NCBI GenBank assembly: GCA_938743325.2
Contig: OW568894.1
Location: forward strand, 62,001 to 126,000
DNA: 64,000 bases
DNA from: Pycnococcus provasolii
Taxonomy: Eukaryota; Chlorophyta; Pseudoscourfieldiophyceae; Pseudoscourfieldiales; Pycnococcaceae
Reading direction: 5' to 3'
Made by a program: the position numbers and the translations under genes. Shown here in pieces: positions 1-64,000 of this stretch (the first letter of the stretch is position 1; each line of letters starts with the position of its first letter). Below the pieces are notes generated by a model. That model ran no database searches. It worked only from the letters and a program-made list of their open reading frames with translations, and was not told the DNA's origin.

Positions 1-8
1 AACTAGCT

Positions 9-1272
9 TTAGGAACTGCCTTGTTGAGGGCCGTCTTTCCACAAACGCCAAAGCGCATCCGCGTCGCTTCCGGGCTGGTTCCACACGTTCGTCTCCAGCG
101 CACCGGCGCTCGACACGCCAGCCAGGCTCCAGAAACCACCCCACGCGTCGAACGGCTGGGCAGTCACAGGCTCATCCGCGGAGGCGGAGGTTCCGTCTGG
201 TGGCGCATCCTTACCAGGAGCTGCCGCCGCTGCCGCCGCCGCAGCAGCCACCGTTGCCGCCGCTGCCGATGCCGCCGCCGCCGCCGCACGCTGCCTCTGC
301 TCTCGCCGCGCCTCCGCTTCGCGCACGCGGCGTCCTCCGCGCTTTCGCCTCTCTGTGCCAGCCGGCGACGTGTCAGCTGCTGAAGAAACCATGGCGTCAG
401 TCGCCGGGGGTACCTGAGGTGGGAGAGGCGGTGGAGGTGCACTCCACGCGGTGATCGGAACTTCCACGCTGGCCGGTGGCGTAGGCGAAACTCCCATGCC
501 CCAGTGAGCAGCCATAGCCGCCTCCTCCGGGCTCGTGTATGCATTGAAGTACGCCTGCTGATACAACGCGCGCTGGTGCTGTTGCTGCTGTTCATACTGT
601 AGCATCGCCTCGAGAGCCTGAGACTGAGGCTGCTCGTGCTGATGCAGCTGAGGGTGAACGATGAGCTGCGGCTGCTGTACAGGAAGCTGAGGTTGTGTTG
701 GATGGTGTGGCGGGTGTTGCAAATATACGTGCTGTAGAGGCGCTGGAATGGGTTCATGATGTGCAGCAGCAGCGGCAGCAGCGGCAGCGGCGGCAGCAGC
801 AGCAACAGCATGTGTTTCGTGAGCGGGATGCGGCGGGACGGAGGTGAGTTGTTGCGTGGATCCAGGAAGTGGTGGTACGGCGGTGGACGTCGTGGCAGGT
901 GTCGTGGCATTTGGGACTCCCATTTGCGCGTGAAGCGGGAGAGCCGGCGTGTCACTTTTCACCTTCATGCGTTCCTCGAGCTCGCGTAGCTTTGCCGCCG
1001 CACGCTCGATACGCGCCTTCTCCTCCGCCTCCATTCGCTCTCGAATTCGACCGCGTTCTTCCGTGGGCTTCTGAAGCCCAGCCAGCTCGTCTGCTGCTAG
1101 CTGACTTGACGTTGCATCCACCTGCTGTGGTGGATGCTGCTGCTGTTGTGGTGGTGGGGGATGATTTTGCTGTGGCTGCTGGCGTACCGGCTCATGGCGA
1201 ACTCCCGCGGCATTTGGCCAAGCATTCTTGACAGGCACCGCTGTAGTCTCGGCGCCTTTCTGATGCACTGTC

Positions 1273-1310
<38 letters not shown>

Positions 1311-2729
1311 GGTAGTGGAGGCATTCGCCGCAGACGATGCAACTGCACCATTGCCATTCGGCGGGAACCAGCCACCTGTGCGCTTCATACGCTCCTCCTC
1401 CATCTGCGCTTTCACGTGCGCCACCTCAGCCTCGTACGCCTCCCGTCCTACATCGCGACTTGGTGGCCCACGATCCCCGGCGCCGTTGTTGGTAGATCGA
1501 TTCTCGCTTCGGCCCCAGGAAACGCCTCCTCGACCTTGCTTGTCCAAAGACGCCACGTCACGGTTCCCGGCACCTTTCCAGCGCGGGTCTCCGCCGACGC
1601 CGCCAGCAGCACCGGCAGCCCCCGCAGCACTCCACCGCGGGTCACCAGCACCGCCACTCAAGGGCGCGCCAACGCGGCTATTTCCTCTTGGTGGTGGTGG
1701 AGGCGGTGGTGGAAAGTCAAAGTCGCTTGCGCGGTCACCCAGACGATCTCCTCTGTTATGGTACGCCGTCGTCGCCGCCGCCGCCGCCGTCGTCGTGGCT
1801 GCACCGCCACCACCACCACCACCACCACCACCACCACCACCTTGTAGCATGGGCATTGATCTTTCGTCATCCGCCCAGTCACGGTGTGTCGTCCGCGCTT
1901 GCCTCGATGGCGCGGCGGCAGATCCACCGATATGGGAAGGCGCACTACCGCCACTGGCAAGGCTTGGAAATTCGCGCGCATTCAGTAGTCCCGAAGCGCG
2001 CGTCTTGAGGTCCATGGATGGCACACCTCGCCTGCTTCCGTCCCAGGGAGAAGCCGCCGATGCATTTTTTGTTCCACCTTTCAAGTCGCCGGCGGTGGAC
2101 GACGACGACGGCGGCGCTTGCATTTGTGCTTGCCTCTGATCGTTGCTGTTGCCGCCCCCCTGCATGAGCGCCGAGCCCCATGCTCCTGATTTCGGCGCCG
2201 TCGTGTTTGAACCTGCAAGGCTGCTTGCACCAGCCACTGCCCCCGCCGCCGCCGCAGAGAGCGCATCGTGCGCTGCAGCTGCGGACGACAGCGGCGGTGC
2301 AGGTGGCGTCGCGCTCACCGTCGTCGACGACGACGTCGCGGACGGCGCATCCTTCTCGGAGTCGTCCGTTTGCGTCGGCCTTGCCCAGCTCGCGTTTCCT
2401 ATGGTATTTTTCGCCGCATCTTGCGTCGTCGTGTCAGTTCCAGCGTATTCCTTTTTCATCGACGGCAAGTTCATAGGCTTGGGAACTGCGATGCGTGCCA
2501 AGTCAGCAGGTCTTGGGTGCGCCTTTGCGCGTCCGAGCGGGTTCATGTTTGTTTGATGTCTCCCACCTGGCCGAGACGCGTGGTTGTTATGGTTGCTGCT
2601 GCTGATAAGGTGGGCGCGCCCACCACCGCCACCGCCGCCGCCGCCGCCTCTTCCCCCTCCTCCTCCCTGCTGAAATCCACCGCCTGAGTGAAATCCGCCA
2701 ACGAAAGCGGACGGCCTTTTATCGCTCAT
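9..2729 (-). CDS. MOS1/BAT2-N domain (PRRC2-like) low-complexity protein
   Basis: Residues about 75-115 contain 'ARIAVPKPMNLPSMKKEYAG' followed by an Ala-Ser-Trp stretch, and about residue 255 has 'NAREFPSL'. This order (K/R-x-AVPKP-NLPS near the N-terminus, then EFPSL) is the signature of the BAT2 N-terminal domain found in animal PRRC2 proteins and plant MOS1, which regulate mRNA and immune-gene expression. The rest is low complexity: poly-Gly, poly-Ala, poly-His/Gln, poly-Pro, plus a charged helix (about 555-605, 'RIRERMEAEEKARIERAAAKL'). The first ATG in frame is at 2729 (MSDKRPSAF); the frame is open six codons further but without ATG. Stop is at 9-11. Single exon, about 906 residues. 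The family call rests only on the short N-terminal block; the function in this organism is inferred. Confidence 0.62.
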
Positions 2730-3235
2730 GTCGTCCCCCAACCCCAACCTTGTCGCAGCCGCACGACGACGACACCGAAGCGCGTCCGAATCGCTGTGTC
2801 AGGCTGTGTCGGTGTCGGCGTTTGAAGTTTTTGCTGCTGCGCTTGAGAGAAAGAAGCTGTTCGTTGTTGTTGCTGCTGTTTGTTGTTGAGAAGCGAACGT
2901 AAAACCCCTGTGATGCACTCTATATACGAAAGCTGAGGTTAGGGGTGAACAGCACGGCTCCTTTTTCAAAGAAACGCGACGTTGCGAGGTCGTGCTTGTG
3001 CGTCTCCAAGTCCGTTTGAAAACAGAGACGAAAGAGAGAACCGAAGTGAACCAAAACCGATGATGATTAGGAGTGCGAAAAAATATATCGATCCACAAAA
3101 AAACAATGAAGTGAACGAACCCCTCTCTGAGAAAAACAAACAAACGATGTTCTGTGAAGAAGAAAGATGTGGTAAGCAGAAAGCGAAGTGAGCACCGGGC
3201 AAGCTAGCGCAGCAGGTAAAGAGTTGAAGTGAGAA

Positions 3236-3262
3236 CCTGCGAGGCGAGGCGAGGCGAGGCGA
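3236..3262. repeat. GAGGC tandem repeat
   Basis: About five head-to-tail copies of a 5-bp GAGGC unit in the untranslated region between the MOS1-like gene and the 5S gene. A (CA) stretch and an 18-G run (about 3356-3373) follow. I see no gene between 2730 and 3585. Confidence 0.7.
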
Positions 3263-3585
3263 GTCGTCGTCGGCGCCACACACACACCTCTCCTGGAGGG
3301 AATGGCGAAACAGCTTCGAGGGAGGAGGGAGGAGGGAGGGCGGAGGACACCTCAGGGGGGGGGGGGGGGGGGGAGGATACCGGTTCGCATCCAGCCAGGC
3401 ATTTAGGGTTTTTTTCTTTCTCCGGGCCGGTCGTGTTTTCTCATGTCATTTTGAGGGGTTTGCGTTTCCGAGAAAAAAAAATAACTTAAGGTAGTTTTGT
3501 TGTTGTTGTTGGAGTGGTTGTTGTCGTTGGGTTTCGATCCGTCTCGCAGCAAGATCTCGCAGCAAAAAAAAAGCAAAAAAGAAAA

Positions 3586-3703
3586 CCGCACGTCACCGGG
3601 AGTTCCATGCTGATTCCTCAAGCAAGTACTAATCCGGCCCATTCTTGCTTAGCTTCCGAGTGCTGATGGGATCGGGCGGATTCAAGAAGGTATGAACGTG
3701 CGA
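3586..3703 (-). rRNA. 5S ribosomal RNA
   Basis: The reverse complement reads from 'CGCACGTTCATACC' through 'GATCCCATCAGCACTCGGAA', 'GCTAAGC', 'GGGCCGGATTAGTACTTG' to 'CCCGGTGACGTGCGG', the conserved blocks of eukaryotic 5S rRNA in the right order and spacing. The two ends pair (GCACGT with ACGTGC), giving helix I and a length near 118 nt. A T-rich run directly follows the 3' end, as for Pol III termination. A TATATA-like stretch lies about 20-25 nt upstream of the 5' end. Helix IV differs from the usual 'GGATGGGTGACC' and reads GCTTGAGGAATCAGC, which can still pair on itself. It is a single dispersed copy, not in an rDNA or 5S tandem array here. Confidence 0.88.
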
Positions 3704-4022
3704 TGGGAAATATATCGATAATCACAAGCTATAAATATGCAAAGACAATTTCACAAGACCGCCAGCTGGAGCAACCCAGTGCCGGTCGGTAAGAATGGGG
3801 TTCTACACGACCACTCCATACGACGCAAGGACGCATGTGGGAACAGTTAACACGGGACCCACAGGCGATAGATCCATAGGAAGGTGGTACAAGAAGGCCA
3901 GTCAGAAAGGCGAGGGAGCTCAAGGGAGCATACCACCCACCGGTGAAAAGCGGTCGGGGAGGGGAGGGGAGTCGCTACCCGGTAGTCTATTATGTATTCC
4001 TTCTAGGGTACCCGATGCAAGC

Positions 4023-4078
4023 TCGATCAAATCGATCAATCGATCGATCAATCGATCGATCAATCGCTCAATCGGTCG
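4023..4078. repeat. ATCGATCA tandem repeat
   Basis: A run of about seven ATCGATCA-type units, each near-palindromic, about 250 bp upstream of the coiled-coil gene start. Simple satellite; no coding role is likely. Confidence 0.75.
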
Positions 4079-4330
4079 GTGGCACTGCATGTAATGTAGA
4101 GGTAAGTCCCGATGCGATGGCAAGGGCAAGGGCAAGGGAAAGGGGCGAGAGTGAGACCAGTGCGTGCGTGCGTGCGAAAGAAAGAACAACGGGACCCGTG
4201 TGCGTTCCGACGACACCTGTGTCCCTTTCGGCCGACGACAAGACTCGACTTCCCTCAAGACTCCACCTCGGACGCTGTTTCTTTCATCAGAATCGGCATA
4301 CGCGCCACTCCATCAAGAAGGAGTTCTACC

Positions 4331-6571
4331 ATGGCGGACGTTGAGGTGGTTGCCCCTCCTGCTGCTCCCCCTGCAGAAGAAGGAGAAGCACAAGAAGCTT
4401 CCGCACAACCACCACCTGCACCTGCACCTGCAGATGCAGCACCAGGAGAATCTGGGGAAGAATCTCAGGCTCCTCCACGAGCCTCAGCAGAGGCCTCGGC
4501 CGCTGCGGAGGAGCAGGAGTCGCCTCAAGGTGGTGGTGGTGGTGTCGACAGTGCTTTTCCACCGTCAGCCATCATGCAGCGGCCTGTCACGCACCACAGC
4601 GCGATGAGACCGTCAACCGTCTCAACCACGCAGGGGGGGCACGGAGGACTAGGCTTAGGGCCGCCGCTGTACTCCACCAAGTACCCGAGCGCGCGGAGGA
4701 GGAGGTTCGACCTCGCGGGCGTCGACGTGTACGGTAGGCCAGTCACCGCGCCAACCAACCAGCAGCAAATGCGAACGAGCACGCCGGGACTCAACAACAC
4801 GTTCGCGTACCAGAGGGCGTCCGCGGTCGCGCGCATGCGGCCGAGCCTCGAGACGCAAATCACGAGACTCAAGGAAAAGTGCGAAGTCCTCGAGGCGGAA
4901 CGAGACGACGCGCTCGCGTTCGTCTCCGAGAGTGCCGCAAGTGCCAAGGAATACGTCAAGGAGCAAATCGCCACCGTCGCGGAAAAGGTGCGAAGGCAAC
5001 ACGTCGAGGAAGTGCAGGATATCAAGAGGCAGCTTAAGAAGATGTGCGCGCACGCACTTTCGCAGGAAAAACACATCGCGAAGCTGGAAGAACAGAACAA
5101 GGCGAGGCTTTTCAGAGAGCAGAAGGCGACGGAACTCGAGCGCACCGCCAAGGAGAAACTCAACAAGAACAATGCCGAGGTGTCGCAGTTCGGAACCAAG
5201 CTCATGGTGGCGCAGAAGTCAAACGAAGAACTCGAAGAGAAGTACAAACGCCTGCAGAACGACTTCATGGCGTACGAGGCGGCGGCGCAGGGACGATTCG
5301 ACCGAAAGCTCGCGAGAGAACACAAGCTCACGGAGATGGCGGAGGAGCGAGCGCTTACCGCGGACAAGGCGTCACATCACATGAACAAGAAGTGCGAGTC
5401 GCTGAATGACACGCTCACGACAAGCCTGGGAGATCACGACGCGAAGCTCGAGACGAGCTTCAAGGAGCTTTCGACGACGTTCGAGGAAATCACCGCGAAG
5501 ATCCAGGCGGTGGAGGACCAGGTGAGCGGCGAGCACTACAACGCCAAGAAGAAGGCGATGGAGTGGGAGAATGCCGCGCACGAGAAGATCAAGACTGCGG
5601 ACGAGGCGGAGAGAATCTGCGCCGAGGCGGTGGCTGAGCTCGACGCGCTTAAGAAGGAGCATCGCGTCGTTCTCTGCCTCGACACACGCAAGTCCGTGGA
5701 TGAGCTGCAGAAGCTCGTGATTGACATGGAGGAGCTGTGCAAGCTCACGAAGCCAAAGGCTACGAAGAAGAAGAAGGGTGAGGAGGAGCCGAAAACGGAG
5801 CGCGAGCAGAGGCTGGACTCGGTCAAGTCGAAGTACGAGAGCGCGGTGGCTTTCTGCAAGGAGAACAAGGAGGAGCTTGCGCAGATCGACGCCGACATTG
5901 CATTGAAGGCAAAGCTCGAGGAGGATAACAAGGTGAAAGCGGAGGAGGCGCTGGCGAAGACGGAGGAGGCTTCGAAAGTCACGAAGCGATCACTAGTGAT
6001 TTGCGAGGCGGCGGCAAAGGGTGAGCGTGCTCCTCCCGAGGAGGATGCGGATGCGGATGCGGAAGCAGCGGAGGGACAGGAGGAGAAGAAGGAGGAGGAG
6101 GGTGGCGCTGGTGACGGGGCGGCGGAGGCTGCGCCTGAGACGGCGGCTGCTGAGGAACCGTTCGATCCGATCGCGGAGTCTGAAAGCGCCTCGCATGCGG
6201 CACAGGAGGCTGCGGAGGCTGCGAAGGCGTCCGCGGATGAGGCGGAGCAGGCTGCGTTGGATGCGCGCAGTGCGGCGAACAGGCCGCCTGCGGTTGCACC
6301 AGGTGGCGACGGCGCGACGATCGCGGAGGAGGCTGCGTCCAAGGCTCGCGAATTCGCTTCGGAAGCCGTCGAGGCGGCTGAGGCGGCTGCGAAGATCGCG
6401 GACGAGGTGAAGACGTTGGAGCAGAAACGTCAACTAGACCGCATTCAGACGCAAAAAGGAATAGGCGGTGATGACGACGACGAGGAGGAGGAGGAGGAGG
6501 CACCAGAGGCACCGGCAGAGGCAGCACCCGCGATAGCTCCCGAGGCATCCGCCGAGGAGGTGCCAGAGTAA
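4331..6571 (+). CDS. Long coiled-coil protein of unknown function
   Basis: Residues 1-75 are Pro/Ala/Glu rich. A basic, Tyr/Pro-containing stretch (about 110-165, with 'YSTKYPSARRRRFDL') follows, then near-continuous heptad-rich coiled coil from about 175 to 560 ('LETQITRLKEKCEVLEAERDD' onward). The tail (about 590-746) alternates acidic Glu/Asp runs with Ala/Glu helices. I chose ATG 4331 because its context (ACCATGG) is a strong Kozak match and the upstream 73 in-frame codons are compositionally unlike the rest. About 746 residues, one exon. No enzymatic motif is visible. Its size and layout resemble cytoskeletal or basal-body/axonemal coiled-coil proteins, and cilium genes lie nearby, but that link is inference. 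Strongly C/G-ending codons support it as real. Confidence 0.8.
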   Translation: MADVEVVAPPAAPPAEEGEAQEASAQPPPAPAPADAAPGESGEESQAPPRASAEASAAAEEQESPQGGGGGVDSAFPPSAIMQRPVTHHSAMRPSTVSTTQGGHGGLGLGPPLYSTKYPSARRRRFDLAGVDVYGRPVTAPTNQQQMRTSTPGLNNTFAYQRASAVARMRPSLETQITRLKEKCEVLEAERDDALAFVSESAASAKEYVKEQIATVAEKVRRQHVEEVQDIKRQLKKMCAHALSQEKHIAKLEEQNKARLFREQKATELERTAKEKLNKNNAEVSQFGTKLMVAQKSNEELEEKYKRLQNDFMAYEAAAQGRFDRKLAREHKLTEMAEERALTADKASHHMNKKCESLNDTLTTSLGDHDAKLETSFKELSTTFEEITAKIQAVEDQVSGEHYNAKKKAMEWENAAHEKIKTADEAERICAEAVAELDALKKEHRVVLCLDTRKSVDELQKLVIDMEELCKLTKPKATKKKKGEEEPKTEREQRLDSVKSKYESAVAFCKENKEELAQIDADIALKAKLEEDNKVKAEEALAKTEEASKVTKRSLVICEAAAKGERAPPEEDADADAEAAEGQEEKKEEEGGAGDGAAEAAPETAAAEEPFDPIAESESASHAAQEAAEAAKASADEAEQAALDARSAANRPPAVAPGGDGATIAEEAASKAREFASEAVEAAEAAAKIADEVKTLEQKRQLDRIQTQKGIGGDDDDEEEEEEAPEAPAEAAPAIAPEASAEEVPE

Positions 6572-6729
6572 CTAAAGTCGACGCATGCGTGCAAATTACA
6601 AAATAATTATTATTCACCTCTTTGTGTCACGGGCTAAATGCGGTATGAATGCGGTCGTCGTCGATGATCTCACGGCTTAAGCGAGACGTCATTCATATAT
6701 ATGTGCTGTTTTTAGTTTAGTTACTCTGG

Positions 6730-7233
6730 CTATTCGTCCGCCAGCCGAGTGTCGTACTGCGCGTCGAGCCAAGCCTTGAGTTCTTGAGTTGGTTCGATAG
6801 AACGCAACTCAGGCGGCGCCTCCGTGCCTGAGTGTCCGCGCGTTGTGCAAGGCACATAGAGGGAAGGGATTTCCGGCTCCGCTCGAGTCATCCTTGAGGC
6901 CATTTCGTGCCGTGAGCTCTTCGTTTGATTTGCACGAGTGAGTCGCTTCGCGGCGCGCCCCCCAGAAGGGAGCTCGCATGCGCTGATTATGTCATGAAAT
7001 CGTCGATCTCGTCCTTCCTTTCGCTGTTCATACTCGCCACGGCGCCATGGCATTTGTTGTTGCAAAATGAAGACCAAGTGCCAACAACAGTCCTCGGTCG
7101 GTCCTCCACCAGGCCGGCAAGGCGGCAACCGCCGAGCGCCCGACAGGAGGTGCCGCACAGCCGCAGACACCCGCCGAGCGGCCGAGAAGCTGTCGCGGCT
7201 GGCGGGACTGCCCGAGTGCCCGGCCATACACAC
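6730..7233 (-). CDS. Small hypothetical protein
   Basis: A 167-codon open frame in the gap between the coiled-coil gene and the MYST gene. The C-terminal half looks protein-like (charged 'EYEQRKEGRDRRFHD', then 'SLYVPCTTRG' and 'TQELKAWLDAQYDTRLADE'). The first 55 codons are Arg/Ser/Pro rich and could be untranslated, in which case translation would begin at an internal ATG ('MPWRRGEYEQ', near 7052). I recognise no domain. It could be a real small gene or a chance frame in GC-rich DNA. Confidence 0.35.
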   Translation of the reverse strand: MCMAGHSGSPASRDSFSAARRVSAAVRHLLSGARRLPPCRPGGGPTEDCCWHLVFILQQQMPWRRGEYEQRKEGRDRRFHDIISACELPSGGRAAKRLTRANQTKSSRHEMASRMTRAEPEIPSLYVPCTTRGHSGTEAPPELRSIEPTQELKAWLDAQYDTRLADE

Positions 7234-7508
7234 AAAACTTTACACGCATGACACACGCACTACTATAATTTTTCCCCCGACCTACCTAGGAAGTAGGAAG
7301 GTAGATGCCGGAGCGGGATCCCCAAACAGCAAAATAAACTGCCCGGGAACCTCCGAAATGCCTTGGCGTTGGGAACCCGTCGTTGAATGAACTAGTTTGC
7401 TTATTGCATTGCGTTTGGTCCCCCCAGATTTGCCTCGGGACCCCCTTTCCTCTGTGCCGCTCCGGGGATCTGCGAATAGGCGCGTATTCTCACACGAAGC
7501 TTTAAAGA

Positions 7509-9143
7509 ATGGACGTCGATGATGGGAACGAGATGACGGCTGTCGATCCATCCAAGGATGCTAGGCAAACCGCTCGGGGCAAGGAGAACTTCGCGCCCGG
7601 TGGTGGTGCTGGATCTGGTGCCTTAGGTGCTTCAGGGGTTGGGATAGTCCCGTCCTCAGCGGTGGCACAGGGTTCTGATGGCGGGGAAGCTGCCGCAGGG
7701 GATGACGCCGCAGATGGCGCTGCCCCGGTGGAAACGGCAGCCACAAAAACAACCGCAGCGGCGCCGGGGCGAGGCGCATCGCACAAAAAGCAAAAGAACG
7801 CGGGGCGAGGGGGACGAGCCGCCGCGGCGGCGGCTGCAGCAGCCGCGCGCGCGTCGGAAAAGGAAGAGAAGAAAAAGGAAAAGGAGCGAGAGAAGGCGGA
7901 AGAAAAGGCGGCGGCGGACGCGCTCATTGAGAAACTTGAGCACACGTACACGACGGAAGAGGGGGAAACGCAAACAGTCATGCTGCCACTCGACGTGGGA
8001 ATGCGTCTCATGTGCAGTTGGAGGGACGGGAAGTGGTACCAGGCAAAAATCATCGAACGGCGAAAACCGTCCACGGGACAGTCGAGCGCTGACTACGAGT
8101 ACTACGTGCACTACGAACAGTTCAACCGGAGACTCGACAACTGGGTGCAACTCGCGGACATGAAGCTCGAAACGCTCGGCACGGACGACGGAGGGAACGA
8201 GAAGGAGGCTGGAGGAAGAACACGAGGGCAGAAGAGGAAGGCGGAGGATGCTGATCACGACCCAGAGCACGCGGAGTTCGACCCGCACCAGCTGCGCGAG
8301 CACGAGGAGTACACCAAGGTGCGAAACATACTCAGCATCGAGCTAGGGAAGTACGAAATGGAGACGTGGTACTTCAGCCCGTTCCCCGCGGAGTACAACG
8401 ACTGCGAGAAGCTGTACTTTTGCGAATTCACGCTCAACTTCTTTCGCAATCGCAACCAGCTCATACGGCACCTGCGCAAGAACGAAATGCTGCACCCGCC
8501 CGGCGACGAGATTTATCGCAACGGGAGAGTGAGCATGTTCGAGGTGGACGGAAGGCGCGAGAAGATCTTCTGCCAGAACCTGTGCTATTTGGCGAAGCTG
8601 TTCCTCGATCACAAGACGCTGTACTACGACGTCGACCTGTTTCTGTTCTACGTGCTCTGCGAGTGCGACGAACGCGGGTGCCACATCGTCGGGTACTTCT
8701 CCAAGGAGCGTCGCAGTGAGGAGGGGTACAACCTCGCGTGCATCCTCACCCTTCCCTCGTACCAGCGTAAGGGATACGGGAAGTTTCTCATCAGCTTCTC
8801 GTACGAGCTGAGCAAGAAAGAGAACAAGGTGGGAACGCCCGAGCGCCCTCTCAGCGACCTCGGGCAGGTGTCGTACCGCTCGTACTGGACGCGCGTGATC
8901 TTGAACGTGCTGAAGGAGTACAAGGGTAGCGTATCGATCAAGGAGCTGAGCGAGATGACCGCCATCAAGACGGACGACATCATCTCCGTTCTGAACTACC
9001 TTCAGCTGATCCAGTACCAGAAGGGGCAGCACGTCATCTGCGCGGTGCCGAAGTTGATTGACAAGTACTTGGCGGAGGCTGGCAGCGAGGGCGTGCGCGT
9101 GGACCCGGAGAAACTGTACTGGACGCCGCCGAACCAGCCATGA
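7509..9143 (+). CDS. HAM1: MYST-family histone acetyltransferase (Esa1/Tip60/HAM type)
   Basis: Acetylates histone H4/H2A tails in the nucleus as the catalytic subunit of NuA4-type complexes (family knowledge). Order: a disordered Ala/Lys-rich N-terminus (1-155); a chromo-barrel (about 160-222, 'GMRLMCSWRDGKWYQAKI' to 'FNRRLDNWV'); the MYST domain (about 285-540). Visible catalytic features are the autoacetylated Lys369 in LDHKTLYYD, Cys411 in NLACILTLP, the acetyl-CoA loop QRKGYGK, and Glu433 in SYELSKKEN. The C-terminal winged helix ('SIKELSEMTAIKTDDIISVL') is complete. The C2HC zinc finger is degenerate: Cys305 and His321 remain, but the second and fourth ligands are Thr308 and Asn325. Length 544 aa is normal for the family. 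One exon; start at the first ATG. The symbol follows the plant name; ESA1 or KAT5 are the yeast and animal equivalents. Confidence 0.95.
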   Translation: MDVDDGNEMTAVDPSKDARQTARGKENFAPGGGAGSGALGASGVGIVPSSAVAQGSDGGEAAAGDDAADGAAPVETAATKTTAAAPGRGASHKKQKNAGRGGRAAAAAAAAAARASEKEEKKKEKEREKAEEKAAADALIEKLEHTYTTEEGETQTVMLPLDVGMRLMCSWRDGKWYQAKIIERRKPSTGQSSADYEYYVHYEQFNRRLDNWVQLADMKLETLGTDDGGNEKEAGGRTRGQKRKAEDADHDPEHAEFDPHQLREHEEYTKVRNILSIELGKYEMETWYFSPFPAEYNDCEKLYFCEFTLNFFRNRNQLIRHLRKNEMLHPPGDEIYRNGRVSMFEVDGRREKIFCQNLCYLAKLFLDHKTLYYDVDLFLFYVLCECDERGCHIVGYFSKERRSEEGYNLACILTLPSYQRKGYGKFLISFSYELSKKENKVGTPERPLSDLGQVSYRSYWTRVILNVLKEYKGSVSIKELSEMTAIKTDDIISVLNYLQLIQYQKGQHVICAVPKLIDKYLAEAGSEGVRVDPEKLYWTPPNQP

Positions 9144-9434
9144 GCCTACAGTATATGAGTGTTCTCTGAGAGAAGGTTGACGCCACGTAATCGCAAGCCA
9201 CATACATCGCAAGAGCCAAAGCTTTCCCCTTAGTGAGGTCCCCTCACTACGATAGGTCCCCTCCCGGATTCTCGGTGTGGAATCCCTCGTTCAAGAGGGG
9301 GATCCCCTGAGGTCCCCTGTTTCTTTTCCCAGTCCCTTGTCCCCAGGGGTCGTGTTGGGTTTGTGTTGGCCGCGTTCCCTCCCTCTCCCTTCCCCCTCCC
9401 TGATCTTACTCGCCTTGCACCCCTCTCAATAATA

Positions 9435-10022
9435 ATGGCGGACTACGACGCGCTCGCCTCCTTGCTGGACCCCTCCGGAGGCTCTGCTGTCGACGAGGAA
9501 CCTGTCTCCTCTGGTTATAATGGGCAAATCACGCCGGCCTCGTTCGGTGCGCCCTCCTCGGCCGCGGACGCTCGCACGCTCAACGCGGCCGCGCGCAGAT
9601 CCATGCCGCAGCCAAAACCGATCGACAAAAAACACCCCAACGATATCTGGGACGTCGACGACCTGCCTGACGCTGTCGAAGACGACTACGACGACGGACG
9701 CGCTGTGCCAACGTACGAAATCATGCACAGGCAGAACATCACAACCGCGGACGCGTACCTGGGAATACCTTACGTCCACAAGGACCCGGGAAGCGTCGAC
9801 TGCGAGGAAATGACCATCAAAATACAGCTGCCTGGAACGAAAAACGTCAGCGAGCTCGACCTCGACGTGCAGGCGACGTACCTGCGACTTAGCAGCGAAA
9901 AGTATAAGCTTAACACGTATCTGCCCGCCAAGGTGGACGAAAAGAGAGGCAGTGCGAAGTGGGACGCGCGCAAGGAAACGCTTAGCGTCGTACTGCCGCT
10001 CGTCAAGGAAGATCCGTGGTGA
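9435..10022 (+). CDS. DNAAF6: Dynein axonemal assembly factor 6 (PIH1D3-like)
   Basis: A 195-residue protein with the DNAAF6/PIH1D3 layout: a disordered N-terminus, an acidic linker ('DIWDVDDLPDAVEDDYDDGR', 72-91), 'PTYEIMHRQNITTADAYLGI' and a C-terminal CS-like beta fold ('EEMTIKIQLPGTKNVSELDLDVQ' to 'ETLSVVLPLVKEDPW'). In animals and Chlamydomonas (TWI1) this cytoplasmic HSP90 co-chaperone helps pre-assemble axonemal dynein arms. Start ATG 9435 sits 9 bp after an in-frame-independent AT-rich leader; the earlier in-frame codons read as untranslated. It is convergent with IFT140, whose stop is 151 bp away. Its presence implies motile cilia at some life stage. Confidence 0.85.
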   Translation: MADYDALASLLDPSGGSAVDEEPVSSGYNGQITPASFGAPSSAADARTLNAAARRSMPQPKPIDKKHPNDIWDVDDLPDAVEDDYDDGRAVPTYEIMHRQNITTADAYLGIPYVHKDPGSVDCEEMTIKIQLPGTKNVSELDLDVQATYLRLSSEKYKLNTYLPAKVDEKRGSAKWDARKETLSVVLPLVKEDPW

Positions 10023-10173
10023 GGTGAGACCAACACAACACAACGCAACACAACACAGCACCTCCTCGTATATCCCCAACTGTAACTCATAGCTCTTTTT
10101 CTTTTTTCTTTCTGCTTCTGCTAAGTAGCTGCTGCTTACAAGTAAGTATAAACTTCTTCAATCAATCAATCAA

Positions 10174-13100
10174 TCAAATGTCGTCAACAACATCCTCCTC
10201 CTCGAAAGGCGCCGCCGGCTCGTCGTCATCCCCAACTGGACCGCCGCCGCCGCCGCCGCGCACTTCCGGGGGAGGATTCAGACCCTGGCTTTCGTAGATA
10301 TTCGCCACCATGCCCAGGTCCAAGTACGGAGCCAGGATGATGCGGGAAGCGAGCATGCGGTCAACCGTCGACTGTGCTTCCGCCATGCGCCCAATACCGT
10401 GGTAGTGCTCCACCAGCAAGGCGAACACGTCGCCCATGCGAAGCGCAGACTCACCCTCCACCGAATTAGCCGCTGATGTTAGCAGGCGCTCGCACAGGCG
10501 CTTGCATTCGTCAGGATTGACGGTGCTTGCCGCACGCGCGGCGATGAATGCCTCCACGTCCTCGCACTTCCGACGAAGCACCGCGATGCGACCCTCCTTC
10601 TCGTCCGTGCCACGGCTCTTCGAAAGGCACTTCTGCGCCTCCTCGAGAGCGGCAAGCGCCTTGGCGTAGTCCCGGTAGTCGTCAATCTCAACGTGTGCGC
10701 AGCTCTCGTAGAACATGCTCAGCGAATCTGGAGCCTTCGCCTTGGTGTAGAATGTGACGATGTTTTTCAAAATGTCCGCATTTGAATGCCAGTCAAGCGT
10801 CTGTAGATAGTTCGCCGCCATGACGTAAACGTCGCGCTGCCGGCTAACATTTGCGAAGAACATCACCTTCTCGGCATCGCCGCCACGCATGAGAGCCTTC
10901 AGCGCCTTGACCTTGTCGCCAGCCTGGGTGTACTTCTTCGCCGCAAGCTGGAAGGATCCCTGGTCCTTGCAAATCTTTGCCACGCGAGATATCAATGACT
11001 TGCGATCCTCGTCATTCATCGCATTCGGTCCGTCGCGCGGCGGGCTCATCGCCTCGGCGATGTTCTCATCAATCATCACGCCGTGCTGAACGCACAGGTC
11101 AAGCGCTCTCTGGTACTGCCCCGCGCGCGCGAGCATGTTCGCCGTCTTGCCGAACTCGCCATTCTCGTAGAAAAAATCCGCGCACCTTGACAGCAGGCGA
11201 GCGTCGTCGAGCTGCTCATGGCTTGCAATGTCGTTCAGTTCATCGTACAGCTGATGCCGGAAGCACATCTCGAGTGCACGCGAAACGCGCCCGCTCTTGC
11301 GGTACAGATGCGCGGCACGGCTGAGCTGATTCTGCGACTCGAAGTACTCCGCGGCGTCGAGCATCGACTGCTCGTCACCCTGCACCGCCAGCCCGAGCAG
11401 TTCGGCATCCATGCCATGGCGACGAGCGAGACGCACGGCATGGCTGGGACGCCCGCTCTTCGTGTATAGTCGAATCGCCTCTTTGGCGTTATCCTCCGCC
11501 TCATACGCGCGCGCGACGTAGAAGCACGCCGCGGAGTCGTTGCTCTGGTCGCACAGCTTCGTCGCCGCTGCCGTGTTACCCTGCGCGAGCAACGATCTAA
11601 CTTGACTAAGTACATCGCCCGACATGCCGTCGACAGCCACGGGCGTCCCATTCGCCTCGGAAAATTTCACCCACCAGCGGAACACCTCCTGCGCAGACGA
11701 CAGTTTGCCGCTCGCAAGCTGCGACTTTCCCGTTCGAAGCTCCTTGCGTGCAACATCGCTCGCGTTTGTACAGTACCGCTCCAGCTTCGAGAGCTCGCCG
11801 TGCGAGTAAAGCATCCGAGGAACCTCCGTGCCCGAGGTGCCTGACGACTCGAAATGCTGAATCGCGGCCTCAAGATCGCCAAGTCCCTCGAGATGCTTCG
11901 CGTACTCGTAGTGCACTCGTTTCAAATTAACGCGATCAAGCTTATTTGCCACGCGCAGTGCCGCGTCCCAATCATTGCGACAGCGGTGTAGCTGACTGAG
12001 CAAGTCGTACCGTTTGCACGACAGGAAGAGCTCAGCCGCGTCACGGTACAGTCCAAGCTGCATCGCCACGATGCCAACGCGAGCCTCCTCTTCCCGCTCC
12101 GACTTCGCCTCGCGTGCGGCACGCGCACCCGCGACGTGCCCCATGTTACCGAGACACATCTCAGCCGCGTCGAGTTTGCGCGAGCGAATGCAAAGGTGTG
12201 CCATCGCTTGCCACGTCTTTGGGTCGCTGACGTTCTTCACCTGCCGATACACGCTCTCCATGTCGTCGCGAGCGAGGCCAAGTGCAAATTGCAGCAGCAC
12301 GGCCTTCGTGTGAACATCCGTCACCTCCATGCCGCCGAAGCATCTCATTGTGGCGTACTGAACGCGCCCAGCCTTGCTAAAGCGATTCGGCAGCGCGGCG
12401 GACGACGTGGCGTTGCCTACGTCCGCGGCGTTGTGAAACAGCAGATTCGGCGCGTACAGGCCAACGAAGCCTAATCGCTTCGCACTCTCGAGCTCCTGCT
12501 CGACGATCTTGCCATTGCCACACGACCATAAAACGCAAACCTCGGCACCTCCCGCTTCACTGCCGCCGCCAGCACCTCCGCCGTCGTTACCTTCTCCTGA
12601 GACGCCCATGTTGATCTGCGACGCTCCCATGCCGTTCAGCAGGATATCCGAAACGTCGCCAGCCATCGAAGGGTCGTTCGCTCCCATCATGGGATTGTCA
12701 GCGCCCTTGGCGAGCGTGCCAAGGATGTCCGCACCAGTGTTGTCAACGTTCGTTGCGCCTCCGCCGTCGTCCAGCTCATCCACTCCAGATGAGGTGCCAT
12801 CCTTCGTTCGCTCGTCGACGGGTTCCACCTCCACCGCGAAGAGGTTTGGATTCTCCGCATCCCAGCACATCCGTCCCGTCGGCTTTAGATTTTTCGCCTG
12901 GAACATATGGCGTGCCCACGTGTCCGTCTCCGAGTCGTACACATAAACGGCGTGCTCGCAAAGTGCGCATGAAGAGGGACTGCCTGACGGAATTCGGCAC
13001 AGCAGAGCACATCGCTTACCATCGCTGCTGACGCGCAGCTGCGTCGTTTCGCCGAATGCGCCGCCGTCGCCGTAATCGCCGTCGTAGACGCGGCCCGCCT

Positions 13101-14907
13101 TGAGCGGCTTCGCCTCTCGTCCGCCAAGCCGCCACAGGCGTACGCGCCCGTCGACGCCCGCAACGGCGAGAATGTCGTTGTGCACATCCACGCATGCCAC
13201 CGGTCCACCTCCGGCAGCGTCGTGCAAGGTTTGCCGCACGGTTCCTTGCACGTTGCGCGCCTCCACGACGGAGCCCGCAGGCACGAAGACGGTGTCGCCG
13301 TGCACCGCGAGCGAGGGTACGTTGTTGCCCACGCGCTGCAGCGGGAACCCGCCGATGTTCGACACAGTGTTGCCGCTGATGTCGAAAACCTGGCAACGCA
13401 TGCTGCTCCACAGGATCAAATTTGTCTTTCCGACGTCCATGCCAGACGCCTGCAGGTCAGGGTGAATCTGCCGAACGCCGTCGCCCGTTCTAGATGCAAA
13501 CATGCCAGGAGCATGCGCGCGCAGCGCGTTGCCCTCGTCGTCGCCGCCCTCCACTGCGGCAGGCCCGCGCAGAGGCTCGAACTCAATCACGGATGGCGCC
13601 ACCTGAACTGCGGAGATGCCGTGCTTTGCCGCGCGCTGCAGCACGCATTTCGTCAGGATGTGGAAGCTGATGCCGTCGCCCGTGGAGCATCCGATCAGCC
13701 TGGATCCAGGCGCCAGGCACAGGTGCTCGACCGTCGAAAGCGCGGATTTCGCCACACCGCCGCCGCCGCCGCCGCCGATGGTCTCGTTGTCGATGCTCGC
13801 CGCGGGCATCTCCACCCACGAATCGGAAGGTTCGACGTTTGCCGAGCTGCCCGCGGGCGGGCTGCGGTAGCTCCACAGTCGCACGCGGTGCTTGCGCGTG
13901 CTAGCGGCGAGCGTTCCAGTCGTGGCGTCGAAAGCGAGTCGAGTGATGCCGCCTTCGCTGCCTTGACCACCGCCGGCGCCAACCTCTGGCCGAAGCACGA
14001 AGTTGTCTTCGTTGAGCAAGTCGCTGACGAAGACGAGCACCTCGCGCTTGCTTCCCGTGGCGAGCATGTGCGGTCCCACGAAGCAAGCAGATCCTTCGCC
14101 GAGCGGGCTCGCGTCGCCTCCGGTGGGAAGCTTGACACCCGCGACAACGGCGGGCCATGCGGCGGTCGGCGCGACGGAGGCGTCGCGTGCGTGCACGTGT
14201 AGCATAGACTGCGTGGTGATGAGCACGGCGGCGTCGCCTCGCGCGGCGTACGCAAGCAGCACAGCCACCTTTCCCTCCGTTTCGAACGCCGGCAGCTTGG
14301 CCCCGCTCTCCTCCACTTCGATCACGCGCACGCGGCTTCCCAGCCCTCCGACGTTGCACGCTGCATAGAACCTTGCCGCCCCGGATGGTGCTCTCGGCGC
14401 GGCGGCGACGCGCTCCACCGCGACGTTCGCCTCGTTGGCGAAGCCCACCGACGCAGGTCGCAGCTGCTGGTCCGCCTTGAAGACGGAGACCTTTCCATCG
14501 GCGTCACCGACGCACAGTCTCTCGCCGTCGGCGGACCACGCCATGTCTCGGATCTCCGCCTTGTGCATCTGCGCGTCGTCCTTGCACACGCCTCTGCTCC
14601 ACAGCGACACGGTGCCATCGCTCCATCCGAGCGCGAGCACGTTGGGATACTCGCCGCTCGTTCCCGCCTGTGCCTGCACGTGGTTCGGCACGGGTCTCCA
14701 GCACAGGCTCGTGACGGACGCGCCTCTCGCCGCGACGACCGCGAGCTCGGCGTCCCCGACGGGAAGTCCCTCCTCGGTGTACACGCCCACGCCCGCGCCC
14801 TCGAGGCTGACGGCGAGCAGAGGCGGCACGGTCTGCGACATCGACCATGCCGAGCACAGCACGCGCCCTCGGCTGAACTGCAGCGAGTTGGCGAAGAAGA
14901 GCGACAT
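10174..14907 (-). CDS. IFT140: Intraflagellar transport protein 140 (IFT-A)
   Basis: A core IFT-A subunit for retrograde transport and membrane-protein import in cilia. The N-terminal half (about 1-700) contains two sets of WD40-like blades ('NVLALGWSDGTVSLWSRG', 'IRDMAWSADGERLCVGDADGKVSVF', 'VACVDVHNDILAVAGVDGRVRLW'). The C-terminal half (about 880-1530) is TPR solenoid ('AIQHFESSGTSGTEVPRMLY', 'AARLYRKSGR'-like units, 'FFYENGEFGKTANMLARAGQY'). The conserved segment 'HVEIDDYRDYAKALAALEEA' near residue 1400 is diagnostic. A Gly/Asn/Asp-rich insert sits at about 735-800. 1,577 aa is slightly longer than the usual ~1,400-1,460, explained by that insert and a poly-Gly near the C-terminus. Single exon; start at ATG 14907. 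Confidence 0.95.
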   Translation of the reverse strand: MSLFFANSLQFSRGRVLCSAWSMSQTVPPLLAVSLEGAGVGVYTEEGLPVGDAELAVVAARGASVTSLCWRPVPNHVQAQAGTSGEYPNVLALGWSDGTVSLWSRGVCKDDAQMHKAEIRDMAWSADGERLCVGDADGKVSVFKADQQLRPASVGFANEANVAVERVAAAPRAPSGAARFYAACNVGGLGSRVRVIEVEESGAKLPAFETEGKVAVLLAYAARGDAAVLITTQSMLHVHARDASVAPTAAWPAVVAGVKLPTGGDASPLGEGSACFVGPHMLATGSKREVLVFVSDLLNEDNFVLRPEVGAGGGQGSEGGITRLAFDATTGTLAASTRKHRVRLWSYRSPPAGSSANVEPSDSWVEMPAASIDNETIGGGGGGGVAKSALSTVEHLCLAPGSRLIGCSTGDGISFHILTKCVLQRAAKHGISAVQVAPSVIEFEPLRGPAAVEGGDDEGNALRAHAPGMFASRTGDGVRQIHPDLQASGMDVGKTNLILWSSMRCQVFDISGNTVSNIGGFPLQRVGNNVPSLAVHGDTVFVPAGSVVEARNVQGTVRQTLHDAAGGGPVACVDVHNDILAVAGVDGRVRLWRLGGREAKPLKAGRVYDGDYGDGGAFGETTQLRVSSDGKRCALLCRIPSGSPSSCALCEHAVYVYDSETDTWARHMFQAKNLKPTGRMCWDAENPNLFAVEVEPVDERTKDGTSSGVDELDDGGGATNVDNTGADILGTLAKGADNPMMGANDPSMAGDVSDILLNGMGASQINMGVSGEGNDGGGAGGGSEAGGAEVCVLWSCGNGKIVEQELESAKRLGFVGLYAPNLLFHNAADVGNATSSAALPNRFSKAGRVQYATMRCFGGMEVTDVHTKAVLLQFALGLARDDMESVYRQVKNVSDPKTWQAMAHLCIRSRKLDAAEMCLGNMGHVAGARAAREAKSEREEEARVGIVAMQLGLYRDAAELFLSCKRYDLLSQLHRCRNDWDAALRVANKLDRVNLKRVHYEYAKHLEGLGDLEAAIQHFESSGTSGTEVPRMLYSHGELSKLERYCTNASDVARKELRTGKSQLASGKLSSAQEVFRWWVKFSEANGTPVAVDGMSGDVLSQVRSLLAQGNTAAATKLCDQSNDSAACFYVARAYEAEDNAKEAIRLYTKSGRPSHAVRLARRHGMDAELLGLAVQGDEQSMLDAAEYFESQNQLSRAAHLYRKSGRVSRALEMCFRHQLYDELNDIASHEQLDDARLLSRCADFFYENGEFGKTANMLARAGQYQRALDLCVQHGVMIDENIAEAMSPPRDGPNAMNDEDRKSLISRVAKICKDQGSFQLAAKKYTQAGDKVKALKALMRGGDAEKVMFFANVSRQRDVYVMAANYLQTLDWHSNADILKNIVTFYTKAKAPDSLSMFYESCAHVEIDDYRDYAKALAALEEAQKCLSKSRGTDEKEGRIAVLRRKCEDVEAFIAARAASTVNPDECKRLCERLLTSAANSVEGESALRMGDVFALLVEHYHGIGRMAEAQSTVDRMLASRIILAPYLDLGMVANIYESQGLNPPPEVRGGGGGGPVGDDDEPAAPFEEEDVVDDI

Positions 14908-15362
14908 ACTATATTATAGGTAGACAGTTCAAGCGCAAGTAATCTCTTCTGAAGTCAGAGGCGCTTGCACGAGACCGGCCTCCCAGGGAAGATGCAACGG
15001 CGCCACGGCCACGGCCACGGCCAGTGCAGTGCAGTGCAGGGAAGGTCAAGGGGAAGGGGAAGACCAGGGGGTGGGGGAACCGAAAGCGCGCGGAATACCT
15101 ACCCGGGTAGTCTAGTCCGAATGAGCGACGAGTTGCGTTGCCCCGCGGCCGGCCTTAAACGGGCGCAAAGAATACTGGGCCTTGCAGGGTAGGTTGCAGC
15201 CTTGCAGGGTGTCCCAAACCCTGCTCTTTTTGGCGGAACCTGGATGGAAGGAAGCAAGGGCATAGTCATCACACTGGGATTTTGTCGTGGGAAGCAACGG
15301 CTACTACCCGTACTGGGGAAAGGGTTAGGGTTAGGGTTCGGCAGCTTGACGCACGATTAGGG
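14908..15362. other. Intergenic, telomere-like motif, no gene seen
   Basis: Upstream region of IFT140. It holds GGCCAC and GGGGAA short repeats near 15005-15065 and a short TTAGGG array at about 15322-15342. No convincing open frame. Confidence 0.6.
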
Positions 15363-15386
15363 TTTTAGGGGGGGCCAGTATTGCCA
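15363..15386. repeat. 24-bp direct repeat, outer copy of the recombinase element
   Basis: Identical to 15668-15691; begins TTTTAGGGGGGG and ends GTATTGCCA. It lies just after a TTAGGG motif. Confidence 0.85.
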
Positions 15387-15479
15387 ATGAAGGTCATCTT
15401 TTACACAAACCGAAATTAAAACCAAAAGTAGGTCTCCTGCTCCAGTAACCAACTATAGTCAACAGGGAGGGAGGGTGGG

Positions 15480-15669
15480 AGGTTGTTTGCGAAGCAAGCA
15501 ACCAACAGCAAGAGTGGATACGCGCGAGCAGCCTTAAGGGAGAGGCCGCCGGAGGGTCTCGAGACCCGCCGGGCGGCCGCTCCCCAATACCCTTGTAGGT
15601 ACAGGGTTAAGCTGCGCGAGCGACTCCCCCCAATCAAAAACCCCAATTAAACAAGTAGAACTGAAGATT
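15480..15669. repeat. 190-bp direct repeat, copy 1
   Basis: Identical over 190 bp to 16654-16843. It contains an internal palindromic stretch around GGGTCTCGAGACCC and begins AGGTTGTTTGCGAAGC. It abuts the inner 24-bp repeat. Confidence 0.92.
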
Positions 15670-15691
15670 TTAGGGGGGGCCAGTATTGCCA
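15668..15691. repeat. 24-bp direct repeat, inner copy
   Basis: Identical to 15363-15386. It lies six bases downstream of the recombinase stop codon, as expected for the B1 repeat of a split-repeat element. Confidence 0.85.
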
Positions 15692-15697
15692 TCATAG

Positions 15698-16418
15698 TCA
15701 CGTATCTCCACGAAGAGGAGAGACGAGTGTCACCAATCGTGACGCCAAATTGGCCAGCGGCGAGCTCCAAGGCGCGGCAGGCGCGACAGGCACCTCCACA
15801 GGAGGCGGCGGCAAGCCGATGAGGTGGCCAAAAAGGAAGCGGGCGGCATCGTCAACGACGACACTGTTGTCGACGTAGTGAGTGCCGACCGCATGCGAGT
15901 TGGCAGCCCAGCCCGCGATGTAGTTACGTCGATCTGGCGAGACGTTCATCGCGGTCACCGCGGACGCGAACCCAGAGCGGAAGCTCTTGGGAGCGTAATG
16001 TCCGTTGGGTGGGGCTGCAGCTCCTACAGCTTTCAGCGCCACCGGCAGCCAGCGTGCAAACGCGTCGCCACGTGCCTTCTCACCAAGGTTGAAGAAATAC
16101 GTCGCACGCGAGCACACCCGACGGCGTATCCGATCGTAGCGCGTGAGCATTTTTCCCAGCGTTTGCCACGTCGTGGTCACCGGCCAGGTGACCGTTCTGC
16201 GGCCTGGAACATCGAAATCGCAAGCATCCGGAGCAGTCTTGACGTAAGAGCGCTGGATGCCAAGCTCCGAGCCCAGTGCGAACGCGACACCCGTCAGCGG
16301 CAGTAACGCAATGGAACTCGGGCGCGACCCGGTAATGTAGCAGACAATGCACGCGAGGAGTGCCCGAATCTCGGGGAGCTTTCTGCTCTGCTTCTGCAGC
16401 TGCGCGGCGCTCCTGCGC
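15698..16418 (-). pseudogene. Tyrosine recombinase, C-terminal catalytic domain (5' part missing or frameshifted)
   Basis: The minus-strand frame is open from 16418 to the TGA at 15698-15700, about 240 codons. It shows the recombinase order: 'CYITGSRPSSIALLPL' with the first catalytic Arg; 'KSFRSGFASAVTAM', the HxxR box with Lys in the His position; 'YIAGWAANSHAVGTHYVD' with Trp and the nucleophile Tyr. The frame has no early ATG. A second frame (16490 to 16080) starts at an ATG with 'MGDAPNELEVLEARREIL' and overlaps it, so the full protein would need a +1 shift, an undetected intron, or is broken. The N-terminal core-binding domain is too short for a full recombinase. It could be functional only if such a join exists. 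Confidence 0.68.
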
Positions 16419-16653
16419 TAGCGCAATCTCCAGCTGCAATATTTCGCGACGAGCTTCCAGAACCTCGAGTTCGTTCGGCGCGTCACCCATTAATCAATCG
16501 ATTAAGAATCCAACAGTACACTTCCAATCGAAGGTTGCTGATGTTTCGATCTAAACGTAGGTATTCAGACCGTTTCGGTACACGAACTACGTCCCTCGAA
16601 GACGCGTTCGGCGTGTGTTCGACCTCCCACTACTCGCGTGTAGTGCGGCTGTT

Positions 16654-16843
16654 AGGTTGTTTGCGAAGCAAGCAACCAACAGCAAGAGTGGATACGCGCG
16701 AGCAGCCTTAAGGGAGAGGCCGCCGGAGGGTCTCGAGACCCGCCGGGCGGCCGCTCCCCAATACCCTTGTAGGTACAGGGTTAAGCTGCGCGAGCGACTC
16801 CCCCCAATCAAAAACCCCAATTAAACAAGTAGAACTGAAGATT
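16654..16843. repeat. 190-bp direct repeat, copy 2
   Basis: Second identical copy of 15480-15669. It forms the left terminus of the recombinase element in the minus-strand sense and is followed outside by TTAGGG-like sequence at about 16841-16860. Confidence 0.92.
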
Positions 16844-17330
16844 AGGGTTAGTGTTAGGGTTGGGATGGTGCCTCTTCGTCTTCGAGCCGACACTTCACGA
16901 GTTCATGGGCCAAGGTTCCCGCACGAAACCGCCCAAACTCGCCAAATCGCTCGTCCAAAGGACCAAATCGCATAACTCGCCAAACTCGCAAAAACCAAAA
17001 TCACGAACTTTCCAAATCTCGCAAACTTCTCACATCGTCAAACGTTTTGCCCATTTCGCCCCATCTGGACATCCTTTTTTCCATCACGTGAAGTGAAGTG
17101 ATGTCCCCTCAAGTCAAGTCAAGTCTCCCCGGCCGCACCATGCACCATGCACCATGCACCCCTTATTTCTCCAGTCAAGTGCCCCTTTCAGGGGAGCGTC
17201 AGAGGCACTTCCGTGGGTGGGTGGCCCTTGCTCAGCCGTTGGCTCCTTCTCGGCTCTTGAGGCGTCGTGACGTTAGCCTTAAGAGACTCACGCTCATCAC
17301 GTAAGTTCAAAAGACCCGTCCTTTTCTGCG

Positions 17331-18122
17331 ATGGCAATGTCGACTTCGAAGGAGCACGGCGCGTCGTGGACGTGCTTGGCGTGCACGTGCATAAACCTAA
17401 CGGGCGTGCTGGCGTGCGAGGCGTGTGCGCGCGTGCGAGATGGGTGCTGGAAGTGTACGGCATGCACGCTCATCAACGAACAACGCGTGCACGCGTGTGA
17501 AGCGTGCGAGAAAACACGCGACGGCGACGGCGGAGGGTGGGTGCGAGTCGTGCGCCGCAACAAGACGGCATGTGCCAAGGAGGAGGATCATGAAGATGTG
17601 ACGCCTCTGGTGAACGACGACTTTCCATGTCTTGGAAGTGGACTCGCAGCTTTGGGTTCGTCGACTACGCACACGCCTTGGCTTGCGGCCGTGCAACGTG
17701 CGCCTACGAAGTTTCCCTCGACAACACGCGATGCGCAAGTTCAAGCCCCTGCCGTTTTCAGCTCGAGCGACTCCGACGAGTCTTTGGACGTCGACCAAGA
17801 TGTGGCTACGGCGACGAAGGTGCTCGTTCGAAAGAACTGCGCGCGCTGGGAGCGTGACACTGCGTTGAAAAAGCACGAGGTGGAAGCGTGCACGGAACCT
17901 CGCAGGTCCGACGACGCGTCGAGATCGGAGTGGTCGTTGGAGGGGCGCAGCGGCCACGTCAAGATGCGCCGCGTCGTGAATGGCGTCGTGCAGAAGATGA
18001 TGTTGGCATGTACGCCGTCAGACTGTCGCGCGCATAAGAACGACGCGGCGAGGCTGAAGCGCGCGGATCGCGCGCTACACGAGCTCGCCGGCGACGGGCG
18101 CAAGTTATTTGGGTTTTTTTGA
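17331..18122 (+). CDS. Double RanBP2-type zinc-finger protein
   Basis: Two adjacent RanBP2-like fingers stand at residues about 10-33 ('WTCLACTCINLTGVLACEAC') and 40-61 ('WKCTACTLINEQRVHACEAC'): W-x-C-x2-C, Asn, C-x2-C in each. These fingers bind single-stranded RNA or ubiquitin in known proteins. A middle segment has 'VNDDFPCLGS', which resembles the DFPSL/EFPSL peptides of RNA-associated proteins. The C-terminus is basic ('KMRRVVNGVVQKMMLACTPSDCRAHKNDAARLKRADRAL'). 263 aa, single exon, ATG 17331. A GTAAGT at 17301 lies upstream, so an untranslated first exon is possible. It is convergent with the IQ protein (131 bp between stops). Exact role unknown. Confidence 0.75.
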   Translation: MAMSTSKEHGASWTCLACTCINLTGVLACEACARVRDGCWKCTACTLINEQRVHACEACEKTRDGDGGGWVRVVRRNKTACAKEEDHEDVTPLVNDDFPCLGSGLAALGSSTTHTPWLAAVQRAPTKFPSTTRDAQVQAPAVFSSSDSDESLDVDQDVATATKVLVRKNCARWERDTALKKHEVEACTEPRRSDDASRSEWSLEGRSGHVKMRRVVNGVVQKMMLACTPSDCRAHKNDAARLKRADRALHELAGDGRKLFGFF

Positions 18123-18253
18123 GTTCAAACGAAGAAAAAGGGAAATGAAACAAAAACGAATTACGCTTTATGAACGCTAAGAAGATACATGATTAGGTGC
18201 GCGCAAAGAAGTCCGTCCACCGAAGCTTCCTTCCTTCCGCGGCACGCCGGCAT

Positions 18254-20521
18254 TCAGCGCGATGCGAGCACCTCAGTGTTTCCTCGCCGCCTGCGCACGC
18301 CTCCGACGAGTCCACCGACGTCCGTCATTGACAACCTTTGCTGATCCTGCTGTGTATCTGTCGTTAAGACCATCAGCATCACGCGACTCAGTACTTGATT
18401 AGAGTGTACTGGCAAGAGGACCGAACGGCTCAGTTGGCCCGAGCCATTGCGACCCCCGAGTTGACCTGAGCCGAGTCGGCCCGACCCGTTGCCACCGACT
18501 GAGCCAAGAGCCGAGTTGATCTGAGTTGTTGGCCTTCGCGACGCACCACCCGCGCCCGTGCTCAGGGACATCGGTCCAGTCCTTGCCGTCGTGCTGCTCA
18601 GCTGCACCGCGCCGTTGTTACACGACGCGGCCAGCTGGCCAGTCGACTGCAGACGCATGCCGCCCTCACCCGACGTGATCGTCACCGCATCCTCCGCGGC
18701 GATCACATCGACATCGTCGCCGCTCGTCACCGTCGTCGAGCCGCCGGATGTGAGCGACACCTTCGCGTCTGCGCTTGGCGCCGACACGGAGATGTCGGAG
18801 CCGGTCGACGTCACAGTCGTCTTGCCCGTGCTTGTCATCGAAACGTCGCCGCCCGCAGATACCGTCGCGTCGGTCGCCACTGTCACGTCGAGCGTCGATC
18901 CGCTCGTCACCGTCGTGGCGCCCGTGCTCGACACGTCCAGCGTCGATCCGCTCGTCACCGCCGTAGATGCCGCACTCGTCATGCTCACCGACGCATCGCT
19001 CGACACCGTCGCGGCGCCGGCCACGTCCACGTCCACACCCGATGCGCCGGCGCGGACCTCGAGGCCGCCTGTTCCAGAGCCGCCAGCGTCCACGAGGACC
19101 GCGCCCAGCGACACCAGCGACGCGCCATCCGCGCCCGTGCTCAGGGACATCGGTCCGATCGTGCTGCTGCTCAGCTGCACCGCGCCGTTGTCACACGACG
19201 CGGCCAGCTGGCCAGTCGACTGCAGACGCATGCCGCCCTCACCTGACGTGATCGTCACCGCATCCTCCGCGGCGATGACGTCGACATCGTCGCCGCTCGT
19301 CACCGTCGTCGAGCCGCCGGATGTGAGCGACACCTTCGCGTCTGCGCTCGGCGCCGACACGGAGATGTCGGAGCCGGTCGACGTCACAGTCGTCTTGCCC
19401 GTGCTTGTCATCGAAACGTCGCCGCCCGCAGATACCGTCGCGTCGGTCGCCACTGTCACGCCGAGCGTCGATCCGCTCGTCACTGTCGCGGCCGCTGTGC
19501 TCGACACGTTGAGCGTCGATCCGCTCGCCACTGTCGCGGCCGCTGTGCTCGACACGTCCAGCGTCGATCCGCTCGCCACCGTCGCGGAATTTTTTCCAGA
19601 GCCAATGGCACCGCCATTTTCATCTCTGATTATCATCGAAGCCTCAGTCTCCAATCTTTCCAGTCGTTTTTGGAGTTTGGGCTTGTGGTCCGTGATATGG
19701 AGAGCTTTTTCAAGAGTGAGGTTGAGAAAGTTGACGTACTCGCGTCGTTCTGTTGTGTAGGTCCAAAGGTCGGTGAGCTCGAAGATGGCTTCCTCAAACG
19801 CATCGTACGTCATTGTCGGGGCGCCCATACAGTCCTCCGCCCAGTCTTCGAGCACATCCGCGAGCAGCTGATCGTCGGGGAGATTGAATCCCATTTCGTG
19901 CATCGAAATGTCCAGCAGGAAGTGCATGTGCGCGTAGTCGTGTATGCTCATCGCGTCCTTGGGCTCCTCGACGTGGAATGTGTCCCACCACTTTCGTATG
20001 CCCTTGCGTATCTCCGGGTCTTTGAGAAGCGCTTGACGTTTCAGCAGCGCCTCCGCGATGTACGCATCGGCGTCACCTTGGCGTCTGTAGTCGAGATCCA
20101 CGAGCGCCTCCTCGTCGTCGACAGTGTGCGTAATAATTGTGGAGCCATCCTCCTGCTGCTTCGAAAGCTTTTTCTCGAACTTCCGTTGCTTTGCGTCGAA
20201 ACTCATCTGTCGTACCAGGTTGCGCGTCGCGGCGGCGCGGCGCACGACATGCCAACGCCGCGCGCGTAGCCGCGCGTCACCTTGGGAACGGTCGTGGCGG
20301 ATGTGCTCGATCGTGTGCATGGCCAAGCCGGCTTTCTTCCAGTATTTCTGTGCGTTGAACATGAGAAGTTCGCGTCTGGCCAGACCGTGTTGTTTTCGTT
20401 TCTGAACCATTGCGGACTTGAACGCCGCGCGCACGCGCTTCCCGCGCCAGTGCGCTTCGATGCAGGTGGCAGCGTTTTTTTGATGAGCCAGGGCATCATC
20501 GTCCGCGGACATCGTCATCAT
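18254..20521 (-). CDS. IQ-motif protein with a repetitive Thr/Ser/Val beta-type tail
   Basis: Residues about 15-35 hold an IQ-like calmodulin-binding motif ('CIEAHWRGKRVRAAFKSAM'). Then come basic helices to about 140 and a globular helical region (about 150-310) with 'AMSIHDYAHMHFLLDISMHEM' and 'MTYDAFEEAIFELTDLW', EF-hand-like in rhythm but lacking clear Ca ligands. Residues about 325-690 change abruptly to short strands of Thr/Ser/Val/Gly/Asp ('TVTSGSTLDVTVATDATVSAGG'), with a block of about 115 residues repeated once almost exactly (DNA 18552-18900 and 19131-19475). The last 75 residues are different. Start taken at ATG 20521 (or 20512). The tail resembles repetitive fibre or adhesin proteins in style. 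Function unknown; fusion or tail gain by transfer is possible. Confidence 0.72.
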   Translation of the reverse strand: MMTMSADDDALAHQKNAATCIEAHWRGKRVRAAFKSAMVQKRKQHGLARRELLMFNAQKYWKKAGLAMHTIEHIRHDRSQGDARLRARRWHVVRRAAATRNLVRQMSFDAKQRKFEKKLSKQQEDGSTIITHTVDDEEALVDLDYRRQGDADAYIAEALLKRQALLKDPEIRKGIRKWWDTFHVEEPKDAMSIHDYAHMHFLLDISMHEMGFNLPDDQLLADVLEDWAEDCMGAPTMTYDAFEEAIFELTDLWTYTTERREYVNFLNLTLEKALHITDHKPKLQKRLERLETEASMIIRDENGGAIGSGKNSATVASGSTLDVSSTAAATVASGSTLNVSSTAAATVTSGSTLGVTVATDATVSAGGDVSMTSTGKTTVTSTGSDISVSAPSADAKVSLTSGGSTTVTSGDDVDVIAAEDAVTITSGEGGMRLQSTGQLAASCDNGAVQLSSSTIGPMSLSTGADGASLVSLGAVLVDAGGSGTGGLEVRAGASGVDVDVAGAATVSSDASVSMTSAASTAVTSGSTLDVSSTGATTVTSGSTLDVTVATDATVSAGGDVSMTSTGKTTVTSTGSDISVSAPSADAKVSLTSGGSTTVTSGDDVDVIAAEDAVTITSGEGGMRLQSTGQLAASCNNGAVQLSSTTARTGPMSLSTGAGGASRRPTTQINSALGSVGGNGSGRLGSGQLGGRNGSGQLSRSVLLPVHSNQVLSRVMLMVLTTDTQQDQQRLSMTDVGGLVGGVRRRRGNTEVLASR

Positions 20522-20854
20522 GTGCAAGTGTGGTGGACTGGTGGTGTGCGTACGCTTAATGTAATGCAAGCTTATGAAGAATGTTTACTCATGCACTGAT
20601 CATGCCCATCATCATCCATCCGAATCACCGATTCACCGGCCGGGAAAGCACTACCTACGATAGTCACAGCCCTGGAGTGGTGGAGCGGCGGAGTGTGACG
20701 TTCGTTTGCGTGGCTTCGAAACCACCTACCCCAAGGGGAAAAAACCAACCTGTGATGTCACGATGTGATGGGACTCGACGTGTCCAGACTCGCCAAAATA
20801 ATACAGGAACGCGACAACACGTAGGCTGTAACCTACCTATGGTTTGGTCGGGGT

Positions 20855-20855
<1 letters not shown>

Positions 20856-20887
<32 letters not shown>
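20856..20887. repeat. Poly-G tract (32 bp)
   Basis: Uninterrupted run of 32 G on the plus strand. G-quadruplex potential; length may also be uncertain through sequencing. No gene is seen in 20522-20978. Confidence 0.85.
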
Positions 20888-20888
<1 letters not shown>

Positions 20889-20978
20889 AATGTTTACTCG
20901 AGAATGATTGTTACAAGAGCGCGTGCCTTACATGCGTGCTGCATCGCGCCTCCGCGTCGTAACTCAAGACGTTTTCAC

Positions 20979-21259
20979 CAAGGGGAATTAACATCTACTG
21001 GGGAGGTCACTCCCCCTTCCCCCGGGGACGATGTGTTGGAGCAAGTTCTCCGTGGTTGTCTGAGCCAGGACCAATTCCAACGGTTGGGACCCCACCCTTG
21101 GTCTCGTCTCGGTACTGCCCTGTCCGCTGGCTCAGACAACCACGGAGAACTTGCTCCAACACATCGTCCCCGGGAACGGGACCCTTCCCTCGCAATATAA
21201 TAGTTCAACGGGGGGATCCCCACCAGAGTGACCTCCCCAGTAGGTGTTAACTCCCCTTG
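20979..21259. mobile_element. Fold-back MITE, hAT-like, with 7-bp target duplication
   Basis: A 281-bp element whose two halves are inverted: 20979-21013 pairs with 21228-21259 (ends CAAGGGG), and 21019-21066 pairs with 21127-21174. TTTTCAC flanks both sides (20972-20978 and 21260-21266), a target-site duplication. CA-starting ends and a duplication close to 8 bp suit the hAT superfamily, but one base is missing. No transposase is inside. Confidence 0.78.
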
Positions 21260-21285
21260 TTTTCACATCAGGTTCTAGACTCGTT

Positions 21286-21344
21286 ACGCCGCGGGCTAAT
21301 CATTCAAATCACCGGTAGGAATCCCCTACAGGGATCCCCTCACA
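21286..21344. repeat. 59-bp direct repeat, left copy
   Basis: Identical to 22823-22881. It contains the near-palindrome GGAATCCCCTACAGGGATCCCC. The two copies bracket the miniature LTR element. Confidence 0.88.
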
Positions 21345-21618
21345 CACACCCCTGAACCGCGCCGCGTGTTGTTGCGCGCGTCGCGTTCACTCTCTCTCTG
21401 TCTTGCCGAGCGCAGTGCTCGGGTCGGCGTCGGCCCTGCCACGCCTGCCACGGTCACGTGGCTAGAGTCCAGCGGGCTGCTGAGCCCTCTCACGCGTCGT
21501 TTGTTGCGTGGCTGCTTGCGCCGCGGATTGGCGTCGTCGAGTGTTTGTGCCGCCGTGTTGACTGAAACCTATACTCTCTACAGACGTGAACTTGACCTTA
21601 ATAAAGGCCTTAAGTAAG

Positions 21619-21970
21619 TGTCAAAGAAGTATGGCGCCGCGGGGGAAAATAAATAAAAGAGAAGAGTGAAGGTTACTATGGGGTAAAAGTGAGGGGCGTG
21701 CCCGAGTGCGTCTCGGCGCGCCAGACCCTTCCAAGGGGAGAATAGGTCGAGAGAAAACTCCGACCTATATCCTGGTTAAAAGTCCAATGTCAAGGAGGCA
21801 CCTCGACCTATTCCATATGACAATCTGTCATATGGGATTCCAAACTACCCACAGCCCTCCATCTATATTCCAACTAACACCAGAGCCAGTGTGGAACGAG
21901 AGTCGTCCATCTTCCAATACATTATTCCTACCATCTGGGACCCATTGTTGAATGAGTCCCCATCCAACCA
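21619..21970. repeat. 352-bp long terminal repeat, copy 1
   Basis: Identical to 22308-22659; contains the palindrome around CCATATGACAATCTGTCATATGG in two halves and two GACCTAT motifs. Confidence 0.9.
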
Positions 21971-22307
21971 ACAAGAGCAGTGAGCAGTTTCTGCGCACTT
22001 TCAAGCTGCTTCTCGGCTGTTTCAACGAGTATTTTGTGCGTCGGTGTCCGTGGTACTCCTTCGTCCGTGAGAGACGCGCGCTGCACTTCGTCGCGTCGCG
22101 CTAAAGCGTCGTCTCGCAGCAGTTCCGCGGCTGTTATTCGCGCTGCACGTGCTTCCTTCTCGTTGCGTGTCAGCTCAGTGAGGGTGTGTTTCTCGTCCGT
22201 CTTGAGCATAGCTGGGCTCGTTGTGACGGCAGTAGTATGAATATTAGTTTCTCCAAGTTTCGTGGGCGTTAGTCTTCTTAAACGCGGGTGAGGCCCAGTT
22301 CCATAAG

Positions 22308-22659
22308 TGTCAAAGAAGTATGGCGCCGCGGGGGAAAATAAATAAAAGAGAAGAGTGAAGGTTACTATGGGGTAAAAGTGAGGGGCGTGCCCGAGTGCGT
22401 CTCGGCGCGCCAGACCCTTCCAAGGGGAGAATAGGTCGAGAGAAAACTCCGACCTATATCCTGGTTAAAAGTCCAATGTCAAGGAGGCACCTCGACCTAT
22501 TCCATATGACAATCTGTCATATGGGATTCCAAACTACCCACAGCCCTCCATCTATATTCCAACTAACACCAGAGCCAGTGTGGAACGAGAGTCGTCCATC
22601 TTCCAATACATTATTCCTACCATCTGGGACCCATTGTTGAATGAGTCCCCATCCAACCA
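22308..22659. repeat. 352-bp long terminal repeat, copy 2
   Basis: Second identical copy of the 21619-21970 repeat. Confidence 0.9.
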
Positions 22660-22692
22660 TAAACCCTAAACTCCATCTGAACATCTCACAAC

Positions 22693-22823
22693 CGTCATTA
22701 AGTAAAGTTACGCTGGAAGTAATATAACAGATTCTTGCCCCAGCGCTGCTTAGCTTCTTGTACCACCATCACGACCTGTTCGCGCGTGTATTGCCGCGTG
22801 CCGAAATTATCGCGGCTTGTCGA
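22693..22823 (-). pseudogene. Unassigned coding-like fragment beside the 59-bp repeat
   Basis: A short minus-strand frame without its own ATG near the 5' end reads like protein ('TRQYTREQVVMVVQEAKQRW', then 'YYFQRNFT' and a stop). It begins at the right-hand 59-bp repeat, so it may be the tail of an older mobile element. No family recognised. Confidence 0.22.
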
Positions 22824-22881
22824 CGCCGCGGGCTAATCATTCAAATCACCGGTAGGAATCCCCTACAGGGATCCCCTCACA
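22823..22881. repeat. 59-bp direct repeat, right copy
   Basis: Identical to 21286-21344, 1,537 bp apart; a 27-G run (22882-22908) follows directly. I see no gene in 22910-23279. Confidence 0.88.
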
Positions 22882-23279
22882 GGGGGGGGGGGGGGGGGGG
22901 GGGGGGGGTTGGGGTTGGGGAATTGAATGGTTGGATGTGGAATCCAACCCCGAATAATCACCACGAGGCATGAATTCCCGACCTCTCTGAAGTCTGCTCC
23001 CCTGTAATCCTGATGTAATGGGTTCGTCACTCAATCGACGTGTGCGAAGACCTGTGCCACACTTGATTGATTGGGCAACGTGTCATCTATCTATCTATGT
23101 ATGAGAACGTGTCATGCTTCTATGCATGATCAGGTCCAGGTGGTCACGGCCTCAGGCTCAGGGGATGAGGAAAGTCCAAAGTCGAAAACCCGCGTTAATT
23201 ATAAGGAATCCGCTTCTCCTCTTAACGCGACGCGTTGGGGGAGAGTCACCCCCTGTGCACATCGCTCCGCTCTTCATTC

Positions 23280-26200
23280 ATGGCCATGGCGCGGAATGCA
23301 TGCCCAGAAGAAGAGGTCTCTACGTTAAACGTTAATGATGACGCCTGTGAGAATGGTGACGACTTTACTGGTGGTGTCCCTTTGGCTCCTTCTCCGTCCG
23401 TGTCGTCCTTTTTTTCGTCGGACGGCTTAAGCACAAGACAGTCAGCACACAAAAGGCACGTCCGGGAGACTGCTTGGTCGTACTTCACATCTGTCTTCTT
23501 CACGAAAACGCCTTCTTCTCTCGCCTTGCAGGATGATGGTGACAGGGATAGGGATAGTGCGGGAAGTTACGACGCAACGTCTCGTCGTGGTGAGAGAAGG
23601 TCCTTCCTTCACAGAACGGCGGCCAACAAGGGAACGGCGAACTACGCGCTCACCGCCATTGTCAAACACCTCACGACCAAGCCACGACGCGCGTTCGTGC
23701 AAGTCTCTGGACTGCCAATCGCATTTTTAGTCGCGTGCGCCGTGCTCATCGCATACACGCCAGTCAAGGTGGACGTCGGAATCACATCCTTCCAAGTCAA
23801 AGACGAACCCGCCGTCGAAAGCTGCGACGCATTCAACGTCGCATACGCGCAGAGAAAAAAACTAGTCGACGAGATGGACGCAAACCCATATCCGACGGGT
23901 CGGCGAAAACTTATGCAAGCTGGCGACGAATACAGTGCGCAGAACAAGGAGTACCGACCTGTGAGGTGGAGAGTGCACGTCATATACCACGCCAAGGACG
24001 ATAAAGTTAGCGTGCTGCACCCCGACGCAGTCGCGGACATGAAACGCGCGGAAGATGCCATGCGCGCCGTGAAAGGGTACGACGACTTCTGCGCCACAGA
24101 CTACCAAGGCACGTGCATGCCGCCAGTGAGCCTCGTCAGCCTGCTGTACCCGTCAGCGCCGGGCGTGAACGACGGCAAGGGAACGGACATGCAGAGCATA
24201 AGCGCGACCATCTACCGCACGCTCGCAGAGGGTGTTTACTGGTTCACCGATGCCGGATTCAACAGCAAGGACATCACGAGCGCGCGCTACGTTCGCGCCG
24301 ACTTCCTGTTTGGCTCACCCATCACGGCGCCAGTCGGCGACCAGTACGGCAAATTCAAGCGCTTCACTCGCGATCTCATACATGTGCTGCGCGAAGCGTC
24401 AACTGATCGCGTGCAGGTGCGATTCGGCGGCGATGGAATCACGGAGGAGGAGGTTTTGATGACGCTGCTCAACGATGCAATGCTCAGCTTGATATCGCTT
24501 ACTCTCGTCGGCACGATCATGGCGATCCATACGCGCAGCATGTTCCTCACAGTCGCGGGACTCGCGCAGATCATTCTCGCATTTCCGATGGCTTACGTGA
24601 TCTATGCTGGAGGGTTCGGAATCAGATACGTTGGTCTGCTCAACGTCTCGAGCTTCTTCGTCATCCTAGGCGTGGGTGTGGACGACCTCTTCGTCTTCTA
24701 CGACACGCTCCGTGCAGAGCGCCGCGCTCTTGGATGGCACGCATCGGGCACCGTCGAGGGATTTGCAGAAGCGCTATTTGGCACATACATGTGCGCTGGA
24801 AAAGCGATGTTCGCGACAAGCTTTACCACCGGCGTCGCATTTCTGGCCTCTGCCGTCTCGGCAATTCCTGCGCTGCGCCACTTTGGAATTTTTCTCAGTC
24901 TCCTTGTGCTGATGAACTACATCCTTGCCATGACATGGTTTCCGTCGATCCTGTGCATTTATGAATTGAGAGGGTGGAGCAAGCTCACATACCGCGACAT
25001 GTGGCGATCCGTTATCAAGTCGAAAGATAGAATGCCGCAATGGCACGGGAATGCATCGAACGAGTATGAAACGCTTCCGAGCGACACGGAACAAAACATT
25101 GGCTCAGACGTAGACTTAGAGCTCGAGCAGGCAGATGGCTACGGCGGCATCGACGAAACGTTAACGAATCACCATCACAAGTGGAATGCAGAAAGCGTGT
25201 GGTGCACATTCACAGAGTCTATCAATCGATATAAGGATGCGACGTTGGCAGCCTACTTTGTGTTGGCGATTATTTGCCTTTGCTTGGCGTCACAGCTTCA
25301 ACCATCTACCGAATTGCCAAAATTCTTCCCTCAAGGTAGCAATCTTGATAGCTTTGTTGACCTGAGCAACAACATGTTTCTGTCCACCTGGGACTGCGAT
25401 TCATGCGTGGGCAAGGTGGGAGGCTCGCCAGACGACTCCGGGCCGAACACCGACCCTATTTTCCTGATGGACTCGCCTCCACCGCCATTGGCGTCACCAC
25501 CAACAAATCCTCAATTCCCATCACCATACCCTCCATCGGCTACACCTGCTGCAGCGGGAACTTCTCTCCCGCCACCCTCCCCTCATCTTCCACCTCCTCC
25601 GTGGCCAGGGTTAGGCCCTAAGCCGCCCATCACGACATCGACGAGTACTTTTGTGCCATCACCACCTAAATTCACGACACCACCGCCACCGCTTCCGCCG
25701 CCGCCGCCGACGACGCCGACGACGACAGCAACAACAAAAGCCGCTGACGAGAGCGCGTCGTCAACCACTACCACACCCCCCGCAAATCCGCCCTCCGCTG
25801 ACTGCACTGATTGGATTCATTCACAAGAATTGAATGCCATGCTTTCCTGCGGTGGCCAATTTAGCCAGGACCAATCCTTTACGCCGAGCACAGAATGTTG
25901 CTCATGGGCACAGTCTGCGATGGACACTCGACCGGAATGTCTAGTCGAGCTTGAAAAGGAAATACCAGACAGGACACAAGTCGTCGACGCGATTTTGAAA
26001 GGGTGCGATCTCGACTCCACCTCATCAACATCGTCCACGTCCACGTCCACGTCCACGTCCACGTCCACGTCCACGTCCACGTCCACGTCCACGTCTACGT
26101 CTACTTCCACGACCACGACAGAGCTTTCTGATACAACGACGACGAGCTCGCCGCCTTCGACCACGACCACGACGACGACCACGGCAGCAATCGAGACAAC

Positions 26201-28940
26201 CACAACAGCATTATCCACTACTGCCTCACCATTAAGACCAGGTGCCGGAACGGAAGTCATGACAACTCCCTCTATTGAATCCTTTTACACGATAAATTAC
26301 GTGTCATGGGAAAAATTGGGCGATGCCCCGTCGTACGAGCTGCAGCGACGTGAGATGGATAGCGCACTTGACACAGACGCAGCGTATGAGGTAATCTATG
26401 AAGGTGAGAGCAGTTTCTATGTCGACCGGAATGTGGATGGCGGCAAAACGTACGAGTATCGTGTTCGCGCTGTACGCAAGCGGAACAAGCTGCGAAAGCT
26501 TCAGTCGGATGCCTCATTTAGCCAAGCAGCGCGTGCTGCACCACTAGGATCGCTGAAAGATTGCTCCTACACGTTGAGAGATGTGAGCGACAAGCTTGCA
26601 GAAGCATCTCCTGAGCTGAATGGAAGTCCTGCTTACGCCCTTGCTCCTAAGGATAAAAAGGGGAGCGCTGTCGGCGATGACCAGCTGGCGTCTGATCCTC
26701 CTCTCTTGATGCTTCTGTATCCGGCTACCGAGAATATTGCACAAGAGGGGTTGCAGTGGCTAAATGCACGCCTTTACGCAGAAGCTGCCATGCAAACACT
26801 GACCGACGGTGGCGCGCTGAGCAGAGTTTCGCAGATGAGTCAGCAGCAGGCATACGTCAAAGATGCGTACTCGGAGGCTGTAGTGCTGCCTGATACACTG
26901 AGTGCATCGGAAGCGTTCCGCATTGCGCGTTCAATTACCGGACTTGGCGATTCCAAACGTGCAAACTGTGCCATATTTCGTGCACGTGCGACAACAGATT
27001 CCGAGACGGTATCGTCGGACGTCAAGACTTGCAGATTTATTTCAGTGCACGGTCCCAACATCGAATTGAATAATGAGGATTGGGTGAACGCGTTTGCAGC
27101 AGGCATCTCGCGCGGCAGCACAAAAGACGACGCAACCTTTGTTTACGTGACAGGCCGCGGGCGTGCCGACACGCTGAAAAATGTTCTTGACGTGATGTCG
27201 TTTCACGACATTACGAGTTTTTTCGGGGGTAGCGAAACGCTAGCGCTTGTACGTGTTCAAGATGCGTTTCACATTGAACCTGTTGAATCCGAAATGCCGT
27301 GGGACATACGGCTTGACGTTAGCTACGCGATGACTGCGTCGGTTGCCCTTCTAAGTGCACCTGGCGTCGAGGACGTAATCAAGGACAAGCCACAGAGCCG
27401 AAACAACGTTCGGATGAACGTGGTGTTTGGAATTCACGGTATAGATCGCAGCCGAGTGGATCGGAACGATATCTTCGCGAAGTACATCGGAGATCCCGTT
27501 TTTGACGAAGGTTTTGACGCAAGTGATGTTGTTGCGCAGAATGTGATACATCAGGCATGCTCGACGATTGGTGAACGTACTGATCTCGCGTTGCCGCTCG
27601 AAGATAGCGATGTCGGAAGTACGGATGGATCGGGGTCGGACTCGTTCGAGACGCGGAGCTGCGTGATGACTGATTTTCACGACTTTGTGACAGAACAAGG
27701 TCTGCCCTTTCCCGTATCATCGAGAAGCGACTTCTACACGCTATTTTTTCAGTTTCTTGTGCTCTATCCAGATCATCGGTATAACGTGAACATTTTTTCC
27801 ACGGAAACATCGAATGCGACTGCGCCGGATGACATGAGCGAATGGTACGACCTGGATTACGGAGTCGAAGGCGAGTTGCAGACGTCAAAGGTTAAAGTCT
27901 CTTGGGTTCGCTTGCAGTTCAAAACACCAATGCCCGAGCTCATTCCATCCTTTGAAGCATACCGCAAGTACAAGGATTGGGATGCAGTCATAAAGCGTTT
28001 GCGTCACGAAATCGGTCGCAACTCGGTGTTTACGGCGTGCGACTTGTGGCCACGCATGCAGACGGAGGTTGATGCGGTCAGTGGGACAACACGTAGTCTA
28101 ATTATTGCGGTTAGCTGCGCATTTCTGTCGATCCTGTTCTTCACTGGAGATATTATGCTGAGTTCACTGACAACCGCTTCGCTCTTCTCCATTCTGTCGA
28201 GTCTTCTGGCGGTAATCTGGTACCTCGGCTGGTCGATTGGTGCGGTAGAGGCGATTTCTATGGCCATTCTCGTTGGCTGCTCTGTTGATTTCTGCCTGCA
28301 CATTGCCGAAGCTTACGCCAATGTCGCAAGATCGACACTCAGCACGTTTGGCACCGAAGATCCAGGGTGCATCGAGCGTACGAAGCATGCCGTCATGTTG
28401 CGTGGTCCGTCGGTGCTTTCGAGCGCGATGACGACGGTAGGCGCATGCATTCCGCTCACAATGTGCACCCTTCAGATTTTGTCGAAATTTGGTGTGATGC
28501 TGACATGCATCATGAGCATAGCAATGGTGACTACGCTAACGTGCTTCTCGGCGCTTCTCATGCGATATGGCCCGGAGGAGGGATATAAGAACAAGACTGT
28601 GTTGGCGATTGAACGGACGTGCTTGTCAACGCCTGCAAGATGCGCGGCAACAACGCTGTGCTTGGCGGCTTGTATTTGTGCGGCCGTGGAGCCGATGCGC
28701 GAAAGTATTGCCGCGCATCCGCTTCCGTCTGGCGTTCTTCTCGCAGCTGTTGTACTATGGCTTGTCTGGGAGCACCTGTATCCACCCCCTTCATCGAGGC
28801 ACACAATGACGAGGAGGGAATACTTCGCCCTTGCCGGCGGTATGCAAGGCGACGAAGATCACTCGTTGCTCGAACTTCAGCCGCTCACTTCGAGCCCACC
28901 AAGTCCTTTGAGCGACATAACATCGGATGACGGGCTCTAA
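23280..28940 (+). CDS. Dispatched/Patched-like RND protein with sterol-sensing domains and an FN3 insert
   Basis: About 1,886 residues in one exon. A first membrane segment is at about 140-160 ('LPIAFLVACAVLIAY'). The first five-helix sterol-sensing block (about 400-565) carries 'GVGVDDLFVFYDT', the RND GxxxDD motif. The second (about 1600-1765) carries 'ILVGCSVDFCLHIAEAY'. This twofold plan is that of eukaryotic RND proteins (Dispatched, Patched, NPC1), which move sterols or lipidated cargo with ion coupling. The second lumenal loop is enlarged: a Pro-rich run (about 730-840), a Thr/Ser array encoded by GTCCAC repeats (26034-26105), and a fibronectin-III-like domain (about 997-1085, 'SWEKLGDAPSYELQRRE' to 'YEYRVRAV'). 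Start 23280 or 23286; the upstream frame lacks ATG. Substrate unknown. Confidence 0.85.
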   Translation: MAMARNACPEEEVSTLNVNDDACENGDDFTGGVPLAPSPSVSSFFSSDGLSTRQSAHKRHVRETAWSYFTSVFFTKTPSSLALQDDGDRDRDSAGSYDATSRRGERRSFLHRTAANKGTANYALTAIVKHLTTKPRRAFVQVSGLPIAFLVACAVLIAYTPVKVDVGITSFQVKDEPAVESCDAFNVAYAQRKKLVDEMDANPYPTGRRKLMQAGDEYSAQNKEYRPVRWRVHVIYHAKDDKVSVLHPDAVADMKRAEDAMRAVKGYDDFCATDYQGTCMPPVSLVSLLYPSAPGVNDGKGTDMQSISATIYRTLAEGVYWFTDAGFNSKDITSARYVRADFLFGSPITAPVGDQYGKFKRFTRDLIHVLREASTDRVQVRFGGDGITEEEVLMTLLNDAMLSLISLTLVGTIMAIHTRSMFLTVAGLAQIILAFPMAYVIYAGGFGIRYVGLLNVSSFFVILGVGVDDLFVFYDTLRAERRALGWHASGTVEGFAEALFGTYMCAGKAMFATSFTTGVAFLASAVSAIPALRHFGIFLSLLVLMNYILAMTWFPSILCIYELRGWSKLTYRDMWRSVIKSKDRMPQWHGNASNEYETLPSDTEQNIGSDVDLELEQADGYGGIDETLTNHHHKWNAESVWCTFTESINRYKDATLAAYFVLAIICLCLASQLQPSTELPKFFPQGSNLDSFVDLSNNMFLSTWDCDSCVGKVGGSPDDSGPNTDPIFLMDSPPPPLASPPTNPQFPSPYPPSATPAAAGTSLPPPSPHLPPPPWPGLGPKPPITTSTSTFVPSPPKFTTPPPPLPPPPPTTPTTTATTKAADESASSTTTTPPANPPSADCTDWIHSQELNAMLSCGGQFSQDQSFTPSTECCSWAQSAMDTRPECLVELEKEIPDRTQVVDAILKGCDLDSTSSTSSTSTSTSTSTSTSTSTSTSTSTSTSTTTTELSDTTTTSSPPSTTTTTTTTAAIETTTTALSTTASPLRPGAGTEVMTTPSIESFYTINYVSWEKLGDAPSYELQRREMDSALDTDAAYEVIYEGESSFYVDRNVDGGKTYEYRVRAVRKRNKLRKLQSDASFSQAARAAPLGSLKDCSYTLRDVSDKLAEASPELNGSPAYALAPKDKKGSAVGDDQLASDPPLLMLLYPATENIAQEGLQWLNARLYAEAAMQTLTDGGALSRVSQMSQQQAYVKDAYSEAVVLPDTLSASEAFRIARSITGLGDSKRANCAIFRARATTDSETVSSDVKTCRFISVHGPNIELNNEDWVNAFAAGISRGSTKDDATFVYVTGRGRADTLKNVLDVMSFHDITSFFGGSETLALVRVQDAFHIEPVESEMPWDIRLDVSYAMTASVALLSAPGVEDVIKDKPQSRNNVRMNVVFGIHGIDRSRVDRNDIFAKYIGDPVFDEGFDASDVVAQNVIHQACSTIGERTDLALPLEDSDVGSTDGSGSDSFETRSCVMTDFHDFVTEQGLPFPVSSRSDFYTLFFQFLVLYPDHRYNVNIFSTETSNATAPDDMSEWYDLDYGVEGELQTSKVKVSWVRLQFKTPMPELIPSFEAYRKYKDWDAVIKRLRHEIGRNSVFTACDLWPRMQTEVDAVSGTTRSLIIAVSCAFLSILFFTGDIMLSSLTTASLFSILSSLLAVIWYLGWSIGAVEAISMAILVGCSVDFCLHIAEAYANVARSTLSTFGTEDPGCIERTKHAVMLRGPSVLSSAMTTVGACIPLTMCTLQILSKFGVMLTCIMSIAMVTTLTCFSALLMRYGPEEGYKNKTVLAIERTCLSTPARCAATTLCLAACICAAVEPMRESIAAHPLPSGVLLAAVVLWLVWEHLYPPPSSRHTMTRREYFALAGGMQGDEDHSLLELQPLTSSPPSPLSDITSDDGL

Positions 28941-28995
28941 GCAGAAGAAGCCTGAGATGCCTAATGGATACTGTTTATATGTTTATATGTACATG

Positions 28996-28998
<3 letters not shown>

Positions 28999-29027
<29 letters not shown>

Positions 29028-29153
29028 TGTATGTATGTATGTATGTATGTATGTATGTATGTATGTATGTATGTATGTATGTATGTATGTATGTATGTAT
29101 GTATGTATGTATGTATGTATGTATGTATGTATGTATGTATGTATGTATGTATG

Positions 29154-29182
<29 letters not shown>
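28999..29182. repeat. ATGT tetranucleotide microsatellite
   Basis: About 46 uninterrupted ATGT units just 3' of the Dispatched-like gene. It opens long Met-Tyr-Val-Cys and His-Thr-Tyr-Ile frames on both strands that are not genes. Confidence 0.97.
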
Positions 29183-29184
<2 letters not shown>

Positions 29185-29348
29185 GAAAAGATTGTTTTTA
29201 TTATCATGACTACTCCTATTTCGTTGTCTATATGGTTGAGGGACAACAAGCAACAAATTGCGCTAAACTGTGTGAATGGACGACTGCTAGACAAAAGTGA
29301 TTCGCGTTTCGTTACTGAGGCAACTGAGCGGGCGATTTCAGCTCTCGC

Positions 29349-30200
29349 TCACACGTCGAGAACAATTTTCTCGCCCGGTTTGAACGTGGGCAGACCGCGG
29401 TACGGGCATCCTTCACACCGGAACGCGTCACCGAGGCCGCAGCTTCCGCACCCGCCCGTTTGTGGGTTGTCGAGCATTTCTTGCGTGACGACAGGTTTTT
29501 CTGGAACTTCTCCCCTGGCAAGCGCGTCCGCTCGTCCGCACGAGCAGTTTGCGCACGCCTTTCGCGGGTTGCTTCCACACCCTCCTCCTCCCCCCTCTCC
29601 TCCATCTTTCGTGGTTTCTGTTTCCACCGCCGGTGGCGGCGCGCGGTCTTCCTCGAGGAGCAGCGCATCCTCGTCGACTAAGTCGTCCGCGGTGAGCGTC
29701 ACCTTCGCGTTTGTAGGTGCCGGCGCCGGCGCCGTGGCGGCTGTTTTCCTCTTGAGCGGCACGGCCGCCCCTGCGCTCCACGCGGGGTTTTTCGCGACAA
29801 CGAACGTGTTGTCCGATACTGCCGCGTCGACGAACCCTGCTAGGAGCAGTGCATTCGCGTAGCTTTGCTGCACAGCGATTGGCGTATTAGGCATCGGCAC
29901 GACCGCAAGAAGTGCCGATGGTGAAAGGACGCGACGCGCGGATGAAAGCAGGGCGACGAGTTCATTGTCGTTGCCTGCTCCGATTCCCCCCACGTTCATG
30001 CCCATGGGGAGAAGCAGGAGTGCGCCTAGGGATGACGGGGGCAGGCAAGAGAGTTGGTTTGGGGACGACATTATGAGTGCTGATGACGCCGATCGTCCGC
30101 ATAATGAGAGGGCGCGTGTGAGGAGCGGGAGAGGGAGAGGCTGAACACTAGTTAGATTGAGAGGCAGGATCGCCGTTGACTCCATAGTTGACGCGGACAT
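29349..30200 (-). CDS. CIAPIN1: Anamorsin/DRE2, cytosolic Fe-S cluster assembly factor
   Basis: The C-terminal third has both CIAPIN1 cluster motifs: '[15 protein letters not shown]' (motif A) and twin CX2C '[17 protein letters not shown]' (motif B), ending '[15 protein letters not shown]'. The N-terminal ~140 residues match the degenerate methyltransferase-like domain ('[26 protein letters not shown]'). It receives electrons from the diflavin reductase TAH18/NDOR1 and feeds cytosolic Fe-S assembly. Start chosen at ATG 30200 ('[11 protein letters not shown]'), 283 aa, typical for the family; the longer frame upstream is a GGATCC-type minisatellite. Divergent from the F-box/FIST gene. Confidence 0.92.
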
Positions 30201-30330
30201 TATTATTGGGAAATAAATGCCAGAGAGAGGCAGGCAGCGGGACCTTTCAAGCAGGGGGAGGAGATGGAGATGCCGAGAAGAGTTCAGAGGGGAAGGGAGG
30301 GGGAACGGGGAACGGGGTGGGGCCACTCCC

Positions 30331-30475
30331 GGGGATCCTTTCCAGGTCGGGTCCCGATCCTTTCCCCTGGGGTCGGGGATCCTTTCCAGGTCGGGGATTC
30401 TTTCCAGGTCCTTTTGGGGATCCGTTCCAGGTCCTTTTGGAACCCTTTCCAGGTCGGGGATCCTTTCCACTGGGG
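30331..30475. repeat. GGGGATCCTTTCCAGGTC minisatellite
   Basis: Six to seven imperfect ~18-bp units in the divergent spacer between CIAPIN1 and the F-box/FIST gene. No other content is seen there except AT-rich leader sequences. Confidence 0.8.
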
Positions 30476-30577
30476 TCGGCCCTTTCTGCTGGGTCCCGAA
30501 GGTAGTTCCCTTTTTCTTCTCCCGGAAGTTCCCATCAGAAAGAATTGCACGTGATAAATATCGGCACGACTATTGTC

Positions 30578-32545
30578 ATGGACGCAGCAGACACGTCACC
30601 ATCAGTGCCACCCTCTGCCTCTCATGCTGATGTCTCTTCCACTTCCACTTCTTCCTTTTGTGATCCCATGTGTTTTCCTTACTACGACCTGTTACCTGAG
30701 GAGATTCTTATTAAAATCTCGTTCAAGCTCCCCTATAAAACGAACGCACTTTTGGCTTGCACATCTAAATCAGCTGCTCGTATCACGGCACTTGTCAGAA
30801 AGAAACCCTTTTATAAGTCGCACGCGGTCTTGTCAGCACCACCACCTTCGACCGTGGACGACTTCGTGGATGTACAAACTCTCGAGACGTGGACGACGAG
30901 ACAACTCAAGAACTTTGTCAGGAAATTCGAAAACATACTCACCACCTTTTCTATGCCAACACTCGACGACGTGCTTGAAAAATCCAAACTCGTTGACTTA
31001 GCGGCACAAGCGCAAAAAAGAGCCGCTTCTGCCATGGACGTGCTTGCCGACCAAATCATTCAAGACCTAAGCGCACCTGGAGAACCTCACGTATGCCTGC
31101 TCTTTGCCACGTCCGCGTGGGCGGACGACCTACCCGTCGTCGCGAGAAAACTTGCTGACCGACTGCCTCCAACGTGCGTCGTATACGGCGCCGTCGCTTC
31201 GGGAATCGTCGCCACGCCGACAAAGACGCTGGAAGGCAACGACGACAACATGGACGTCGACGGCGACGGCGACGGCGACAAAACGTCTGACGCAAACGCG
31301 CAGGAGATTGAACATGGAGACGGGGACGCTCTGAGCGTCTCAGTGCTCCGCCTTGCGCCTGGTGGAGGGGTCAAGGTGATGTGGAGGCGAGACGCACACT
31401 CGCACGAATCCATCAATTCATTCCCTGATATGCCACACACGGGTCGCGGATCGTGTATACCTCCAACCTTTGAGCGCACGATCCTCGCCGCCGACGGCCC
31501 ACCTCGTCCTGGACGATCGTCGTGCGCTGCAATCATCATGGGCGACGACGCCAGGGCATCCGCAAGTCTTGCCGAGCAGATACACGCGCAAATCCCGTCC
31601 GCAACCATAAGTGGCGGCCTCTGCGGGAATGAGGGGGATGCTAGTGTCGTGATTGCTCGAGGAGGCAAGGGGCCACATGCAGATCCGCTGCCGGGTGGAT
31701 GTTCGAATGGTGCCGCGGCAATCGTGCTGACGGGTCTTGGCGTTGCCGCGCCATGCATTTCACGTGGGGCGAAGCAGATAGGTGATATATACAGCGTCGC
31801 GAGAATAGAACGGCAAGAGCAGACGGTGTGCCCTGGCCACAAGAGTGTCTCGCTCGCCATCCACGCGGTTCACAACGCTGAGACTGGCGGTGAGTCACCG
31901 GCGATGTCTGCGCTCGCGGCACTGGAAAATCGACTAGGTGGACTGCCGAACGCGCTTTGGCTTGGACTTCGACGCAAGGCTAGCGGTAGCGGATCGAGCT
32001 CCGAACAGCGTTTCGAATTGCTGAATATTGAGGGCCACGACAGAGAGGGCGGGCTGTACGTCCAGCCGCAGGACGGCCCATCGGCGTTTGCAGAAAACGG
32101 CGACAACGAAGAGACTGAATTCGAGTGCGCATTCTACACTGTGAATGCGAGCGCAAGTGTGGAGGAGCTGCATGCTGCGGCATCCCACGCAGGTGAGCAG
32201 GTGCGCGAGAGCCAGCGCGCAGCTTACGAGGCGGAGCGAAGTGCGTCGTCGACGTCGACGTCGAAGGAGGAGGTGGTGGGCACGTTTGCTGCTGGTGCGC
32301 TGGCATTTCTCTGCTGCGGTCGAGGGGCACGCTTTCACAACCACGCATGCTCCGTGGATGCTCGCGCTCTGCAGCGTGGATTCGGCGTCGGTGCCCGCAC
32401 GTCCGCGACGTCGCTTCCCGTGTGCGGTCTGATGGCGAACGGCGAGCTCGGGGGTCGTCCTTGGAACGAGTACGGCGGCGGGGACGTGACCAAGGCGGCA
32501 ACGCTGATGGCGTTCACCGCAGTTTTTGTCACGTTAGGCCTATAA
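30578..32545 (+). CDS. F-box protein with FIST sensory domains (FBXO22-like architecture)
   Basis: Residues about 35-75 form an F-box-like segment ('YYDLLPEEILIKISFKLPYK'). From about 165 comes a FIST_N domain ('HVCLLFATSAWADDLPVVARKLADRLPPTCVVYGAVASGI', 'SATISGGLCGNEGD'), and from about 400 a FIST_C-like domain ending with 'GALAFLCCGRGARFH' and 'SLPVCGLMANGELG'. F-box plus FIST is the plan of animal FBXO22 and plant relatives, SCF substrate receptors; FIST domains bind small ligands in bacteria. Acidic (D/G)n stretch at about 222-240. ATG 30578, about 655 aa, one exon. Convergent with the acyltransferase gene (115 bp). The ligand and the ubiquitination target are not deducible. Confidence 0.82.
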   Translation: MDAADTSPSVPPSASHADVSSTSTSSFCDPMCFPYYDLLPEEILIKISFKLPYKTNALLACTSKSAARITALVRKKPFYKSHAVLSAPPPSTVDDFVDVQTLETWTTRQLKNFVRKFENILTTFSMPTLDDVLEKSKLVDLAAQAQKRAASAMDVLADQIIQDLSAPGEPHVCLLFATSAWADDLPVVARKLADRLPPTCVVYGAVASGIVATPTKTLEGNDDNMDVDGDGDGDKTSDANAQEIEHGDGDALSVSVLRLAPGGGVKVMWRRDAHSHESINSFPDMPHTGRGSCIPPTFERTILAADGPPRPGRSSCAAIIMGDDARASASLAEQIHAQIPSATISGGLCGNEGDASVVIARGGKGPHADPLPGGCSNGAAAIVLTGLGVAAPCISRGAKQIGDIYSVARIERQEQTVCPGHKSVSLAIHAVHNAETGGESPAMSALAALENRLGGLPNALWLGLRRKASGSGSSSEQRFELLNIEGHDREGGLYVQPQDGPSAFAENGDNEETEFECAFYTVNASASVEELHAAASHAGEQVRESQRAAYEAERSASSTSTSKEEVVGTFAAGALAFLCCGRGARFHNHACSVDARALQRGFGVGARTSATSLPVCGLMANGELGGRPWNEYGGGDVTKAATLMAFTAVFVTLGL

Positions 32546-32660
32546 AGCAAGGAGAGAGAAAAAAAAAATTAAATTTACTATGATGGATGTGAGTGGTGTG
32601 TGAATAGACGACCCATTCGACGAAGTAAACTCCGTTACATTACGAAATGAGCAATCTTCG

Positions 32661-33995
32661 TCACGTGCTGTTCCCTGCGACATCGAGCTCCATCGCCAGC
32701 ACCTCGCGCTCGATAGCGGCTGCGAGCTCGCTCGCCTTGCCCGCGGCGATGATGCTCGCGTAGACTGTGCCGTTGTACGAAAGGAAGCTGAGTTGAGGGA
32801 TGATGTTAGGAAAGAGAAGGTGGCACTCGTCGATGGCAGAGCCGGCGAGGTGCATCTTCTGCTCGGGACCTGGCACGTTGGTAATGACGAACGAGTGCCT
32901 GCTGAAGCTGTCGTGAGCAATCTGACGGGTCACGAAGCCAGGGAGAGCGTTAAGAACGTAGTTCGACATGAACAAGAGCATCGCAGGCTGCCACGATGCC
33001 TTGAGTGCCGCCGTTTCTTTTGCAACGAGGCGAATGCGCTCAACACCACTCAAGTCTCCTCCATTCGTTGTCACGGGAAGCTTGACGCTCGCCATGCTCC
33101 ACAGGTTGCGCAGCATGCCTCCTCGCGAAGTTGCGGATCGCGGCGCGGCGAACGGCATGAGTGCGCGCACCATGCCGTTCTTCTTGGGCGCGTCGTCGCA
33201 CACCTTTGCAACTGCCCCCGCGACCGCGGCGAGCACGACGTCGTTGAACGTGGCGCCGCAGTGCTTAGCGATTCCCTTGATGCGCGAGACGCTGAACGGA
33301 GTAACATTGGCAAACTCTCGCGTTCCGTACCTCAGAGGCGGCTTTCCATCCTGCAATTTTGGCAGTGGCACGTCCGCACCTAAGCTAGGCAACGTGAGCA
33401 CGACACCTAGGTCCCACAAGAACCCGAGCGGCGAGCAGCACGACCTTGTCGCCGGTTTTCGCTCAAACTTTTTCGTGGCTGACTTGAACGCGTCGTTTCC
33501 TTCCGAGTCCGTGAGTATTGTGCGTAATGCTGTCGCTAGCCCGATTCCGTCGCCAATGACGTGGTGTACGCGCAGTAGTAACGCGCCTCTTTCTGAAGAG
33601 CCTTGCAGCGGTATGACGTGCACTTCCCACCACGGCATGGTATCCTTGTTCGCTCGCAGTGGTCCTTGCGTTTCCTGGTTGACGACTTCCCATAAGGCGG
33701 GCACGTCAGGTACAGCTTCGTGGTCGACGATATGTTTGTCGATAGACACGTTGGATGGCATCCACACGTACGTCGATCCGAGGCCACAGCACGCAGGCAC
33801 AGCGGTCGGCACTTGAGCGAATCGAAATTCGGCGGAGACGAGTGCATTGAGAGCAGCGCTGAGGAGAGGGCGGGAAGGCAAGCAAGGGACGATGTTGAGG
33901 ATGGAAATGACAGGTTCAGGGCAGTGGCATGGCGCGGGGAACGATCCGGAGGCGAGCGCGCGCGATGTGAACGATAAACGGCGCTGTGGCGCCAT
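32661..33995 (-). CDS. WS/DGAT-type wax ester synthase/diacylglycerol acyltransferase
   Basis: The catalytic HHxxxDG motif is intact at residues about 144-150 ('RVHHVIGDGIGL'). Upstream lies 'PWWEVHVIPLQG', downstream the 'FNDVVLAAVAGAV' block and the C-terminal WS/DGAT (DUF1298) signature ('SFVITNVPGPEQKMHLAGSAID', 'PQLSFLSYNGTVYASI'). The family transfers acyl-CoA to fatty alcohol or diacylglycerol at the ER or lipid droplets. Start at ATG 33995 ('MAPQRRLSF'), 444 aa, close to plant WSD proteins. The in-frame region upstream has no good coding character. Wax versus triacylglycerol activity cannot be told from sequence. Confidence 0.9.
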   Translation of the reverse strand: MAPQRRLSFTSRALASGSFPAPCHCPEPVISILNIVPCLPSRPLLSAALNALVSAEFRFAQVPTAVPACCGLGSTYVWMPSNVSIDKHIVDHEAVPDVPALWEVVNQETQGPLRANKDTMPWWEVHVIPLQGSSERGALLLRVHHVIGDGIGLATALRTILTDSEGNDAFKSATKKFERKPATRSCCSPLGFLWDLGVVLTLPSLGADVPLPKLQDGKPPLRYGTREFANVTPFSVSRIKGIAKHCGATFNDVVLAAVAGAVAKVCDDAPKKNGMVRALMPFAAPRSATSRGGMLRNLWSMASVKLPVTTNGGDLSGVERIRLVAKETAALKASWQPAMLLFMSNYVLNALPGFVTRQIAHDSFSRHSFVITNVPGPEQKMHLAGSAIDECHLLFPNIIPQLSFLSYNGTVYASIIAAGKASELAAAIEREVLAMELDVAGNST

Positions 33996-34420
33996 TATTG
34001 GTAGTAGTGTGTAAGAAAAATAATGACAAGTTTTTTGCAGATCCAAGTGGATCTTCGTCGGAACATGAACATGAATAAGGCGGAAAGGAAGGCCGGACCC
34101 CCCGCTTCCCGCTCCCGGCCTCCCGGGCCCGGGGGGGATACCTCCTTGGGTGGTAGGTGGGAGTGAAACGTGACGGATTCGGGCCCGCACCAACGGGCCC
34201 GCCGTGGAACCGCCGTTCCTTACAACTCAAAAGGTTATGAGCCTCATACGCGCGTACGCACGCACACACACACACACACTGAAAGCGCCTTTCGGTATGG
34301 CGATTCTCGCAAAAGAATTAGCAACCATGCATACTTACGGACGGACGGAGCGCTAGCGTTCAGGCACATCCCACGCGATCGACGACAAGCATTGATCAGA
34401 TAAAGGAGATGCAAGCATAT

Positions 34421-34723
34421 TTATTGGATACGACAATGCATATCCAACAACGTACCTGATTTGGCACCCTCAAACGAGATCCGTAGGCTACTAGAACGAG
34501 GGACGTTCGTTTCTTCGAAAAAATAAATGTAAGAACACAATGATGTAACAAAAAACGGCGCCGACCGGCGGCGGGCATGCAGCGCAACCGCGGTCATGCG
34601 CTCGTGATCCACACGAGGAAGTCCCTTCGTGAACATGTCCGCCAGCTGAAGTTTGGTGGAGATGTACGTCATGAAAGTAAAGCGCGCGCCGCCAGCGCGC
34701 CGCCAATTGAGCGCGTCAGTCAA
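34421..34723 (-). pseudogene. Ty1/Copia retrotransposon remnant (RNase H end of pol) with probable LTR
   Basis: The minus-strand frame has 'YISTKLQLADMFTKGLP', the conserved end of Copia-type RNase H. Nothing of integrase or reverse transcriptase remains upstream. Further 3' on the same strand, from about 34451, sequence starts TGTTGGATATGC, the usual Copia LTR 5' end, with an AATAAA-like signal, so part of an LTR probably lies at about 34300-34455. A broken, old copy. Confidence 0.7.
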
Positions 34724-34812
34724 TCAGCGCCAATCACATCAAATCACCATAAAAAGAACGTCTTGAGCAATTATTCCAAAAGGGGAGATTATAGTGGGCT
34801 GTCTGTCTCCCA

Positions 34813-35595
34813 CTATAAACATATCACGTCCTGAAAGTCAAGACGTTTTTCTCCCAAATCAAACCCACAAATCAAATCTCCAGTGGGGGTTTCACCAAAA
34901 CAAACCCCCAATCGATTCGCCCCTCTCAGCACGCACGCGCCCCACTGCTTGCCGAGGAGTGCACCCATCGCGTCATTGATGAGCGTGGAAGGCGCGGCGG
35001 AGCGATGGTGCGGGTTGGTACGCGACATTTTGTCAATGGCCTGCAAGCTATCGAGTGCGTCCTTCACAGCGCCGAACCGGTATAGCTTCGCCGCCTCTGT
35101 TTTGTAGCGCAATCTACAAAGCGGGTTGCCCGTGTTGTTGACGTGACGGCACACGCTCACTCTCGCGCTCGTGCCCTGCACGCCCACGCGGTCAAAGATG
35201 ATGGTCGACGTAGCTGCAGAGTGCACCGCGCCACACCCGTCGCAGACATGTCCCGGGAGGTTTGTGAGGTAGCTCTTTATGCTGTTGTCGGTGGAACTCT
35301 TGCGCTCGTTCCATTCCGCCTGCGCGGCACTCCGCATACCCGATGACGTCCACATCATCGCGACGAGGCTGAGCTCGGGCAAGTGCTGAGTCACCAAGCG
35401 GCACGCCGCGTGCGTCCCAGCAGACGCGTACGCCTCCTCAGCACGCGTCAAGGTCTTCTTGAGTCGCTTCGCCAAAACCGGCGGGAAGGCGGACGCACAC
35501 GCCTGCAGGTCGCGCGCCGCGTTGCCCTCCTCCTCCTGAGGCTCCTCCACCGCCGCCGCCGCCGCCGCACCGCTTCGCGTCACCCGCCGCGCCAT
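34813..35595 (-). CDS. Hypothetical Cys/His-containing protein
   Basis: About 260 residues from ATG 35595 ('MARRVTRSGAAAAAAVEEPQ'). A helical basic segment (about 45-75) is followed by 'HVCDGCGAVHS' and 'VSVCRHVNNTGNPLCRLRYK', a possible zinc-binding module (C-x2-C, later C-H and C). No family recognised. The last 40 codons ('GVCFGETPTGDLICGFDLG') overlap DNA that looks intergenic next to the Copia remnant, so the 3' end may have been altered by insertion. Could also be transposon-derived. Confidence 0.45.
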   Translation of the reverse strand: MARRVTRSGAAAAAAVEEPQEEEGNAARDLQACASAFPPVLAKRLKKTLTRAEEAYASAGTHAACRLVTQHLPELSLVAMMWTSSGMRSAAQAEWNERKSSTDNSIKSYLTNLPGHVCDGCGAVHSAATSTIIFDRVGVQGTSARVSVCRHVNNTGNPLCRLRYKTEAAKLYRFGAVKDALDSLQAIDKMSRTNPHHRSAAPSTLINDAMGALLGKQWGACVLRGANRLGVCFGETPTGDLICGFDLGEKRLDFQDVICL

Positions 35596-35815
35596 CGTCG
35601 GCGAGTTCACTAAGGTATGAATGGAATGCAATTCTCCTGAAGGGACACGTCGGATCCGACGATGGATTCCTGATCAGTCCCTCCCCTCCCCGAATCCCGC
35701 TGAGAATACGACAAACCCCGAAAAAACAACCTCGTTGTCCTCCCGTCCCTCGGTCGGAGTGAACTTAATCCCATTCCAGCTCCCGCCGCCGCCACCTCAC
35801 TCCACCTCACTTTTC

Positions 35816-36799
35816 ATGGCGTCACCGCTTCTCAGCCCCGAGGGCCTGCGCGGCGACGGCAGGCGGCCCATGGAGCTGCGACGCCTGCGCGTGTCGTTCG
35901 CCGCAAACGCGCCGCTCGAAGACACGCCTGCCGACGGCGCCTCTGGTGCTAGTGGCTTCGCCCTTTGCGACGGCCACGCCTCGTTCACGTCAGGACAAAC
36001 TACGTGCACTGCCCTCGTGCTTGGACCCAGAGAGGCGAGCAGATTCAGCGCCGCGCTCTCGGCGGAAGAAGTGGTGGCACAGGGCGATGTGTTCGGGGGT
36101 GGAGGAGCAGCAGCGGCGGCTGGAGGAGGCGTGCTGTTTGGTGGCGCGCGCGCGTACGGAACGATTGCGGCGAGCGTCACGCACGTGGGATTCGCACGCT
36201 CGAAGCGTCCTGCGTCAAATGCATCTAGCTTTGCCGGGGCAGGTCGACGTGCGGGCTTGTCCGCGTCAGCTTGGCGCAAAACGACTCTTGAGGAGGAACA
36301 CGCGGAGGTTCTGAGATCGACGCTCTCCGCGGTGGTAGACCTCAAGCTGTACGCCGAGAGCGAAATTGCCGTACACGTCGACGTCGTCAGCGGCGATGGA
36401 GGAGAGCTCGCAGCGAGCCTCAACGCAGCGTTCTTGGCGCTTTTGGACGCGGGCATCGCGGTGACCAACCCCATGGCGGCAGTCACGGTCGGTGTATTCC
36501 CGTCAGCGAGCAAGGAGACGCAACAACAGCAGAGTGACGGAAACAAATCCGGCAGCGAGCCGACCATAATGCTCGATCTCACGTCCATGGAATACGACAT
36601 GTGCTCTGGTGTGCGCGCAACCGTCGCATACTACGACCGTGGCGACGTTGCCGCGCTTGTACTAGACGGTGCGCCAACCGACCAGACGACGATTGACGGA
36701 CTCGTGAAGACATGTCAGAGTGCGTGCCGCGCGGTGAGTGAGACGATGCGCACAGCGAGCCTAAGCATGCTCAAGGAGCGCGCGATCGTGTTGTGCTGA
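35816..36799 (+). CDS. RRP41: Exosome complex RNase PH-type subunit RRP41
   Basis: Residues 1-25 'MASPLLSPEGLRGDGRRPME' match the RRP41/EXOSC4 start (SPEGLR-DGRR). The order continues with 'GHASFTSGQTTCTALVLGPRE', then 'LRSTLSAVVDLKLYAESEIAVHVDVVSGDGGELAASLNAAFLALLDAGI' and 'PTIMLDLTSMEYD', the RNase PH fold. It forms the six-subunit ring of the nuclear and cytoplasmic exosome in 3'-5' RNA decay. It carries two lineage-specific inserts: Gly/Ala-rich at about 90-115 and Ser/Gln-rich at about 230-250, making it about 327 aa against the usual 240-250. ATG 35816 follows a TTTTC leader. Convergent with the methyltransferase, 73 bp apart. Confidence 0.88.
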   Translation: MASPLLSPEGLRGDGRRPMELRRLRVSFAANAPLEDTPADGASGASGFALCDGHASFTSGQTTCTALVLGPREASRFSAALSAEEVVAQGDVFGGGGAAAAAGGGVLFGGARAYGTIAASVTHVGFARSKRPASNASSFAGAGRRAGLSASAWRKTTLEEEHAEVLRSTLSAVVDLKLYAESEIAVHVDVVSGDGGELAASLNAAFLALLDAGIAVTNPMAAVTVGVFPSASKETQQQQSDGNKSGSEPTIMLDLTSMEYDMCSGVRATVAYYDRGDVAALVLDGAPTDQTTIDGLVKTCQSACRAVSETMRTASLSMLKERAIVLC

Positions 36800-36822
36800 G
36801 AACATAAAATCGCTCACTCGTT

Positions 36823-36849
36823 TAGTAATGGAATGTACTTTACTTTGTG
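36823..36849. repeat. 27-bp element shared by two 3' regions, copy 1
   Basis: Identical to 39450-39476; runs TAGTAATGGAATGTAC then TTTACTTTGTG. Lies 24 bp after the RRP41 stop, in the 3' UTR; contains a TGTA motif. Confidence 0.85.
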
Positions 36850-36872
36850 TACACTATTGTGAACTGTGCTGG

Positions 36873-37772
36873 TCACTGCTTTACATCTGTATCTTTTAGA
36901 ACATTCTGAAACCACTCCTTGCTTGGCCACAGCATGGGCGTTGTAGCTTGGTATTGCGTGTACTCGTCGCCAAATTTCTCAACCAAAAATCTCTCCTCAA
37001 CAATCGCCTTCTTGTGCATGATGCCATACAACACAAGTGCCATCAGCGTACGAGCACCACTTCCCGTTTGAATTGCGACGCTAAATGCTAAGATGAGCAG
37101 GCCAGTGTACGTCGGGTGCCTCGTCGCTGCGAACATCCCGGTCGTCACGAGCTCGGCCGACTCGGTTGGCTTTGGGAAAGGTGAGAGTGCGTTTCCGAGC
37201 GACCCTAGTGACGTGACGCAGACGTAGATGCCTAAAATGACGCCCGCGAGTCCGAGAATGTGCGAGACAGATTCAAACTCCGAGTAAAAGGGTGGGAAGA
37301 CGACCAACACGGTCGCCACGGCTTGCAGTACGAACCACACTTCGCCCCGTTTTCCGAGCGAGGATGTGTCGAGTAGTTCTGAAGTGAGCGACACGAAACT
37401 TGAAGACTTTGACGAGGACGGTGACGCGGTTTCATCCTCCTCGGAGGGAGAAGCCGAGCACCTGAAAGGCGAACGACAACATTGACGCCGGTCCCGCAAG
37501 TTCCTAAGTACTAGCAGTCGTCTATAAGGCCTACTAAAACGACAAATGGGTATACCAAAAGAATCTGAGCACTGCTGACCCATATTATCAACTCTACTAC
37601 TACGAGTATTAGAGACCATTCTCCCACAAGCCAGAGGAGTGACACGTGCACTCCTCAGGTGAGCTGCTCTCCCAGAGAATGAACACGGCTTTAATGAAGG
37701 GAACATGAAGCTGGCAAGACGTGCACTGCTGGTGCTGCTGCTGACGGGAACCATCATGGGCATGGGAGCCAT
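36873..37772 (-). CDS. ICMT/PEMT-type membrane methyltransferase, probably plastid-targeted
   Basis: The C-terminal ~180 residues have membrane helices ('VWFVLQAVATVLVVFPPF', 'ILGLAGVILGIYVCVTSLGSLG') and the S-adenosylmethionine-binding region of the isoprenylcysteine carboxyl methyltransferase/phospholipid methyltransferase group ('ELVTTGMFAATRHPTYTGLLI', then 'VEERFLVEKFGDEYTQYQ'). The first ~110 residues are Ser/Arg/Ala-rich without acidic residues, like a plastid transit peptide. ATG 37772 ('MAPMPMMVP') gives 299 aa; the frame further upstream has no ATG. Related plant plastid proteins exist, but the substrate is not clear. Confidence 0.75.
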   Translation of the reverse strand: MAPMPMMVPVSSSTSSARLASFMFPSLKPCSFSGRAAHLRSARVTPLACGRMVSNTRSSRVDNMGQQCSDSFGIPICRFSRPYRRLLVLRNLRDRRQCCRSPFRCSASPSEEDETASPSSSKSSSFVSLTSELLDTSSLGKRGEVWFVLQAVATVLVVFPPFYSEFESVSHILGLAGVILGIYVCVTSLGSLGNALSPFPKPTESAELVTTGMFAATRHPTYTGLLILAFSVAIQTGSGARTLMALVLYGIMHKKAIVEERFLVEKFGDEYTQYQATTPMLWPSKEWFQNVLKDTDVKQ

Positions 37773-37991
37773 CGGGAATGGGAATGGGAATACCTTTAGT
37801 CGGAAAAAGAATGGCCGAAGAAGAAGAATAAGAAATAAGACCACCGAATTGAATTGAATTCGGGGTTAGAGGTTATTCGGGGTTACCTTTAGGGGTTAGG
37901 ATTCGGGGTTACTCTTAGGGCTGGCTGGCCGCCACATGCCGCGCCCTCCCTTATAGGTAGTTGTCACACGTGTACTCGCCGTGATCTCGTC

Positions 37992-39446
37992 ATGGCCTCC
38001 AAGTTGTCATCGAAGAAGAAGCGCAAGATTAGGGATACTTCCTCACCATGGGACCCTCCCTCCTCCTTCTTGGATGGCGACGGCGACGGCGACGGCGAGG
38101 AGGAGGCTAAGGGGGGTGGCGACTCCTCTGCCGCCGCCAATGTGGTTGTTCATAAGTCCGAGGAGTCGTCGGTTCCTTTCAAAGTCATGTCCTACTCCTC
38201 TCCTCCGTCTTGTATTATGTTTTATCGCGAGTGCATATCCCAACGCCAATGTGCAGTGATCAAAGCACACCCGTGGAATGACAAGAAATGGCTCGTCACA
38301 GCTCCTACAGCTCAGACCCCCTCGTCTTCTCCTCCTGGTTCTGGCTTCACCTTGAAATGGAACGACTCGTATCTCGCCTCCAAGGCTGGCGCGCAAATCG
38401 TTACGCCAATGGTCTACTCGCTCACAAATAAACAATACACGAGAGGAAAGTCTATGCCATTCAGGGAATTCATTCACAACTTGAACAATAATACTAGTGT
38501 TGATCAAAAGTCAGAGGAGGCGTACATGACGACGCAGCCTGCGGCGTTTGACTCGCAAGGTCGACTCACTGTCGCCAACGCACCCACGCCGCCGCTGCTT
38601 GACGACATGCCACTCAGACCTGAGATTATGGGAAAACTCACGCCCACGGCATACAACTTGTGGATGGGAAAGACGTCAGGAAAGTCGTCAGGTCTGCACC
38701 AAGACTGGCACGATAACCTATACGTGCTTCTACGAGGTACCAAGAAATTCAAACTCTGGCCAGCGTCTCTGACACAAACGCACATGAAGCCGAGAGGGAC
38801 CGTCGCAGAAGTGTTCGACAACGGAAGGGTGAGATATGAAGGAGCCGAGCGGTGTCGAGAGGATGGAGCCACGGCACGCGATGCAAGGAGAGTTGCAGAC
38901 GTTGAACTTGCGAAAGCGGAGCAGCAGCTTGATACCGCCGAGGCGAGTGGTGACAAAAAAAGGATACAATCTGCGCGCAAGGCGGTTGAGCAGGCTGAGG
39001 AGCGTCTCGATTCTGCGCTCGCGTTTGCGGTTGGCGGCTTCGCTAACATCGAAGAGGAAGACGAGGAGGAGGAAGATGGTGGTGACTCTGACGCCTTTGA
39101 CGACGACGACGACGACGACTTTGATGATGGCGGCGGTGATGATGATGAAGGTCAACAAGTCGATGGCGAAGAAAATCTGCCACATTTCAGCTCTGTTAGC
39201 TCCGATCAAGTCGTCGCTAACAGCACGGAGGTAGTTTTGCGCGCCGGGGAAATGCTGTATTTGCCTGCAGGGACGTGGCACGACGTGACTAGCTACCATG
39301 ATGGCGACAACGATGGTGGCGCACACTTGGCGCTGAATTTTTGGTACCACCCACCAAGCTCGAAGGGCAGCTTCGAGGCGCCGTATGAAGACGACCTGTG
39401 GGAGCGCGATTTTCAACTGTGGTGTGATGCGAATGGCCGGAGCTAA
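37992..39446 (+). CDS. JmjC/cupin-8 Fe(II)/2-oxoglutarate oxygenase (JMJD7-like) with acidic insert
   Basis: Metal-binding His236-x-Asp238 lies in 'SGLHQDWHDNLYVLLRGTKKFKLWPAS', and the third ligand His430 in 'LYLPAGTWHDVTSY', followed by 'LALNFWYHP'. This matches JMJD7/cupin-like protein hydroxylases. Between the two ligand strands an insert of about 130 residues (280-415) holds a coiled-coil segment ('VADVELAKAEQQLDTAEASG') and an Asp/Glu run. N-terminus 1-60 is basic then Asp/Gly-rich. 484 aa, versus ~310 in animal JMJD7. ATG 37992; divergent from the methyltransferase (219 bp). Substrate unknown; JMJD7 hydroxylates lysine in GTPases. Confidence 0.82.
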   Translation: MASKLSSKKKRKIRDTSSPWDPPSSFLDGDGDGDGEEEAKGGGDSSAAANVVVHKSEESSVPFKVMSYSSPPSCIMFYRECISQRQCAVIKAHPWNDKKWLVTAPTAQTPSSSPPGSGFTLKWNDSYLASKAGAQIVTPMVYSLTNKQYTRGKSMPFREFIHNLNNNTSVDQKSEEAYMTTQPAAFDSQGRLTVANAPTPPLLDDMPLRPEIMGKLTPTAYNLWMGKTSGKSSGLHQDWHDNLYVLLRGTKKFKLWPASLTQTHMKPRGTVAEVFDNGRVRYEGAERCREDGATARDARRVADVELAKAEQQLDTAEASGDKKRIQSARKAVEQAEERLDSALAFAVGGFANIEEEDEEEEDGGDSDAFDDDDDDDFDDGGGDDDEGQQVDGEENLPHFSSVSSDQVVANSTEVVLRAGEMLYLPAGTWHDVTSYHDGDNDGGAHLALNFWYHPPSSKGSFEAPYEDDLWERDFQLWCDANGRS

Positions 39447-39449
39447 AGA

Positions 39450-39476
39450 TAGTAATGGAATGTACTTTACTTTGTG
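39450..39476. repeat. 27-bp element shared by two 3' regions, copy 2
   Basis: Exact copy of 36823-36849, 4 bp after the JmjC stop codon. Confidence 0.85.
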
Positions 39477-39560
39477 CAACGGTCGTCCCTCACCACCCAA
39501 CTTTAGGACGCTTTTCGCTGGCGTCCGGCGTGAGAGCTCCACTCGCAGTACTTGCTGTCA

Positions 39561-40882
39561 TTATTGATTGATACTCACGATACCCGCGATGCGATTGAGG
39601 GACATGTCTTCGAGCTGGCAAGCGTCGAGCATCTGCTCGATCCTCAGCGCATTGATCCTACTTTCTGGCCCTGGCGTCGCGCTATCTTCGAGATTGAGAA
39701 TGCGCAAACCCATCTCAGCTCCGCTGAGCGCATCCTCGATATCCCTGATTGCCATCCTCTGCTCCATCACATGTCTGTTCAGTCGGGTATTTGCCGCGTT
39801 AAGGCGTTGTTCGCGCATGCTTATTCGCGTGGCGCTCTCCGATGGCGACTCATTATTCTCCTCGTGGCGCCGCATCGTCACGGTGTGGCCGCGCCTCGCG
39901 GATGCACCGGTTGTCTCAGATTCGGGGGATGTCACAGGTAGTTGCGGCGGCGGCGGTGGTGGAGGCAACATTTCGCGGCCGGTTGTCGGCGGCGGCGGCG
40001 GTGGCGGCGGCGGTGCCACAATATTCCGCAGCGCTGCCGCATGCTGTGACAGGAGATGCATGGTAACGTCAGCTCCGATCGTATCTTCGTCCGAAAGTCC
40101 TGACATTTCGTGCGACGGATCAGCGCCCACCATCTGTTCCGTTGCCTGCGTTTGATGAGAGAGTTCCGGCGACATGCCGTGCAGTTCTGCCGAAGTGCGC
40201 ATTCTTTGCCGCGGGGGGCCGAGAAGGCTGTCGTGCTCGACATCGTCGTGTGAAGCCTCCCGTCTTCGCGTCGGACTGATGGGAGATCTTGGCGTCAACG
40301 TCGGCAGCGACTGTGGAAACGTGGTATCATCTTCTTCCCGAGCAGCTGCCAAAGCGTCGTCACTGTACCAGTTGCTGACTGCTGCGTGAACCGTGTGTCT
40401 TCCGCCGTTCGCAAACAGGTCGTCGTTGTCGACGTCGACGTCGTCAGTGACGTTGTTGTGTAGGTTCTCCTCCAACCTGGCAAGCTGTTGTCTGAGCTGT
40501 TCCGGGTGAATTCCTCCTGGCTGTGCCGCGGCCGCGAGGACGGGTTGAGCGTGTGCGTCGTCGCCGTTGTTATCTTCAAGAATGGTCGCAGCGGACCGAG
40601 TTGCGTCATCAGCCGCCTGTGCATTCAGCGACCCTCGCCTTGACGATGGGTGCCGCGGCGACCGGATTGTCGGCGAGGAGGTGGCCGATGTTTGTCCAGT
40701 CGGCGAGGAGGTGGCCGATGTTTGTCCAGAGTTGTCATGGCCTTGCTTGACTTCGCTCGCGCCGCCAGCACCATCACCCGCAAAGTTTCGCGGATCGTTT
40801 CTTTTTTTGTTTCGTCTTGCCGTCGCCTCCGCCAACGTCGGAACAGGACCTTGCACTTGAACTTGTTGTTGTCCAGCTGACG

Positions 40883-40917
<35 letters not shown>

Positions 40918-40997
40918 ACAAGATGGCTCGGCCTCTCCTCAGGCTCCTCCTCCTCCTCCCCAGCCCCAGGAGAGTTCTCACGTTTCACCGCCATCAT
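39561..40997 (-). CDS. Proline-rich protein of unknown function
   Basis: About 478 residues from ATG 40997 ('MMAVKREN'); an ATG at 41093 would add a hydrophobic-looking N-terminus. Composition is biased: poly-Ala/Thr/Gln at the N-terminus, an exact tandem pair of 'SGQTSATSSPT' units (DNA 40675-40735), poly-Pro runs (about 350-380) and a C-terminal helical part (about 405-475, 'SMREQRLNAANTRLNRHVMEQRM' and 'DIEDALSGAEMGLRIL'). The long unbroken frame and the structured C-terminus favour a real gene. No domain recognised. Confidence 0.6.
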
Positions 40998-41105
40998 ACA
41001 CGACAACGCCGGCAACAAGGACGACGACAACAACGGCAACACCAGATACGCCGAGGGAGGAGAGGAGGAGAGGGGGATACCCGTTCGTTGCATAGGTACA
41101 GTATT

Positions 41106-41227
41106 ACAGAAATCACCCAAGTGGGTAAGTCCCCCGAATTCTGCGAAAAATTCAGGGCAGAATTCAGGGAGAATTGAAGAGCAGAATTGAAGAATTCGGG
41201 GGACTTACCCACTTGGGTGATTTCTGT
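41106..41227. repeat. Perfect 37-bp inverted repeat (hairpin)
   Basis: 41106-41142 is the exact reverse complement of 41191-41227, with a 48-bp loop rich in GAATT motifs. It is directly followed by a second inverted pair. Confidence 0.9.
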
Positions 41228-41498
41228 ATTGCAAACTTCAACCGACCATGTCCTGGGGAAGGTTTTTCTCCAAAATTCTCCCCAAGATCTCTCAAATAGC
41301 GAAAAATTCTCTCCGAATTCCCCTCCAATTTCTTCCTGAAAACTGACATGCAGGCCTGCCGCGTTCCAAACAGTCCCCCTGAATTCTCCCCGAAAACTCT
41401 CACTTTCAGAAAAATTCTCTCTGATTCGTGACAGAAGTCTCCCCGAAAAGGTTTCCCGAAAAACTTTCCCCGGACATGGTCGGTTGAAGTTTGCAATA
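41228..41498. repeat. Imperfect inverted repeat, ~38-bp arms
   Basis: 41228-41265 pairs with about 41461-41498 (core 'CTTCAACCGACCATGTCC'), the arms about 195 bp apart. The interior has several GAAAAATTCTCTC-like repeats. Together with the neighbouring hairpin this looks like a small fold-back or nested MITE. Confidence 0.8.
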
Positions 41499-42753
41499 AT
41501 ACTGTGGGAGAAACCAAAAAACAAAAATTAGGCCTATGTACTTATGTAAGGTTAGGTTAGGGTAGTAGGTAAGGTTAGGAAAGGGGCTCAATCAGGTGGT
41601 CTGCTCTGCTTACCTTTCCAGTAAACTTTACATGGGGTTTCGAAAACGCATTATTAAGGTAGCACGGAGGGAGGGATCTCAATGGACTCCCTGATGAGAT
41701 TACACTTAGTCTATCATCCCAATAAGATCGCTACCCTAGTGTTTGGGTTAGGACTGGTGAGACTGTTAGGTACACTGGTTTTACCTCGAGTGAGGAGTGT
41801 GCGTCCGTCTGGTTCACCTCTGGTGTGGATCCCCTGGCTGGGAGTCAGCCCGGGGCGAGGGCGGAGACGCGTGCTGCGCGTGCTTCCGCCAGGCCTCACG
41901 AAGTACAATACTGTACAGTACCTCGGTAGAGAGAGGTGGTAATAAAATTACATGCTCCACAGCATTATTAACTACGTCCACCGCCTCCAGGCGAAGACCC
42001 TCGGAGTCCACGGAGGACGAGGAGACGACGAGCATACGCACGATTACGTGACATGTGATTATTGTGGTGCAAACCCCTAACTGGCCCTGGTGGACAATGG
42101 AGTTTCATAACCTTACATTGTCCGTCCACTACCGACCCGCGCAGGTGCACTCCACGCGGTCACCCACGCGGAACATGAGGCGACCATTGCGTTGCTTTGT
42201 GCGTCGTTGCGTTCGCGCTGGGCCCATGAGGTCGATGCTGCAGGTGGACGCGGTGTAATGAGGCGGCGAACTTTGACAATCCGCCAGAACGACCAAAAAC
42301 GGTCCTCTCCAGGCTGCCAGGGGCGAAAAATTCCTTATCCCATACACCAGCGATTTTTGACAGCTCCCCGACCAATTACTCCAGACCGAATATTCCAACA
42401 AGCAGCCAGCCACACGCAGAACGATGCGCCCATGAATGCGTAGTTGTTGTCGGTCAAGGAGTGGTTGTCTATTGTCAGTCGGCTAGGTCACCACGAACAT
42501 GTAGGCACCGTCATAGCATGTGTATTGAGTCAACCAGGTCACGCGCTGGCCAGCAGGTAGATTATGATGTTGAGGGTCACAATGGTCGGGCAGAATGGTC
42601 GGCAGATGATGGCGATGATGGCATGAGCACCACGCACGCAAGAGCGCGAGTGAGCGTTGTCGTTGTCAGCAAGGATGCTAAAGGTTGCTATCGTCGCAAC
42701 TCGTCTACCAAGACATGAGAAGTAGGTTCAGTAAAGTACATACATGGATTCCA
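41499..42753. other. Intergenic, no supportable gene
   Basis: Contains TTAGG-type motifs (about 41547-41580) and several short frames on both strands. A minus-strand frame at 42160-42200 holds 'FRVGDRVEC', which may be a decayed coding fragment. Nothing is complete. Confidence 0.45.
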
Positions 42754-44034
42754 TTACTCGCGGTTCGGCGCAGAGTCGTCTTCGCGCGCGCTCGCGTCGC
42801 ATGTCTGTCGACAACATATCAGAGCACTCTTCCAAGCAATGCGCCACGACAACGCAAGGTGAAAACGCAAATCATCACTGCACGTCTTCCGTTGCAGTGC
42901 CTTGTCCTCCTCCAACGATGTTGGTGCCCCGTTGAGGTCTGCATGCACGCAACGTGCAATCGCGCGCAGCGCCGTGCACTCCAACGACGTCTCCTTCAGC
43001 GGCTCACCGACACGCACCTTGTCAGCCGCCACGCGGTCGTCCGTGCCAGCAGCGTGAAGAGCGCCAGCACGAGCACGCACAAGCAAGGCGTAGCTTGGCG
43101 TCCCCTGCGTGTCGACAGATAGCACGCCCGCAGCACCCACCGCACGGTTCAGCGCACTGTCACCACATGGAAGCGGCAGGGCGTTGTCGAGGTGCTCCAT
43201 CGCGGCGTCGCACAGCTCGAACGTTTCGTGGTCGTCATTCGCGCGCGGGGGCAGGAGAAAACCGTAGTACTCGAGCAAATCCAACGACGTGTAGGTGCCG
43301 TATGTCATGAACACCTCACTTCCTCGCGTGTACGCCTTTTTGGTTGTCCAGTTGAGCGTCTCCGTTTGCGCGTCGTACGCGGCGTCGCCAACGTTCGTGC
43401 CGCACGCCTTTTGCGGAGGTTGGTAGTTGTGCATGTCGCCGAACGGGCAGAGAACGCCACCCGGCTCGTCCGCGGTCGCGTACACGGCACGTGTTGAGAC
43501 GGTCGCCACGGCCCACTCGCACATCGCCGTTGTCGCGGCGGAACCAATTTTATTTTGGCTGGTTGTCACCGACTCGCTGAGTTGCTGCTGAAGTCGTTTC
43601 CATCGAGCAAGTGCGTACGACGCTTGTAAGTGCCGTGCCTGCTCGTTTGTCCAGAGGGATAGGATGTGGTATTCCGCGCGTTGCGGAAGCGTCGCCAAAT
43701 AGACACTGTAGAACGACGAGCCTGCCTTATTTGTTTCCTTGATCATTTCGCGCACCAAAGCAGTTGGTAGATTGTCGGAGGAGACGCCTCCGCTAGTTAA
43801 CAGCAGACGCCTAGGTACGCTCACTAACAGAGTGGAGGGCGCGAGGGCAGAGGACGTGCGCAAACCTCGATAGGAGGTGGAGGGACGAGCAGAGTTATCG
43901 CCACCGTCACCGTCGTCACGGAATATATCAACAGAAGGGTGTATGACTGCGCCGTGCCTTAAGAGCCACAGCTTAAGTGACGCGTAAGACTCGCTGCATT
44001 CTTCGGAGGCGGAGGCGGAGGCGCAGGCGGGCAT
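42754..44034 (-). CDS. SET-domain protein of the SETD3/SETD4/Rubisco-LSMT group
   Basis: Divided SET domain: the N-terminal part has 'RGLRTSSALAPSTLLVSVPRRLLLTS' (about 57-82, like the RGL-AxxxI-xGxxLLxVP start), then a long helical iSET insert (about 95-195). The post-insert core has 'CPFGDMHNY' in place of the usual PxxDMxNH (His to Tyr) and 'GSEVFMTYGTYTSLDLLEYYGF' carrying the YG-N/S-LL-YGF motif. Members methylate Lys or His in Rubisco, aldolase, actin or histones. The C-terminal Rubis-subs-bind domain is shortened and less clear (about 300-400). 426 aa, ATG 44034. Substrate cannot be inferred; the altered NH motif makes activity uncertain. Confidence 0.8.
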   Translation of the reverse strand: MPACASASASEECSESYASLKLWLLRHGAVIHPSVDIFRDDGDGGDNSARPSTSYRGLRTSSALAPSTLLVSVPRRLLLTSGGVSSDNLPTALVREMIKETNKAGSSFYSVYLATLPQRAEYHILSLWTNEQARHLQASYALARWKRLQQQLSESVTTSQNKIGSAATTAMCEWAVATVSTRAVYATADEPGGVLCPFGDMHNYQPPQKACGTNVGDAAYDAQTETLNWTTKKAYTRGSEVFMTYGTYTSLDLLEYYGFLLPPRANDDHETFELCDAAMEHLDNALPLPCGDSALNRAVGAAGVLSVDTQGTPSYALLVRARAGALHAAGTDDRVAADKVRVGEPLKETSLECTALRAIARCVHADLNGAPTSLEEDKALQRKTCSDDLRFHLALSWRIAWKSALICCRQTCDASAREDDSAPNRE

Positions 44035-44409
44035 GGAGGACGGGCATGAGGGGGGTGGGACCCGTGTGCGCGGAGGTGGATGGGGTTAGGGTTAGGCTTC
44101 TGAGTTCTTTGGCGTGCTTTGGCGTGCTTTGGTTTGCTCTGGTCACACGTGTGCCTTGGTACTTACAGGGTATGTATGTGCTTTGGTTTGTCTTATCTCT
44201 ATCTCTGTTTAGGTGAAAACAACGAAAGTCTGGAATGAATCAATGAATGTTTGTTTGATTTACCCTTGTACCTTGTATTATGTTTGCTGAAAGAATGAAA
44301 AAAAAAAGAACCAATCTGTGTTTCTTGCGATGTTATGACGCACAACTTCTGTTTGCTCCGGAAACCATATCCAGAGTTTTGAACCCAAACCTCAAAGCGA
44401 GCCCAACAC

Positions 44410-45438
44410 TTACTTGCCGAATTGAAGATCGGGTGTCGACGACGACGACGACGACGTTGTCGTCGTCGGCACGATCGGATCATCAATCGGATCATCAACA
44501 GGATCATCAGGAAAAGACGGATCCTCAACAGGATCCTGTTGCTCATCAATATCCTCATCCTCAGCAACAGGAGGAAGTGGAATAGGATTTGTAGTACCCA
44601 CATTATCGTACTTGCCAGCAAGCGCCCTCGCCTTACAGGGCTCGTAGTAAGACGTTCGGTGGGCACCCAAGTCACCACTCTGCACAAGTTGAAGGCTCAA
44701 CTGCTGCGCTACGCATGAACCACTCTGCCTTGTGTCGAGTTTCCCAAACGTCACCTTCGCAAGAAGTTCGCAGCCCGAAGGGGTGGCTCCCGTGCACTTC
44801 GCCGCGCGGAATAACCCGTCTTCCCAAGCACAATTCAGAATTCCAAACTCAATTCCAAATGACGCACCAGTCAGAAGGAACGTGTCACGCTTAGTAGTGT
44901 TAGAACCAAATGGTCCCACCGTTACCTGTGAGATTGTGGACGCGTCTTTTGGAACATCCGTGGTAAACGCCATGTTAGACGCAAACCTGTAAGGCAAGTC
45001 TCCGACGCCTGGAAGCTCGGTCGCGCACTCTATCGGCTCCTCATGGGTCTCTTCAACGTGCTCTGCTGGTTTGTGATGACAGTCAACGTAGTAGCCAGTC
45101 TTCGAGTACTTGCTGAACTTCCACGTAAACGGCTTGTACCACTTGTACTGCGGATAATTCGACCCGCACTCGTATCCATAGTCACCGTAGTACTTGCCTC
45201 CGTAGAACTTGTTGGCGTACTCGGGATACGGCTTGAGCAGTTTGTAGTCGTACTTGCCACCGTACTTGCTGTATCCTCCTTTGTAGTCACCACCGTACTT
45301 GCTGTATCCTCCTCCTTGGTATCCTCCGTATTCAGCCGCCTGCACACCTGTGATCCCGTGAGCGTTATTCGTCGCTGCGAGCGCGCCACCAAAGACGGCG
45401 AGCGTGGTGGTGGTGAGCACGACCGTCGACGCCATCAT
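44410..45438 (-). CDS. Secreted Tyr/Gly-rich repeat protein
   Basis: An N-terminal signal peptide is likely (residues 2-34, 'TVVLTTTTLAVFGGALA'). Residues about 36-105 are Tyr/Gly/Lys-rich with 'GGYSKYGGDYKGGYSKYGGK' repeats, typical of structural cell-wall or extracellular matrix proteins. A folded Cys-containing middle (about 130-270, six Cys: 'DCHH', 'ECAT', 'LNCAWEDG', 'AKCTG', 'GCEL', 'SCVAQQ') and an Asp/Pro-rich then Thr/Ser tail (about 290-342) follow. No enzyme motif. ATG 45438 or 45435. Function unknown beyond likely extracellular location. Confidence 0.72.
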   Translation of the reverse strand: MMASTVVLTTTTLAVFGGALAATNNAHGITGVQAAEYGGYQGGGYSKYGGDYKGGYSKYGGKYDYKLLKPYPEYANKFYGGKYYGDYGYECGSNYPQYKWYKPFTWKFSKYSKTGYYVDCHHKPAEHVEETHEEPIECATELPGVGDLPYRFASNMAFTTDVPKDASTISQVTVGPFGSNTTKRDTFLLTGASFGIEFGILNCAWEDGLFRAAKCTGATPSGCELLAKVTFGKLDTRQSGSCVAQQLSLQLVQSGDLGAHRTSYYEPCKARALAGKYDNVGTTNPIPLPPVAEDEDIDEQQDPVEDPSFPDDPVDDPIDDPIVPTTTTSSSSSSTPDLQFGK

Positions 45439-45952
45439 TCACTAAACTATAGCGAACACGGAAATGCAAATAAAAAGCAAGCAGACACGAATGAGTAAAG
45501 AAGACCTCTGATAAAGGAAAAGGACCCGAGGACCGAGGAGGAGCAGAGCACACGCATAGAGGAGACAAGCCAAAGACTCTTCAAGCCGAACAGAACCTAT
45601 GCATATGCATGGGCGGGCAACACCACCACCACAGGGGGGACATCCATGGGACGTCGTCGAAGGCATTCATGCGAACATGGGAACTACGATAGGGGAGCAT
45701 TTCAGGTCGAATAAATTCTATTCTATGCCCAGCGGTGGTCTCTATGGGCGGAATTCCGGAATTCCCCCCCCTCGGGCCCTGTTCCCTTCCCAACCCCGAA
45801 TTCAATTCCGTTCCATGCATGCATGCAGTTCAGTTATTAAGGTTAGGGGTGGAAAGTTAGGGGTTCTATCGTTGTTGGGAATTCGTTGTTCCATTTATTT
45901 GGGGGTTGGCCTCACCAGGTGTGTCACTTCCCTCCTCTTCCCTCCTGTCTTC
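45439..45952. other. Intergenic, no gene seen
   Basis: Divergent spacer between the Tyr/Gly gene and the RCC1-type gene, holding a palindromic GGAATTCCGGAATTCC at about 45749-45766 and TTAGGGG motifs near 45840-45865. Confidence 0.5.
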
Positions 45953-46939
45953 ATGGAGGAATGCGCGTCCCTTCAACTAGGGGGATCTGCCTCAGAAGAA
46001 GAGTCGATCGCGTACAAGGTGATGCGCACCGTGTGGGTGCCGTGGCAGCGTGAACGAAGACTCGGTCGTGAACAAGAACGAATACAGGCGACACGACGAA
46101 GTGCGTGCCTCGACGCAGGCTTCCGTCACGCCGCGGTGTTGCGACACGACGGGGGAGTCGCGTGCTGGGGATCGAACGACGATGACCAGGCGCCTCCCGA
46201 TGGAGCTGATGGGGACTTCGTTGCCATTTCTGCCGGTTCGTACCACTCGCTCGCGTTGCGACGCAACGGCAGTGTCGCGTGCTGGGGACACAACGGCTAC
46301 GGCCAGGCGCCTCCCGACGGCGTCGAGGGCGACTTTGTCGCCATTTCTGCCGGTTGGGGGCACTCGCTCGCGTTGCGACGCAACGGCAGTGTCGCGTGCT
46401 GGGGATACAACGACGATGACCAGGCGCCTCCCGATGGAGCTGATGGGGACTTCGTTGCCATTTCTGCCGGCGATGACCACTCGATAGCACTCCGACGCGA
46501 CGGCAATGTCGCGTGCTTGGGCTCTAACGACGACGGCCAGGCGCCTCCCGACGGCGTCGAGGGTGACTTTGTCGCGATCGCTGCCGGTGGTCGACACTCG
46601 CTCGCGTTGCGACGCAACGGCAATGTCGCGTGCTGGGGCTCTAACGACGATGGTCAGGCGCCTCCAAACGGCGTCGAGGGTGACTTTGTCGCGATCGCAG
46701 CTGGTCTTAATTACTCGCTAGCGCTGACACGCAACGGCAAAGTCGCGTGTTGGGGTCTCAACGACGATGGCGAGGCGCCTCCAAACGGCGTCGAGGGTGA
46801 CTTTGTCGCGATCGCAGCGGGTGTTCATCACTCGCTAGCGTTGCGACGCAACGGCAGTGTCGCGTGCTGGGGACACAACGGCTTCGGCCAGGCGCCTCCC
46901 GCCGGCTTGGACGGTCCTTTCAAGACGCCAGAGGTGTAA
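45953..46939 (+). CDS. RCC1/BLIP-II-type beta-propeller repeat protein
   Basis: Residues about 62-325 are seven 39-residue repeats of the form 'HSLALRRNGSVACWGHNGYGQAPP' plus 'DFVAISAG', the RCC1-like blade, enough for one seven-bladed propeller. The N-terminus (1-60) is basic and without signal peptide. Start taken at ATG 45953 ('MEECASLQLGG'); ATG 46022 is an alternative. The repeats are almost identical, unlike the diverged blades of true RCC1, and resemble the 'ACWG-N-GQ-PP' repeats of many bacterial and protist proteins. Probable protein-binding scaffold; the partner is unknown. Confidence 0.8.
   Translation: MEECASLQLGGSASEEESIAYKVMRTVWVPWQRERRLGREQERIQATRRSACLDAGFRHAAVLRHDGGVACWGSNDDDQAPPDGADGDFVAISAGSYHSLALRRNGSVACWGHNGYGQAPPDGVEGDFVAISAGWGHSLALRRNGSVACWGYNDDDQAPPDGADGDFVAISAGDDHSIALRRDGNVACLGSNDDGQAPPDGVEGDFVAIAAGGRHSLALRRNGNVACWGSNDDGQAPPNGVEGDFVAIAAGLNYSLALTRNGKVACWGLNDDGEAPPNGVEGDFVAIAAGVHHSLALRRNGSVACWGHNGFGQAPPAGLDGPFKTPEV
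46127..46936 (+). repeat. 117-bp coding tandem repeat, seven units
   Basis: GTCGCGTGCT recurs at 46157, 46274, 46391, 46508, 46625, 46742 and 46859, exactly 117 bp apart each time with no indels. Units 1 and 3 share a variant spacer (DDDQAPPDGADGDF), hinting at 234-bp block duplication. Confidence 0.93.
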
Positions 46940-47556
46940 CATTCGAGTTGTAACATTCGCAGACACACATTGTAGTTGAAATCACTTCAAATAATACGTG
47001 CCTGACCAGAGACGGGCGTGAAGCGAGGTACCGCACATTACGTGATACCAAATAAAAAGTACTGTACAGTACAGTACATACACGTGTAAAGGTTTAAAGG
47101 TAGTTATAGGTAGGCGTGTAGGCCGAGATCCTTGCCCTCATGTTAATGCAGTGCGTGATGGCACGCACGCCGACCTCAACATCCAGCCCAAGGCCCAAGC
47201 GCCGTGCAAGTTGCTGTCTGCTGAGACTATCGTAGAGAGACCAGTGCCTCCGACCGTTGAGTTAATAGACTAGGGAAGGATGCCGCTCCTGCCACCCGCT
47301 CAAGCCTCGCTTTTCCTGCTTGAGCCTATCCCATCGACGGCCAGGCGTGCAAGCTCTGCAAGTCCCCTGGGGGAATATGTAGAAGGAGAGAGTGTGCGTT
47401 ATCCACACAGCACGCATGAAGAATGCAAGTTGTGTGCGTGCATGTGTGCATGTGATTCCGAACCCTAATTAGTTTCGTCCCAACGTCTTTCCATCCAGGT
47501 GAAGTTCGTCTTTGGTCTTTGTTTTTTCATTCTCCCTTTCGCCGAATCAAATCGTA
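46940..47556. other. Intergenic, no gene seen
   Basis: Spacer between the RCC1-type gene and the mitochondrial carrier. A short ACAGTACAGTACAGTACAT stretch near 47058-47080 is the only notable repeat; small frames (47280-47465) have no support. Confidence 0.5.
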
Positions 47557-48889
47557 ATGTCCTCGACGACCGTTGTGCTGACTCGTCGTCAGCTGCTTGA
47601 GCTCCCTTCGTTTCAACCACTAGGAGCTCGTGGGCCGCAACCGCTGGGCTTGATTAGTGCGAAGGTACGTGTGGATCCCGTCAACCGAGTTTGCGTTCGG
47701 GACCCGTTCCACGTTTTTTGCCGATGCGTTCGTTTCCGCCTCTTCCGATGGTTTGAACTTGCATTTCTATGTTTTGTTTGTTGTTTTCATCATTTGCCTG
47801 GGTGGCGGCCACACACACACACACACACACACTTGTGTTGTGATGTGATGTGTGCTTTGCTTTTTATTTCACTTTTCACGTGTTCCTTGGTTCACCTTGC
47901 TTGCAGCATACTGCACCTTACTTACATGAATGACCCACACCAACTTACACCTCTCCCGGCAGAAAAATGCGGAACCTGAGCCGAAAAAGAAGTCGTTCGA
48001 GGAAATCATGGCCAAGGCGGGAAAGTCCGCGCTGCGTGGCGGAATTCCGGGCATGATCTCCATGTGCGTGCAAGTCCTCGGCCTCATGTGGATGCGCACC
48101 ACCATGAACTACCAGTACGCCAACGGACTCAGCACGATGCAGGCGCTCAAGACACTCTACGCCGACGGTGGAATCCCGCGCTTCTACAAAGGACTCGCAC
48201 CCGCGCTCATCCAAGGACCTCTGTCCCGTTTCGGAGACACCGCCGCCAACGCGGGCATGCTAGCGCTGCTCGAAGGATCGAGCCTGCCCATCTTCGTGCA
48301 AACGTTCGCCGCCTCCGGAGGAGCGGCGTTCTTCCGCGTCTTCCTCATGCCCGTTGACACGCTCAAGACGTACATGCAGGTGAATGGAGCACAGGCACTT
48401 CCCATGCTCGGCGCAAAAATCAAGTCCGGAGGACCGCTCGTGCTGTACGCCGGAAGCTTCGCCGCGCTCGCCGCGACGTGGGTGGGACACTACCCGTGGT
48501 TCGTCACGCACAACTACCTCAACGCCAAGCTGCCCCGCTCCAACGTGATGTGGCGCAAGCTCGCGCGCTCCGCACTCATCGGCTGGTGCTCGAGCTTCGT
48601 GTCTGATGTCGTGTCGAACTCGATCCGCGTCCTCAAGACGAAGACGCAGACGAGCACGGAGAACATCAACATGATGACAGCACTGAAACAGGTGCTCAAG
48701 GAGGATGGCGTGAAGGGACTCTTCACGCGCGGACTTGGCACGAAGCTCGTGTGCAACGGCATCCAGGGCGTGTGCTTCACGGTGGTGTGGAAGCTGCTCG
48801 AGGAGGAGTGGGCGAAGAAGGACGCCGAGGCGGAGAAGGCGATGAAGAACCTGCCCAAGAAGGGCGAGACGGTGAAAAAGACAAAGTAG
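47557..48889 (+). CDS. Mitochondrial carrier family protein (one intron)
   Basis: Exon 1 is 47557-47664 (36 codons, 'MSSTTVVLTRRQLLELP'), exon 2 47963-48889. The intron 47665-47962 runs GTACGT...CGGCAG, phase 0, and contains a (CA)n tract. The joined protein is about 345 residues with three ~100-residue repeats of paired helices. Only the second repeat keeps the carrier signature clearly ('FLMPVDTLKTYMQ'); the first and third are degenerate ('IRVLKTKTQ'). It should sit in the inner mitochondrial (or another organelle) membrane and exchange solutes. The Lys-rich C-terminus is unusual. Substrate not deducible; weak signatures suggest a divergent subfamily. Confidence 0.85.
47665..47962 (+). other. 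GT-AG intron of the mitochondrial carrier gene
   Basis: 298-bp intron; donor AAG|GTACGT, acceptor CGGCAG|AAA, phase 0, T-rich. The frames on either side join into one carrier protein, and the flanking reading frames hit stops if read through. Confidence 0.85.
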
Positions 48890-49102
48890 TCGTGAGCGCG
48901 GCGGGAGCGGCGCGGCGCACGGCGCAACGAATCACCAGATAAAAGATGGGGGCGGTACGAGGGAAATATATATGCACTTTGTGTGTTTTTTTTCAATCAA
49001 ACACACACACACATACATACAAAAAAAAACTTTAATATGACTATCACAACTTTCGTTACTACAAATACTGTATGAAAAAAATAAATGAAGTTGATGGTGA
49101 GC

Positions 49103-52033
49103 TTACGCGCCCGCCATACCAATACAGTCGTCACTCAATGAGGTGGACACGCAGCCATTCACGTGCACATTCCACGATTCCACGTGATCGCAGTTGCTAT
49201 CTGTACCGTGATGGCGAGTAGACGTTGAGTCCCACACGCCACGCGCGTCAATGATTGCCATGGCTTTCCGAGTGCGTTCTGCAACATGCGCGACAATCTC
49301 CGGGGTAAGTAGACCCATCGAAACGAACAACAATCCTCCAGCTTGGAGACTTTTCGCCTTCTCGAGAGCCCACTGTGACATCGAACTGATGTCACATTGA
49401 CCGCCACCGCCACGCTCGTAGGCTGTACAGTTCAAGCCGGGCATGCGCAGCAAGGCGTCTCGAAGTGCAGAAGGTAGTGCAGCGCTGTGCGAGTCGGCGT
49501 CAAGCGTAAGAATTAAGGCATTTCCGCCGCCGGAAGCTAAGCGCATGGAAAGCATTTTCTCCATTCCTTCTTTCATGTCACTAAGCACATTGGTTGAGAT
49601 GATGGCGTGAGAAGATGATGGCGCAGCAACCGCAAGACGTGCAGCGGGGGTCAACGTCGTGCCTCTTCGAGGAATTCCACCGGCACGATGGGAGCATAAT
49701 GCGCGCGGCAGCGAAACACCCGCAAACTGAGGCACGTAAGGCTTGTCCAAAGCCACACGATGCAGCACAGCCAACGCCCTTTCCGCACGCTCGTTCGCCG
49801 CACGAAGAGCGTCATTGTCAATCGCAGTTGGCGCGACAATCGACATTCCAAAGTTGGCCACGATGAATGCCGTGCGGCAACGCATCAACCCAAGAAGAAG
49901 CATGCCGACATCCGAGTCGCGAGGAACCACGCGGCGCTTGATGAGGCCCTGCTGCTCCTCACCGTGCACCTTGGAGAGCGCAGCAAGCGCAATGCAAGGT
50001 ACGTCAGACTCGAGCGCAGTGTCAACGTCACCAGAACGTCGGAGCGAGGACGACGATCCTTGTTTCCGCGGAACCGTCATGCCTTCCCCTTCCCCACCCT
50101 TGATGAGCTCGCATGTGTCTTTCAATGGCCATCCAACCTGCAGCGGCTCACCAACACCCATGGCCGTCGTCGTCATGTTTGAGCTTTCTCTCCAAAGGCT
50201 TAGACGTTTCCTAGCTGTGGAGAGTCCTTGGAAGTATCCCGTTGACTCGTCGAAGAATATACTTGCGTCAATGAACGAGTGCATAGGCGCACCTTTCGCA
50301 GCAATGCCCAAAATCAGAGGAGTGAGAGGTCCACCTCGAACGAGAACGTTGCAGCGCCCTTGTGGTGCGGCCGGACACCTGAGTTTTTTGGTGAAGCGCT
50401 CCATAAGTGCACTCCATCTACGAATCTGCTTGAGCGCGTCACGCTCCGAACTCTTTGGATCAGGTGCTGGGAGAATCAGCACTTGCTCTTCACTACGCAG
50501 CATGGCTCCTATCCCACGCTTACGGCCAATCGCAATCAGGCGCACACCTCTTGCACGATCAAAGCTCGAGCCGGCAATGTTTGTGCCATACGGTTCGTCG
50601 TCAACGCCGACGCCGAAAAATTTGCGCAGAGCGGCAATGTTTCGTTGACTCGATAGCGCGTCGGGGGGTACGGCGACTGCCTCGGCGAATTTGCTCAACT
50701 CCGCTTGTGCGGCAGCTGTCACAGATGACGACGAGTCTGCATCCTCCTGCAACGATCTACGCCTCCGTCGCCGCCGCTGAAGCACATTTTCGTCATTGTT
50801 GTCGCCGTTTTCCGATTTGAATGCATCGTCAGGGTCATCAAGAATCCCGGCGTCGTACGTCGGCGATGTGAGCAGGGCCCGTCCCGCCTCAACTGCCGCG
50901 GCGACATGCTTCGAAGCGTCGGCTGATGCAACGCAAGATGTGGGAGGTCCCGTGATGATCGCGTCACCGTCTTCAAGGATACGTGCGATGCCGTCAAACC
51001 CGCCGTCCGAGGCCACGTGTAGCCAACCCTCGTAAGCCGGAATGGATTGCGCCGTCGTGTCGTTGTCGTTGGAGGCTGCAATTCTCTGTTGCTTCGCCTT
51101 GATTCTGTTGTGCTTTGCCGTCGACCGAAAACGTTGCATCAACAGAACGTGATGCAGTCCGAGAAGTCGAACACGCGCGCCGCAGCTGATGGACTGGAGG
51201 AGAAGCTGTCTCTCGGCGTTCCTCGGCAACTCCCACAGCGTCAGTTCGGCAGAGTCAGCGAGTTCCACGCGTGCATTTCTATGTCTCCTCGCTTCATGCC
51301 ACACAGACGACCGGCCTCCAATGGCGCCGCACGCTCGCGCGGCAGCTTCGGCGTAGTGTCGGACACGCGAGCGTGACAATCTGTCTGCAAGACTTTTCGG
51401 TGCACCGGCGTGCATACTACCGTCTTCGACGAAGCGTCCTTCGCCACTCTCACCGAACAGCCGCTCGATAGACCACCACGGCGTTCTTTTCCGCGCCGTC
51501 GCGTCTGCTTGACCTTGCGAGTAGAGCCTTGTGGTGGTGGTGGTTGTCGTCGTCGTCGCGGGCGCGTTTTTTCTCTTCGTCTTTTGTTTTTTTGAGCTCT
51601 GCATGGATACCCTGAGTCCCGCCGAGTCAGCAAGCGCACGGTCGATGGCCTTGATCGTATCGTTCACCATCGCCTCGTCCCATATGGCGTACGAGTCTTG
51701 CAGCACACCCGCGGCCGTCTGCGCGTACGAGTACGACACTCGCATATCGCCCATAGAAGCCGCTGACGGCTTGTCTCTGATCGCGAATACCGCAAGTGCG
51801 CCGACGATGAATCCTAGCGCAGAGACGGAGAGCATCGCACCGATCGCAAACGAACCGCCGCCGGCGTGAGAGGCACCACTGGTGCTACTACCGCCACCAC
51901 CACCACCACCACCACCACCACCACGAAGCCCACGTGAGTACCCGTACCCCGAACCCCTAACCGACGACACGGACGCCGCCGAGGAGCCGCCCTTAAGGAG
52001 CCAAGGCGACGAGGAGGAGCTCCGGGACGCCAT
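49103..52033 (-). CDS. Large type II membrane protein of unknown function
   Basis: About 976 residues from ATG 52033 ('MASRSSSSSPW'). A short Ser/Gly-rich cytoplasmic stretch is followed by one hydrophobic anchor at about 48-73 ('FAIGAMLSVSALGFIVGALAVFAI'). The lumenal part has a basic/Thr-rich linker (about 155-185), a long mixed region with Cys pairs, an Arg-rich loop ('RRRRRRRRSL', about 425) and a C-terminal globular portion ('SIVAPTAIDNDALRAANERAE', 'SHAIISTNVLSDMKEG'). The plan is that of Golgi glycosyltransferase-like enzymes, but I see no DxD or other family motif I can assign. Convergent with the carrier gene. Telomere-like repeats lie just upstream. Confidence 0.65.
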   Translation of the reverse strand: MASRSSSSSPWLLKGGSSAASVSSVRGSGYGYSRGLRGGGGGGGGGGGSSTSGASHAGGGSFAIGAMLSVSALGFIVGALAVFAIRDKPSAASMGDMRVSYSYAQTAAGVLQDSYAIWDEAMVNDTIKAIDRALADSAGLRVSMQSSKKQKTKRKNAPATTTTTTTTTRLYSQGQADATARKRTPWWSIERLFGESGEGRFVEDGSMHAGAPKSLADRLSRSRVRHYAEAAARACGAIGGRSSVWHEARRHRNARVELADSAELTLWELPRNAERQLLLQSISCGARVRLLGLHHVLLMQRFRSTAKHNRIKAKQQRIAASNDNDTTAQSIPAYEGWLHVASDGGFDGIARILEDGDAIITGPPTSCVASADASKHVAAAVEAGRALLTSPTYDAGILDDPDDAFKSENGDNNDENVLQRRRRRRRSLQEDADSSSSVTAAAQAELSKFAEAVAVPPDALSSQRNIAALRKFFGVGVDDEPYGTNIAGSSFDRARGVRLIAIGRKRGIGAMLRSEEQVLILPAPDPKSSERDALKQIRRWSALMERFTKKLRCPAAPQGRCNVLVRGGPLTPLILGIAAKGAPMHSFIDASIFFDESTGYFQGLSTARKRLSLWRESSNMTTTAMGVGEPLQVGWPLKDTCELIKGGEGEGMTVPRKQGSSSSLRRSGDVDTALESDVPCIALAALSKVHGEEQQGLIKRRVVPRDSDVGMLLLGLMRCRTAFIVANFGMSIVAPTAIDNDALRAANERAERALAVLHRVALDKPYVPQFAGVSLPRALCSHRAGGIPRRGTTLTPAARLAVAAPSSSHAIISTNVLSDMKEGMEKMLSMRLASGGGNALILTLDADSHSAALPSALRDALLRMPGLNCTAYERGGGGQCDISSMSQWALEKAKSLQAGGLLFVSMGLLTPEIVAHVAERTRKAMAIIDARGVWDSTSTRHHGTDSNCDHVESWNVHVNGCVSTSLSDDCIGMAGA

Positions 52034-52105
52034 GGCTCTGAAGATGAAGAAGGTGCATTCAGCGCAACGCAACGCAAACAAACTCCTGGAGGAGTTCGCA
52101 AAAAC

Positions 52106-52137
52106 CACACCCTCCGTAACCCTAACCCTAACCCTAA
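52106..52137. repeat. Interstitial telomere-like repeat
   Basis: Three to four CCCTAA units about 80-100 bp upstream of the ATG of the large membrane-protein gene, in the short spacer to the MFS gene. Confidence 0.8.
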
Positions 52138-52265
52138 TCCTGCTGCACTTTGGTTTTGTTTTGTTTTGGTGGCACCGTGCTTTGTGTGCTTTGCGCGTGC
52201 CTCTGATCTACTATTTTTCTGTGCTGTGCTTTGCTTACACGAGTGTAAAGAGTTCTTTACACTCT

Positions 52266-53706
52266 TTACACGCTGGAATTTGGCGCTTCAAGCGTTTTTT
52301 TCTTCGCCGATTCGCGTCTTTCCGTCGCTCTCAAGCTTTCGCTTGGCGGGGATTCGAGCAGGGACGCACTTGGTACCATCGTGGTGTACAAACCGCACGC
52401 GACCGGAAACAATAGGCCGACGAGGTTCAAGCCGCGCCAACCTATCACGCTCAGCAAAGGACCGGACACGGCGGCGCATGCTCCTGCAATCACAAAGCTC
52501 GCAGTCTCAACCACGCCCTGGAGGTTGCGTGCGTCCGAGGCTGGCAGGCTCGCACTCGGCGCAAGCAAGCTCGATCCAGCGACGTACATCAGATGCCATC
52601 CGAGGCCAAGCGCAAGGAGCGCGGAGACGTATGACGCGAGTGCGGCGGTTTCCGACGCGGCCACCACGAAGCAGAGCGTCATCATCGACGCGCCAATCAG
52701 TGCGACGGCGCGCTTTCCCAAGCGCCTTACGATGTCGCCGCTCACAAGTCCGGGAAGGAACTGTTTCGTTGATTGAGTGTGCTAGGTTGTTAGTGGCGCC
52801 GTATTTATCCGCCGCGGATAGTCAGAGTATATGCACACGTACCATGCCCACAAAGTGAGCTTGAAGTGCCGTCGCGGCATCGGCAAAATTGTGCCCGCCT
52901 TCCGAAACCATGGCCATCGGCGTCGCGTTCATGACGAGAATCATGCCCGCCCAACTTGTGACGGTGTTTGCCGCGCCAAGCCTTGCGCCACCGCTGCGCA
53001 TGAGCGTCGTGAGCGCCGACGCGCCGTTGCCACTGCTCTGCGCATCAACTTGCGTCTTAACGGGCGGTCGACCACCTCTCATCATCAGCGCGAGCACAAT
53101 CTGGAAGGCGAACAAGCCTGCGACAGCCAAGAACGACGCGGCAAACTGTTCGCGTGCAGCGTTCTTCGTCGCCTTCGCAAGTTCGGGGCCCGCGACGGCG
53201 GCGAGTGTGCCACCCGCGACAACCATGGCGAGAGCTCTTGGCCTGTCGTGCTCGTCAACCGCCTCTGCGGCAACGAATCGGAGCTGGGCGAGTGGGGCGT
53301 TGCCAACACCGATGACGACGATGCCGCACAATAGAACGGCGTATTGTCTCACGACGACTCCCTGCCAAGCAACAAGGCTCCCCACGAGTCCCAGTGCGCT
53401 GCCAAGCACGAGCAGGCGTCTCCTTCCGTGCTTGGACGCCGCGGAAGAGGCCAGCGACGAGACCGCGGCTCGCGCGAACATTTCAATCGCAGGTGTCGTC
53501 GTCGCGAGCGCGGCGGATCCTGCGGTAAGTTCCTTGGTGACGAGTGCGAGCGCTGTGATGAGCACGCCAACGGCACTGAAGAACGCCGCCTGTCCCAATG
53601 ACGCGAGCGCGACGTCGTACCATCCTCCAAGCTTATTCCCATCCTCCTCCTTAACACCCACAGGTACCACATGTGCAGGTGCCACATGTGCCTGCGCGTG
53701 CGCCAT
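52266..53706 (-). CDS. Major facilitator superfamily transporter (one intron)
   Basis: Exon 1 is 53706-52843 (288 codons), exon 2 52760-52266 (164 codons and stop); the 82-bp intron 52842-52761 has GTACGT and ACAG ends, phase 0. The joined ~452-residue protein has a hydrophilic N-terminus and about 12 hydrophobic helices ('AFFSAVGVLITALALV', 'YAVLLCGIVVIGVGNA', 'AVALIGASMMTLCFVV', 'VSALLALGLGWHLMYV'). The MFS loop 2-3 signature is present in altered form ('SKHGRRRLLVLGSALG') and again after the central loop ('GDIVRRLGKRAVALIG'). Resembles bacterial-type MFS drug or metabolite exporters. Start at ATG 53706; substrate unknown. Confidence 0.85.
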
Positions 53707-53771
53707 CGTGCTTTCCAAGCTGAAAGTGAGAAGTCTTCGAAGATGAGCGAGGTGGTGGTGGTGCCAATTGT

Positions 53772-53781
53772 GTCAGGTGAC
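53772..53781. repeat. 10-bp target-site duplication, left
   Basis: GTCAGGTGAC immediately left of the inverted-repeat element; repeated in the same orientation at 54536-54545. Confidence 0.85.
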
Positions 53782-54535
53782 GAGTTTTCGCCTGAAGTGG
53801 ACCAAAAATGCCGAATTTCGCCTGAAGTGGACCGTTAGCTAACCCTAGCCCTAACCCTAACCCTAATCCCTAACCCTAGCCCTAACCATCCCTCTGAACG
53901 GACAGGACAGGCAGTGGCCGACTGGGAGCTAATCCCCCCCCAAAAAGGGGGGGTTGCGGCCAAAATTGGGGAAAATTAGTCCCCCGACCAATTCTGTCGA
54001 CCAATCCCCGGTCAGGTTGGTTGGGGACAACATCCCGGCGCCATGGCGTCGTCGCCGGCGGTGGTGGCGCGCGTAGTGGGGAAGTCTGAGGTGTATGGCT
54101 GGTGGGCAGGCTCACAGGCTGACAGGTGGGGGACTGGTTGACCTCATGTAAGTTGATCTTGTAACATCATGAACAACCTCTTGTCCTATAACCTTAAGGT
54201 CAACCCACTCTCCCTTAAGGTCGCATCCCCCCTCCATGTAGGTTTCATGTTCGAAGATGTTGTTACATGGAGCTTACATGAGTCTTACCAACAAGGCATA
54301 AGCCAGCCGCGTAGCCAGTGAGCCAGCCATACGACACAGACTGCGCTACTACGGGGGTGCCGGTACCGCCGGCGACGACGCCATGGTATCGGCATGTTGG
54401 TCAAAGAAGTCGTGGGTGTAGAGTTAGGGATTAGGGTGTAGGGTTAGGGATTAGGGTTAGGGTTAGGGCTAGGGTTAGCTAACGGTCCACTTCAGGCGAA
54501 ATTCGGCATTTTTGGTCCACTTCAGGCGAAACCTC
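53782..54535. mobile_element. Non-autonomous Mutator-like element (long TIRs with telomeric repeats)
   Basis: A 754-bp element with terminal inverted repeats of at least 100 bp. Both ends start GAG(T/G)TTTCGCCTGAAGTGG, repeat TTCGCCTGAAGTGGACC once inside the arm, and then run into (CCCTAA)n. A 10-bp direct duplication GTCAGGTGAC flanks it. Long TIRs plus a 9-11-bp duplication is the Mutator (MULE) signature. The interior (about 53890-54410) has no transposase, only short frames. The two arms match through the first ~100 bp with a single difference near the outer tip, so the insertion is recent. Confidence 0.85.
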
Positions 54536-54545
54536 GTCAGGTGAC
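54536..54545. repeat. 10-bp target-site duplication, right
   Basis: GTCAGGTGAC, direct copy of 53772-53781. The following 54546-55030 has no gene and is the upstream region of BBS4, with an AACAACAACAAG stretch near 54730. Confidence 0.85.
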
Positions 54546-55030
54546 AAGTCAGCACACCCTTGGAGCGCGCAGAGAAGTATCACGTGAACAACCTCATACC
54601 ATGGCGCATAACCACACTTCGTAACCAACGTGAGTGCGTGAATGCGCGTAAACCTTGTAGGCGACGACGACGACGGTCACCGCGGCACGATCCCATTGAC
54701 CATGCGCAACAACGAGCTGTTCATACCACAACAACAACAAGAAAAACAACAAGGGTCTGCGCGTGAACAACGTCGTCGTCGTCGCGCTCCTGAGAGAAGA
54801 GAAAACTAGGGTAGTAAAGTAGTTCTATATTTGACCGTTGGTGAAGCAGGCATGCAAAGCAGGCAACAAACAAAAACAAGCGTGAAAACCATGCGTATGT
54901 AAACTTATTACCAGTCCCATTCCTGGTGGTGGACACTGGACGGACGGCGTGTTGCTAATACTCGCAGCATTCAACTTCACCTCACCTCCCGCGGCACGCC
55001 ATCCCGCCCCTCGTCCGCTTGTAGGCTCCC

Positions 55031-56404
55031 ATGGTGCGTACAGGGGTGTCGGACGACGAGGGCGTGCTCGCGACGTCCGCGGACGTCTCAAGTGGTGCGT
55101 CGGCGGACACTGTCGTCTCTGCCGCGGGTCAGAAACTCAAACAAGGAGGAACGGACGCCGCACAGCTCAACGACGCAAACAGCGACGGTGCCGTCCTACC
55201 TCGCGAGTCCATCAACGCGCACATACACAACCTGTACGTCAGGCAGGACTTCGACGAGTGCCTCAAGGTGATTGAAGACGCCGTCGACAAGTACGAAGGA
55301 CTCTGCGAATACCCCATCTACGTCAAGGCGCTCATCAAAAGGCAGACGGGACAGATCGCCGAGTCGCTGCAGCTCTTCCAGAAGGCGACGTGCCTCAACC
55401 CGCACAACATCGCGAACCTGAAGCAGGTCGGGCGCTCGCTCTACCTGCTCGGGAAGCACAAGGCGGCCATCGACGTGTACGAGGAGGCGAACCGCATCGG
55501 CGTCGACGACTGGGAAATCTACCACAACGCAGGTCTGTGCTACATGTACCTCAAGGCTTACGAGCTCGCCATCGAGAACTTTCGAAGCGCAAACCAGCTG
55601 CACCGGCACGACAGCACGTACCTGCAGCTGGGCAAGGTGTACACGCTCATGGAGAACTACAAGGGCGCCATCGACGTTTACCTCGAGGCGCTCGAGTTCA
55701 GCCCGGAGAACCCGGACATCTTGACCACCATCGGACTGCTGTACCTGCGTCTCGGCGAGAACTACCGCGCGTTCGACTTCCTTGGCAACTCGCTGACGCA
55801 CGACCCGAAGAACCCGAAGACGATCTTGGCTGCAGGTTCCATCATTCAGGACCACTCCGACATGGATGTCGCACTCATCAAGTACCGCGTCGCCGCGGTG
55901 CACACGCCCAACTCGGCGCAGCTGTGGAACAACGTCGGCATGTGCTTCTTCGGCAAGCAGCGTTTCATCGCGAGCATCGCGTGCCTGAAGCGCGCGTTGT
56001 ACCTCGACCCGTTCGAGTGGATCATCAGCTACAACCTCGGCCTCGTGCACTTGAACACCGGCCAGTACGCGTCGGCGTTCCACTTCTTCTCCGCGTCGGT
56101 GAACCTCAAGCCGGACTTCCCGTCGAGCTACATGTACCTCGCCATCACCTTGGCAAAGCTCGACGACTTCGAGAACTCGTGCTCGGCGTACGAGAAGGCG
56201 ATCGAGATGGAGAGCGACCACCTCTTCCACCTCAACTACGCTCTCACTCTCGCGTCCAACGGCGAATTCGCCAAGGCGAGACAACAGTATGACCACGCAT
56301 TCCGCATCTTCGAGGGTCTCGACGACGACTCGAAGGGTGCGGACATGGAAGTTGTAGAACAGTTTGACACGTTGAAGGTCGCACTCGAACAGAGCGGTGC
56401 TTAA
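55031..56404 (+). CDS. BBS4: BBSome subunit BBS4
   Basis: TPR protein of about 457 residues. After a disordered start (1-55), about ten TPRs run from 'INAHIHNLYVRQDFDECLKVIED' (about 58) to 'LFHLNYALTLASNGEFAKARQQYDHAFRIF' (about 405-435). Segments such as 'NIANLKQVGRSLYLLGKHKAAIDVYEEA' and 'DWEIYHNAGLCYMYLKAYELAIENF' are characteristic of BBS4. The BBSome is the IFT cargo adaptor that exports membrane proteins from cilia. ATG 55031, single exon, length slightly under the animal 519 aa. The stop is only 21 bp from the stop of the convergent ECD gene, so the mRNA 3' ends must overlap. Confidence 0.92.
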   Translation: MVRTGVSDDEGVLATSADVSSGASADTVVSAAGQKLKQGGTDAAQLNDANSDGAVLPRESINAHIHNLYVRQDFDECLKVIEDAVDKYEGLCEYPIYVKALIKRQTGQIAESLQLFQKATCLNPHNIANLKQVGRSLYLLGKHKAAIDVYEEANRIGVDDWEIYHNAGLCYMYLKAYELAIENFRSANQLHRHDSTYLQLGKVYTLMENYKGAIDVYLEALEFSPENPDILTTIGLLYLRLGENYRAFDFLGNSLTHDPKNPKTILAAGSIIQDHSDMDVALIKYRVAAVHTPNSAQLWNNVGMCFFGKQRFIASIACLKRALYLDPFEWIISYNLGLVHLNTGQYASAFHFFSASVNLKPDFPSSYMYLAITLAKLDDFENSCSAYEKAIEMESDHLFHLNYALTLASNGEFAKARQQYDHAFRIFEGLDDDSKGADMEVVEQFDTLKVALEQSGA

Positions 56405-56425
56405 GTATATGTAAATGGCTTTATG

Positions 56426-56574
56426 TTACAAAGGGTCGGGTAGCTGACCACCAAACATCTTGGCGAATGTGCCGACTGGTCCTGGAAGTCCGCCTTGCGC
56501 GCCAAAGCTCTTCAGCAGATTCTCAAGCAAGTTGTGGTCGTTGTCGCCATCATCATCGCCTTCGCCACGGCTGC

Positions 56575-56608
<34 letters not shown>

Positions 56609-56622
56609 TTCACCACGGCTGC

Positions 56623-56653
<31 letters not shown>

Positions 56654-58336
56654 TTCACCTCCAGCAGCGCGCCAAGCGTCGTCGCCGAGTGCCATTCGAA
56701 GCTCGTTTACGAACGAGTCGGGATCAAAGCCTGGCTCGCCTCCCGATAAACCTGACGAAGTCTCGGCAAAATTTGAGAAGGCGTCGGCAACCGCGGCGGT
56801 GTCAAGAGCCGCCGTTTCCATGCTGACATCATGATTTGTTCTCTCCGCCATATGTGCATCGGAAACGTGAAGCCAGTCCTCTTCGTCAGCCGGAGGAATT
56901 TGTCGCAGACTTGCGGCAATTTCGGGAATGTCGCCCCATGCACAACTGGGAGTAACGGCTGTGCCATCGCTGTCCATGGTCGGTGAGGCAGAGAGTGCTT
57001 TCGCAGCTGTACTTGACGGAGCATTGCGGGCACGCGCCATTGCGTCGAGATGCCGCACGGGATCGCCGCTGTGATCCTTTCCATGTTCGCTCGCGGCAGA
57101 CGACATGTCACCCACGTCGCCTTCTCTTGCACTGGTAGCAAGCATTTCCATGCCCATCCCGATTGCAATGCCAAGGTGCATGGCGTTCGCAGCTTTGGAA
57201 TTTGCAGAAGTTACGGCGCCAGTCGCGTACGACGCATGCCACCACGCGCTCTTCCTAGGTGGCACAAATTCGGTCCCAGATAGCGCCTGCCAGCGAGCGA
57301 ACGTGAGGCGCGGCACTGTCACGCGGCAAGCGACAAACTTCTGCTGAAATTCCGCACTGTCGTCGCCGCAACCGCTCTTCGCCATGTTGCAACCCGCCAC
57401 CATATCGTCAGGCCCACGCGCCAAGAATGCTTCCATCGCCGCGCCAGCCAGCCAAGGGTGTGATTTGATTGCCCGTTCTGTTGCGGCGGGGATGACGGCG
57501 TGCGCGGCATGCGCCCTTCCCGTATCCTTGCGCGCCATGTGTATTCTTTTTTGCACGCACGCCCAGATTTCCGGCACGTCTGCTTGCTTGGACCGCGCAT
57601 ACGTCAGAAGGGCGTCGAGTCCTTCGTTCGGCGGGCAGTCGTCTGGAGAGACGAGACGCCACGACCCGTTGCAAGCGAACGACCTTGTTGTGGTGTCTTC
57701 CGGGCTGTCCGCCCAGGTTGGCAGGTGGTCCGCCGCTTCGATGAGCGCGAAGTCGCCGTCGTTATCCCACACCGCCGCGATTGCGCCTGGTACTTTCTTT
57801 GTGATGTCGACGATTAAGTCGAGCGCGACCCACGCGTCGTCGACACATCCCCCGGTGTCCACGCTTGCCCACAGGTGCGGTACCGCTACGTACGGCGACC
57901 GTCCCGCGGCGTGGTCGACGTGTTTGTAGTCGGGGTACGTAATAATACGCCTGAATCCTCTTCTCTTCGAAGCCGAAGAGGGTGAAGCCATGGAAGGCGG
58001 AACGAATGCGTGGAGCGTAAGTGCCTGAGCCGTCCAGCAGTGTTCCAATGACCGCGACGCAATGATAGAGAGACACGTATGAAGAAACGAACGGATGTGT
58101 TCGACGGACGACGCATGATTCTGTAAGACAGGTGAGTCAGCCACAGCCACAGGAACGGCACCAGCACCAGGAGGAGGCAGAATACAAACTTCGACAAACG
58201 ACGACTGACAAGCTGATGGATTTGCATTCTCAAATAACAAACCAGAAGAAGAAGGAGGAGGCGCACCACCACACTCCTCCTCCGCATGAGCCGCATAAGC
58301 CGCATACGCAGCATCCGCATCCGCCGCCGCCGACAT
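56426..58336 (-). CDS. ECD: Ecdysoneless/SGT1 homologue (ECD)
   Basis: About 636 aa. The conserved ECD core is recognisable: 'VAVPHLWASVDTGGCVDDAWVALDLIVDITKKVPGAIAAVWDNDGDFALIEAADHLPTW' (about 150-210), then 'GRAHAAHAVIPAATERAIKSHPWLAGAAMEAFLARGP' (about 280-318) and 'KAANAMHLGIAIGMGMEML' (about 395). ECD proteins work in pre-mRNA splicing (PRPF8 binding) and transcription in animals and yeast. The C-terminal part carries two Asp runs separated by GSRGEG (about 560-600), encoded by GTC-repeat DNA at 56570-56655, an acidic activation-like tail. The N-terminus has an Ala/Tyr repeat ('DAAYAAYAAHA'). ATG 58336. Confidence 0.88.
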
Positions 58337-58393
58337 CGCGCAGATACCTTTGAACGAGGGAACAAAAAAACAGAAAAAAACAGGGGCGGAGGA

Positions 58394-58480
58394 GACCCTT
58401 AAGAACCCTAACCCAGGGGATAACCCTATCGTAACCCAGTAAACCCTAACCCCAGTACATCTCTCGTAACCCTAACCCAA
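58394..58480. repeat. Scattered telomere-like CCCTAA motifs
   Basis: Five to six copies of AACCCTAACCC in 90 bp of the divergent spacer between ECD and the unknown gene at 58705. Two C-runs (about 58515-58555) follow. No gene in 58337-58704. Confidence 0.75.
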
Positions 58481-58704
58481 TGATTCCTATTTTCCTCAAA
58501 CGACAACGGTGTATCCCCCCCCCCCGGGCCCCCCCCCCCCCCGGCAGCCCGGGCATTGGGACCCCGAGCCCAAACAAGTGCGCATTTTCCAACCCAAACA
58601 ACTTTTGTGTTGCTTTTGCGCCGCCGTTCCCTCCCTTCCTCCGTGGCACTTTTCATTATCCCAAACAAACTACACAAGCACAAGCACCAAGCGAGTTATC
58701 AGGC

Positions 58705-59322
58705 ATGCCCGCTGGTGGGTCCCCTATCACAACTAGAGAAGATGCCGAGGGGGATGCCGTGCGTGAGTTCACACCGCGCGATGCCTCCAGGACATATGCA
58801 GGTGCCGCCGACGACCCGTTCGCACGCCTCGACCTCAAACCGGGGGAGACGTCGGTGGACCCGTACCGACCGCGTGTCAACAACCCTCTGGGATTCCTCA
58901 AGCGCATGATGAAGTCTGAGAAAGCACAAGCAGGTGCGCCCGAATTCGCGGATAAACCGCCCGTGTCGAGAATGAAGGAGTACCTGCGTGACCCGGCGCT
59001 CGTCACGCACGACCCCGCGCAGCCGTTCGGGGAACTCGCGGAACGAGACCGACTCATCGAACAGCAGAAATACAAAGCGCTGTGGGGAGGGCAAGACGGG
59101 CCAGTCAACCAAGGCACGTGGACGACGTTCATGTTCGGGGAAAGGAGGCGGCGTCTCGCGCAAAACAGCAACGAACGAGAACAGGACGACCACAGAGTTC
59201 TCGGAACGTGTCCACTCAGCAGTAGCCTAGCGGCGTGCGAGTGGCGCGTCGTCGACGAGAGCGAAATTGAAGACACGGCTTTCCCACCCAGGAACCGAAT
59301 CAACATCGCATTCAAGAGCTGA
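58705..59322 (+). CDS. Hypothetical protein, conserved-looking
   Basis: About 205 residues from ATG 58705 ('MPAGGSPITTRED'). Mostly hydrophilic: 'DDPFARLDLKPGETSVDPYRPRVNNPLGFLKRMMKSEK' (about 50-90), 'RMKEYLRDPALVTHDPAQPFGEL', and 'WTTFMFGERRRRLAQNSNERE'. Good C-ending codon use supports it as real. No family recognised. The frame extends upstream to 58480 but that part is Pro/Arg biased leader. Small hydrophilic proteins of this kind include axonemal inner proteins, but nothing here proves that. Convergent with the TFIIA gene, 147 bp. Confidence 0.65.
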   Translation: MPAGGSPITTREDAEGDAVREFTPRDASRTYAGAADDPFARLDLKPGETSVDPYRPRVNNPLGFLKRMMKSEKAQAGAPEFADKPPVSRMKEYLRDPALVTHDPAQPFGELAERDRLIEQQKYKALWGGQDGPVNQGTWTTFMFGERRRRLAQNSNEREQDDHRVLGTCPLSSSLAACEWRVVDESEIEDTAFPPRNRINIAFKS

Positions 59323-59469
59323 CGATCCAAAAAAAAAACACGAAACAAAAGTCGCTCATCCTTCCCTTTTTTTGGTGTTGCATCACGAAGCGTGTAACAA
59401 CCCGGTTTGTTTTTCCTGGTTGGTTTCAAAAGAATTACATTCAAACAAAAGTAAGTGGCCAGTTCGAGG

Positions 59470-60168
59470 CTAGAACTGCAACTCAGCCTTCGCCGTAGAG
59501 AATGGGACGTCGCGGCCGTTCACGTGCACGACGCCCGCCTTTAACGCGATGCGCCACTTTCCTTTGGCGTGGTGAACGCTTTCGTACTGCGCAAGCAAGA
59601 GGTCCTTCGTCGCGAGGGCAGCCTCGTCGTCGTCGTCGTCGTCGTCGCTATTCAAGTCGTCGCCGTCGTCGTCGTCGTCTTCTGCAGCAGCCGTTGCTGC
59701 AGCCCCTTCCCCTCCGGCGTCCTCGTCTTCCCGTTTGCGCTTCGTTCCCGCCGCCGCCGCTGCCGCCGCCGCTGCCTCCTTCTGCGGTTCCTCCGACGGC
59801 TGTGTCGCCGCTGCCAGCGCGTGTGCGCTTGTATCCGGCGCCGCGGAAGACAAAGGCGCCGACCGAGGCACCGTTTCTGGCACAGACCCTGAGTTAGGAG
59901 GGACTGCAGCTGCATGAGTGATCGCAGGAGTCGCCGTCGCCGTCGCCCCAGGCGCAGGTGCGATTCCTGCTTGTTCGATTTTCAACATCCAGGTTTTTTT
60001 CAGCATGTCGAGTTCGAGTTCCCCCGCCCCTTCTTGGAAGAACACCGGACGAAGACTTGCAATGACGTGGTTGATGACATTCAAATACGACGCGTGTGCG
60101 GAGAAGTGAAGTCCTGAGACAGCAGGAGGGGCAGGAGGAGGGTCAGGCCTGGATCCTGGTGGCGCCAT
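59470..60168 (-). CDS. GTF2A1: Transcription factor TFIIA large (alpha/beta) subunit
   Basis: N-terminal helical-bundle segment (about 22-65, 'YLNVINHVIASLRPVFFQEGAGELELDMLKKTWMLKI') and C-terminal beta-barrel segment (about 195-232, 'DLLLAQYESVHHAKGKWRIALKAGVVHVNGRDVPFSTAKAELQF') are the two conserved ends of TFIIA alpha/beta, joined by a low-complexity linker with acidic Asp runs (about 135-190). TFIIA stabilises TBP on the TATA box. ATG 60168 ('MAPPGSRPD') gives 232 aa. Divergent from TMEM208 (181 bp between ATGs). Linker shorter than the human one. Confidence 0.93.
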   Translation of the reverse strand: MAPPGSRPDPPPAPPAVSGLHFSAHASYLNVINHVIASLRPVFFQEGAGELELDMLKKTWMLKIEQAGIAPAPGATATATPAITHAAAVPPNSGSVPETVPRSAPLSSAAPDTSAHALAAATQPSEEPQKEAAAAAAAAAGTKRKREDEDAGGEGAAATAAAEDDDDDGDDLNSDDDDDDDEAALATKDLLLAQYESVHHAKGKWRIALKAGVVHVNGRDVPFSTAKAELQF

Positions 60169-60349
60169 GTTTGTTTGTGGTGTTGGGAAAGAAATAAAAA
60201 TAAAAATGAGCTGATCCACCCTACTCTTAAAAAAAGGTTTTATTAGCCGAGGAAACAGCCAATAATAAAACCCTAATTAGCCCTCTCCTTTCAGGTTAGG
60301 GGTTGGCGCGTTCCGCAATTCTCATTCTCAGCCGAGCCGTTCGTTCGTC

Positions 60350-60880
60350 ATGGCGGGCGCGTCTCGCAAGCGTATCCATGAGAGCAACAAGGCACACACG
60401 CGCTTGCTGCTTATAACTGTAGGGGCAAGCCTACTTGTGCAAGTGCTCAAGTTCTACTTCACTCGGAGGAGTAGTACCTATAGCACAAGTTATAGCGTTA
60501 TTATAGCACTGGCTTGCGAGCTCGCTTTGGCAACGACGTGCTACCTCTACATCGCTGCCGCCGCCAAACCGCTCGTCAGTCCCTCGGGCGAAATCATCGA
60601 CGCAGGAACTGACGTCAAGGCGAGAGCGGGAACGGGAGGCGCAATCAGCTACGCGCACGACGGACTCTACATATCCGTTGCCGCTATGGCACTCGCTACC
60701 ATCAGCACGTGGTTTCACGCACTCATGCTTTTGCCGCCGGCGTTCGGACTCTACCTAGCTTGGAAGTACATCATTGCGCCTTACGTCTTCACGCCGACGG
60801 AGAAGGAGAGACCGGAGACGGCGGCGGAGAAAAAAGCGAGAGAAAAACGCGAAAGAAAGGAGAGGAAATGGGGCAGATGA
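60350..60880 (+). CDS. TMEM208: TMEM208/SND2-type ER membrane protein
   Basis: 176 aa with about four hydrophobic segments ('LLITVGASLLVQVLKFYF', 'YSVIIALACELALATTCYLYIA', 'LYISVAAMALATISTWFHAL', 'LPPAFGLYLAWKYIIAPYVF') and a basic C-terminus ('EKKAREKRERKERKWGR'). 'SPSGEIIDAGTDVKAR' and the 'FGLYLAWKYIIAPY' segment match the TMEM208/Env10 family. In the SRP-independent SND pathway it helps insert tail-anchored proteins into the ER. ATG 60350 in CATGG context; convergent with IFT88 (about 200 bp). Confidence 0.88.
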   Translation: MAGASRKRIHESNKAHTRLLLITVGASLLVQVLKFYFTRRSSTYSTSYSVIIALACELALATTCYLYIAAAAKPLVSPSGEIIDAGTDVKARAGTGGAISYAHDGLYISVAAMALATISTWFHALMLLPPAFGLYLAWKYIIAPYVFTPTEKERPETAAEKKAREKRERKERKWGR

Positions 60881-61081
60881 CGCGGCGGCGCATAGGACGG
60901 AGCAAACGTATCGTAAGTACAGTACAATCAAAGAAACATGTTTTGTAACGTAATAGAGTTTCAGCGGTCGTCCATTCACACCGTGTACCATACCTATACC
61001 TAGTATTGCCACAGAGAGACAATTAAGAATTAAGAATTAAGAATTAAGAACGCTGTTGTTATATATTTAAAAAAGCTAAGG

Positions 61082-63454
61082 TCAGTCAAAGCCGGGAAGA
61101 AGGTCGTCTCCGAGAACCTCGTTGCCCCACTCGTCGCCGCCACCTCCGCCGCCTGGTGCCGGCTCTCCGGCGCCTGAAGCGAGCCTTTGCTCCTTGTGCG
61201 GCGCCTGGAACGGCGAAGGCGGCTCCGCAGCCGGTGGCGCCGTCATGGCAAAGTCGCTCAATCCTGCACCGCCGCCCCGATCTTCGCTCCAGCCCGCGGG
61301 CATGAACTCCCCAGCTCCAGGTCCGTCGGCTGGGGCAGCCGCCACCTCTGCCGCCAATCGCTCCGCCTTTCTCAGCTTCACCACGTACTCGTGCACCTCC
61401 TCCTTCAGGCCGAGGTCCGTGCACAGGTGCACGAGGTATCGCAGGCATTCGACGTTGTGCGGGTGGTGCTTGTGAATGTCGCGGTACTTGTTCATCGACA
61501 GCGCGTAGTTGCCCACGCGGCGGTAGCAGGATGCCACCATAAGCTGCCACTTCACCTCGCTCGGCTGAATGCGACTTGCAAGGTCGAAGTACGGGATCGC
61601 CTTCTCGTACACCTCGTTCTTGACGTGATACGCGCCAAGCCAGCTGATGACGTCCATATTCACGGGGAACGTGCGATGCGCCTCGCTGTAGTAGTGCAGA
61701 GCACGCCCCTCGTCGCCGGTCTTTGAGTGTATGCTCCCCATGAATGCGAGAATGCCTGGGTCGTGTGGAACCATCGTCGCGAGAACGTCGAGCCACTTAA
61801 GAGCCTGGCGAAACTGTCCAAGAGCGTCGTAGCAAGCCGCCACCTGGTACAACGTCTCAACGCTCTTCGGCACGAGTCGATTCAGCTTGGAAAATGCGTG
61901 CAGTGCAGCCTGCCAGTCGCCGAGCTTTCCGTGCGCGAGTCCGAGATTGTAGATAGCCTCAGCGCAGTCAGCTTCCACGCCGACAGCCTCAAGATACGCG
62001 TTCCTGGCCGCGGCGAAGTCGGCGCGCGCGTACGCGCAGTTGCCCTGATTCACGAGCGCGTTGGCATTGTAGCGGTCGTAGTCCACCGCGGTGTCGGCGT
62101 ACTTCTGCGCCTCGTCCACGTTGCCCTCGAGAAAGTGCAGGAAGCTCAGGTTCGTTGCGACACGCGTGCGCAGTGCAAGCTCCTTCTTCTCGAACTTCTT
62201 GAGCTCGCTGACGGCACTCTCGAAGTCGCGCCTCTCGAGGTGGGCGATCGCCTTCGCCATCTCCACCTCCGCGCCGAGCTGCGACATACCCGCCGACTTG
62301 ATCTGCTCCGCACACCAGTCGTAGCCTTTCTCGTACCCTGGATCCGTTCCGGTGGAGGGGAAGATGCTCGGTGCAATCAGACGCGCGGCGGATATCGTCA
62401 GGCGGTGCGCAAGGATCTTCTGCCTTCTCATCTCGTCGTGCAGATCATCCGAGTGCATCGGCGTGTCGAGCTCCACGTCCGTCTCGCCGGAATCATCCGT
62501 TTCGAACGGCGCAGGAACGCTGAGAAGCTGCGTGAATGCCTGCCTCATTTTCTCACGATCGCCGAGCGCGTAGCAGCAGACGACGAGGTTGAATCCCGTC
62601 GCATGATCTGGGCAAGCCTCCATCACCGCGTCGTAGCTGTGCAAGGCATCCTGGTACTGCCCAAGCTTGGCAAACGCGTGTCCAATGTTGCGCATGATGC
62701 GAAACCGAACCTCCTTCGCCGTCGACGGCACCTGGTCGAGCGCCATGCGGTACATCTTGATGGCGTTCGGGTACCTCCTCTGCTCGAAGTAGCAGTTTCC
62801 CATGTTCACGCGCAGGCGTCCCGCGTGTCCAAACTGCTTGTTGCGAATGACGTGCGTGTACGTTTGCAGCGCCTCGGCATACAACGCATTTTTCTGGTAC
62901 ATGACGGCAAGGTTGAAGCACACGGCATATGTCAGGTCTATGTTCTGCGAGTCCTGCAGCCCGTGCTGTTCGCGCTGCTTGACGAGCAGGCGTTCCTTCT
63001 TTCCCGCCTCCTTTGCTTTTTCGAGTGCCATGCCGAGGTCGCCGTCGCGCGCGCACTGCGTGCTTTCCTCGAGGAGAGTGTTGACCTTGCGTTCGGTATC
63101 TCTGCACATCTCCTCCGGCCCGCTTTCGCTTCTCTTCTGGAGTGGCCCGCTCGTCGGCAGCGCGGGTCCCGTCGGCCCACTCCCTCCGAGCGGATCGAAG
63201 CCACCGGCTGCGCCTCTTCGACTTGCTGTTTTTGGCGCACTTTTGTATCCGGATCCCTTGTTGGAGGTCATAGGCCGTCCATCCTCCCCTCCGACGAGTG
63301 TTCCCGTTCCGGGCATGCCACTTCGACTTGCCATGCCTGACCCAGGCCGTCCGGAGAACGCGTTCTGCGCCGTGGGTTGTTGGCTATCCGTGACAGCGGC
63401 GTCCGCCACACCCGGCGCGTAGCCCGTGTACAGGTCACCGTCATCCTCCTGCAT
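61082..63454 (-). CDS. IFT88: Intraflagellar transport protein 88 (IFT-B)
   Basis: IFT-B core subunit for anterograde transport in cilia. The N-terminus (1-115) is low complexity ('GRPGSGMASRSGMPGTGTL', 'SNKGSGYKSAPKTASRRGA'). TPRs run from about 125 to 690: 'TYAVCFNLAVMYQKNALYAEALQTYTHVI', 'LRVNMGNCYFEQRRYPNAIKMYRMALDQVP', 'KIMNIGHAF'-type 'FRIMRNIGHAFAKLGQYQDALHSYDAVM', and later 'NALVNQGNCAYARADFAAARNAYLEAV'. The signature order agrees with IFT88/Tg737. A Gly/Ala/Pro tail (715-790) ends 'EWGNEVLGDDLLPGFD'. 790 aa, close to the ~780-830 of other IFT88. ATG 63454, single exon. Confidence 0.95.
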   Translation of the reverse strand: MQEDDGDLYTGYAPGVADAAVTDSQQPTAQNAFSGRPGSGMASRSGMPGTGTLVGGEDGRPMTSNKGSGYKSAPKTASRRGAAGGFDPLGGSGPTGPALPTSGPLQKRSESGPEEMCRDTERKVNTLLEESTQCARDGDLGMALEKAKEAGKKERLLVKQREQHGLQDSQNIDLTYAVCFNLAVMYQKNALYAEALQTYTHVIRNKQFGHAGRLRVNMGNCYFEQRRYPNAIKMYRMALDQVPSTAKEVRFRIMRNIGHAFAKLGQYQDALHSYDAVMEACPDHATGFNLVVCCYALGDREKMRQAFTQLLSVPAPFETDDSGETDVELDTPMHSDDLHDEMRRQKILAHRLTISAARLIAPSIFPSTGTDPGYEKGYDWCAEQIKSAGMSQLGAEVEMAKAIAHLERRDFESAVSELKKFEKKELALRTRVATNLSFLHFLEGNVDEAQKYADTAVDYDRYNANALVNQGNCAYARADFAAARNAYLEAVGVEADCAEAIYNLGLAHGKLGDWQAALHAFSKLNRLVPKSVETLYQVAACYDALGQFRQALKWLDVLATMVPHDPGILAFMGSIHSKTGDEGRALHYYSEAHRTFPVNMDVISWLGAYHVKNEVYEKAIPYFDLASRIQPSEVKWQLMVASCYRRVGNYALSMNKYRDIHKHHPHNVECLRYLVHLCTDLGLKEEVHEYVVKLRKAERLAAEVAAAPADGPGAGEFMPAGWSEDRGGGAGLSDFAMTAPPAAEPPSPFQAPHKEQRLASGAGEPAPGGGGGGDEWGNEVLGDDLLPGFD

Positions 63455-64000
63455 GGATCGTCAGATGTTACGTACGTGTTATTTGTATGTATATATATAT
63501 TTTTTTGTGTGTGTGTGTGAGTCAGAAAAGTTCCGCTTGTTAAGGTACAGCAAGGTGCTACGTGGCCAATGAACACCACGAAGAAAAACACGAAACATGA
63601 ACATTCAGGTCGTGGCCTCCTCCCCTTCCGCCCATAACTCGCTCCAAGCAAGAAGGAAAAGAAACAGGCCCGCCTGTCCCTATTCCTACTACAGAAAAAA
63701 GAACACATGACAAGCCGCAAAGTTCTTAGAAGCACACGCGAAGCAAAACCAGCCACTGCCGTTAATCACCACCACCCAATGCTGACACCACCACCAGATA
63801 CAAGGAAAACAGCGAGACGAGGAGAAACAGCCATTGCATGGCATTCACGTACCATGTTTCCCCAGGCAGGTTTCCCTAATTCTTGTCGTCAACAACAATG
63901 AGAGGAGTCTCAAGGGTCGAGGCGAAGCAGAAGCAGAAGCAGGCCGCGGGAAAGGGAAGAAGCGGTTGGTTGGGAGTCCAAGGATTCAACGCAACGTGTG
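63455..64000. other. Intergenic, upstream of IFT88, no gene seen
   Basis: A T/TA-rich then (TG)n stretch (about 63480-63522) lies upstream of IFT88. Beyond 63550 there is no supportable coding region; window ends at 64000. Confidence 0.55.

Follow-up and report, generated by a model that had tools for sequence, protein, structure and literature searches.

The locus at 15363-16843 of the window, a stretch of 64,000 nucleotides of the green alga Pycnococcus provasolii, raises the question what kind of element is built from split direct repeats around part of a tyrosine recombinase (YR). The initial annotation saw a Ngaro-like arrangement and considered either a non-autonomous DIRS relative or a recombinase-only element not yet described.

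On the minus strand the element reads A1 (16843-16654), body, B1 (15691-15668) plus A2 (15669-15480), a 93-nt spacer and B2 (15386-15363), and the order A-body-B-A-spacer-B given in the initial annotation is correct. So is the claim that both direct repeats are exact. Repeat A has an identical core of 190 nt (15480-15669 versus 16654-16843) and is 98% identical over 202 nt (15468-15669 versus 16642-16843), repeat B is identical over 24 nt (15363-15386 and 15668-15691), and B1 and the end of A2 overlap by 2 nt. The parts are listed below; positions with the prefix E follow the numbering of a complete relative, L011, in coding direction (E1-4777).

15321..15362, plus strand: 3' flank of the element, a degenerate telomere-type repeat that terminates in ..GATTAGGG
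15363..15386, minus strand: B2, outer 24-nt repeat and 3' end of the element, identical to 15668-15691
15387..15479, minus strand: spacer of 93 nt between A2 and B2
15480..15669, minus strand: A2, inner 190-nt repeat, identical to A1, with a strong hairpin predicted by folding
15668..15691, minus strand: B1, inner 24-nt repeat, exact match to B2
15698..16381, minus strand: putative C-terminal 227 codons and stop of the YR by comparison with L011, catalytic residues retained and N-terminal half gone
16380..16382, no strand: deletion junction, E442 joined to E3780, 3,337 nt absent, 1-nt microhomology
16381..16490, minus strand: gag remnant that retains the ATG and 36 codons at the start and is not in frame with the YR remnant
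16491..16653, minus strand: 5' leader from A1 to the gag start, assigned by position only
16654..16843, minus strand: A1, 190-nt repeat and 5' end of the element, identical to A2
16844..16864, plus strand: 5' flank AGGGTTAGTGTTAGGGTTGGG, a telomere-type repeat in phase with the TT that ends the element

The putative recombinase residues R, (K)xxR, W and Y noticed in the body are all seen in the minus-strand frame 15698-16417, where TGSRPSSIALL, YVKT, APKSFRSG, AGW and THYVD give the set R, K, KxxR, W and Y. Whole variants of repeat A are predicted to fold into a hairpin of -73 to -87 kcal/mol centred on the palindrome GGGTCTCGAGACCC, and sub-family-specific inserts are located within or near this palindrome. 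Changes on both sides of the stem occur at one of 54 pairs and the covariation term is 0. The element neighbours an IFT140 gene (10174-14913, minus strand; best PDB chain 8bda_G with 782 bits against 538 for the runner-up) and a plus-strand frame at 17283-18122. The 8bda chain is presumably from Chlamydomonas. In the genome the antenna family PF00504 has 51 matches, and two antenna-protein gene clusters with near-equal scores and members on both strands were observed at C31:133072-142609 and C31:360395-366434. The antenna genes mark the genome as that of an alga; together with the IFT140 match they speak against Cafeteria, a candidate host in view of the Ngaro elements known from it.

L011 (C4:115324-120100; 4,777 nt) is found in the same genome and has the same ends as the window copy. 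Between the same split direct repeats it carries, on one strand, open frames for gag, a pol with reverse transcriptase (RT), RNase H and a methyltransferase-like (MT) region, and the YR. The gag-like frame starts with an ATG at E333, is 273 aa long and contains no cysteine, hence no zinc knuckle. The pol frame measures 675 aa, and the YR follows in another frame that reaches E4463. RT and RNase H share one frame, with a Pfam match to RVT_1 of 61 bits, above the cut-off, and one to RT_RNaseH of 20.9 bits, below the cut-off of 24.8 (E = 4e-4). The direct match of pol to the Dam methyltransferase family is weak and under the cut-off (E = 0.04). The MT reading follows instead from homology: the last 195 aa of pol are 31% identical to two frames, at C38 and C9 (E = 3.8e-6 and 6.9e-6), which themselves score 56.6 and 56.2 bits for Dam (cut-off 28.1). 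The motif NPPW, which we take to be a methyltransferase motif, is found in L011 as well. The frames at C38:329143-330654 and C9:840949-842514, with RT and a Dam domain above the cut-off, are further DIRS-order families. Fragments of a Dam domain are also found less than 1.5 kb from the start of two contigs (C41:1357-1488 and C17:1248-1481) and may be DIRS-order remnants next to telomeres.

The YR of L011 and of the window copy gives no match in Pfam or PHROGs, except a weak N-terminal SAM-like one (E = 0.064), and a comparison with the PDB yields no recombinase match, only chymotrypsin-inhibitor noise (best E = 0.25). That it is a tyrosine recombinase is suggested by the residues R...(H/K)xxR...(H/W)...Y, by their invariance between two families of 37% identity, and by the position after pol. 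The second family, represented by L062 in the same genome, shows 37% identity to the window frame and 35% to L011 (E = 5.6e-29). The copy of it that was read (C2:710154-713687) contains a gag-like frame, an RT frame truncated near its end and a C-terminal YR, and looks as if its middle was lost as well.

When aligned to L011, the window copy covers E1-442 and E3780-4777 with one nucleotide common at the join. It equals L011 minus 3,337 nt, and the missing part takes in gag beyond its start, the entire pol and YR residues 1-175, counted on a 402-aa stretch of L011 whose start was chosen by us and is not a methionine. The YR remnant is 92% identical to residues 165-402 of this stretch. Owing to the deletion the gag remnant runs into the YR remnant out of frame. 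This accounts for the frame change that had seemed necessary to reach the N-terminus: the broken frame is real, but it marks a deletion junction near 16381 rather than an intron or a programmed frameshift. Judged by this alignment, the window copy derives by internal deletion from an RT-bearing element of the L011 type, and the earlier placement as a non-autonomous DIRS relative stands, with the DIRS order taken in the wide sense. A Crypton, which is a YR DNA transposon without RT, was rejected because the complete relative encodes RT.

Based on its features, the L011-type element can provisionally be named PAT/Toc-like, of the Toc3 type, within the DIRS order. The features in question are the presence of MT, the split direct repeats, the lack of a zinc finger and the direct orientation of the YR. 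The accessible part of PMC4157794 calls the classifying features of the DIRS order homoplastic. The same part describes Toc3 by split direct repeats, RT/RNase H with MT, a YR in the same direction and a Gag without zinc finger; going by this description, L011 has the same set of features as these Toc3/PAT elements of green algae, its YR being a putative one. Insertion into telomere-type repeats and a population with one deletion per copy are unmentioned in that part of the source. Kangaroo of Volvox is described there as another algal PAT that, like L011, has split repeats and no zinc finger. However, its YR is inverted and its internal repeats lie between MT and YR, whereas the YR of L011 has the direction of the RT and the internal repeats come after it; YR orientation and repeat position exclude Kangaroo. 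Ngaro elements carry no methyltransferase domain according to the accessible parts of PMC4157794 and PMC3266345, and the MT-like region after RNase H in L011 excludes a Ngaro identity as well. What remains of the Ngaro likeness is the repeat layout. This A1...B1A2B2 layout is shared with the Ngaro elements of Cafeteria burkhardae, for which the accessible part of PMC8547959 reports A1-[ORFs]-B1A2B2, about 10-25 copies per strain, solo AB repeats and, in type 2b, deletions of ~2 kb covering ORF1. Type 2b as described there is one deletion class, whereas here each charted junction differs.

The genome searched comprises 32.3 Mb in 46 contigs. A DNA search returned at least 93 matching pieces (40 of 91 candidates scored). 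Exact end patterns were found at 92 sites for the A end (19-mers) and at 85 for B (23-mers), whereas the reversed control patterns matched nowhere in the genome, so the repeats are more than chance. The search for the repeats and for an RT-bearing relative that had been recommended thus yielded both. Directly next to 37 of the 92 A ends lies B1, which makes them A2; the other 55 are outer ends (A1 or solo). For 34 of the 37 A2, an outer A end lies no more than 6.5 kb away. We read 35 regions plus the window copy (36 places), and about 20 further A or B ends are located outside this set. YR C-terminal sequence is retained at 25 fetched loci of the 36 copies read, and in the window copy, which does not agree with the possibility, raised earlier, that the repeats are unrelated to the recombinase. 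Neither is the locus an assembly artefact of two fragments, as the loci have different flanks. Three places (C3, C4, C5) have the RT of the L011 family, four (C4, C10, C28, C15) have a complete MT region, and C4 alone has both. Both A repeats are whole in 26 copies, and in every one of these A1 is identical to A2, which fits repeats rebuilt in the last round of replication. Variants of A measure 169, 178, 179 or 190 nt, and A1 and A2 vary jointly between sub-families.

Similar losses are seen across these copies, and the feature in the window is one ordinary member of the deleted population. Among 34 A1-A2 pairs, one has the full spacing (L011, 4,491), 32 are shorter (632-2,904) and one is longer (5,552 on C22, unread); the contig of the latter gives no RVT_1 match. 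We charted 29 junctions in 27 copies and all 29 differ, with deletions of 948-3,869 nt and two deletions each in L015 and L018. The chart omits L011 (complete), L021 (12-nt filler) and L041 (rearranged), as well as L027, L029, L030, L035, L039 and L043 (end missing or complex). The mean microhomology at the junctions, 1.45 nt, exceeds the 0.72 nt of random pairs (p = 0.0002) and is slightly inflated by L019 and L033 (two of 29), where the overlap is inexact on L011. The 5' breakpoints cluster, with nine of 29 within 52 nt (E592-642; 0 of 5,000 uniform draws), and the 3' starts are spread across the final 1.3 kb of the element, apart from a few further in. Hot spots defined by exactly shared single breakpoints were not significant (p = 0.07 and 0.20). 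Splicing as the source of the missing middle was also rejected: GT..AG or GC..AG fits at none of the 29 junctions.

A few copies are more complex. L035:2220-4659 (C9) consists of two 5' parts head to head and 1 nt apart, with 98.1% and 99.9% identity to L011, that is, an inverted join of two templates with no 3' end. In L030:2553-3013 (C23:102252-102712), 461 nt of a different repeat family lie between E1463 and E4735 (the last 43 nt); this repeat has 28 matches in the genome, 11 of them full-length at 98% or more, its own place included. L030 looks like a chimeric product. L010 resembles L022 in a block near E812-1011 and is without the L022 change 419T>C and earlier ones, a patchwork as template mixing would give. 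Nested insertions with apparent target duplications of 3 nt and 9 nt were observed in L015:2823-3769 and L038:3993-4242, respectively.

The copies are young. For the L011 sub-family, 16 copies were compared in 17 segments that add up to 33,421 aligned nt. They show 0.10-1.94% substitutions relative to L011; private substitutions number 60, and gap columns are absent. Among the 5,349 codons of the YR remnants in 23 copies there are no stops and one gap column (L015), and relative to L011 these remnants show 294 synonymous against 67 non-synonymous codon changes. With stops lacking and synonymous changes in excess, the copies must derive from masters kept under selection and have not degenerated at their present sites. 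Given that young copies without small indels nevertheless have kilobase losses, such losses outrun small indels.

A within-genome control is provided by an RT/RNase H family that we take to be Ty3-like from its domain set. Its copies were collected by DNA search, since a search for RT-bearing loci favours copies that keep RT. The whole query of 3,018 nt, which is only part of the family's frame of ~2,160 codons, is covered at 15 of 20 places (at least 97% identity and 400 nt). Among these 20, the two on C10 could be a single copy, and that on C11 looks internally deleted. Divergence at most places is 0-2%. The family is present on C5, C6, C14, C15, C17, C19, C40, C41 and other contigs, and an uninterrupted frame of 2,160 aa is found at 13 loci, most of them within 8 mismatches over 3,432 nt. 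The difference between 15 of 20 undeleted places and one of 34 full-length pairs is highly significant (Fisher p = 2.5e-8). Young and otherwise intact copies next to a mostly undeleted control family suggest that the deletions probably arose during replication, before integration.

We consider it likely that the window copy is a non-autonomous PAT/Toc-type YR retrotransposon whose middle was lost during replication. The evidence consists of genomic copies, and the steps at the level of RNA, cDNA and circle are our inference. RNA of a complete element would be reverse transcribed and both the A and B repeats rebuilt, giving a circle with an A-TT-B junction. The YR would recombine this junction with a GGGTTAGGG target, at the TT of the latter, and TT would remain on both sides. 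Most circles would be closed after incomplete copying, with a 5' piece and a 3' piece joined at 0-3 nt of homology, whether through end joining or through template jumping. In this way the middle, from the end of gag over RT, RNase H and MT to the start of the YR, would be lost at replication itself, in analogy to LINE copies, which are cut short at their 5' end.

The strongest competitor is that copies were inserted whole and lost their middle later through ordinary host DNA loss. Private deletions agree with this, and so do the copies without one end (L027, L029, L031 and others), which loss after insertion would also produce. Yet the 16 young copies show no small indel and each has at least one kilobase-scale loss, most A2-bearing copies retain both ends (the 34 of 37 mentioned above), and the similarly young retroelement family of the same genome is mostly undeleted, as far as its 3,018-nt query goes. 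This explanation seems rather unlikely to us. Slightly less probable still is movement of the element as DNA, by YR-driven excision and interrupted gap repair from a sister copy. In P elements and Ac/Ds, interrupted gap repair produces internal deletions that are private to a copy, show short microhomology and spare the ends, which is the very combination found here. However, the element encodes no transposase of the cut-and-paste type, and the agreement of A1 and A2 in 26 of 26 copies, with four A variants each common to both repeats, points to repeats rebuilt by replication.

The two remaining explanations have little in their favour. One deleted form may have been amplified in trans by the complete element, as a MITE-like family, and the intact ends common to the window copy and L011 would allow this. 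We regard it as very improbable, as all charted junctions differ and even the nearest kin of the window copy, L018 and L027, with 99.5-99.6% DNA identity over the common parts, have other breakpoints. Least credible of all, and contradicted by the present data, is the recombinase-only or otherwise undescribed RT-free relative of the initial annotation. The window copy taken by itself does have space for a YR only, but L011 combines RT with the same ends and the same flanking coding parts, and the YR in the window is truncated, with the N-terminal half gone and no start codon in the frame of the gag start.

In our preferred reading the YR would carry out the integration, and the flanks show where the insertions lie. 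The telomere repeat is TTAGGG, as found at both ends of C1, and among the matches listed C1 also has 15 or so interstitial TTAGGG arrays of at least five units. On the B side, GGG flanks the element at 25 of 32 ends and TTAGGG at nine, one of the 32 (L041) being a neighbouring B repeat instead of host DNA. On the A side, AGGG comes next at 18 of 33 flanks read and AGGGTTAGGG at 10; genome-wide, AGGG comes next at 28 of 55 outer A ends. The per-position backgrounds are 0.0033-0.0037 for AGGG and 1.1e-5 to 6.4e-5 for AGGGTTAGGG, and binomial tests, with sites treated as independent, give p = 3e-53 and 1e-34. Insertions thus occur at GGG|TT|AGGG, often within TTAGGG repeats. The terminal TT of the element ends is indistinguishable from that of the target, and the crossover is therefore read as GGG-TT-AGGG. 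The remaining 27 outer A ends, that of L011 included, are without a following AGGG, which suggests that one side is often imprecise or that the target is looser. Unlike the other flanks looked at, those of L012 (12 nt) and L038 (longer) have a stretch repeated on both sides, a hint of repair of one side.

The same target position is known from a distant eukaryote. TATE of Leishmania (Viannia) is described, in the accessible parts of PMC6681497 and PMC2696322, as a YR retroelement that inserts at a precise place of the telomeric hexamer, after GGG and before TTA, with a duplicated TT on its two sides. The arrangement GGG-TT-element-TT-AGGG found here is alike by this described position. TATE forms tandem clusters at the chromosome ends of a trypanosomatid, whereas the present copies are single and located along chromosome arms, in interstitial or degenerate repeats. 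Our literature search, which covered mostly work outside subscription journals and is weak evidence of absence, returned no algal YR retrotransposon in telomere repeats and no DIRS elements with one deletion per copy. A PAT/Toc-like family with a TATE-like target and privately deleted copies is a variant of a known element type.

Summarizing, these copies may say something about how such elements replicate. For the DIRS order, the step from RNA to an integrable circle is covered by a circle model (PMC3266345, accessible part). It has been modelled, not shown, and the about three dozen natural products with 29 junctions and an in-genome control presented here are direct footprints of it. As a tentative and rather speculative extension, YR retrotransposons of the L011 class might make their DNA piecewise from both ends and close the circle by joining, so that a copy would normally lose its middle and only exceptionally be complete. 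The progress of each strand would in that case be recorded in the 5' stops clustered at E592-642 and in the scattered 3' starts, and an exact TT crossover in telomere repeats, as in TATE, would provide harmless homes for shortened circles. That the GGG|TT|A position recurs with TATE in a distant eukaryote points either to an ancient relationship or to tyrosine recombinases having settled on telomere-type repeats more than once; the sites that these enzymes prefer are readily testable in vitro.
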